Positions 1-34,236 of a stretch of 34,236 bases of DNA are shown piece by piece. The translations under genes and the position numbers were made by a program. The notes beneath the pieces were generated by a model. It was given only the letters and a program-made list of their open reading frames with translations, was not told the DNA's origin and searched no databases. How positions within the stretch are numbered: position 1 is the first letter of the stretch; each line of letters begins with the position of its first letter. The DNA lies in assembly GCA_946479615.1 (NCBI GenBank), contig CAMLGR010000034.1:1-34236 (forward strand), read 5' to 3'. Origin of the DNA: an uncultured Bacteroidota bacterium (lineage in GTDB: Bacteria; Bacteroidota; Bacteroidia; Chitinophagales; Chitinophagaceae).

Positions 1-730
1 GGCTTTGCGATTTCAATACCTCTGCCTGGAAGTTCTGAACAGCCAGCTCGGTTGTTCTCGCCGCTTCTTTCTGCACCTTCACAATATCCAGCGCATTATT
101 CTGCAGTTTGATGTTTTGTTTTACAATTGCAAGTTGATTATCCAGCGCCAGCAATTCATAATAAGAATTGGCAACTTCTGCAATAAGATTGGTCAATACA
201 AAATTCCTTCCTTCCACTGTCGATAAATACCGCCTGATCGCCGCCTTCTTCTCATTGTGCAATTTTTTCCAGATATCTGCTTCCCAGTTGGCAGTCGCCG
301 CCACTGTATAATCCATCAGTACATCAGGAACCTGCTTGCCGGGTTTGATCTCGGTGGATGCATCACCAGCGCCCTGGCTGGTATAACGCCCTACTTTTTC
401 AACACCGATGCCGGCTCCCAACCCAACCGATGGTAATATCGATCCCTTTTTTACACGGATATCATTCTTTGCGATCTCGATTTCCTGCAAGGTGATCATC
501 AACTCCTGGTTATTGACCAACGCTGTATCGATCAGGTCGATCAGATGCTGATCAGTAAAAAAATTTCTCCACTGTACAGCCGATGTATTTATTGTATCGG
601 CAGTGGTTCCGTAAGTAACAGGCACCGGTTTAGGATCACTACCAGCAGTGATCGCCGGCACTTTACAACCGGCGATGGATATGCAAATACATAACCATAC
701 AACACACCTGTTTATATTGAATTTATACAT
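1..730 (-). CDS. RND efflux outer-membrane factor (TolC/NodT-type lipoprotein), 5' part only
   Basis: Outer-membrane channel of a tripartite efflux pump; the reading frame is open from the ATG at 730 to the window edge (about 243 codons), so the C-terminal half lies outside. The start overlaps the stop of the pump gene (ATG within ...ATGTATAA), which suggests translational coupling and fixes the start. The N-terminus is a lipoprotein signal with lipobox IAGC at Cys22. The following sequence fits the family: a segment with LVNNQELMITLQEIEIAKND, then NWEADIWKKL and NLIAEVANSYYELLALDNQL, the helical repeats of TolC-like proteins. It is the third gene of the adaptor-pump-channel operon on this strand. 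Family assignment is firm; the transported substrate cannot be read from the sequence. Confidence 0.9.
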   Translation of the reverse strand, partial: MYKFNINRCVVWLCICISIAGCKVPAITAGSDPKPVPVTYGTTADTINTSAVQWRNFFTDQHLIDLIDTALVNNQELMITLQEIEIAKNDIRVKKGSILPSVGLGAGIGVEKVGRYTSQGAGDASTEIKPGKQVPDVLMDYTVAATANWEADIWKKLHNEKKAAIRRYLSTVEGRNFVLTNLIAEVANSYYELLALDNQLAIVKQNIKLQNNALDIVKVQKEAARTTELAVQNFQAEVLKSQS

Positions 731-3700
731 TGTGATCGATTTCTTCTGTTAATGGATTTTCTTCTTCATCTTTTATCAGCAAACGTCTTTCGGCAATCCG
801 TCCGAATATATAATACAGGCCAGGTATGATCAATACACCAAATACAGTTCCTAATAACATACCTCCTGCTGCGGCAGAACCGATTGTCTTGTTACCAATT
901 TTACCGGGACCACTTGCCAGCACCAATGGTATCAGTCCGGCAATAAAGGCGAACGAGGTCATCAGGATCGGACGGAACCTTACCACAGAACCTTCTATCG
1001 CTGCCTTGAGTACCGTAAATCCTGACCTGTGTTTCTGCACAGCAAATTCAACGATCAGTACGGCGTTCTTTCCGAGCAACCCGATCAGCATGACCATCGC
1101 AACCTGGGCATAAATATTATTTTCCAGCCCTAATAGCTTTAATAAAAGAAAGGCCCCGAAGATACCTGCCACCAGGGAAAGGATCACGGCAAATGGAAGG
1201 ATGAAACTTTCATACTGTGCGGCAAGAATGAGATACACGAAACCAAGACAGATGAGGAATATATAAATTGCCTCATTGCCACGTGCTACTTCATCTTTGG
1301 AGATACCAGCCCAGTCGATACCGAATCCTCTTGGTAATGTTTTGCTCGCTACTTCATTGATCACCTGTATCGCCTCACCGCTACTATGACCCGGTGCAGC
1401 CGAACCACTGATCTCGGAGGAGTTGTACATATTATGCCGTGTGATCTCCGAAAGGCCATATACTTTTTCCATTTTCATGAACGCGGAGAATGGCACCATT
1501 TCATCATGATCATTCTTTACATATAATTTCAGAATATCCTCCGGTAATGCCCTGTATTCCGCTGATGCCTGTACAATTACTTTATACTGCCGGTCGAATT
1601 TGATAAAACTGATCTCGTAGTTACTACCGAGCAGCGTGGAAAGTGTGTTCATCGCATTATCGATACTCACTCCTTTTTGCTGCGCGATATCATTATCGAT
1701 CCGCAACATATATTGTGGAAAGCTGGCACTGTAAAAACTAAACACCGATGATAACTCGGGGCGTTTACCCAGTTCCTTCACAAAATCATTACTGACCGTT
1801 TCCATCTTTTTATAATCGCCTGAACCTGCTTTGTCCAGCAACCGCAATTCAAAACCGCCCGCTGCTCCATAACCGGGCACAGCAGGTGGCTGAAAGAATT
1901 CAATCGTAGCGCCGGTAATATCCTTCGATTTCGCTTCCAGTTCTTTCATGATCTGCTGATCGGTACGGTTACGGTCATTCCAGCTTTTCAGGTTGATCAA
2001 ACAGGTTCCTGAATTGGAACCCGTTCCTTCTGTAAGAATTTCATAGCCTGCGAGAGAAGAAACCGATTGTACTCCATCAATACCTTCTGCAACTTTTTGT
2101 AAGCGCTCAGCTATTTCGTTGGTTCTTTCCAGGGAAGATCCCGGTGGTGTTTGTATCACCGCATAAAACATTCCCTGGTCTTCGTTGGGAATAAAACCAG
2201 AAGGAAGACTATTGTTCAGGAACCAGGTGCCCACGCAAAAAGCAATCAGCATGATAAACGTGATCACCCGCTTGTTAACGATTTTACCCAGTATACCCTG
2301 GTATCTCCCCGAAAGACGGTTGAACCAGTTATTAAACCCATCAAGTCCCCGGTTGAGTATTGTTTGCTTCTTTGGCTTTCCATGATTATTCTTCAGCATC
2401 ATGGCGCAAAGAGCCGGTGTCAGTGTCAACGCTACCACACCCGAAAGAATGATGGAAGTCGCCATAGTGATAGAGAATTGCCGGTAAAATATCCCGACAG
2501 GACCGGACATAAATGCAACAGGTATAAATACCGCTGCCATCACGAATGTAATAGCGATAATGGCCCCGCTGATCTCGTGCATTGCTTCCTGTGTGGCTTT
2601 CAAAGGCGATAAATGTTTTGTTTCCATCTTCGCATGCACTGCTTCAATTACTACAATGGCATTGTCTACCACGATACCAATAGCCAGCACCAGCGCAAAT
2701 AAAGTGATCAGGTTGAGGGTGATACCAAAGAATTGCATGAATACAAATGTTCCGATCAACGATACCGGCACCGCAATAGCCGGGATGATGGTTGAGCGCC
2801 AGTCACCCAAAAATAGGAATACCACCAAACCCACCAGGATAAACGCTTCTACCAGCGTATGAATAACTTTTTCGATAGACGCATCAAGGAATTTAGATAC
2901 ATCATAACTGATCTCGTAATCCATTCCTTTCGGGAATGAAGTAGCCTTGATCTCTTTGAGCTTGGCTTTTACATCTTCGATAACCTGACTGGCATTACTT
3001 CCATAGGATTGCTTTAATACGATAGCAGCAGAGGGCCGGCCATTAAGATTGGAATAAATATCGTACATGGAACTGCCAAATTCGATATCCGCCACATCTT
3101 TCAGGCGTAGCAATTCACCATTAGGATTGGCTTTTAAAACAATATTTTCATACTGCTCTTTCGTGGTAAATCGTCCGGGATATTTTAATACATATTCGAA
3201 TGATTCGGATCTTTTACCGGAACTTTCTCCTGTTTTTCCGGGCGATGCTTCGAGACTTTGTTCATCCAGCGCTTTCATTACCTCATCAGCAGATATTTTA
3301 TACGCCAGCATGCGATCCGGTTTCAACCACACACGCATCGCATATTCACGGTTACCGAGGATATCGGCAAAACCAACACCATCTACGCGTCTTAATTCCG
3401 ATAACAGGTTGATATCTGCAAAATTGAAAAGGAATTTCTGATCGGCTTTCGGATCGGTACTGTACAGGTTGATGTACATAAGCATATTTGATTCTTCACG
3501 CGTGATCTTTACGCCTTCCCGCACGACGAGTGGTGGTAGCTTGTTAACTACCGAAGCCACGCGATTCTGTACATTCAATGATGCCTGTGCAGGATCGGTA
3601 CCCAGATTAAATACAACCTGTATATCTGCTTCTCCATCATTACCCGCATCCGATGCCATGTATTTCATTCCCGGAACACCATTGATCGCCCGTTCGAGCG

Positions 3701-3890
3701 GAATGATCACGGATTTTACCATCAATTCATTATTGGCGCCGGGATAGTCTGCCACCACGTTTACTTTGGGCGGAGATATGGAAGGAAATTGTGTCACCGG
3801 CAATTTGACTATGGCCAATACACCCAACAGTACGATGATGAGTGATATGACAATAGACAGAACCGGTCTGTGTATAAACTTATTAAACAT
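723..3890 (-). CDS. RND multidrug efflux transporter, HAE1 (AcrB/MexB-like) inner-membrane pump
   Basis: Proton-driven inner-membrane pump of 1055 residues, the usual length for the AcrB family. The N-terminus shows the classic TM1 followed by LPVTQFPSISPPKVNV. TM4 carries GIVVDNAIVVIEAV: the proton-relay Asp (409) is present and the second Asp of AcrB is Asn (410), a substitution I believe is common in such Bacteroidota pumps. The TM10 lysine is seen in GLLGKNAVLIVEF. Loop motifs such as FIPNEDQGMFYAVIQTPPG and GFGIDWAGIS also match. It lies 24 bp after the adaptor gene and overlaps the channel gene, so the three are one operon. Substrates are unknown; HAE1-type pumps usually export amphiphilic toxic compounds. 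Confidence 0.96.
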   Translation of the reverse strand: MFNKFIHRPVLSIVISLIIVLLGVLAIVKLPVTQFPSISPPKVNVVADYPGANNELMVKSVIIPLERAINGVPGMKYMASDAGNDGEADIQVVFNLGTDPAQASLNVQNRVASVVNKLPPLVVREGVKITREESNMLMYINLYSTDPKADQKFLFNFADINLLSELRRVDGVGFADILGNREYAMRVWLKPDRMLAYKISADEVMKALDEQSLEASPGKTGESSGKRSESFEYVLKYPGRFTTKEQYENIVLKANPNGELLRLKDVADIEFGSSMYDIYSNLNGRPSAAIVLKQSYGSNASQVIEDVKAKLKEIKATSFPKGMDYEISYDVSKFLDASIEKVIHTLVEAFILVGLVVFLFLGDWRSTIIPAIAVPVSLIGTFVFMQFFGITLNLITLFALVLAIGIVVDNAIVVIEAVHAKMETKHLSPLKATQEAMHEISGAIIAITFVMAAVFIPVAFMSGPVGIFYRQFSITMATSIILSGVVALTLTPALCAMMLKNNHGKPKKQTILNRGLDGFNNWFNRLSGRYQGILGKIVNKRVITFIMLIAFCVGTWFLNNSLPSGFIPNEDQGMFYAVIQTPPGSSLERTNEIAERLQKVAEGIDGVQSVSSLAGYEILTEGTGSNSGTCLINLKSWNDRNRTDQQIMKELEAKSKDITGATIEFFQPPAVPGYGAAGGFELRLLDKAGSGDYKKMETVSNDFVKELGKRPELSSVFSFYSASFPQYMLRIDNDIAQQKGVSIDNAMNTLSTLLGSNYEISFIKFDRQYKVIVQASAEYRALPEDILKLYVKNDHDEMVPFSAFMKMEKVYGLSEITRHNMYNSSEISGSAAPGHSSGEAIQVINEVASKTLPRGFGIDWAGISKDEVARGNEAIYIFLICLGFVYLILAAQYESFILPFAVILSLVAGIFGAFLLLKLLGLENNIYAQVAMVMLIGLLGKNAVLIVEFAVQKHRSGFTVLKAAIEGSVVRFRPILMTSFAFIAGLIPLVLASGPGKIGNKTIGSAAAGGMLLGTVFGVLIIPGLYYIFGRIAERRLLIKDEEENPLTEEIDHNV

Positions 3891-3914
3891 TGAAATAATT
3901 ATTTGGTTGAATTA

Positions 3915-4997
3915 CTATTCCGCTTTTAACCGTAAATGCGAAATCACTTCTCCCGGTTTTTGAAATTCAACATTGATCTTATCGTCATCTTTTACTTTCT
4001 GAACTCCTTCGAGCAGTATCCTGTCGTTTTCAGCAAGACCGCTTTGAACAACATACAGGTCGGGTAATTCACCGGTAACGGTTATTTCCTTTGATTTAGC
4101 CACATTATTATTATCAACTACAAAAACATATTTCTTGTCCTGTATTTCATAAGTAGCTTTCTGGGGAATGATCAATGCATTTTTTACAGGGATATTCATC
4201 AGTACTTTACCAGTCTCTCCATTTTTCAGAATATTTCCTGTGTTGGGAAACCTGGCCCGGAAAGCGATATTGCCGGTCTCGTTATCAAATTCACTTTCGA
4301 TCACTTCTACTTTTCCTTTATCAGCAAGACGGGTATTGTTGGCCAGCAACAGGCTGACATTACTTTCTCCCCGTGCTTTTGCATTGGTTTGATAATCGAT
4401 ATACTCCGGTTCGGATACATTGAAATAGGCGAACACCTGGCTATTATCTGAAAGACTGGTGAGCAATTCACCTTCATCGATCAGGCTTCCGATTTTTTTA
4501 GGAATGCGGTCAATCGTGCCATCGAATGGTGCGCGGATCTCGGTAAAAGAAAGATGCAGTCTCGCGAGTTCTGTTTCTGCTTTGGCCTTGTCCAGTTTGG
4601 CCTGCGCCATTGCCTGTTCATTTTTAGAAATAATATTTTTATTCACCAGGGTACTGGTGTTCTGAAACTCTATTTCGGCAGCTTTTGTTTCTGCCTGCGC
4701 TTTCAGCAATTCGGCTTCATACATTTTGGGCATGATGCGGAATAAAAGCTGGCCGGCTTTTACCTGCTGACCCTCATCTACATAGATATTTTGCAGGTAT
4801 CCTTTTTCCTGTGACCTGATCTCGATATTCCGGACAGAATGGATCTGCGAAACATATTCCCTGGTAAAAGTCGTGTCCATTTTTAATGGACTGGTGACGG
4901 CATATTTGCCGGCTTCTTCTTTTTCTTCCTGTTTGGGTTTACAGCTTGCCTGGCAAATAAGACCAAACAAACCAGCATACATGAAAATTCTCTTCAT
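3915..4997 (-). CDS. RND efflux periplasmic adaptor (membrane fusion protein, HlyD/AcrA-like lipoprotein)
   Basis: Periplasmic adaptor joining the pump to the outer-membrane channel; 360 residues, typical of AcrA-like proteins. The N-terminal signal ends in lipobox QASC, so it is probably lipid-anchored. Domains in order: beta-barrel/lipoyl half (IEIRSQEKGYLQNIYVDEGQ, then VKAGQLLFRIMP), an alpha-helical hairpin rich in Ala/Glu/Lys, the second lipoyl half (LSFTEIRAPFDGTIDRIPKK), then the membrane-proximal beta domains. It is the first gene of the operon. The upstream 150 bp holds no clear TAnnTTTG promoter in this orientation, so the operon promoter is unassigned. Confidence 0.95.
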   Translation of the reverse strand: MKRIFMYAGLFGLICQASCKPKQEEKEEAGKYAVTSPLKMDTTFTREYVSQIHSVRNIEIRSQEKGYLQNIYVDEGQQVKAGQLLFRIMPKMYEAELLKAQAETKAAEIEFQNTSTLVNKNIISKNEQAMAQAKLDKAKAETELARLHLSFTEIRAPFDGTIDRIPKKIGSLIDEGELLTSLSDNSQVFAYFNVSEPEYIDYQTNAKARGESNVSLLLANNTRLADKGKVEVIESEFDNETGNIAFRARFPNTGNILKNGETGKVLMNIPVKNALIIPQKATYEIQDKKYVFVVDNNNVAKSKEITVTGELPDLYVVQSGLAENDRILLEGVQKVKDDDKINVEFQKPGEVISHLRLKAE

Positions 4998-5151
4998 AAT
5001 ATAAAATGAATAGTGAGCATTGCGCTGTTTAAAAACTCCTTCTTCTATGGCAGGTTAAAAAATGACAATCGCAGGAATACTGCAATAATTGGATAGATAT
5101 AAAGCAATATTTAGTTGGTAACACACTCTATCCTTACAGGTGCAAGATCGA

Positions 5152-5532
5152 TCAAACCCTTAACACACGGTGCAGGATATACCGGTTAGATGCACGAACA
5201 CAGGACACAGGAATATTTTTCAAACCATCAGCCGGGATAACCAGTGCTGACGAATAAGACAGTTCCGAATAGGCTCTGCCAAACAATTTGAATCTCCTGA
5301 TAGAAAAATCATCCTGGTCATCATCTTCTACATAATCATTGGGGAGATATTCATCATGATCGTAAAGGCTGGATGTATTGATGGAGATGCTGAAAGAGGT
5401 ACTCCTTGCCGGTGTTACCAGCGAATGCCATGTATGTACATGACTGGCTGTGTGAAAAGGCACGACTGCCTGAACATCGTTATCGTTCAACAGGAACAAA
5501 CACAGGTATACGAAAAAGATAGCTCTTTTCAT
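5152..5532 (-). CDS. secreted hypothetical protein, 126 aa
   Basis: Starts MKRAIFFVYLCLFLL, a good Sec signal peptide with likely cleavage after VQA. The rest is polar, with an acidic stretch (NDYVEDDDQDDFS) and no recognisable domain. It sits alone upstream of the efflux operon on the same strand with a 154-bp gap, so it may be separate. I do not recognise the family. The signal peptide and absence of a better overlapping frame favour a real gene. Confidence 0.55.
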   Translation of the reverse strand: MKRAIFFVYLCLFLLNDNDVQAVVPFHTASHVHTWHSLVTPARSTSFSISINTSSLYDHDEYLPNDYVEDDDQDDFSIRRFKLFGRAYSELSYSSALVIPADGLKNIPVSCVRASNRYILHRVLRV

Positions 5533-5733
5533 TGGAGCTCAAAATAAGAAAACATTTAGCAGGGAAACAAGCGGACAAGCGCGTCTTCGTGTAAACAATT
5601 GGTTAATGTTGTTTTACAAAGTCATTAACGAAATAAAATGCGGGAGGCTGACTACTCATTTATACATACACGAACAGGTGTTCAAAAATCGTTGCGCATA
5701 CTTAATAAAACACGGTGTAAAAAAAGGGGCCAA

Positions 5734-6120
5734 TTATTTTCCCGACAGCAACTGGTCGGCTTCCCTATTGCTGAGGCTGCGCGAATGTTCTACGAGAATG
5801 ACCGGCGCTCCTCCTGCCATTTCTCCCAGATCGCGTAAGGCGCGTTTTTCTATTTCAGATAAACCACCTTCGAGTTCTACAACCTGCTGGATCAGCACCT
5901 TGATCTGCCGGGGAAAAAATCTCCTTTTAGGAATCAGTTCATCCAAAGCACTTCGTATCGTTACATTGGCGCTGTTAAAGTCAGCGATGATGAACCGCTC
6001 GTTGGAAAATGGTTCGATCGCCTCCCTGGCAATCGATTCGCCTGTCTCCAGGTTCAGTAGTCCCACCTTGTTTTTGAATAATTTTATATAGACCGGAGTG
6101 CGTTTGAAAAGAGATGCCAT
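5734..6120 (-). CDS. short MreB/actin-like fragment protein (about 128 aa)
   Basis: The protein aligns by eye with the first third of MreB. The hydrophobic first strand (VYIKLFKNKVGLLNL) sits where MreB has its N-terminal strand; IIADFNSANVTIRSAL matches the MreB segment xVIADFDVxxxMLxxF; LSEIEKRALRDLGEMAG matches the hallmark TEVEKRAVRDAAExAG; VILVEH matches VYLIEE. Full MreB is about 340 residues. This one stops right after subdomain IA/IB and lacks the second phosphate loop and adenosine-binding motifs, and the first phosphate loop (DLGTANT in MreB) is changed to NLETGES. The ATG at 6120 is preferred because it matches the MreB start; a TTG at 6189 would add 23 residues without homology. 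It cannot be a working ATPase; it could be a filament modulator or a relic under weak selection. Confidence 0.6.
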   Translation of the reverse strand: MASLFKRTPVYIKLFKNKVGLLNLETGESIAREAIEPFSNERFIIADFNSANVTIRSALDELIPKRRFFPRQIKVLIQQVVELEGGLSEIEKRALRDLGEMAGGAPVILVEHSRSLSNREADQLLSGK

Positions 6121-6333
6121 ATTCCCTGTTTTGGTGAAGTTAATCAATCCTGTTTTTAAAACCCTGTGAAGCCGGTCAATTCCGTACAAGACTGTATCAT
6201 AACCGAATAATTGTTTTGCTATTTGCCTAATAGGGTCATGAGTATCAAAACGAAAAGTATTGGCACGGCATTTATGTAATTGGATGGTCGTTCTGTTTTA
6301 TCACCGGGCCGATGGCCGTTCACAACTACTTCT

Positions 6334-6791
6334 ATGATCAGAAATTATTTGCGCGCATCGCTGAGGTACTTCTCCAAAAACAAAGGTTTTACTGCTATCA
6401 ATATCGCCGGTCTTTCCATCGGGTTGGCTGTTTGTCTCCTGATCATTTTTTATGTGAAGGATGAATTGAATTATGACAAGTATAACAAAAACGCCAACCG
6501 CATTTACCGGATCACCGAGCATGTGCGGTTGATGCCCGTACAAGCAGTATTGCAGGTATGTTGTCCTATGATTTTCTGAAACTCGTATTTATCTCTTTGC
6601 TGATCGCTGCGCCATTGGACTGGCCGATAATGAATAAATGGTTACAGGATTTTTCATACCGTATACAGGTCGGCTGGACCATTATTGCATTGGCGGGAAT
6701 AGCCGCCATTGTAATAGCGCTCGTTACAGTGAGCTTTCAATCGATCCGGGCGGCATTGTCTAATCCCGTAAAAAGTCTCCGGCCAGAATAA
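6334..6791 (+). pseudogene. remnant of a MacB/FtsX-type ABC transporter permease (internal deletion)
   Basis: The 5' part (from ATG 6334, MIRNYLRASLRYFSKNKGF then TAINIAGLSIGLAVCLLI and YDKYNKNANRIYRITEHV) is the N-terminus of the roughly 800-residue MacB-like permeases common in Bacteroidota. Near 6538-6545 the sequence jumps to the last stretch of the same protein in another frame (SSIAGMLSYDFLKLVFISLL, then MNKWLQDFSYRI and ending NPVKSLRPE, stop at 6791). Everything between, including the periplasmic domains and the inner TM helices, is gone, and the two pieces are out of frame. This is a decayed gene. No ATPase partner is adjacent. Confidence 0.88.
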
Positions 6792-6997
6792 GTTTTTGAT
6801 TAGAGAAGAATAGAACACGGATAGAAATGAATGAATGGATATTAATTAGATTCAAAAAGTATAATTGGTCGCATATAAGCAGAAATTTTAAAACTTCTCT
6901 GTGGTTCTCTCCACGGTTCTCTGTGGTATATGCCCTGTAAGAAAGATCCTATTTAAAAGTCTCCATACTAAATACTTTAATCTATATCCTGTCCGGT

Positions 6998-7005
6998 ATC
7001 TTTGC
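6998..7005 (+). promoter_or_regulatory. TAnnTTTG -7 element ahead of the acetyltransferase
   Basis: TATCTTTG is an exact match to the Bacteroidota -7 consensus TAnnTTTG. Its distance to the GTG at 7009 predicts a transcript beginning at or next to the start codon, that is, a nearly leaderless mRNA. No strong -33 TTG is seen at the usual spacing. Confidence 0.55.
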
Positions 7006-7008
7006 CGT

Positions 7009-7698
7009 GTGAAACATCTGCTCCATAATCCCGTTTATAATGCTTTGCTATCCGGCGATGCTGCATTGGGTTTCGGCACGGAACAGGTGAAATGTTTTGA
7101 TGAAGAAGTCTCACCTTTCGTCGGTTTCCGGGAAGGCTATGCAAATGGGTTCGATGATCTTTACCAATTACTACCCGCCGGCAGAAAAATATTATATGCA
7201 AATCCTGAAAAAATACAAGCGCCTCCCGGCTGGCAGGTGTTACATGAAATCGAAGGATTACAATTTGCAGGCGGAAAGCATACAGGTACTGTTGATTCAC
7301 CCCACCAGCTTATTCCTCTTAACAGCGGTCATGTTGCAGAAATGATATCCCTGGCGCAACTGACCAAACCCGGTCCGTTCAGTGCACGGACCATCGACTT
7401 TGGACATTACTATGGCATTTTCGAAGATGGAAAATTAGTAGCGATGACAGGTCAGCGGTTGCACCCGGGCAATTATGCGGAAGTGAGCGCGGTTTGTACA
7501 CATCCTGATTACCTGGGAAAAGGATATGCCGCTGCCCTGATATCGCAACAACTTCAGCTGATCGCCCGCAACGGGCAGGAAGTTTTTCTGCATGTCAGGA
7601 AGGATAACAGCAGAGCTATTGCTATTTATGAACGCCTGGGATTTATGGTTAGCCGGCCGATGAACTTCTATTTCATGAAAAAACAGGAGGCTTCCTGA
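7009..7698 (+). CDS. GNAT-family N-acetyltransferase (FR47-like)
   Basis: Predicted acetyl-CoA-dependent N-acetyltransferase. The GNAT core is in the C-terminal half: EVSAVCTHPDYLGKGYAAAL contains the pyrophosphate-binding loop (GKGYAA), followed by the helix and NSRAIAIYERLGF, the typical motif B. The N-terminal half (ALGFGTEQVKCFDEEVSPF, then a segment ending LYANPEKIQAPPGW) is the less conserved half of FR47-like proteins. The frame is open to 6901, but the added residues look like non-coding sequence and would include the promoter. I therefore prefer GTG 7009 (VKHLLHNPVYNALLSGD). Length is about 229 residues. The substrate is unknown. Confidence 0.85.
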   Translation: MKHLLHNPVYNALLSGDAALGFGTEQVKCFDEEVSPFVGFREGYANGFDDLYQLLPAGRKILYANPEKIQAPPGWQVLHEIEGLQFAGGKHTGTVDSPHQLIPLNSGHVAEMISLAQLTKPGPFSARTIDFGHYYGIFEDGKLVAMTGQRLHPGNYAEVSAVCTHPDYLGKGYAAALISQQLQLIARNGQEVFLHVRKDNSRAIAIYERLGFMVSRPMNFYFMKKQEAS

Positions 7699-7918
7699 AT
7701 CCAGGCCCGGTAAGCCTTCATAATTCCCCAAAATGCAGAATTTGTCCTGATCATGCTTAATCTATCCGGTAAATAAGCCTGAATCTTACAGCAAACCCCG
7801 AAAAATTCCTCACAGGATCTCTGCTTATCCCTGAATTTTGAATAGAGATTTTTTTTAATAACAACCGGTATCCGGCTACGTAACCATCATCATTTATTTC
7901 ATCTTCAAAAAAATTATC

Positions 7919-8455
7919 ATGAAAAAATTGACTTTCCTTTTTTTAGCAGGCATCATATGTTCCTGCAACAATTCGGAAACATCTTCTAAGGACACCCCGA
8001 AAGATTCGACAGGAGCCGCTGCCACCACCACGGCGATGAATTATCCTTACACGATCGAACATCCCGATAATTGGGAAATGGGTGACAATGCCAATACGCT
8101 GATCTCATTAAAATGTTTAAAGGCATGGGAAGAAGGAAATATGGATGAATCAATGAAGTATTTTGGCGATTCGGTCCGGGTGCAATTTGATGGATTGGAC
8201 AAGAAAATGTCCAACGACAGTTTAAGGGCCATGCTCGGCGATGGAAGAAACAATTACAAAACTGTCGTGGAAAGAATGAATGACTGGGAATCGGTTATTT
8301 CAAAAGATAAAAGCGAAGAATGGGTAACGCTCTGGTACAGGCAGGTCTGGGAAACAAAGCAAGGCGTAAAGGATTCTTCAGATGTCATCAATGATCTGCA
8401 GTTAAAAGACGGTAAGATCATCAGGTTATCGGAGTATAACAGGAAACTGCATTAA
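7919..8455 (+). CDS. NTF2/SnoaL-like lipoprotein, 178 aa
   Basis: Signal MKKLTFLFLAGIICSC ends in a lipobox (IICSC), followed by a low-complexity Ser/Thr/Ala linker to about residue 40. The remainder (CLKAWEEGNMDESMKYFGDS, VRVQFDGLDKKMSNDSLRAM, then WVTLWYRQVWETK and INDLQLKDGKIIRLSEYNR) has the pattern of the NTF2-like/SnoaL cone fold: helix with WExGN, DxVR strand, a curved sheet and a closing DGKIxRLxEY strand. No catalytic residues are evident, so a ligand-binding role is as likely as an enzymatic one. It is a single-gene unit closed by a terminator at 8480. Confidence 0.75.
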   Translation: MKKLTFLFLAGIICSCNNSETSSKDTPKDSTGAAATTTAMNYPYTIEHPDNWEMGDNANTLISLKCLKAWEEGNMDESMKYFGDSVRVQFDGLDKKMSNDSLRAMLGDGRNNYKTVVERMNDWESVISKDKSEEWVTLWYRQVWETKQGVKDSSDVINDLQLKDGKIIRLSEYNRKLH

Positions 8456-8479
8456 TGCTGCGGATGACCGCTAAAAATA

Positions 8480-8512
8480 AAAAGCCTGTAAACAATGTTT
8501 ACGGGCTTTTTT
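8480..8512 (+). terminator. rho-independent terminator after the NTF2-like lipoprotein
   Basis: A 10-bp G/C-centred stem plus flanking A-T pairs (AAAGCCTGTAAAC with GTTTACGGGCTTT, loop AAT) followed by a T-run, starting about 25 bp after the stop codon. Confidence 0.9.
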
Positions 8513-8657
8513 GTAACAATAACATGCAGGCTTTCCTTCGGTCTTTCCTCTTCAGCATACAAGGCTGGCAACCCCATTTGGCCTGAAATTTCCTCCAGTC
8601 ACCGATTTCCGCCTCTATAGTGACCGATCTGATCTTCACTGAAGCTTTTATCAAAGA

Positions 8658-8665
8658 TATTTTTG
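8658..8665 (+). promoter_or_regulatory. TAnnTTTG -7 element ahead of the ABC exporter operon
   Basis: TATTTTTG matches the Bacteroidota -7 consensus. It lies 17 bp upstream of ATG 8683, which supports that ATG over an in-frame upstream start at 8620. No clear -33 box. Confidence 0.5.
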
Positions 8666-8682
8666 CTTCACAATTCATTTAT

Positions 8683-9657
8683 ATGTCTCTATTCCAGCTT
8701 CAACCAATCGCTGTCAAAGCGGAAGGTCTTATTAAAACATTCGGTGATAATCGCGCTGTCGATGGTGTAGACCTGAAAATCGCAGCGGGTGGTATTTACG
8801 GCGTGCTTGGGCCCAATGGTGCCGGCAAAACTACCACCATCCAGATGCTTGCCACACTCTTGAAACCCAATGGAGGTTCCGCTAAAATATTTGGATACGA
8901 CATAATCAAGGACAGCCATATGGTTCGGCAACTCATTGGCGTAACAGGACAGTATGCTTCTGTCGATGAAAAATTATCTGCCACAGAAAACCTGGTCATC
9001 TTCTCCCGGCTACTTGGATTAAGCAGTCGTGACGCCAAACGAAAAGCGGCTGAACTATTAGAAGAGTTCGGTTTGACCGAAGCCGCAAAAAAACCGCTTT
9101 CACAATACTCGGGCGGTATGCGCCGCCGGCTTGACCTGGCAGCCAGTCTTATTTCCCAACCGCCCCTGATCTTTCTCGACGAACCAACGACCGGCCTCGA
9201 TCCACGCACACGTAACCAGATGTGGAACACGATTCGCAGACTTGTTAACAGTGGATCAACTGTTGTATTAACAACTCAATATCTTGATGAAGCGGATCAA
9301 CTGGCGGATCGTATCGCCGTTATCGATCGCGGAAAAGTAATTGCAGAAGGTACGCCTGCTCAATTAAAAGAAAAAGTAGGCAGCGCTTCGCTTGAATTAA
9401 CACTGCTCGAAGAAGAACATCTGTTCCAGGCAAAGGAGATCGTGCAACAATTATTGATGGCTGAAGTACATACAACTAAAACTACCATCACCGCTCCTAT
9501 GACTGATCCCGAAATTATTACCGATCTCTTACTTGCCCTTCGCAATGCAAATATCAGGTTAGGCGGAGTGAGTGTGAAAACACCTACGCTTGATGAAGTA
9601 TTCTTAACGCTGACAGGGCATAACGCCGAACAGGAAAATGTAATAGTCGAAAATTAA
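8683..9657 (+). CDS. ABC exporter ATP-binding protein, DrrA-like
   Basis: Cytoplasmic ATPase of an ABC-2 type exporter, about 324 residues. Walker A GPNGAGKTT, Q-loop region VTGQYASVDEKLSATENL, signature YSGGMRRRLDLA, Walker B LIFLDEPTTGLD and the switch segment VVLTTQYLDEADQLADRI are all intact. The H-loop position is Gln (TTQYL), as in the DrrA daunorubicin/antibiotic exporter subfamily, so this is a subfamily trait and not damage. A C-terminal regulatory domain ends with PTLDEVFLTLTGH, also typical of DrrA. The permease starts 6 bp after the stop codon. ATG 8683 is preferred because of the -7 element just before it. Confidence 0.93.
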   Translation: MSLFQLQPIAVKAEGLIKTFGDNRAVDGVDLKIAAGGIYGVLGPNGAGKTTTIQMLATLLKPNGGSAKIFGYDIIKDSHMVRQLIGVTGQYASVDEKLSATENLVIFSRLLGLSSRDAKRKAAELLEEFGLTEAAKKPLSQYSGGMRRRLDLAASLISQPPLIFLDEPTTGLDPRTRNQMWNTIRRLVNSGSTVVLTTQYLDEADQLADRIAVIDRGKVIAEGTPAQLKEKVGSASLELTLLEEEHLFQAKEIVQQLLMAEVHTTKTTITAPMTDPEIITDLLLALRNANIRLGGVSVKTPTLDEVFLTLTGHNAEQENVIVEN

Positions 9658-9663
9658 ATTCTT

Positions 9664-10464
9664 ATGCAATTGATCAATACCGACCTTAAAAGATCGATCT
9701 CTCTTTCGTTAACCATCCGCCAGTCATTTATTATGGCGTATCGCGGACTACTGAAAGTCCGTCGTACACCCGAGCAGTTGATTGACGTAACACTGCAACC
9801 GATCCTGTTTACATTAATGTTCACCTACCTGTTTGGCGGTGCCATTTCAGGGAATGTGCATGCCTATTTGCCAATTATTATACCAGGTATTCTTGCGCAA
9901 ACCATTCTTACCGGTTCGGTGGCCATTGGCGTGAATCTCCGGGAGGATATGAATAAAGGCGTCTTTGACCGGTTCCGATCCCTGCCGATCGCCCGTATTG
10001 CACCGTTGGCGGGTGCATTGATTGCTGATGTGATCAGGTATGTCATTGTAACCGTGCTCACCTTTACGATGGGATATATCATGGGCTGGAGACCAGCTGC
10101 AGGTTTCACAGGTGTAATGGAAGCAAGCTTGCTGGTGATATTTTTTGCCTGGTGCACAAGCTGGATCTTTGCGTTCTTCGGAACCATTGCTAAAACAGCA
10201 ACCGGCGTTCAGGGCATTTCGATGGTCATTCTTTTTCCACTTACATTTTTATCGAATGCATTTGTACCCGTCAACACATTACCCAGCGCGTTGAAATGGT
10301 TTGCAAAAATGAATCCTGTTTCTCATCTGGTAAATGCGATCAGGGTTTTACTGGAGACCGGCACCGCAAACGAAGATTTCTGGTGGAGCTTGTCAGGAGC
10401 ATTGGTAATTATGATCGTGTTTTCATTCTTTACAGTAAAAGTGTATACGAGAAAAGCGAAATAG
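9664..10464 (+). CDS. ABC-2 type exporter permease, DrrB-like
   Basis: Membrane partner of the preceding ATPase. The 266 residues contain about six predicted TM helices. Family hallmarks are RTPEQLIDVTLQPILFTLMF near the N-terminus, GVFDRFRSLPIARIAPLAG after the second helix pair, and LTFLSNAFVPVNTLPSALKW before the last helices. The pair probably exports a small lipophilic or drug-like molecule or a lipid; the cargo cannot be inferred. The 3' spacer holds a long imperfect hairpin. Confidence 0.92.
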   Translation: MQLINTDLKRSISLSLTIRQSFIMAYRGLLKVRRTPEQLIDVTLQPILFTLMFTYLFGGAISGNVHAYLPIIIPGILAQTILTGSVAIGVNLREDMNKGVFDRFRSLPIARIAPLAGALIADVIRYVIVTVLTFTMGYIMGWRPAAGFTGVMEASLLVIFFAWCTSWIFAFFGTIAKTATGVQGISMVILFPLTFLSNAFVPVNTLPSALKWFAKMNPVSHLVNAIRVLLETGTANEDFWWSLSGALVIMIVFSFFTVKVYTRKAK

Positions 10465-10468
10465 CGGC

Positions 10469-10556
10469 TGGTGAATGGTGAGTAATGAATAGTGAGCAAA
10501 CTTTACATTCTTTGTAAAGATAGTATAAGTGACTACTGACCGCTCATCCTTCACCA
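10469..10556. repeat. intergenic imperfect inverted repeat with nested hairpin (GTGA/ATGA-word type)
   Basis: Arms 10469-10495 and 10530-10556 match at 19 of 27 positions. Each is built from reiterated GTGA/ATGA/AGTGA words. Inside is a perfect 7-bp stem (CTTTACA / TGTAAAG, 10501-10519). It lies just after the DrrB-like gene and could act as terminator, although no T-run follows. The 15-mer AATGAATAGTGAGCA in its left arm recurs at 5005-5019. Confidence 0.6.
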
Positions 10557-10646
10557 ATCACTTTTTTGCCGACCATCAGCTTATCGTTGCATTTACGTAA
10601 GCACAATAGCGTTCAATCCGCTTTTTAGATATTTTCAGGCTTACGC

Positions 10647-13085
10647 ATGCACAAACTACTCTTACCTGCCTTTTTATTATGCCTGTATAGTTGTATTGCT
10701 GTTGGGCAAAACAGCAGGACCATCCGCATAACCGTACTGAATGCAGCCAGGAATTCCTTGCCCGGCTCAACGGTTTACCTGTTAACCCCTGATTCAACTG
10801 TTATCCGTACGGCAGTAGCTGATGCAACGGGTATCATTGATTTTCAAAATCCTGAGGCGGGATATTACCGCGTACGCGCCAGCCAGGCAGGATATGAAGA
10901 AACCTATCTCCCCCTGATCGATCTTCAAACCATCGCTTCTTATACCGGTACGATCATCCTGCCATCAAAAAATCAGACACTGAATAATGTGACCGTTACT
11001 TCAAAAAAACCGGCGATACAATTTCTTCCTGACAAAACAGTCATTAATCCAGAGGCCAATATTTCCAATGCAGGAGCAACAGTGATGGATGTCCTGGAAA
11101 AATCGCCGGGCATTACGGTATCAAAGGATGGATCGATCATTATGAAAGGAAAACCAGCTGTCAATGTACTGATCGATGGCAAACCCACTCAACTCAGTGG
11201 CGCAGATCTGCAGGCTTATTTATCAGGCATGAGCGCCTCCCAAATTGATGTCATAGAATTAATTGAAAACCCGGGTGCTAAATATGATGCAGCAGGCAAT
11301 GCAGGTATAATCAATATTAAAACAAAAACCAACCGCCAGCGGGGATTCAACGGTTCTATGAACCTGAGCATTGCCCGGGGATTTTATACCAAAACCGGCA
11401 ACTCGCTCAATCTGAACTACCGGAACGGAAAATTAAACTGGTTCCTCAACTACGGATTCCGCGCCAACGACGAAAGAATGGATATGTACACACTGAGAAA
11501 GTATTTTAATATCCACGAGGAGGATTCGATATTACTGCAACAACCCAATACAACCAGGACCCACAACTTATCCAGCAATCTCAAAGCGGGTGTTGATTTC
11601 CTGATGAATAAACAAACAACACTCGGCATGGTATTTACCCAGGGATTATTTAAGAGAAAGGCAAAAAGCTATAGCGACATCGATTGGATGGATCCTGGCT
11701 TTCATATCGATTCCTCCATCAATACACTGGGTGTAAATAACCTGACATTCAAACGGAATGGAGTGAATATAAATGGAAGGCATAAGATCAATGAAAGCAG
11801 TGAACTAACGGCTGACCTGGATTATGTATGGTTTACCATTGATGGAGATCAGAATTACCAAACACAATTGGTTGCCCCGGGTAGCGATATTCTTGCTACA
11901 AAAGGGGCCACGCCATCAGGACTGCACATTTTTACAGCGAAAGCAGATTACAGCAAACGATTTAAGCAGGTTGTGTTGGAAACCGGTTTAAAAACCGCGA
12001 TCAATAAAACCGATAACCTGGCCGACTATTATTTTCTCGACAATAATAATTGGGTGCCCGACCTGAGCCGGAGCAATCACTTTTTATACAATGAAAAGAT
12101 CAATGCGGCCTATGCCAGTATAGATGCAGAGCAGGGCAAATGGCACTGGCAAATAGGGCTTCGCTATGAAATAACTTCTTATAAAGCGCACCAGCTAGGG
12201 AATGCGTTGATAAAAGATTCTGCTTTCGACAAGAATTATGGCAGCCTCTTCCCTACTGCTTTTGTTTCCCTGCAGGCAGATAGCAATAACATGTTTACAT
12301 TCCGCACAGGAAGAAGAATTGACCGGCCGCCTTTTCAAAACCTGAACCCCTTCCTGACCACGTTGAATAAATACACCTATGAAGCGGGCAATCCTTATAT
12401 CAAACCACAGTACACCTGGAACTTTTCTGTGGCACACACGTATAAACAAATGCTGACAACCGAATTATCGTATAGTTACCTGCGGGATTATTTTTCACAG
12501 ATCTTCATTATCGATTCAAGCAGCAGTAACGTTAATAAGAATATTATTATTTATACCCGGGGAAATGTGGGTTCATTCCAAAACCTCGGTCTTAGTGAAA
12601 CCTACCAGCAGGCACTTACCAGTTGGTGGAACCTTACGGCCGTAGCTACCCTTAATTACAAAATCATCAAAGGAGTTGTGTGGGCGCCTATTGAAGCGAA
12701 AGTAACCCAACTGCTGGTGAGCGTGAACAACCAGTTTCAATTGAAAAAAGGCTGGGACTTTGAAATCAGCGGTTACTATCAAACGAAGAGTCAGATCGAT
12801 TTACAGGAATGGCTGAAGCCGCAAGGCGAACTGGACCTGGGTGTATCTAAACAGATCATGAAAAATAAAGGCTCGCTCAAATTGAGTGTGCGCGATCTCA
12901 CCTATTTTCAAAATTATTCCGGTTATTCTACTTTCCAGAATGCCTATGAGCCTTTCAAAATACAATGGGATTCCAGGGTCGTACGATTGAGCTTCAATTG
13001 GCGGTTTGGAAAAGCCATGAAAGCGATCACCCGCTCAGAAGGCGGTGCAAGTGATGAGATCAACCGGGTGGGTTCGGGAAACTAA
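10647..13085 (+). CDS. outer-membrane beta-barrel receptor with carboxypeptidase-regulatory-like N-domain (TonB-dependent-receptor type)
   Basis: 812 residues. Signal peptide (MHKLLLPAFLLCLYSCIAVG), then a carboxypeptidase-regulatory-like beta-sandwich (residues 22-105: TIRITVLNAARNSLPGSTVY and DFQNPEAGYYRVRASQAGYE). A plug-like region follows at about 110-225 (PDKTVINPEANISNAGATVM, VLIDGKPTQLSGADLQAYL, IDVIELIENPGAKYDAAGNA), then a long beta-barrel with an aromatic C-terminal strand region. The layout matches the 'outer membrane beta-barrel family' receptors of Bacteroidota, which are relatives of TonB-dependent receptors. No TonB box or SusD partner is visible, so the ligand is unknown. It is probably monocistronic. 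Confidence 0.9.
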   Translation: MHKLLLPAFLLCLYSCIAVGQNSRTIRITVLNAARNSLPGSTVYLLTPDSTVIRTAVADATGIIDFQNPEAGYYRVRASQAGYEETYLPLIDLQTIASYTGTIILPSKNQTLNNVTVTSKKPAIQFLPDKTVINPEANISNAGATVMDVLEKSPGITVSKDGSIIMKGKPAVNVLIDGKPTQLSGADLQAYLSGMSASQIDVIELIENPGAKYDAAGNAGIINIKTKTNRQRGFNGSMNLSIARGFYTKTGNSLNLNYRNGKLNWFLNYGFRANDERMDMYTLRKYFNIHEEDSILLQQPNTTRTHNLSSNLKAGVDFLMNKQTTLGMVFTQGLFKRKAKSYSDIDWMDPGFHIDSSINTLGVNNLTFKRNGVNINGRHKINESSELTADLDYVWFTIDGDQNYQTQLVAPGSDILATKGATPSGLHIFTAKADYSKRFKQVVLETGLKTAINKTDNLADYYFLDNNNWVPDLSRSNHFLYNEKINAAYASIDAEQGKWHWQIGLRYEITSYKAHQLGNALIKDSAFDKNYGSLFPTAFVSLQADSNNMFTFRTGRRIDRPPFQNLNPFLTTLNKYTYEAGNPYIKPQYTWNFSVAHTYKQMLTTELSYSYLRDYFSQIFIIDSSSSNVNKNIIIYTRGNVGSFQNLGLSETYQQALTSWWNLTAVATLNYKIIKGVVWAPIEAKVTQLLVSVNNQFQLKKGWDFEISGYYQTKSQIDLQEWLKPQGELDLGVSKQIMKNKGSLKLSVRDLTYFQNYSGYSTFQNAYEPFKIQWDSRVVRLSFNWRFGKAMKAITRSEGGASDEINRVGSGN

Positions 13086-13164
13086 ATGATCTTTTATAAC
13101 CATAAGCAGAATTCATTCCTGGGGTTACATAAGCACGGACAGTTCCATTTCCCTACCCTATCGT

Positions 13165-14109
13165 CTACTGAATTTCCTTGCGTAAATACTTTTTAAAAAT
13201 TCGGACTGTCAGGCGGTTCAGATCCCGGTTTGGATTGTTGGGATCCTTGCCTCCGGCTGTATAGTAATCCAGGCTATCGCCCCCTCTTTTCTGATACCAA
13301 AGCTTACCAATATACTTTTCCGTGATGGTATCCGGTTGTGTTATTCTCCGCAAATTATTCAGCCTGTTTTTATCTAATGGCCACACATCACCCACTTTGC
13401 CAGGAGAATCGCATAATACTTGTACGTAGTGATCATTAACCCAAACCATACATTCTTGTTGTCCGCTAATCCCTGACGATTTGCTTCCCGTGTTGCCAAA
13501 ATAAATTGTCGCTCCTGTTATTAGTAGGATAATGGCCACCGCTATCAATCTCCATCTCTCTTTGACGAAAGTGAGAATAACAGTAATAATATTATTATCG
13601 CCCTTATTATCACTTTGTCCATACACAGGCTCAGGCAGCGCTATAGTATCGGCAGGCTCGTGACTTTCTAAATGTGCACCATTCACATCTTCTTTAGTTA
13701 TAAGCTGGTCTCCCTTATCGATCCCCTCCCCAATTAATAGATCCTTATCCACTTCATAATTGTATTTATCATCATACGGCCGTTTAGGAAAATCTAATAA
13801 CCAACCCAGCAACTCAATATTCTTATCCTCTGTAGCATCGGTACCTCCTTTCAAAAAATTCACCAGGGGCCTGAATTTATCAATATCAATATTTTCTATT
13901 GTCCTCAAAAGGTCTGCTTCGCCATAAACACCAAAAAAAGATGTAAGCATGCCTTGATCCTTTCTCAGAAATCTTGACCTGTAAACTGAAACACACTCAT
14001 CTCTTATTTTACTTGGCTTTGGCTGCAGCAGTCGCAGCGGAAGATCGCTTTCGCTTTTCTTTTGATTATAATACCTAACAATGGCATCCAGGTAATTTTT
14101 ATAAATCAT
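13165..14109 (-). CDS. membrane-anchored protein of unknown function; paralogue A of a two-member family
   Basis: 314 residues. The N-terminal domain (residues 1-120) is shared with the protein at 18835-19626. The common core includes RDECVSVYRSRF, SFFGVYGEADLLRTIENIDI, DKFRPLVNFLKGG, NIELLGWLLDFPKRPYD. An acidic linker follows, then one TM helix (about 187-205, RWRLIAVAIILLITGATIYF) and a C-terminal domain rich in aromatic residues (CMVWVNDHYVQVLCDSPGKV, GKLWYQKRGGDSLDYYTAGG). Topology is inferred as N-domain cytoplasmic, C-domain exported. I do not recognise the family. It is convergent with the receptor gene and divergent from the small-peptide/kinase unit. Confidence 0.75.
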   Translation of the reverse strand: MIYKNYLDAIVRYYNQKKSESDLPLRLLQPKPSKIRDECVSVYRSRFLRKDQGMLTSFFGVYGEADLLRTIENIDIDKFRPLVNFLKGGTDATEDKNIELLGWLLDFPKRPYDDKYNYEVDKDLLIGEGIDKGDQLITKEDVNGAHLESHEPADTIALPEPVYGQSDNKGDNNIITVILTFVKERWRLIAVAIILLITGATIYFGNTGSKSSGISGQQECMVWVNDHYVQVLCDSPGKVGDVWPLDKNRLNNLRRITQPDTITEKYIGKLWYQKRGGDSLDYYTAGGKDPNNPNRDLNRLTVRIFKKYLRKEIQ

Positions 14110-14534
14110 AACCGGAATTTTAGGAATTACTGGTATGGTCCATCTCTGACCTGATCACATGTACGTTACTGCCTGTTAAAATCAATATCTATCTGTATTA
14201 CAGGCTCCAGAAATAATCCTGGCAAAATCTCTTCAATATAACAATCCTTCAGCATACCGGAATCGACAGCGGAATTAGTGGAATTACCAGAATCATCGGA
14301 ATCTCATGTAGATCAGCGGCTTATCCCATTATAGTTTTGAGTATCGGATTATTCTACGCTTCGTAGCTACAGCGTAAACAATCTGCAAGGAGTAGTGAAT
14401 ACGATATCGGCGAACTGGCCAGGGAAGCGGTAACCCGGATCGTATGCCTGCTCCTACTTCCCCTGTACACGGTGGCAGCGACAACAAATTTCTGTTGCTG
14501 TCCGCCAATTCTTAAATCTAAAAACTTAATTATC
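14110..14534. other. 425-bp divergent intergenic region
   Basis: No convincing gene. It contains a 6-bp inverted repeat (GCCTGT 14171-14176 / ACAGGC 14200-14205), an imperfect 9-bp tandem array of GGAAT-type units at about 14270-14304, a TAGTTTTG (TAnnTTTG type) at 14332-14339 pointing right, and CTACG-CTT-CGTAG at about 14354-14366. It should hold the promoter of the minus-strand gene and of the small peptide gene. The frame of the peptide is open back to about 14365 and encodes a second hydrophobic stretch, but no ATG supports a longer start. Confidence 0.5.
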
Positions 14535-14711
14535 ATGACTGGGATCATTTTCCTGGTTTGGGCAATGTTTTGCCATAACCCAAACCATATACCGGGCATA
14601 ACCCATTGCCCATTAATACACGTAACGGCAACGACGGACGACGGACCCGGAGATTCAGGAGACATACCACCCAAGCCTCCAATCATTCCGCCACCGCCTC
14701 CAATTCCCTGA
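14535..14711 (+). CDS. 58-aa exported/membrane peptide with poly-proline tail
   Basis: From ATG 14535 (preceded by an A/T-rich leader usual for this phylum) the product starts MTGIIFLVWAMFCHNPNHIP, a short hydrophobic anchor or signal. A Thr/Asp/Gly linker (TATTDDGPGDSGD) and a proline-rich end (PPKPPIIPPPPPIP) follow. Two Cys are present. A strong terminator 13 bp after the stop shows that this is an independent small transcript. I do not recognise it; candidates are a small secreted signal, a sensor-associated peptide or a membrane miniprotein. A GTG at 14472 would give 79 residues and is less likely. Confidence 0.5.
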   Translation: MTGIIFLVWAMFCHNPNHIPGITHCPLIHVTATTDDGPGDSGDIPPKPPIIPPPPPIP

Positions 14712-14723
14712 TTTCTGAAAACC

Positions 14724-14757
14724 AGGTAAGGCAGTATACCCTGCCTTACCTTTTTTT
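14724..14757 (+). terminator. strong rho-independent terminator after the 58-aa peptide gene
   Basis: Perfect 11-bp stem (AGGTAAGGCAG / CTGCCTTACCT), 6-nt loop, then seven T. It insulates the kinase gene from the peptide transcript. Confidence 0.93.
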
Positions 14758-14817
14758 GACTTAGTAAGCAAATTCCCGAAAATTTTTTGCACTTTCGGCC
14801 TACCCAAACCTAAGACT

Positions 14818-16530
14818 TTGAAAGTTTATCTGCTTTTATTCCTTGTATTAATTGCTTGCTCCTGCGTAAAGGAGGGTCCAAAAAATGCTGAAGCAACGCA
14901 AAGCCCTGCTTCACTGGATTTTCAAAAAGCAGAATATTTTAAAGATTCTATCGATCAAAAAGATTCTGCTTTTTTATATTATAATAACGTCACCAAGAAT
15001 TCGAAAGACAGGCTTCTTGTCGCAATAGCGTATGCTAACATGGCAACAATACAAAGGGAGGCAGGAGACTTGTTCGGCGCACAGGAAACTGCTATCGCTG
15101 GCCTACAGCTTCTCCACAAAGATAGCTCCCGGCAACGTTATTGCATGGCTTCACTTTACAATACCATAGGACGGGTCAATGTGGAATTAAAGAATTTTGA
15201 TGAAGCAATCAGGTATTATAACCTTGTACTTGAATTTTCGGATGACGAAAATTTCAGAAATACTTGCCAAAATAATATTGCTGTAGCGCTTCGTGAAAAA
15301 GGGGACTATGCCGGAGGGTTACAGGTCTTGCTCTCAATCAAAGTTCAGCCGGATGAACAAATGCCTGCCTATGCAAGAAGGACCACTAATCTGGCCAGCG
15401 CAAAATGGAAAGCGGATAAAAATTTCAATCCTGTCCCGGACCTGCACAAAGCATTGGACATACGTATTCATGAAAAGAATGATATCGATATAATAGCCAG
15501 TTATAATCATCTTTCGGATTACTATTACCTGACAAATAATGCCGATTCTTCCCTCTTTTATACAAGAAAAATGTATGCCCTTGCCCAAAAAGTAAACAGC
15601 GTGGAGGACCAAACAGATGCCATTCAAAAACTAACAGATTTGGTGTCTCCCCAAGAAGTCCGCTCACTTTTTAAACGATATAAATTTTTAACCGACAGTG
15701 TTCAAACCGCCCGAAGTGCAGCCAAAAACCAATTTGCTGCAATCAGATATGAATCACAGAAAAGCAAAACCGAAAATTTACTACTGCAGGAGGATAATGC
15801 TCAGAAGAAACTGCAGATTCTACGTCAACGAATTTTCGTTTATGGAAGTATTTTACTGGCGGTGCTGATCGTAGGTGGTGCTGTTTGGTGGTATCGTAAA
15901 AAAAGAAGGCAGGTGGAATTAAAATCCCAGATGGCCATTAGGGAAAGTCGCCTGAAAATCTCGCAAAAAGTGCACGACACTGTGGCTAACGGGCTTTATC
16001 GTATCATGAGTGAGATCGAATATCATGAGAACATTGAAAAAGATCCGCTACTGGACCAGATTGAAGAACTTTATGAACGTTCCAGGGACATTTCCTATGA
16101 ACCCGTAGAAACAGAGAAAAATATCACCGGGCATATAAACCATATTTTGGATTCATTCGCCACACCTGCTACCAAGATATCGGTAGTTGGCAACCAGAAA
16201 GATCTGTGGACAGATGTTCCATCCTCAGTTGTCAAAGAACTTGAACAGGTATTGCAGGAGCTAATGGTAAATATGAGGAAACACAGCGGTGCCCGGCATG
16301 TCGTTCTGCATTTTTCAAAATCCGCCGGCCGGCTTGAAATTCTATATAAAGATGACGGTCGTGGATTTCCATCAAATTTCAAAAAAGGAAATGGGCTGAT
16401 AAGTACGGGAACCCGTATAAATCAGGTCGGTGGGCAAATTAATTTCACGGATGAAACTGCCAACGGTGCAGAGATCAAAATCATTGTTCCAATTTTAGCA
16501 TCGAATGATCAGAAAAGTCTTAATAGCTGA
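14818..16530 (+). CDS. TPR-containing lipoprotein sensor histidine kinase
   Basis: 570 residues. The start is TTG at 14818, chosen because it is followed directly by a lipoprotein signal (MKVYLLLFLVLIAC, Cys14); the next ATG would lose it. Periplasmic part (about 30-335): TPR-like helical repeats (for example YNTIGRVNVELKNFDEAIRY). TM helix about 340-358. The cytoplasmic kinase has a HisKA_3-like dimerisation helix with phospho-acceptor His386 (KVHDTVANGLYRIMSEIEY). The HATPase domain has N-box ELMVNMRKHS (Asn485), G1 DDGRG (512-516) and G2 GNGL (524-527). The response regulator overlaps its 3' end by 26 bp. The signal sensed is unknown; peptides or membrane partners are plausible for TPR sensors. 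Confidence 0.93.
   Translation: MKVYLLLFLVLIACSCVKEGPKNAEATQSPASLDFQKAEYFKDSIDQKDSAFLYYNNVTKNSKDRLLVAIAYANMATIQREAGDLFGAQETAIAGLQLLHKDSSRQRYCMASLYNTIGRVNVELKNFDEAIRYYNLVLEFSDDENFRNTCQNNIAVALREKGDYAGGLQVLLSIKVQPDEQMPAYARRTTNLASAKWKADKNFNPVPDLHKALDIRIHEKNDIDIIASYNHLSDYYYLTNNADSSLFYTRKMYALAQKVNSVEDQTDAIQKLTDLVSPQEVRSLFKRYKFLTDSVQTARSAAKNQFAAIRYESQKSKTENLLLQEDNAQKKLQILRQRIFVYGSILLAVLIVGGAVWWYRKKRRQVELKSQMAIRESRLKISQKVHDTVANGLYRIMSEIEYHENIEKDPLLDQIEELYERSRDISYEPVETEKNITGHINHILDSFATPATKISVVGNQKDLWTDVPSSVVKELEQVLQELMVNMRKHSGARHVVLHFSKSAGRLEILYKDDGRGFPSNFKKGNGLISTGTRINQVGGQINFTDETANGAEIKIIVPILASNDQKSLNS
16403..16447 (+). promoter_or_regulatory. third copy of TACGG-N4-CCGTA with weak -7, inside the kinase gene
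   Basis: TACGG-GAAC-CCGTA lies at 16404-16417. At the same spacing as the two intergenic copies, TAATTTCA starts at 16440 (TAnnTT, two mismatches to TAnnTTTG). It lies 58 bp upstream of the regulator ATG and could be an autoregulatory promoter. Because it is inside a coding region it is the weakest of the three. Confidence 0.35.
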
Positions 16531-17170
16531 GGATCACGAAAGCATCAATATATCTGTTCAAAAGGCCCTCGAAGAACTCGGGGTTAAAGAGGTGGACTAT
16601 GTGTACTATTGCGATGATGCCCTGTTAAAAGTCGAAAATGAAAAAAAAGCCGGCCGATCTTACGATCTCCTCATTTGTGACTTATACTTCGAACAGGATT
16701 ACCGTGCGCAAAAGATATCCGGAGGGACGGCCCTGATTTCAGCGGCCAGGCAGATTCAGCCCGAGGTAAAGATCCTTGTTTTTTCCGCGGAGAGCAAGCC
16801 CGCAGTAATTGATTCACTGTTCCGCATTCACAACATCGACGGATATGTCCGCAAAGCGAGAAATGATGTAAAGGAGCTGCAGGCTGCATTTGAAAAAATA
16901 TCCCGGAACCAGCAACACTACCCGAAACATATAGCTGATCTGGCAAAACATCAGCACTCACACAACTTCACCGATTTTGATATTACAATTATCTCCCTGC
17001 TGGCCCAGGGAATGCCTCAAAAAAATATCCCCGAATATCTCCAGCATCACAAAATAAAACCTTCCGCGTTAAGCAGTGTAGAAAAACGTCTCAACCTGAT
17101 TAAAAATGTATTCGGGTTTTCTAAAAATGAACAGTTGGTGGCGTTTTGCAAGGATATGGGGATAATATAA
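16505..17170 (+). CDS. response regulator with receiver and divergent LuxR-type HTH domain
   Basis: 221 residues; starts inside the kinase gene, a usual coupled arrangement. Receiver domain 1-130: acidic pocket AED (Glu9, Asp10), phospho-acceptor Asp59 (LLICDLYF), switch Ser94 (VFSAE), conserved Lys117. The C-terminal 150-221 aligns loosely with the LuxR/GerE HTH: DFDITIISLLAQGMPQKNIP corresponds to LTxxExxILxLIAxGxSxKEIA, SSVEKRLNLIKNVFGF to the recognition-helix end, and EQLVAFCKDMGII to ELVRxAxxxGLI. Such HTHs bind short palindromes as dimers. The palindrome right after its stop codon is the best candidate operator. Confidence 0.9.
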   Translation: MIRKVLIAEDHESINISVQKALEELGVKEVDYVYYCDDALLKVENEKKAGRSYDLLICDLYFEQDYRAQKISGGTALISAARQIQPEVKILVFSAESKPAVIDSLFRIHNIDGYVRKARNDVKELQAAFEKISRNQQHYPKHIADLAKHQHSHNFTDFDITIISLLAQGMPQKNIPEYLQHHKIKPSALSSVEKRLNLIKNVFGFSKNEQLVAFCKDMGII

Positions 17171-17215
17171 TTACGGATTCCCGTAAAAATGCTGCCAAAA
17201 TGAAGAATACTTTTG
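17171..17215 (+). promoter_or_regulatory. putative response-regulator operator plus TAnnTTTG promoter (copy 1)
   Basis: TTACGG-ATTC-CCGTAA (17171-17186) begins directly after the regulator stop codon. Exactly 21 bp later is TACTTTTG (17208-17215), a perfect TAnnTTTG -7. The same arrangement and spacing occurs at 19957-20001. The palindrome covers and extends upstream of the normal -33 position, as expected for an activator. It would drive the SHOCT-protein gene at 17374. Confidence 0.7.
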
Positions 17216-17249
17216 GGAAAAGAAGGCAGGCAAATATCAGCGTTAATTC

Positions 17250-17364
17250 ATGAACATTCGAAACATCCCGATTTCACTTTTGGCAACTCTGTTTGTAAGT
17301 CGTGTAAAACGATAATAAAGAAAGATCTGCAATATTTTCACTCACCCCGATTCTGGAAAATATT
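17250..17364 (+). other. leader of the SHOCT-protein transcript: 21-codon ORF and 9-bp hairpin
   Basis: A short ORF (17250-17315, starts MNIRNIPISLLATLF, then VSRVKR) is followed by the perfect inverted repeat AATATTTTC (17331-17339) / GAAAATATT (17356-17364), ending 9 bp before ATG 17374. It could fold next to the ribosome-binding region. There is no coding evidence beyond an open frame. Confidence 0.35.
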
Positions 17365-17373
17365 ATTAGCAGC

Positions 17374-17727
17374 ATGAAGACTAAATCATTTATCATTAAA
17401 CCTTATACTATGGCACTCTTATTTATTTGGATCATCTTCTGCCTGATTATCGGGGCAGTGGGTGAAAATCGGGCCATTGGCTTTTGGGGAGCTTTTTTTT
17501 GTTCCCTACTATTGTCCCCTTTAATTGGCCTGATCATAACATTATGTTCCAAATCCAAAACTCAAGCCGCTATTGAAGCCGGCGTTCTGAATCAACTATC
17601 GTCTTCTCAAAAACCGTCAATGGATGAAATCGCTATCAGGCTTCAAAAGATTCAACAAATGAAGGACGATAATCTAATAACCGAGTTGGAATACAAAATA
17701 TTAAGAACTGAAATTCTGGGGAAATAA
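17374..17727 (+). CDS. small membrane protein with C-terminal SHOCT-like domain
   Basis: 117 residues. Two TM helices lie at about 10-30 (TMALLFIWIIFCLIIGAVG) and 35-57 (FFCSLLLSPLIGLIITLC). The cytoplasmic tail 80-117 has the SHOCT pattern (MDEIAIRLQKIQQMKDDNLI followed by TELEYKILRTEIL). SHOCT segments are short oligomerisation modules often found at the ends of membrane or secreted proteins. The gene is first downstream of the putative regulator-controlled promoter at 17171, so it may be a target or an accessory of the two-component system. Confidence 0.75.
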   Translation: MKTKSFIIKPYTMALLFIWIIFCLIIGAVGENRAIGFWGAFFCSLLLSPLIGLIITLCSKSKTQAAIEAGVLNQLSSSQKPSMDEIAIRLQKIQQMKDDNLITELEYKILRTEILGK

Positions 17728-17757
17728 CCCCAACCCAACGAAATCTTATTATTGAAT

Positions 17758-17775
17758 ATGATTTAAATAAATCAT
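17758..17775. repeat. 18-bp perfect palindrome between small genes
   Basis: ATGATTTA-AA-TAAATCAT. Possible operator dyad or weak hairpin in the 103-bp spacer between the SHOCT-protein gene and the following secreted protein. There is no T-run, so it is not a convincing terminator. Confidence 0.5.
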
Positions 17776-17830
17776 TACAATTGTCTATCCCCTATCCTTA
17801 TTTTCTAATTCATAAATCATCAATTCTTTT

Positions 17831-18388
17831 ATGTATAAAATAATTTGTCTTTTTACAATAGTAGTTTTATATACTAACTCTAGCTTCAGTCAAGAAAGCA
17901 AGAAAGATATCAAGGTCGCTGAGACAAAAATGGAAGTGTTTGCTTCCAAGACTGGAACCATTGTAAAAATTATTGACATAAACTTATCAGGATTGAAGCT
18001 GTCTTATGGAGGGATAGCTGAAACACGTATTCGAAAAATAATCAGCGGAAATGAATCCCGATATTTCTATCAGGTTGAAAATGAAGGCAAGTATTCGTCA
18101 AATACAGCATCAATCGAACAGTCGGACTTACTTGAAATTATTAAAGCGATAAAAACACTTAAATCTGAAGTCGAAAAGGATATAGCCAGCAACCCCAATT
18201 ATCTGGAAAATAGATTCGCAACTATTGATGATTTTCAAATAGGATATTTTGTTAGCAAAGGAAAGGTCCAGTGGTTTCTGAAACTTGAAAAGTATGGATC
18301 TGATAATACTATTTTCATTAAAGATGCCGATGATCTTGAAGCATCGTTCAATAACGCTAAAGAAAAAATAGAAGAATTAAAGAAATAA
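17831..18388 (+). CDS. secreted hypothetical protein, 185 aa
   Basis: Signal peptide MYKIICLFTIVVLYTNSSFS, probable cleavage at SFS-Q. The mature part looks beta-rich, then helical at the end (AFSNNAKEK-like tail; actual residues FNNAKEKIEELKK). Segments such as TRIRKIISGNESRYFYQVEN, SDLLEIIKAIKTLKSEVEKD and DDFQIGYFVSKGKVQWFLKL resemble small periplasmic proteins of unknown function in Bacteroidota. No cysteines or catalytic motif stand out in the mature part. It follows the SHOCT-protein gene by 103 bp and may share its transcript. Confidence 0.7.
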   Translation: MYKIICLFTIVVLYTNSSFSQESKKDIKVAETKMEVFASKTGTIVKIIDINLSGLKLSYGGIAETRIRKIISGNESRYFYQVENEGKYSSNTASIEQSDLLEIIKAIKTLKSEVEKDIASNPNYLENRFATIDDFQIGYFVSKGKVQWFLKLEKYGSDNTIFIKDADDLEASFNNAKEKIEELKK

Positions 18389-18491
18389 GAAAAATGAGCA
18401 GAGAATCTTTCTACTGAACTCCCTTTATGTTTTTAAGGATTTATCCTGGCGAGCATACTTTTCTTCTTTCTTGTCTATTAAACCAAAAATT

Positions 18492-18782
18492 ATGGAATTC
18501 ACACCTGAACTTACTGCTATCCTCTTAGTCACCATTTCTCTCTGGTTCCTGATAATCTATCTTATCATATCGAGTGCCGTTAGGTCAGGCACTTCCAAAC
18601 AGGAATATTTTATGGAGATGATTCATCGCATGCATATAAAAAAGATGGTGCAGCATGGCTTTTCCAAAGATGAGCTTTCCAAACTTCATACAGATACGCA
18701 TGAACAATTTTGGGAAAGCCTGGGAATAACAGATCCTAAAAAGGAAAAATCATATACTGAAGGATTAAAATCCACTCAATAA
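18492..18782 (+). CDS. small single-TM membrane protein, 96 aa
   Basis: From ATG 18492: MEFTPELTAILLVTISLWFL begins one N-terminal TM helix, followed by a charged cytoplasmic part (KQEYFMEMIHRMHIKKMVQH, then GFSKDELSKLHTDTHEQFWE). An in-frame TTG at 18471 would add seven residues and is less likely. The family is not recognised. It closes the short plus-strand run before the convergent paralogue gene. Confidence 0.6.
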   Translation: MEFTPELTAILLVTISLWFLIIYLIISSAVRSGTSKQEYFMEMIHRMHIKKMVQHGFSKDELSKLHTDTHEQFWESLGITDPKKEKSYTEGLKSTQ

Positions 18783-18834
18783 TGGCTTAACGTTGTATGC
18801 GATTTATTGATGACTATGGTAGAGAAGAATATAG

Positions 18835-19626
18835 TTAGATCGCCTTCTTTTGATGCTGCCAACAAAAGCCACCTGGTCTTGCTTTCCGGGAGCATTGAGT
18901 TTTCTTCTTTGTGATTGCCTGGCACTGCCCGTAGATACTACTGGATGGCGTTTTCACCCGGTTCTGTGAAAACTTGAAATTATCTTGCTGACTTACAGAT
19001 CCCTTAGTATCGCTCTCACTACGAAACACAGAACTATTCAGGTTGAGATAGTCCAGGGTTACAGTAAACAATGCAATCATCAATAGTACAAATAATATTT
19101 TTCTCTTTACCCGTGAGCTCACCAAATTTCCAGATGGCTTTTGCTCCGCTGCCGGTCTTGATGATCCCCTGGTTACGGCAGATAGTAGCTTCTTAAGACC
19201 GGTCTTCATGTTTGGTCTACCATTGCCGCCCACCTGAGGTTCGTCCACCGGGAAAGGCTGATTCAACCCACCATATATTCCGTTATGATCAAATGGCCTG
19301 TCTTTAAAATCAATTAGCCACGCCAATAACTCAACATTCCTTACATCCGTCTCTTTACTCCGGCCTTCGATAAAATTGATCATCGGCTTGAACTTATCAA
19401 TATCGCAACGCTCAATCACCTGAAGATAGCTTCTATCATTTTGCGTATGCCCGAAAAAAGCGGCAAGTATCCGCTCATCCGTTTTTCGGAAACGCTCCTT
19501 GTAAATAACTGTACATTCTCTCCTCACACTTGCAGGCGTAAGGGAAATTAAGTTGAGAGATATCGTATTTGAAGTCACCTTATCATGGTATGCCTTCAGA
19601 ACTGCCCTGAAATAATCTTTAAACAT
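18835..19626 (-). CDS. membrane-anchored protein of unknown function; paralogue B with Cys/His C-terminal motif
   Basis: 263 residues from ATG 19626 (an upstream TTG at 19653 adds only nine). The N-terminal domain (1-118) is homologous to the protein at 13165-14109: RRECTVIYKERF, AAFFGH, VIERCDIDKFKPMINFIEG, NVELLAWLIDFKDRPFD. After a variable linker there is one TM helix (about 175-192, KRKILFVLLMIALFTVTL). The C-terminus is CQAITKKKTQCSRKARPG followed by GFCWQHQ, a compact Cys/His motif like the DUF5763-type 'CQ-x-T-xx-G-x-QC' tails, possibly zinc-binding. So the two paralogues keep the sensor/adaptor half and exchange the far-side domain. Confidence 0.75.
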   Translation of the reverse strand: MFKDYFRAVLKAYHDKVTSNTISLNLISLTPASVRRECTVIYKERFRKTDERILAAFFGHTQNDRSYLQVIERCDIDKFKPMINFIEGRSKETDVRNVELLAWLIDFKDRPFDHNGIYGGLNQPFPVDEPQVGGNGRPNMKTGLKKLLSAVTRGSSRPAAEQKPSGNLVSSRVKRKILFVLLMIALFTVTLDYLNLNSSVFRSESDTKGSVSQQDNFKFSQNRVKTPSSSIYGQCQAITKKKTQCSRKARPGGFCWQHQKKAI

Positions 19627-19956
19627 GTCAGATTTTTTTAATATTGTTACCAAAGTCAGGAATCCCTGTCAGGTTTTCGGTATTCGACCAGATATTGGAA
19701 TTATAAATCATTGTAGAACGGATTATACCAGCAGGCACCTTATTCCGGGTTATTAAGATATTACTATCTACGGAGCAAGGCTCAAGGTGATTTCATAAGA
19801 GTTAAGATTAAGATAGCAGATAATCATTCAAGGAAGCAGGCATCTGCCTAAAACTCCAATTTTAACTGGCAAGAAAAGTTCCTGCCTGAACTTCGCCATT
19901 CATTCCAGACAACCCTGTAAGTTAAGAATTTCTCTAATTTTTGTTCATCTGCGCTA
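19627..19956. other. intergenic region upstream of the seven-gene operon
   Basis: No gene is seen here. It should contain the promoter of the minus-strand paralogue gene, but no clear TAnnTTTG is visible on that strand. A small palindrome AGGCA-TC-TGCCT occurs near 19838-19850. The rightward promoter with its operator begins at 19957. Confidence 0.4.
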
Positions 19957-20001
19957 TTACGGTTTCCCGTAAAAAAAATTTATACCCTGAATCTATCTTT
20001 A
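19957..20001 (+). promoter_or_regulatory. putative response-regulator operator plus -7 element (copy 2), promoter of the DUF4407/channel operon
   Basis: TTACGG-TTTC-CCGTAA (19957-19972), then exactly 21 bp, then TATCTTTA (19994-20001), one mismatch to TAnnTTTG. Palindrome, spacing and the A-run after it match copy 1 at 17171. It is the only promoter candidate found for the operon starting at 20123 and gives a leader of about 115 nt. Confidence 0.7.
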
Positions 20002-20019
20002 AACTACTTGCCATTTAGC

Positions 20020-20077
20020 ATGAAAAAGAAAACCCATACAAAATGCTATGGATGGAGATACTCTTGACAGAGTATCT
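20020..20077 (+). other. leader of the operon: 15-codon ORF ending in a hairpin
   Basis: ATG 20020 opens a 15-codon frame (MKKKTHTKCYGWRYS) whose stop TGA lies in the loop of a perfect 8-bp hairpin AGATACTC (20056-20063) / GAGTATCT (20070-20077). This resembles a leader-peptide attenuation layout, but no terminator T-run follows directly. A T-run begins 14 bp later. Confidence 0.35.
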
Positions 20078-20122
20078 ATTCATGTATTTTTTTGGTGTCT
20101 GAGCCTTTAAACCACTGCCTCC

Positions 20123-20608
20123 ATGCTTTTACTCAAAAAGCTTTTCGATTTCCGTAAACCAGGGTTCCTGCACCTTGATTATATTGATATGGTAGTCGAA
20201 GAAAAAATACTCTTCCTCGTTTCCTGGAAGTCAAAAAGGCATCACAAAGTCAAAATCTCCCCACTTAATAAAACCTGTTTTAATTATGAAACTGCCATGG
20301 TGCTGAAAGTCCCTGCCCATACCACGGAGTTAATAATAACTATTCATTCCTTTTGGAGAAAACGCAGGTATTGCGTATCGCTTAAGAAAGTAAAGCTTGA
20401 TAAAAAAACGGCCCAACACCTTGTCATGAGATTCAAGCCTGTAAAAATGCTAAGGCTAAAAACGCCGGTAGCCAATTCTGTACGCACTCTTTCGGATACT
20501 ACCCTATCGTTTATAGTTCTGGAGAAAAGAAACTTTAAAATCATCACCCCCTTTCTGTCTATTAACACAGAAAAGTTAACATATATCAACCAAACCTATC
20601 TATTATGA
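20123..20608 (+). CDS. beta-rich basic hypothetical protein, first gene of the operon
   Basis: 161 residues, strongly basic, no signal peptide or TM helix. Predicted strands alternate throughout (KILFLVSWKSKRHHKVKISP, TTELIITIHSFWRKRRYCVS, LSFIVLEKRNFKIITPF). The family is not recognised. Its stop overlaps the ATG of the DUF4407 gene (ATGA), so the two are translated together. The likely role is a cytoplasmic partner of the membrane proteins that follow. Confidence 0.7.
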   Translation: MLLLKKLFDFRKPGFLHLDYIDMVVEEKILFLVSWKSKRHHKVKISPLNKTCFNYETAMVLKVPAHTTELIITIHSFWRKRRYCVSLKKVKLDKKTAQHLVMRFKPVKMLRLKTPVANSVRTLSDTTLSFIVLEKRNFKIITPFLSINTEKLTYINQTYLL

Positions 20609-21852
20609 ATAAGCGAGATTATTATCCCGAAAAGAAAGCCGGACCAATCATGCGCCTTTTTTGGAAGGCTGCTGGTGCTGACAGGTACATTCTTGAACGG
20701 AGCACCTATGGAGATCAGATTAAGTATCTGTGCCTGGGAGGGATAATTCTCGCAACAGGTCTCATGGCAGGTCTTGCTGGCGGTTACGCTTTCTATACCA
20801 TATTCGAACCCCGGGGCAATGCAATCAACTCCTTCCAGACAGCAAAGGATATTCAGGGTATTTATGATGCCATACACACGCCTACTATGATCAAAGCGAT
20901 CATATTCGGGATTATCTGGGGGTTGATAATCTTTAACATTGATCGTTTTATAGTAACCAGTACCGGCAAAGGTGACGGCACAGAAGATATCACAGGCAAG
21001 GAACTCAAGGGCGCTCTTCCAAGAATCGTTATGGGAGCAATCATTGCATTGACTATTTCAAAGCCAGTGGAAATACGAATGTTCAAAACAGAAATTGATG
21101 TAAAACTTCATGAAAAGCAAATTGAACAACAACAAATTTATAAAGCCGGGGTAGATTCCGTTTTTAATAGTGAAATAGAAAAAAAAGAAGCGACGATAGA
21201 CAAACGATTAACCAGAATTTCTCAACTTGAAGGTATTAGCGATGTGCTAAAAGCAAATATTGCGTACGAGACCGGGCACGGCGATTGTAAATCGAAATGC
21301 ATAGAGTATAAAAGTCAATTAGCAGCAAATGAGGCAGAAATTGCCTCCCTGAAAGCCGATCCAGAATATATCCGGGTAAAACAAAGCTTAGACACTTTAG
21401 AAATAAGGCGCAAAGAAAAATTAGCAGATTCAGAAAAGGTAGCTGCTGGTTTGGATGGCCTCCTGGAACGTATTAAAATAGGCCATGAAATTTCCGGATG
21501 GGTTATTTCTTTATTCATCACCCTGCTATTTATGGCAATCGAGCTTACGCCAATCTTCTTTAAGCTGATGCTTATCAAGAGCCCGTACGATTATATGGAA
21601 GAAAATATCAAGGAACTTATCAAGGCCGAAAACGGGATAGAAATAAAAGCCAATTACTACCAGGACAAAGAAGGCCATGAACGGGATCTTGTGATCAACC
21701 ACCAGGTACTAATGCTATTAAAAGAAAAGATACAAATACTGGAAGCGCAAAGCCAGTTAAGCGAGGAAGCACTCAAAAGCTGGAAGGAAAAGAAGAAGGA
21801 CGAAGTGCGCCAAAACCCAGGGGATTATATTAACGAAGAAAAAGCCGGATAA
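20605..21852 (+). CDS. DUF4407 membrane/coiled-coil protein
   Basis: 415 residues matching the DUF4407 family. The N-terminus FWKAAGADRYILERSTYGDQ leads into TM1 (GGIILATGLMAGLAGGYAFY). TM2 is AIIFGIIWGLIIFNIDRFIV, TM3 is LPRIVMGAIIALTISKPVEI with the conserved SKPVE, and a long coiled coil follows (about 165-290). TM4 (GWVISLFITLLFMAIELTPI) precedes a C-terminal charged helix. A CKSKC motif sits in the coiled coil. Function is unknown for the family; the topology suggests a scaffold or gated membrane complex. A divergent relative follows 2 bp downstream. Confidence 0.9.
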   Translation: MNKRDYYPEKKAGPIMRLFWKAAGADRYILERSTYGDQIKYLCLGGIILATGLMAGLAGGYAFYTIFEPRGNAINSFQTAKDIQGIYDAIHTPTMIKAIIFGIIWGLIIFNIDRFIVTSTGKGDGTEDITGKELKGALPRIVMGAIIALTISKPVEIRMFKTEIDVKLHEKQIEQQQIYKAGVDSVFNSEIEKKEATIDKRLTRISQLEGISDVLKANIAYETGHGDCKSKCIEYKSQLAANEAEIASLKADPEYIRVKQSLDTLEIRRKEKLADSEKVAAGLDGLLERIKIGHEISGWVISLFITLLFMAIELTPIFFKLMLIKSPYDYMEENIKELIKAENGIEIKANYYQDKEGHERDLVINHQVLMLLKEKIQILEAQSQLSEEALKSWKEKKKDEVRQNPGDYINEEKAG

Positions 21853-21854
21853 CC

Positions 21855-22862
21855 ATGTCAAAAGAAAGATATACATGGCTCATCAAGAGAAAAAATTTTA
21901 TTCAATTAATTGGTGCAGAATATCATTTGTTGAAGAAATCCGGATCAAATTCTATCTGGAAGTTCTATATAGCAGCCGTATTAATACTCCTGATCCTTCT
22001 TCTCACTATTTGTTCGATCTTCTATGCGACGGAAATGCTGTTTCATATACCCCAGATTGAAGTATTACTGGCTGGGTTCATCTCCTTTCTATTCGTTTTC
22101 ATATATATATTCCTGCTTAATACTTTTTCAAAGCAAGTGCTGGCTGATAAAAAAGATAAAAAAGGAATATCCTGGTGGGAAAAAATCAGGCTGGCAAATG
22201 TATTACGGATGGGTTTTGTTGCTTTCATGGCTTTTCTGATTGCCAAACCTGTTGAAGTCTTTGTTTTTCGTGAGCAGCTCGAGCCGAAGGTCGAGGAATA
22301 TAAAAGCAGTATGTTCAACAGCTACAGGAAGAAAATTGAATCTATAAATGACCCTGATATTCATAAGATTCAACACGCATTATCATTTTATAAGATCCAA
22401 TCTTTGAAATATACTTCGTCAGCCATAAATGATCAAATTAAAAATCTCGACAACCAATTATCAGAAATATTAAGTAATCAGGCAAGCAATCTCACTGTGG
22501 CAAAACAAAGAATAGAAAACTCAGACTACCTCATTTTCCGGATACAAGCAGTATCTCATTATGCCCTTTCGTGGTTGATTTGCGTCATAGTCATTCTCTT
22601 GTTTCTTATTCCTGGTTCATTAATATATTCTATCTCCACCAATGATATTTACTATAAACTTAAACAGGATTGGGAAAGAAGATTGATTTCCGAAGAACAT
22701 ATAGCCTTTTGTAAGTGGTATACTGCCATTTTTAAGGATAAGTTCAATCTCGATCGAACCTGCTATTCTGTATTTGAGGATCCTCCCTTTAATGAAAGGC
22801 GAAAGGCACAACCATCGTTTCAAATTCAGTCTGATTTTATAAAGAAATTCAGTGGTGAATAA
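21855..22862 (+). CDS. divergent DUF4407-like membrane protein
   Basis: 335 residues with the same plan as the preceding protein: TM1 (AVLILLILLLTICSIFYATE), TM2 (LLAGFISFLFVFIYIFLLN), TM3 ending in the same signature (FVAFMAFLIAKPVEVFVFRE against ALTISKPVEIRMFKTE), coiled coil, TM4 (LICVIVILLFLIPGSLIYSI), then a cytoplasmic helix starting NDIYYKLKQDWE where the first protein has SPYDYMEENIKE. I infer an old duplication that now forms a two-subunit complex. Standard family searches may miss it because only this framework is conserved. Confidence 0.75.
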   Translation: MSKERYTWLIKRKNFIQLIGAEYHLLKKSGSNSIWKFYIAAVLILLILLLTICSIFYATEMLFHIPQIEVLLAGFISFLFVFIYIFLLNTFSKQVLADKKDKKGISWWEKIRLANVLRMGFVAFMAFLIAKPVEVFVFREQLEPKVEEYKSSMFNSYRKKIESINDPDIHKIQHALSFYKIQSLKYTSSAINDQIKNLDNQLSEILSNQASNLTVAKQRIENSDYLIFRIQAVSHYALSWLICVIVILLFLIPGSLIYSISTNDIYYKLKQDWERRLISEEHIAFCKWYTAIFKDKFNLDRTCYSVFEDPPFNERRKAQPSFQIQSDFIKKFSGE

Positions 22863-22868
22863 CCTTTT

Positions 22869-24800
22869 ATGAATCCCAATAAAGACTACTATAAAATCCT
22901 TGGTATTCCCAAAGACGCAAAAAAGGAAGAGGTAAAAGCAGCCTGGCGCAAACTTGTCATAAAACACCATCCCGATAAAAACCCTGGGAATCCCGGATAT
23001 GAAGATAAAATCAAAGAAATAAATGAAGCTTACGAGGTATTGTCTAATGATATAAAACGCTATGTGTATGACGAGTATATAAGTAATGAAGAAAATTTAA
23101 GGCGGCAACAGGCCAAAAATAAACCAAACCAAAATCAGACAACTACACCCCAAAAAAATAAACGTACCTATGAAAAGAAGACTACGATAAGAACAGAGCG
23201 AAAAATATATATCAAAGGAACCATTTCCGTCAAATACTGGGCAGAACAGGAAAACGATAATATATTGTCGGTACTTAAGGAGGTTAATTACCGGATCAAT
23301 CCTGTTTCTACAGAAGCTACGATAATTGCATCCGACATACACGCTTTTGACCCCCCAGTTCATTTTCAAAAAGCATATAGCCAGGCTGATCTATTCAAAT
23401 CACCATTACCCCAACCTGTTACATGCAAAGTGGTGACATCCGCCGGTGAGGAGTTTTATAGGCTTCGGCTGGAAGAAATCCGGATCATTAACCCTATACT
23501 CACAGATATTACTAAATACGAGAAGCAAAGTCTTGGTACATTAAAAGGAGAATTTTTTGCTTATATCTTACGGGTCGATGAGAAAGAGATCATCGAGACA
23601 GTAACCGAATGTTTTGGTGAGACTGGCAGGGTTGAAACAAAAGCAGAAAATGATAATAATTTCATAAGAAAAGAATATTATCATAAAGATTGCACCACTT
23701 TTTGGAGCCCCTGGGAACAAATAAAAAAACCATCCTCCAAAAGAACTTATAAAAAAACAAGCTCTTCTACGCCGGCAAATGCCTTTACGACAGAGGATTG
23801 GGCACAATGGTCGTGGATACCCCTATTATTCCTGGGCCTGCTTATATGGCCAAAGTTCTTTCTCGGTTTATTGATTTTCGGATTGGTTTTATTTATTCTG
23901 TCGTTGGGAGTTACATTCTTAGCCCGCCTTATTCCGTTCCTGTTATTATTTTTCATCGGCTTTTCGATTTATGCCGCATTCAAATCGGGCAACGGGGGAA
24001 TGCCGGTTGTCAAGAGAGGCTGGAAACCATCGGCAGATTCCATGAGAACTACAAAAGATCCTATTGTAAAGGATACAACCAAAGGCAACAGATCTGATAC
24101 GATAATCAATCAATTTATCGCATGGAAGGATTATGACAGCACGGCTTACTCTATTACCTTATCTGTTTTGGCAAATGACGTAAGAAGTTCAGCACTTATT
24201 CATAATAATATAGAATTACCGGGGATGACAGCTACGTTAAGGCCGGTATATGAATACCTGGAAAACAATGACACGTCCAAAATGAGACGTACTTATGCTG
24301 CTTTCGATTCAATCAGAAAAGCTAATAATTTAAGTGAGGTGACATTTGCTAAAATGGTTGTATCCTGCATCCAGTCAATTCCCTATTATCTGGTGCTGGA
24401 CAAATCCTGTAGCGACAATTACAATGATGAATTTGTTCACCGCTATTTACAGGAATGCAATAGGGATTGCTGTATTGGGTATGAAAAATTCGGCATCCGG
24501 TCTCCTGTAGAATTTATTAGTGACCTCAAAGGAGATTGCGATACACGCGCCTTAATTATTTATAGTATTCTTAAAAGATTTAACTACAAAGTTGCTCTCA
24601 TAAGCAGTGAGTATTACAGACATGCAATGATTGCCGTGAACTTTGAAAATGAATATGGAATAAATGGATTGTCTATGAACATCAACAATCGAAATTATTA
24701 TCTCTGGGAAACAACAAGTGCTGGCTTCCAACCAGGTCAAATACCAGATGCTAATCGAAATCTATCTTATTGGAATATCGCTTTATTAAATGAAAAATAA
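22869..24800 (+). CDS. DnaJ-domain protein fused to TM region and transglutaminase-like domain
   Basis: 643 residues. A J-domain at 5-70 ([23 protein letters not shown] at 34-36, [12 protein letters not shown]) should recruit and stimulate an Hsp70. Residues about 115-300 form an unassigned beta-rich domain ([34 protein letters not shown]). Hydrophobic helices lie at about 315-375 ([40 protein letters not shown]). The C-terminal domain (about 400-643) has a transglutaminase/papain-like triad pattern: Cys557 in GDCDTRA, His585 in YRHAMIAV, acidic residue in WETTSAG (Glu614). That puts a Cys enzyme-like domain on the far side of the membrane from a chaperone hook. I know of no named family with this order. 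Confidence 0.85.
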
Positions 24801-24805
24801 TAAAA

Positions 24806-25312
24806 ATGAAACCTATTTTGAATCCAGCTATTCTACTGCCGGTATTGTTTATGCTATTACAACTACTTATCGTTTTATTTATTACAATTGCAGCTCTTTC
24901 CCGCCTGAATATTATAAAACCGCCTTTGGGAGGAATTGAATACAGCCAGGCAATTTTCGCTTGCAGCATTCTTTTCTCGGTCTTATTCATCGTTACAGCC
25001 GAAGTCTCTGCCATATTTCAGACATTTAAAACTTTACAGAATCAATCTTCAGGCATTATGCAGCCGCTTGCCGCTAAGTCTGCCCAGTTTTTTATGATCA
25101 TTGTATTCTTTGAGCTGATACTGGCAGGACTGATTCTTCTTTGTAGCAAGATATTTACATGGCTCAATAAAGGAGTAAAGGAAATTGAAGGCGGCAACAT
25201 ACCTGTTTCTCTTATTATGAGTATTATCATCATTGGGCTTTCAATAGTTTTGAAAGCAATGGCTGAAGAGATCATTCAATATATCGTGCCGCATTATCTT
25301 ACTTTCCAGTAA
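24806..25312 (+). CDS. four-TM membrane protein of unknown function
   Basis: 168 residues with four hydrophobic helices (ILLPVLFMLLQLLIVLFITI; AIFACSILFSVLFIVTAEVS; FMIIVFFELILAGLILLC; VSLIMSIIIIGLSIVLKAMA). Short polar loops hold no known motif. It follows the DnaJ fusion by 5 bp and precedes the channel by 9 bp, so it belongs to the same transcript. The family is not recognised; it may be an auxiliary subunit. Confidence 0.8.
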   Translation: MKPILNPAILLPVLFMLLQLLIVLFITIAALSRLNIIKPPLGGIEYSQAIFACSILFSVLFIVTAEVSAIFQTFKTLQNQSSGIMQPLAAKSAQFFMIIVFFELILAGLILLCSKIFTWLNKGVKEIEGGNIPVSLIMSIIIIGLSIVLKAMAEEIIQYIVPHYLTFQ

Positions 25313-25321
25313 TACTAAATT

Positions 25322-26014
25322 ATGAATGAATCACAACAGGAAAAACTTCCTTTATTCCAATTAGTAATAATTGTATTGTCTGTTTATGTCCTGGGGTCTT
25401 TAATTACCTCGACATTCTTTCATTTACCCGTAGAAATTGAAAAACTACTCAACTATATTGACAACGGAATTTGTGTTGTCTTTCTTTTTGACTTCTTTTA
25501 TCGATTCGCGAAAGCCCAGAATAAATTTCAGTTTATGAGGTGGGGATGGATTGACCTGATATCCAGCATTCCCACCTTTGAATATTTCCGGCCCGGGAGG
25601 GCTTTACGATTAATCAGATTATTACGCATACTGAGGGCATTCCGTTCTACCAAGGTGCTGTTACATCATATTTTTAGCAGAAGGTCACATGGTGCATTAA
25701 CAACCGCCATCATTATAGCCATTTTAATGTTGGTGTTTTCATCGATCGCGATCCTTCAGGTTGAAAAGGCTCCCAACAGCAATATTGTATCCGCCGAAGA
25801 TGCACTCTGGTGGGCATATGTAACGATAACTACTGTTGGTTATGGCGACAAATTTCCTGTTACGACAGAGGGGCGACTTATAGCTATGCTCCTGATGACT
25901 GTAGGGGTTGGGCTTTTTGGCACTTTTACCGGGTTTGTGGCATCATGGTTTGTCGGTGAAAAGAAGATTGCCGATTCACAGGAAAAGAGTGAAACGAAAT
26001 ATATCAATTCATGA
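25322..26014 (+). CDS. voltage-gated potassium channel (6-TM, Kv-like)
   Basis: 230 residues. S1-S3 lie within about 10-85. S4 has Arg at every third position (90, 93, 96, 99, 102, 105, 108; core RALRLIRLLRILRAFRS), a full voltage sensor. S5 (AIIIAILMLVFSSIAILQ) is followed by the pore helix and selectivity filter TVGYGD (171-176), and S6 by LLMTVGVGLFGTFTGFVAS. The cytoplasmic tail is short, with no RCK domain. K+ selectivity follows from the filter; voltage gating is inferred from S4. A channel embedded in a DUF4407/DnaJ operon suggests that membrane potential is an input or an output of the system. Overlaps the next gene by 4 bp (ATGA). Confidence 0.95.
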   Translation: MNESQQEKLPLFQLVIIVLSVYVLGSLITSTFFHLPVEIEKLLNYIDNGICVVFLFDFFYRFAKAQNKFQFMRWGWIDLISSIPTFEYFRPGRALRLIRLLRILRAFRSTKVLLHHIFSRRSHGALTTAIIIAILMLVFSSIAILQVEKAPNSNIVSAEDALWWAYVTITTVGYGDKFPVTTEGRLIAMLLMTVGVGLFGTFTGFVASWFVGEKKIADSQEKSETKYINS

Positions 26015-26304
26015 GAATTTCTAAACTTTTATACATTTTCCTTCTTGTCGCTATGTTGCTGCCATTTTCGGCTAATAGCGGAAGTTGTTCAGGCGGGGCC
26101 AATTGCACGGCCTGCTCTTCCTGCAATTATTGCGGACATTGCGCAAAAAGAGGTGGCACATGCAGTGTTTGCCATCATGGCAAATATTCCTCTGGTAATT
26201 ATTCAGGAAATAGTATCCCACGATTCTGGTGGTTTATAATTGCTGGATTTATTCTGTACCTGATGTATACATCAAAAAAGGACAGCAAGAATAATAACAA
26301 ATAA
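26011..26304 (+). CDS. Cys-rich secreted/membrane miniprotein
   Basis: 97 residues: signal peptide (LLYIFLLVAMLLPFSANS), then eight Cys within 30 residues in the order CX5CX2CX2CX2CX2CX6CX2C followed by HH, a Gly/Ser/Tyr stretch, one TM helix (WWFIIAGFILYLMYT) and a Lys/Asn-rich end. The Cys/His cluster could bind metal or form disulfides outside the membrane. It is translationally coupled to the channel gene and may be a channel cap or redox/metal sensor; that role is inference. Confidence 0.8.
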   Translation: MRISKLLYIFLLVAMLLPFSANSGSCSGGANCTACSSCNYCGHCAKRGGTCSVCHHGKYSSGNYSGNSIPRFWWFIIAGFILYLMYTSKKDSKNNNK

Positions 26305-26393
26305 TCTCATAAGCATTAAGAGGAGGAATAAGCGCTACGGATGATCTCCAGCAGGCCTTAGGGCAGCAGAAATATTCCATCATTTAATATCAA

Positions 26394-26424
26394 CAAAAAA
26401 GCCCCTGTAGGTCAGGAGCTTCCA
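26394..26424 (-). terminator. rho-independent terminator of the tmRNA gene
   Basis: On the minus strand: AAGCTCCTG-ACCTA-CAGGGGCTT followed by six T. Starts a few bases after the tmRNA 3' end. Confidence 0.9.
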
Positions 26425-26429
26425 TTTCG

Positions 26430-26802
26430 TGGAGCTGGCGGGAATCGAACCCGCGTCCAAACATATTCGCCGAAAGCTTTCTACATGCTTATACCGGTTT
26501 GATTGTTTCGGGAAATAACTGGAAAACCGATCGACCTATTATTTTCTTAGCTGTATAGTCTTAAGCAACCGTCACAGCCTTCGGTTGCAGCATCCTGTAT
26601 TTGTTTTGAGTCGGCGGCTGAGCATGGTAACAGAACAACCGGCTCTGCGGCCCTAATGACTAACTAATCACTGATTAGGCAGCCATGGCATACTGAGTAT
26701 TGCCATTTGAGTTTTGAATATTCAGATTTACGTGCTAATTATCCAACGCACGGCATGCTTACACTCTCAAAGATCTATGCTGTCAAAACCTGTACAGCCC
26801 CC
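26430..26802 (-). ncRNA. ssrA: tmRNA (SsrA)
   Basis: Transfer-messenger RNA for rescue of stalled ribosomes. The 5' end GGGGGCTG (26802) pairs with the 3' end CAGCTCC plus discriminator A (26430); CCA is not encoded. The T-arm GGTTCGATTCCCGCC is standard, and the 5' side has the expected ACAGGTTTTGACAGCAT. The tag frame reads ...GNTQYAMAA and stops at TAA (26677-26675); the resume codon cannot be fixed by eye. Length about 373 nt. The 3' end points at the accessory block, a favoured integration site in many bacteria, but no integrase or repeated att copy was found. Confidence 0.95.
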
Positions 26803-26810
26803 AGAGAAAT

Positions 26811-26903
26811 GTAGAATGCAGAATGTAAAATCTAAAATGTAAAACTGTACAACTCTAAGACTGACCAACTTTTACATTTTAGATTTTATATTCTACATTT
26901 TAC
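26811..26903. repeat. 34-bp-arm inverted repeat between rseP and ssrA
   Basis: Arms 26811-26844 and 26870-26903 match at 31 of 34 positions around a 25-nt loop. The arms are made of reiterated GTA-GAAT / GTAAAAT / CTAAAAT words. The right arm ends 2 bp after the rseP stop codon, so a transcript-end or mRNA-stabilising hairpin is likely. Confidence 0.85.
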
Positions 26904-26905
26904 AT

Positions 26906-28258
26906 TTATTTAAATAACCTGAAAATATCCAGTCCCAACGCATATGCCATCAATCCCAATAATAGTACCATTCCTGCCAACTGCGCATATTCCATGAATT
27001 TATCACTTGGCTTACGGCCCGTAATCATTTCAATCAGGGTGAATAAAGCATGCCCACCGTCCAACGCAGGGATCGGAAGAATATTCATGAACGCAAGAAT
27101 AATCGAAAATAAAGCTGTCATCGTCCAGAAACGGCGCCAGTCCCACTCACCACCGAATGTTTTACCAATACTGATCACACTTCCCAGGTTCTCGCTTACC
27201 TTATGTTCCTTCGACGTGAATAATAACCGTATTCCCTGGATATAATCACCCAGCCTGTCAATACCATATTTCACACCCGCCGGGATAGATTCAAAGAATC
27301 CATAGTTCTTTTTCTCCGAACCTAAGATCTCGTATTCATCCAGCATCTCCACTGAAGTAGCTGTATTCTTATCCGTCTTTACTTTTACATTGACAGTATC
27401 CTTGTTGTTACGCAGCAGGCTGATCGTGATCACTGTGTCTTTCATATCTTTCTTCGCTTCTACATAATCCTCCCAGTAAGAAAAATATTTTCCATTCACA
27501 CCGATCACCTTATCATTCGGCATCATCCTGCCTTCTACATACGTTACTTTTTTATCATCCTTGATAATCGCTGGTATACGCGGAGCTACAAATCCCTGTA
27601 ATTGATTTTTGGTGAGTTTACTGATAAATCCATCAGGCAAAGCGATAACCGTATCTTTTCCATCACGCTGTATACCTAATGTAGCAGCCTTCGAACTCAA
27701 CAAAATATCTTTCGACAAACTATTAAAATATACCAGTGGCTTTCCATTTACAGTCGTGATCAAATCACCGTCACGCAAACCCGCCGATGTAGCGAGTGAA
27801 TCCGTACTTACACCATAGGTCATATTTTTAACCGGCAATCTTTCTTCTCCCCAAACAAAAAGGATCATTGCAAAGAGTACCAGCGCCAGTACAAAGTTGA
27901 TGATCACACCACCAAGCATAATGATCAGACGCTGCCAGGCCGGCTTTGCCCTGAATTCATAAGGCTGTGCCGGTAGTTTCATGGCTTCTTTATCCATGCT
28001 CTCATCGATCATACCGGAGATCTTTACATAACCACCCAATGGCACCCAGCCAATACCATATTCAATATCACCGATCTTCTTTTTCCATAAAGAAAACCAG
28101 GGATTAAAGAACAGGTAAAATTTCTCTACGCGGCAGCCAAACCAGCGAGCTGTCAGAAAATGTCCCAGTTCATGCAATACGATCAATATTGAAAACGCCA
28201 GGATAAACTGACCCAGGTTGGCAGCAAATGACGCCCAGTTGAATGCTAATAATACCAT
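26906..28258 (-). CDS. rseP: RIP metalloprotease RseP (site-2 protease)
   Basis: Intramembrane zinc protease of 450 residues. The metal site HELGH is at 29-33, the second half of the active site is NILPIPALDGGHALF in the last TM region, and WVPLGGYVKISGM is the family loop. PDZ modules lie between (AGLRDGDLITTVNGKPLVYF and PNDKVIGVNGKYFSYWED). In Bacteroidota it likely cleaves anti-sigma factors in envelope stress signalling. It sits downstream of dxr on the same strand, a frequent arrangement, separated by a 248-bp spacer with an inverted repeat. Confidence 0.97.
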   Translation of the reverse strand: MVLLAFNWASFAANLGQFILAFSILIVLHELGHFLTARWFGCRVEKFYLFFNPWFSLWKKKIGDIEYGIGWVPLGGYVKISGMIDESMDKEAMKLPAQPYEFRAKPAWQRLIIMLGGVIINFVLALVLFAMILFVWGEERLPVKNMTYGVSTDSLATSAGLRDGDLITTVNGKPLVYFNSLSKDILLSSKAATLGIQRDGKDTVIALPDGFISKLTKNQLQGFVAPRIPAIIKDDKKVTYVEGRMMPNDKVIGVNGKYFSYWEDYVEAKKDMKDTVITISLLRNNKDTVNVKVKTDKNTATSVEMLDEYEILGSEKKNYGFFESIPAGVKYGIDRLGDYIQGIRLLFTSKEHKVSENLGSVISIGKTFGGEWDWRRFWTMTALFSIILAFMNILPIPALDGGHALFTLIEMITGRKPSDKFMEYAQLAGMVLLLGLMAYALGLDIFRLFK

Positions 28259-28386
28259 AATCCCTTCTGTGGTTAATACAATTTTAAAGACGGCAAATAT
28301 CTGTCAAATATCGCTGATTCTAAGGCCCCCTGTCAATTATTTGAATTTCTTAAGATTTTGCACCCGGAGCGGGTTGAGGGAGACTA

Positions 28387-28497
28387 ACGTTTAAGGGTTT
28401 AAGAGTTTAATGGTTCTTACGGCTGAAATGATCTGGCAGGTATGAATTTTCATTTATCACCACCCTTAACCCTTTAAACCATAAAATCCTTAAACGT
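28387..28497. repeat. inverted repeat of GTTTAAGG-type words between dxr and rseP
   Basis: Arms 28387-28416 and 28468-28497 match at 24 of 30 positions, starting with ACGTTTAAGG. The left arm is a run of TTTAA words. It ends 10 bp from the dxr stop codon. Confidence 0.7.
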
Positions 28498-28506
28498 CTT
28501 AACCGA

Positions 28507-29673
28507 TTACAAACTGATCAAATCAGCCGCATAAGTCCTTGCTTCTCCGTCGCTTTCAAAATACTCTTCGAGTGTGGGAGATTTGATGAACGGGACCTTG
28601 TGCATTGTTTTTTCAATCACATCCGTCATATCCAGGAAGTTGATACGGTTGCGTAAAAACGCATAGACCGCTATTTCATTGGCTGCATTGAGCACCGAAG
28701 GAAGATTACCCCCTTTTTGCAGCGCTTCTATGGCCAGTACAAGGTTCTTGAATGTACGCAGATCAGGCTCCTCAAACGTCAATGAACTCACTTTTTTGAA
28801 ATCATACCGGGGGAAGTTGTTCGGCAATCTTTTTGGGAAACCCAGTGCATATTGTATCGGCAGTTTCATGTCCGGCAATCCCATCTGCGCCTTGATACTT
28901 CCATCTTCGAATTGCACCATGCTATGAATGATACTTTGCGGATGCACGACTACCTGGATCTGGTCGGGATGAAGATTGAAAAGCCATTTCGCTTCGATCA
29001 TCTCCAATCCTTTATTCATTAACGTCGCTGAATCGATCGTGATCTTGGCTCCCATGCTCCAGTTGGGATGCTGCAAAGCGTGTTCTCGTTTTACATTGAC
29101 AAGATAATTAGGTTTGCGTCCCAGGAAAGGGCCGCCCGATGCGGTCAGTATTATTTTTTCGATCTTATTTCTTGTTTCACCAACGAGACATTGAAAAATT
29201 GCGGAATGTTCTGAATCAACCGGTATCACCGGTACTCTTTTCTCTACCGCCCTGCGCATGACAATATCACCTGCTACTACCAATGTTTCTTTATTCGCCA
29301 GCGCTACTGCTTTACCAATATCGATAGCTTTTAACGTAGGACGTAATCCTGCATATCCAACGATAGCAGCCAGCATCAGGTCATAACAATCGATACCTGC
29401 TGCTTCTTCCAGTGCTTTTTCACCGGCAAATACTTTTATATCGGTACCAGCTAATGCTTCTTTTACTTTCAGGTATTTTTTTTCTTCCCCGATCACTACA
29501 ATATTGGGATCAAACTTAAACGCCTGCTCGATAAGCAATGCGTCGTTGCTATGCGCGGTCAATATCTCGGCAGAGAATTTATCCGGGTTAGCAGCAATCA
29601 CTTCCAGGGCCTGGCAGCCAACGGAACCGGTTGAGCCAAAGATGGCAATGCGACGTAATTGTTGATCAGACAT
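28507..29673 (-). CDS. dxr: 1-deoxy-D-xylulose-5-phosphate reductoisomerase
   Basis: NADPH- and metal-dependent second step of the MEP isoprenoid pathway, giving 2-C-methyl-D-erythritol 4-phosphate. 388 residues, normal length. NADPH motif FGSTGSVGCQALEVI at the N-terminus; substrate/metal segments PVDSEHSAIFQCL, ILTASGGPFLG, HPNWSMGAKITIDSATLMN followed by KGLEMIEAKWLF, and VHPQSIIHSMVQFEDGS; C-terminal helical domain with PSVLNAANEIAVYAFL. Also called ispC. It sits between the GH3-like gene and rseP, all on one strand. Confidence 0.98.
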   Translation of the reverse strand: MSDQQLRRIAIFGSTGSVGCQALEVIAANPDKFSAEILTAHSNDALLIEQAFKFDPNIVVIGEEKKYLKVKEALAGTDIKVFAGEKALEEAAGIDCYDLMLAAIVGYAGLRPTLKAIDIGKAVALANKETLVVAGDIVMRRAVEKRVPVIPVDSEHSAIFQCLVGETRNKIEKIILTASGGPFLGRKPNYLVNVKREHALQHPNWSMGAKITIDSATLMNKGLEMIEAKWLFNLHPDQIQVVVHPQSIIHSMVQFEDGSIKAQMGLPDMKLPIQYALGFPKRLPNNFPRYDFKKVSSLTFEEPDLRTFKNLVLAIEALQKGGNLPSVLNAANEIAVYAFLRNRINFLDMTDVIEKTMHKVPFIKSPTLEEYFESDGEARTYAADLISL

Positions 29674-29683
29674 ATTTATTGAA

Positions 29684-29773
29684 GTACGATGTTAGATGTA
29701 CGATGTCCGCCAGTTTGTATGTGCAGACATTTCTTTTAACAGAATGCCGTACATCGTACATCTGACACCGTAC
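29684..29773. repeat. inverted repeat of GTACGATGT words between the GH3-like gene and dxr
   Basis: Arms 29684-29706 and 29751-29773 match at 21 of 23 positions; each arm itself contains GTACGATGT-type units repeated. It nearly fills the 101-bp spacer, ending 2 bp from the upstream gene's stop. Confidence 0.85.
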
Positions 29774-29774
29774 A

Positions 29775-31271
29775 TTATTTTTCTTTCCATTTTTCCAGTT
29801 CATCCGCGATCTTACGGTCATTGCTCAACCGCGGCACTTTATTCTGTCCCCCCAATTTACCAACGGATTTCATATAATCAATAAAACCATTTTTCCGGAC
29901 CGGTGTCAGTTTCAGTGGCGTCAGGATGTTTCCGCTGACCAGGTCATCGTAATATACATTTTTGTTGCGCAGATAATGATCCAGTCTGACCGCAAATTGA
30001 TTAATATCCCGTGGCTTGTTGTCGAATTCGACAAACCATTCATGATATGACTTCCCTTCTCCATCACTTACAAAAGGAGCCACGGTGAATTCGGTAATAT
30101 GCACATTTTCTTCTTCGGCTGCTTTCAATAAGCTGTATTCCACTTCTTCCCCGATAACGTGTTCGCCAAAAGCGGAAATAAAATGCTTGGTCCGGCCGGT
30201 CACCACCAGTCGATAAGGATTCGTAGAAACAAATTTTACCGTATCCCCGATATTATAGCCCCAGAGCCCGGCGTTGCTGTTAATGATCATCGCATAGTTC
30301 TCTCCCACTTTCACATCACGTAAAGATAAACGTGTCGGGTTCTCATTATAGATTTCACCAGCGGGCACAAATTCAAAAAAGATCCCGCTGTTGGTATTTA
30401 ATAAAAGTCCTTCGGCTTCCTGCGAATCCTGGAAAGCAAAAAAACCTTCCGAGGCCGGGAATGTTTCAATGCCATCTATTTTTTTCCCGATACTGTCTAT
30501 CAGTTTGGCTTTGTAAGGATCAAAGTTTACCCCACCGTAAACCATCACGGAGAACTGTGGAAATATATCTTTGATCTTTTTGCCTGTGCGTTTCATCAAT
30601 TCATCAAAATACATCTGCATCCAGGGCGGTATGCCACTGATCAGGGTCATATCCTTATTGATGGTCTCGTCGACAATTTTATTGAGCTTGGTTTCCCAGT
30701 CCTCGATACAATTTGTTTCATAAGAAGGAAGCTGGTTGGTCCGCAAATAACCCGGCACATGGTGGTTCACGATACCGCTAAGCCGGCCCGTAGGTATACC
30801 GGCGATCCTTTCCAGGACAGGCGAACCGGACAAAAAGATCATTTTTCCATCTGCAAAATCCGTGTTACCGGTTTCCGCCATATAACAAAGCAGGGCATTG
30901 CGGGCACTGTTAATATGGTTGGGGATGGATTCCTTGGTGATCGGGATATATTTGGTGCCGCTGGTGGTGCCGGAAGTTTTAGCGAAATAGATAGGCTTTC
31001 CCTTCCATAATACGTTGTGTTTACCTTCTTTAATGAGTTCTATAAAGGGTTTTAGCTGCTCATAATCCCGGATGGGGACCGCCTGGCGGAATTCGTCGTA
31101 CCCGTTGACCTTGTCCAGCCCGGCCTGTTTGCCAAAATCGGTACTTTTGCCCGTTTTGAGGAGCATTTTCAGAGTATTCTCCTGGTCTTCCACCGCAGTG
31201 GACATCCCTTTCCGGATACCTTTATATATATAGGAAGCAAAGGGTTTTGCTAAAAAAGACTTGATTTTCAT
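29775..31271 (-). CDS. GH3 auxin-responsive promoter family (acyl-adenylating) protein
   Basis: 498 residues from ATG 31271. Member of the ANL-like adenylating enzymes related to plant GH3 acyl-acid-amido synthetases. ATP motif FAKTSGTTSGTKYIPIT, second motif VYGGVNFDPY, FPASEGFFAFQ (equivalent of the YxSSE motif), GYNIGDTVKFV, and the C-terminal motif VVTGRTKHFISAFGEHV. The bacterial substrate is unknown. A perfect -7 element (TATCTTTG on this strand) lies at 31302-31295, overlapping an alternative GTG start at 31295, so the ATG is chosen. Confidence 0.9.
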   Translation of the reverse strand: MKIKSFLAKPFASYIYKGIRKGMSTAVEDQENTLKMLLKTGKSTDFGKQAGLDKVNGYDEFRQAVPIRDYEQLKPFIELIKEGKHNVLWKGKPIYFAKTSGTTSGTKYIPITKESIPNHINSARNALLCYMAETGNTDFADGKMIFLSGSPVLERIAGIPTGRLSGIVNHHVPGYLRTNQLPSYETNCIEDWETKLNKIVDETINKDMTLISGIPPWMQMYFDELMKRTGKKIKDIFPQFSVMVYGGVNFDPYKAKLIDSIGKKIDGIETFPASEGFFAFQDSQEAEGLLLNTNSGIFFEFVPAGEIYNENPTRLSLRDVKVGENYAMIINSNAGLWGYNIGDTVKFVSTNPYRLVVTGRTKHFISAFGEHVIGEEVEYSLLKAAEEENVHITEFTVAPFVSDGEGKSYHEWFVEFDNKPRDINQFAVRLDHYLRNKNVYYDDLVSGNILTPLKLTPVRKNGFIDYMKSVGKLGGQNKVPRLSNDRKIADELEKWKEK

Positions 31272-31294
31272 ATTGCGTTGAGGGCCTTGACCCA

Positions 31295-31302
31295 CAAAGA
31301 TA
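31295..31302 (-). promoter_or_regulatory. TAnnTTTG -7 element of the GH3-like gene
   Basis: TATCTTTG on the minus strand, 23 bp upstream of ATG 31271. It supports that start and a short leader. Confidence 0.6.
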
Positions 31303-31357
31303 ACGGAAGGTAGGGCAAACAGGGGGGTATTTGGCCATTTAAAACTTTGATTTTCCG

Positions 31358-31388
31358 CTTGTCGGTTAGAAATTTACCCTTACCTTTG
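31358..31388 (+). promoter_or_regulatory. rplU promoter (CTTG-N19-TACCTTTG)
   Basis: -33 TTG (31359-31361) and -7 TACCTTTG (31381-31388) at the expected spacing; the start codon follows 18 bp later. Confidence 0.75.
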
Positions 31389-31406
31389 CATCCCTAATTT
31401 TAGACT

Positions 31407-31706
31407 ATGATAGCAGTAATAAAAATCGCCGGACAGCAGTTCAAAGTGGAAAAAGACCAGACTTTATACGTTCCGCACCTGGAAGGTAAAGCCGGAGACA
31501 AGCTTGATCTTGAAGTTTTGCTGGCCGAAGCCGATGGCAAGTTGTCTGTAGGATCTTCTTTGAAGACCAAAGTAAAAGCAGAGATCGTTGATCATGTAAA
31601 AGGTGATACGGTGATTGCTTACAAACAGAAAAGAAGAAAGGGCTTTCATAAAAAGAAAGGCCATCGTACTGCGTATACAAAGATCAAAGTAACAAGCATC
31701 GCTTAA
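31407..31706 (+). CDS. rplU: 50S ribosomal protein L21
   Basis: 99 residues. Starts MIAVIKIAGQQFKVEKDQTL, the L21 hallmark (xAVIxxGGKQYxVxxGD; here AGQQF). The C-terminal part YKQKRRKGFHKKKGHRTAYT is the rRNA-binding basic segment. Followed by rpmA, the universal order, after a 73-bp spacer with an inverted repeat. Confidence 0.98.
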   Translation: MIAVIKIAGQQFKVEKDQTLYVPHLEGKAGDKLDLEVLLAEADGKLSVGSSLKTKVKAEIVDHVKGDTVIAYKQKRRKGFHKKKGHRTAYTKIKVTSIA

Positions 31707-31723
31707 TTAAATTCCAAACAATA

Positions 31724-31759
31724 AAATATCAAATCTCAGCTGTCTGAAGTTTGATATTT
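31724..31759. repeat. inverted repeat in the rplU-rpmA spacer
   Basis: Perfect 10-bp arms AAATATCAAA (31724-31733) / TTTGATATTT (31750-31759), 16-nt loop; the right arm continues as a second GATATTT unit. Same style as the other word-type hairpins. Confidence 0.7.
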
Positions 31760-31779
31760 GATATTTAAAATTTATACTC

Positions 31780-32040
31780 ATGGCACACAAGAAAGGTGAA
31801 GGTAGCGTAAAGAATGGTCGTGATTCACAAAGCAAACGTCTTGGCGTTAAGATCTTCGGTGGCCAACCTGCTGTTGCAGGTAGTATCATCGTTCGTCAAC
31901 GTGGTACCGTTTATCATCCTGGTAAAAATGTTGGTGTTGGAAAAGACTATACTTTGTTCGCATTAAGCGATGGTGTAGTTGAATTTCGCAAAGGAAGAAA
32001 CGACAGAACTTATGTTTCTGTTGCTAGTGTAGAAGCATAA
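31780..32040 (+). CDS. rpmA: 50S ribosomal protein L27
   Basis: 86 residues. [20 protein letters not shown] followed by [20 protein letters not shown] and [20 protein letters not shown] is a full L27. The N-terminus is the mature type starting AHKKG, with no Firmicutes-style cleaved extension. Confidence 0.99.
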
Positions 32041-32079
32041 CTCATTACCAGTGAGGCCATTTTTGTGAAAAAATGTTTG

Positions 32080-32111
32080 GTTAGTATAAAATAATTATTA
32101 TTTTTACTAAC
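32080..32111. repeat. AT-rich hairpin upstream of the Lys/Ala-rich gene
   Basis: GTTAGTA...TACTAAC with the inner pairs continuing (about 14 bp with one bulge, loop TTA). TTTTACTAA occurs in its right arm (32102-32110) and again at 32121-32129. It may end the ribosomal transcript or bind a regulator of the next gene. Confidence 0.5.
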
Positions 32112-32147
32112 GATAACCCATTTTACTAAACATTAAATTCAACAAAA

Positions 32148-32234
32148 ATGGCAACAAAGAAAAAAGCAGCTAAGAAAAAAGCAGCTCCAAAAAAGAAAGC
32201 AGCTAAGAAAAAAGCAGCTAAGAAAAAGAAATAA
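32148..32234 (+). CDS. 28-aa Lys/Ala-rich histone-H1-like peptide
   Basis: MATKKKAAKKKAAPKKKAAK followed by KKAAKKKK: four KKKAA-type repeats with one Pro. It resembles the AAKK tails of bacterial histone-like proteins (HctA/H1-like) but stands alone. The A-rich leader (AACAAAA before ATG) and a strong terminator 26 bp after the stop argue for a real, highly expressed gene. The likely role is nucleic-acid compaction or ribosome/rRNA charge shielding. Confidence 0.75.
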   Translation: MATKKKAAKKKAAPKKKAAKKKAAKKKK

Positions 32235-32260
32235 GTTTACATTTCTTAGAAGTAATAAGG

Positions 32261-32287
32261 AGTCCCGGTTCATCCGGGACTTTTTTT
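32261..32287 (+). terminator. rho-independent terminator after the Lys/Ala-rich gene
   Basis: Perfect 8-bp stem AGTCCCGG / CCGGGACT, loop TTCAT, seven T. Confidence 0.93.
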
Positions 32288-32373
32288 ATGCCCTCCTCTC
32301 AAACCCTTGCCAGCAAAGGGTTTCATCCATTTACATCTTCTCCGGAATTACAAGTATTTCTTACCTTGCAGGC

Positions 32374-34059
32374 ATGGATAATATAGCTATCGCCGATAAT
32401 TTTTCGTTGTTGTCAAAGCTCATGGATATCAATGGAGAGAATTCTTTTAAAACAAAAACCTACTCCATCGCGGCTTATAATATCGAAAACCTGCCGGTTC
32501 AGCTCAGGGACACCCCACGCGAAAATTTGTTCAATTTGAAGGGAATCGGGGAAAGTGTGGGAAAAAAAGTGATAGAAATGCTGGATACGGGAAATTTATC
32601 CGTTTTGCAGGATTATTTATCTAAAACACCCATCGGCGTGGTTGAAATGTTAAACATCAAAGGTATCGGTCCTAAAAAAATTCATACCATCTGGAAAGAG
32701 ATGGAAATAGAATCGATCGGTGAATTATTATATGCCTGTGATGAAAACCGGTTGACACGCTTCAAAGGCTTTGGCGAAAAAACACAACAGAATGTACAGG
32801 AAGCAATCGCTTTTTATTTACAGAACCAGGGCAGCTTTTTATATGCACAGATAGATGCCTTGTTCCCACAGGTAGACCTTTATCTTAAGAAATTATTCTC
32901 TCCCGATACCGTTCATGTCACCGGCGCTTTCCGCCGCCAGGATCTTACTATCGATGAACTCGAATTTATCATTCTCGAAAACAATGATACGATCAAACCG
33001 AAGTTTCAAACGGCACAACCACCCGAACTGCTGGAAGAAACAACCACTGTCCTGCTGTATAAATTAAAAAATGGATTAAAGCTGCGGTTATATACCGGTA
33101 AAAAGAATAAGGCGCAGCAATTGTTTCTTACGACTGGCTCTCCTGCCTTTATCCAGGCTTTCCAGGAACAATTCCCCCAATTAAAATACCCGGAAACGGC
33201 CGCTGAAGGTGATGAACCTGTTTTTGCAGCAGCCGGTATTCAATATATACCGGCCCCGCTCCGGGAAACAGCCACTATCCTGGATAAAGCCGATCAACAT
33301 TCCATCCCCGAACTCATACAACCGGGAGATATCAAAGCGATCATTCATAGTCATAGTAACTGGAGCGATGGTGTGAATACCATTGAAGAAATGGCCAGGG
33401 AATGTATTGCAAAAGGATATGAATATCTCGTTATCTCCGATCACTCCAAAGCAGCGGCCTATGCGCGTGGCCTGACAGAAGAATGCATCCGTGAGCAGCA
33501 TCGCAATATCGATGAGGTCAATCAGAAACTCGCTCCCTTTAAAGTTTTTAAAAGTATCGAGTGTGATATCCTGAATGATGGCAATCTTGATTACATCAAT
33601 GATATACTTGCCAGTTTCGACCTGGTTATCGCGTCCGTACACAGCAACCTGAAAATGACGGAAGAAAAAGCCATGAGCCGGGTCATGAAAGCAATCGCCA
33701 ATCCTTATACTACGATCTTAGGTCACCCGACAGGACGCTTATTATTAAGCCGTAAAGGATACCCGCTCGATCATAAAGCAATCGTCGATGCCTGTGCGGC
33801 TCATGATGTAGTTATTGAGATCAATGCGCACCCGCGCCGGCTGGATATCGATTGGAAATGGATCGGCTATGCGATGGAAAAGAAAGTGCTGCTATCTATC
33901 GACCCCGATGCTCACGCATTGGATGGATATCATGACATCCGGTATGGTGCATTAGCGGCACAAAAAGGCGGGTTGACAAAGGAGTTTAACCTGAGCAGTT
34001 ATTCGTTGAAAGAGTTTGAAGCGTTTTTGAAGGAGAGAAGGAAGAAGAAGAATATATAA
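32374..34059 (+). CDS. PolX-family protein: HhH/Pol-beta-like domain with degenerate polymerase site plus PHP phosphoesterase
   Basis: 561 residues, usual PolX length. 8-kDa/HhH part: LKGIGESVGKKVIEML, IKGIGPKKIHTIWKE, FKGFGEKTQQNVQE. Palm: GAFRRQDLTIDELEFII (184-200) aligns with PolX GSxRRxxxTVGDIDxL, so the catalytic D-x-D is E-x-E (195, 197). The third Asp (VDLR) is replaced in GLKLRLY (Lys236), while TTGS is kept. The PHP domain (320-555) looks intact: HSHSNWSDG (325-333), VISDHSKAAA, SIECDILNDGNLDY, ASVHSNL, LGHPTGRLL, EINAHPRRLDIDW, SIDPDAH. It is therefore probably a metal-dependent 3'-5' exonuclease/AP-processing enzyme without polymerase activity. TACCTTGC just before the start could be its -7. 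Confidence 0.9.
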   Translation: MDNIAIADNFSLLSKLMDINGENSFKTKTYSIAAYNIENLPVQLRDTPRENLFNLKGIGESVGKKVIEMLDTGNLSVLQDYLSKTPIGVVEMLNIKGIGPKKIHTIWKEMEIESIGELLYACDENRLTRFKGFGEKTQQNVQEAIAFYLQNQGSFLYAQIDALFPQVDLYLKKLFSPDTVHVTGAFRRQDLTIDELEFIILENNDTIKPKFQTAQPPELLEETTTVLLYKLKNGLKLRLYTGKKNKAQQLFLTTGSPAFIQAFQEQFPQLKYPETAAEGDEPVFAAAGIQYIPAPLRETATILDKADQHSIPELIQPGDIKAIIHSHSNWSDGVNTIEEMARECIAKGYEYLVISDHSKAAAYARGLTEECIREQHRNIDEVNQKLAPFKVFKSIECDILNDGNLDYINDILASFDLVIASVHSNLKMTEEKAMSRVMKAIANPYTTILGHPTGRLLLSRKGYPLDHKAIVDACAAHDVVIEINAHPRRLDIDWKWIGYAMEKKVLLSIDPDAHALDGYHDIRYGALAAQKGGLTKEFNLSSYSLKEFEAFLKERRKKKNI

Positions 34060-34113
34060 ACGATGCTGTCTTATCAGGGCCTGGCGAATGTGGGCCCTAT
34101 AATAGTTTACCAG

Positions 34114-34177
34114 GCGTCCCGATGGGACGCATTCCTCATTTTGTTAGTGTTACCGATCAGTTGTCCCTACGGGACAA
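34114..34177. repeat. pair of REP-like hairpins (GTCCC/GGGAC)
   Basis: GCGTCCC-GAT-GGGACGC (34114-34130) and TTGTCCC-TAC-GGGACAA (34161-34177): two perfect 7-bp hairpins with the same core and 30 bp between them. They are similar in size to REP/BIME elements moved by RAYT transposases. The unit may continue past the window. Confidence 0.6.
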
Positions 34178-34236
34178 AGAAGCGTTGATGATTATGTTTT
34201 ACCTGCTATTTTTATTTAATGGCGGGAAAATGCTGT

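Follow-up and report, generated by a model that had tools for sequence, protein, structure and literature searches.

Gene content of the locus

The window, i.e. the whole stretch of 34,236 nucleotides that was analyzed, carries seven ORFs on the forward strand between positions 20123 and 26304 (g1 to g7 of the ORF list), which follow one another with gaps of -4, 2, 6, 5, 9 and -4 bp, in that order. An earlier note on this DNA had described the array as a DUF4407 pair, a DnaJ-transglutaminase fusion, a voltage-gated K+ channel and a Cys-rich miniprotein, and this observation is confirmed by the coordinates, gaps and Pfam matches.

The first gene of what is a conserved cassette, g1 (20123..20608), encodes a soluble protein of 161 aa without a Pfam match, possibly an Ig-like beta-sandwich to judge from a motif. 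The product of g2 (20605..21852; 415 aa, about 4 transmembrane (TM) segments) matches the DUF4407 family PF14362 at 1e-56 and 192.9 bits. Its neighbor g3 (21855..22862; 335 aa, 4 TM) is a diverged DUF4407-like protein that matches the same model at 1.6e-13 and 51.1 bits, so both members of the proposed pair lie above the cut-off of 31.3 bits. Judging from alignments and hydrophobic stretches, about 120 aa of helical sequence separate the third TM segment of g2 from the fourth; an AF2 model of this protein (mean pLDDT 77.7) has no match in the PDB at E up to 0.001. The 168-aa product of g5 (24806..25312; 4 TM) is DUF350 (YjfL)-like. The corresponding model, PF03994, matches 12 of 21 members of the g5 family within an E limit of 1, the best at 9.1e-11, and the window protein itself scores 17.7 bits, under the cut-off of 26.

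A transglutaminase-fold protein with a J domain

The longest product is that of g4 (22869..24800), which comprises a J domain (residues about 1-70), a beta-rich domain (about 98-280), a membrane stretch (314-375) and a transglutaminase-fold domain (about 391-643). The J domain matches PF00226 at 2.1e-23 and includes the HPD motif. No Pfam model matches the transglutaminase part of the window protein; with an E limit of 1, Transglut_core finds 3 of 21 family members, the best at 3.3e-4. Solved structures were also searched by sequence with the queries A5, A2 and A4, of which A4 is a DUF4407 protein, and nothing scored better than E 0.06. A plain Foldseek search of g4 returned mainly J domains, with menin at rank 40. 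The predicted structure has a transglutaminase fold and matches LapG, TglA, TG2 and PNGase. The N-terminal J domain and this predicted fold bear out the DnaJ-transglutaminase fusion, and with it the suggestion that a chaperone hook and a transglutaminase-fold enzyme are joined in one protein. The hook is present in the window g4 and is not family-wide, as HPD occurs in the window protein and seven others, or 8 of the 31 transglutaminase-fold proteins aligned.

The alignment started from 33 proteins over 240 aa labelled as g4, from which L044_9 and L050_5, extra genes that lack the domain, were set aside. Residues C557, H585, E614 and Q502 are invariant in all 31 of the remaining proteins, a comparison demonstrating strict selection on the predicted active site. 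Based on the triad and the fold, the C-terminal part of g4 is assigned to the transglutaminase-like superfamily, with a predicted protease or crosslinking (transamidase) activity. The model predicts a single helix at 328-373 and leaves the count of membrane passes ambiguous; the transglutaminase-fold domain is probably located outside the cytoplasm.

Conservation and distribution of the cassette

Genes g2, g4 and g5 are found in all 22 tabulated cassettes in the same order and on the same strand, most gaps being -26 to +27 bp, where gene labels were assigned with profiles to which some of these loci had themselves contributed. A g3-like gene is present in 21 of these cassettes and a g1-like gene in 19. 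All six genomes found by the g2 search (G803, G868, G849, G776, G884 and G811) have adjoining g3, g4 and g5 genes, and in a sample of 395 genomes from the phylum the four strong g4 matches were all accompanied by a cassette g2 (split over two contigs in G001). Comparison of these loci shows that g1-g5 form one unit. The unit is patchy, being found in 11 of 244 genomes of the family. A g4-type enzyme paired with a DUF350-like protein also occurs without DUF4407 nearby (L051-L054, L106 and L107).

No match to g2 was found among plasmids, and viral contigs searched with queries A5 and A4 yielded no transglutaminase relative and one weak DUF4407. Carriage by mobile elements was rejected after these searches. 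The 3' end of a tmRNA lies about 125 bp behind g7. A genomic island in ssrA was rejected, since the window has no direct repeat of the tmRNA 3' end and a tRNA is present in only 2 of 25 cassette loci.

The K+ channel and the Cys-rich miniprotein

The last two genes behave differently. The product of g6 (25322..26014; 230 aa) matches Ion_trans (PF00520, 1.5e-22) and Ion_trans_2 (8.6e-16), and a TVGYGD filter and S4 arginines were read by eye, in agreement with the predicted voltage-gated K+ channel. The 97-aa product of g7 (26011..26304) has the eight Cys residues expected of a Cys-rich miniprotein and hydrophobic stretches at 1-27 and 68-87; it is probably secreted or anchored. Neither gene is found in any cassette operon mapped outside the window. 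In the closest relative of the window cassette (g4 74% and g5 73% identical) the contig continues past g5 without g6 or g7, and the channel, 72-74% identical, is encoded on another contig. A close g6 homologue (E up to 1e-40) exists in 3 of 117 genomes, in one of them next to a two-component system like that described below, and cassettes occur without one. On this comparison g6 and g7 are probably lineage-specific additions. Of the seven genes proposed as one operon, only g1-g5 are a conserved operon; likewise, co-occurrence in other genomes, on which the earlier note had made its proposal depend, was found for g1-g5 and not for g6-g7.

A g6 homologue in L098 and g7 homologues in L099 and L105 adjoin the same type of two-component system as that described below (in L105 the kinase and regulator homologues are distant, 31% and 35%), and g6 and g7 may therefore belong to the same regulon as the cassette. 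At E up to 1e-6, g7 homologues were found in 7 of 117 genomes and in none of 15 regulator-positive ones (a search that missed the g7-like gene of G318), which weakens the link between g7 and the regulator.

Two-component system and operator-like palindromes

Upstream of the cassette lie a sensor histidine kinase with TPR repeats (14818..16530, + strand; 570 aa from a TTG start in the ORF list; PF13424 at 1.3e-10, PF02518 at 2.2e-6) and a response regulator (16505..17170, + strand; 221 aa; PF00072 at 1.7e-8). Kinase homologues adjoin cassettes in L036, L037 and L077. The kinase has a lipoprotein-like start (read by eye) followed by the TPR repeats, suggesting that it probably senses outside the cytoplasm. 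On the minus strand, w13 (13165..14109) encodes a one-TM partner of the system, a homologue of which adjoins the kinase/regulator pair in 14 of 17 regulator loci (L089-L105). A paralogue, w20 (18835..19653, - strand), matches the same proteins as w13 and has a C-terminal DUF5763 stretch (PF19067, 3.4e-6).

An operator-like palindrome, TTACGGTTTCCCGTAA, is found at 19957..19972 upstream of g1, a second at 17171..17186 directly after the stop codon of the response regulator, and a third at 16404..16417 within the last part of the kinase gene, some 100 bp ahead of the regulator start. Exact TACGGN4CCGTA sites begin at 16404, 17172 and 19958; at up to one mismatch the window holds 3 such sites, with 0.33 expected. 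The site at 19958 is about 150 bp ahead of g1 and bears out the claim of one promoter region with a regulator motif. A Bacteroidota-type promoter pattern had no match in the window, with 2.07 expected. Of the 22 loci that have a regulator homologue, 16 carry a palindrome 92-105 bp ahead of this gene. Within the kinase gene, the palindrome may partly reflect protein conservation.

The operator accompanies all 9 regulator-positive cassettes (6 exact, 3 with one mismatch) and none of the 14 regulator-negative ones, in two of which the upstream sequence was limited to 283 and 333 bp. This match between operator and regulator has a Fisher p of about 1e-6, which becomes 8e-6 when G459, with a distant regulator, is taken as positive; both values are uncorrected for relatedness, and G065 (L050) was left out of the test. 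In L036 and L077 the site counted sits just behind the regulator gene, so that these two cannot be taken as independent of that locus. By this comparison, cassettes have the operator-like palindrome only if a close response regulator is also present. Both are absent from 14 of 24 cassettes in the operator test, so such control applies to some members of the family. Genome-wide, the palindrome was not in every genome commoner than its reversed control. The regulator is present in 7 of 11 cassette genomes of the family sample and in 10 non-cassette genomes of the 117-genome sample (p 9e-5, from a table that is approximate as regards the overlap of the two samples, and uncorrected for relatedness).

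Defense genes in the neighborhood

Proteins flanking the cassettes matched 113 PADLOC families (106 proteins), compared with 9 for controls (101 proteins). The 106 were taken from 130 listed flanking proteins; those dropped include two very long proteins, of which the HmaC-like one was scanned separately, as well as short ORFs and kinase/regulator genes. The control loci may be more core-like. In L078, caspase and TIR-like genes (the TIR match just under the cut-off, 27.0 versus 28 bits) lie upstream of the cassette on the same strand, separated from g1 by an ORF of 112 aa. In L043 the genes immediately ahead of the cassette are HmaC-like and PD-T4-1-like. Drt4/6 and CD-NTase genes are found near the cassette in L080, and a type I REase gene adjoins the cassette in L047. 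The seven window proteins matched no family of PADLOC-DB 2023 at E up to 1. Defense neighbors alone are no proof of a defense function.

A candidate envelope effector complex

In the reading to which we give about an even chance, the products of g1-g5 form a single effector complex in the membrane that is activated by a two-component system of its own, with defense as its likeliest purpose. The kinase would sense a signal from the envelope or from an infection; TTACGGN4CCGTAA upstream of g1 would be the binding site of the regulator. The complex would be built around the two DUF4407 proteins and the DUF350-like g5, with the coiled coil of g2 outside the cytoplasm, as positive-inside reasoning suggests, and with g4 exposing its transglutaminase-fold domain on the periplasmic side of the inner membrane, where this domain might cut or crosslink a protein of the envelope or of an invader. 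In the subset having one, the cytoplasmic J domain might recruit DnaK and so gate or assemble the complex. The purpose would most likely be defense against a phage or competitor, and g6 and g7 would be additional components of this response, gained in the lineage of the window. More specifically, and somewhat short of an even chance, we suggest a new bacterial immune module, in which a two-component system whose regulon is small induces a complex of DUF4407, DUF350-like and J-domain-transglutaminase-fold proteins at the outer face of the inner membrane that stops phage or competitors by proteolysis or crosslinking; the enzyme and its DUF350-like partner would be the portable heart of this module.

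A possible, if rather doubtful, alternative is that the locus serves envelope-stress maintenance like the phage-shock (PSP) response, the sensor pair detecting membrane damage and the complex stabilizing or repairing the envelope with no specific enemy. The resemblance of g5 to DUF350 and the probable sensing outside the cytoplasm by a kinase with TPR repeats and a lipoprotein-like start are consistent with this, as is the K+ channel behind the DUF350-like gene in the window, a combination described for PSP-type operons (PMC11237479). However, the seven window proteins include no PspA, CesT/Tir, ATP-grasp or Toastrack protein by Pfam, and the patchiness (11 of 244) and the defense neighbors are less expected for housekeeping repair. 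It is improbable that g4 acts as a LapG-like extracytoplasmic protease that responds to a signal by trimming surface proteins or adhesins and thereby controls attachment or gliding, since the structural match, with a Z just above 8, is one at fold level only.

Still less probable is the machine of seven proteins that the earlier note had proposed, in which the voltage sensor of the channel gates the chaperone/transglutaminase part. Tight gene spacing in the window and the homologues of g6 and g7 beside the same type of two-component system speak for it, but no mapped cassette operon has either gene, and close g6 homologues are as rare as described above. We regard a chance cluster of unrelated membrane genes as hardly credible; g6 and g7 do behave as late additions, but for g1-g5 such a cluster is refuted by the 22 of 22 collinear loci and the match between operator and regulator. 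The earlier interpretation is therefore partly supported: the attack- or stress-responsive character gains support from the system's own two-component pair and the defense-gene neighbors, while the voltage-sensing seven-part machine does not.

If the proposed effector complex is real, the known bacterial defense or stress repertoire would gain an enzyme for proteolysis or crosslinking that is induced at the level of transcription and located in the envelope, DUF4407 would gain a functional context and DUF350-like proteins a new one, and an Hsp70 co-chaperone domain and a probably extracytoplasmic enzyme would be linked in one polypeptide. The operator sequence makes the regulon amenable to simple reporter assays.

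Comparison with known systems

In some Bacteroidota, g1-g5 apparently represent an undescribed five-gene membrane machine around a transglutaminase-fold enzyme. No description of the cassette was found in the open-access literature searched, in support of the earlier claim of an undescribed membrane system, nor was a paper found there that joins transglutaminase and anti-phage defense. Stand-alone DUF4407 proteins of Bacteroidota belong to the same Pfam family as the cassette g2, but they score at most 222 bits, compared with 405-642, and g4 and g5 genes are missing from all 19 DUF4407 loci that were mapped outside cassettes. Zorya (ZorA/ZorB) likewise has a membrane protein with a long coiled coil, and an OmpA-family one-TM protein added in two cassettes (L048 and L060) is reminiscent of ZorB; however, g2 and g3 have no PADLOC match, and the window cassette lacks an OmpA protein. 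LapG and the bacterial transglutaminase-like cysteine proteases share with g4 the fold, the Cys-His-acid site and a probable location outside the cytoplasm. They differ in that g4 is membrane-anchored, has a J domain in some cases, belongs to a five-gene operon with DUF4407 and DUF350-like genes, and has Glu as third active-site residue in 31 of 31 proteins.

PSP-type operons that join a YjfL-family 4TM DUF350 protein, a K+ channel and a peptide ligase (ATP-grasp) were described by Ravi et al. in 2024 (PMC11237479). The DUF350-like 4-TM protein, the membrane setting and, in the window only, a K+ channel in the same operon are shared with the cassette, whereas the seven window proteins have two DUF4407 proteins and a transglutaminase-fold enzyme in place of PspA, CesT/Tir and ATP-grasp. 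According to the main text of Kaur et al. 2020 (PMC7159879), some NTP-dependent conflict systems contain rare transglutaminase-like peptidases and others DnaJ fusions; both features recall the cassette, as do the caspase and TIR-like genes preceding that of L078. In contrast, no NTPase is present by Pfam among the seven proteins, and DUF4407 is absent from that main text. DnaJ was recently reported to be required for phage sensing by bNACHT25 (PMC12169576), and the J domain in the g4 module thus represents a testable parallel.

Gene content of the window operon

The seven + strand ORFs at 20123-26304, g1 to g7, are separated by gaps of -4, 2, 6, 5, 9 and -4 bp. In Pfam, g2 and, more weakly, g3 match DUF4407 (1e-56 and 1.6e-13), g4 contains a J domain, g5 has a DUF350 match below threshold and g6 contains Ion_trans; g1 is without any Pfam match and g7 without a credible one. 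PADLOC returned zero matches for all seven proteins. Among the best 120 of 325 protein matches to g4, 93 (the window's own included) cover at least 80% of it, and source names among the matches listed are Niabella, Agriterribacter, Deminuibacter, Terrimonas, Flavipsychrobacter and Pedobacter. A close-relative search of genome contigs found a single close locus (74% identical), in a Chitinophagales MAG.

The small, soluble g1 protein is poorly conserved. Strongly conserved residues mark the membrane part of g2, whose third and fourth membrane stretches are separated by long helices (about 161-281); the g2 model had no significant match in the PDB. As judged from sequence, g5 probably groups with DUF350: PF03994 is matched by 12 of 21 family members at E up to 1 (best 9.1e-11), and other Pfam families by two members at most each.

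Downstream, the 3' end of a tmRNA gene (26429-26801, - strand) faces the operon. An inverted repeat (26807-26900; arms 30 nt, 93% complementary) lies just upstream of this gene, for which no attachment-site repeat was found.

A conserved five-gene cassette

A g4 profile searched against 396 Chitinophagales genomes located the C-terminal part at 21 places and the J domain alone at 11. Gene order was mapped in 20 fetched regions and 29 further loci. The earlier note had proposed a seven-gene operon; the conserved unit is g1-g5, which keep the order g1-g2-g3-g4-g5 on a single strand across the mapped cassettes, and it does not extend to g6 and g7, found in none of the mapped cassette operons. In the 22 tabulated cassettes g2, g4 and g5 are always present, g3 in 21 and g1 in 19. 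Four of these (L044, L049, L050, L060) carry an extra gene between g3 and g4, and L048, outside the table, has an additional gene behind g2. The extra gene encodes an OmpA-family protein in L060 and L048, and has no good Pfam match in L044 and L050. In L038 and L077, g3 is absent from profile matches or split into two ORFs, being either disrupted copies or sequencing errors. L048 (3382-9877 and 16143-18353) also holds three transglutaminase-fold and two DUF350-like proteins within a 19-kb stretch.

To lessen the circularity of the cassette test, g2 was searched in 244 family-level genomes. Scores in the 49 genomes with matches were bimodal, 405-642 bits in 11 and at most 222 elsewhere, and all six high scorers new to the analysis carry g3, g4 and g5. 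The 19 mapped DUF4407 loci that lack the cassette contain neither g4 nor g5; weak profile labels for g1 or g3 appear in a few of them (L069, L070, L072, L084). In a phylum sample of 395 genomes, DUF4407 was found in 120 and the g4 C-terminus in only 6, strongly in 4; all four of the latter have a cassette g2, in one (G001) on another contig. What the evidence shows is a cassette that is conserved, has an intact enzyme and is patchily distributed.

Pairs of transglutaminase-fold and DUF350-like genes also occur without DUF4407 nearby (L051-L054, L106, L107), that of L052 being preceded by genes for an AlkB-like oxygenase and a sortilin-like protein.

Regulation

Homologues of the window kinase (14818..16530) and response regulator (16505..17170) adjoin the cassette in L036, L037 and L077. 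Elsewhere the pair stands without an adjoining cassette; a gene like w13, the one-TM partner gene (13165..14109, -), is present in 14 of 17 loci. Comparison of upstream regions yielded a palindrome, the putative regulator site, whose core ACGGN4CCGT was observed 46 times against 4.7 expected in 1.20 Mb of fetched DNA. WTACGGN4CCGTAW is rare genome-wide: 14 regulator-positive genomes hold 3-12 each (75 in total; reversed control pattern 52), and 14 others (10 regulator-negative, 4 not scored for the regulator) 0-6 each (23 in total; control 38), so that the case rests on where the sites lie, their number alone being a weak signal.

With at most one mismatch allowed, the palindrome lies in the 800 bp before g1 in 9/9 cassettes (6 exact) for which the genome, or the window, encodes a regulator at least 50% identical, versus 0/14 without one (Fisher p about 1e-6); of randomly placed 800-bp stretches from these loci, 223/4800 contain a match. 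It is not upstream of g1 in G459, where the regulators are 35-39% identical. In L036 and L077 the counted site directly follows the regulator gene. Three sites in all occur in the window: one in the 3' end of the kinase gene, one after the regulator and one ahead of g1. In kinase genes the site encodes a conserved stretch, N-T-x-x-R-I (read by eye), so its presence there may be due in part to conservation of the protein. The evidence shows dedicated transcriptional control in part of the cassette's range.

A second element, different from the palindrome, consists of ATTCC-N4-6-ATTCC direct repeats up to 250 bp upstream of w13-like genes (14/18, versus 17/1800 random 250-bp stretches), seen in the window upstream of 13165-14109 (-) and in L036, L037, L090-L093, L096-L098 and L100-L103. 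A different cluster in L069 (2373-14215), with DUF4407, PLD-like, two kinase-like and VWA-like proteins, adjoins the same type of kinase/regulator/w13 set and is preceded by the palindrome, at 2373. DUF4407 is also found in a second kind of operon (188 aa + 338 aa; L143 6967-10651, L098 5091-6698), which in G884 is accompanied by the palindrome and a paralogue of w13 and in G364 adjoins the regulator.

In G364, at the locus that also holds the second-type operon (L098), a w13-like gene is immediately followed by a homologue of g6 (67%). Genes like g7 lie behind w13 in L099, behind the distant regulator of the cassette genome G459 (L105) and, outside the operon, in the L078 region; in L081 a Cys-rich/DUF5763 gene faces g1 across the operator. 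Close g6 occurs in 3/117 genomes and g7 in 7/117 (tblastn), none of the seven regulator-positive. On the strength of a single g6 case and a few g7 cases, we interpret both genes as optional components of the same response.

Defence-gene neighbours and possible function

PADLOC was run on 106 of 130 flanking proteins of the 22 cassettes (E up to 1e-5). These matched 113 families, including Drt4 (8.7e-132), CD-NTase (4e-75), Cas6 and type I REase, versus 9 (best 4e-18) for 101 proteins flanking 13 stand-alone DUF4407 loci; these are not gene counts, since many models match one protein (the Drt protein alone, 35). In L078, g1 is preceded on its own strand by a caspase gene (PF00656, 1.3e-18) and a TIR-like gene (27.0 bits; cut-off 28), from which a 112-aa ORF separates it. 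Directly upstream of the L043 cassette are genes for an HmaC-like ATPase and a PD-T4-1-like protein; the L080 cassette is followed by Drt4/6 and CD-NTase genes, and the L047 cassette adjoins a type I REase; HSDR_N proteins occur near L037, L079 and L081.

We infer that g1-g5 might form a membrane effector complex, switched on by the two-component system and most likely serving defence, a reading to which we give about an even chance. Defence is favoured because of the neighbouring genes and the patchy distribution. A PSP-like envelope-stress system, favoured by the DUF350-like g5, an apparently extracytoplasmic sensor kinase and a K+ channel parallel (PMC11237479), is a less likely alternative. 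Novelty is claimed not for the domains of the cassette but for its core, common to no described system known to the searches made.
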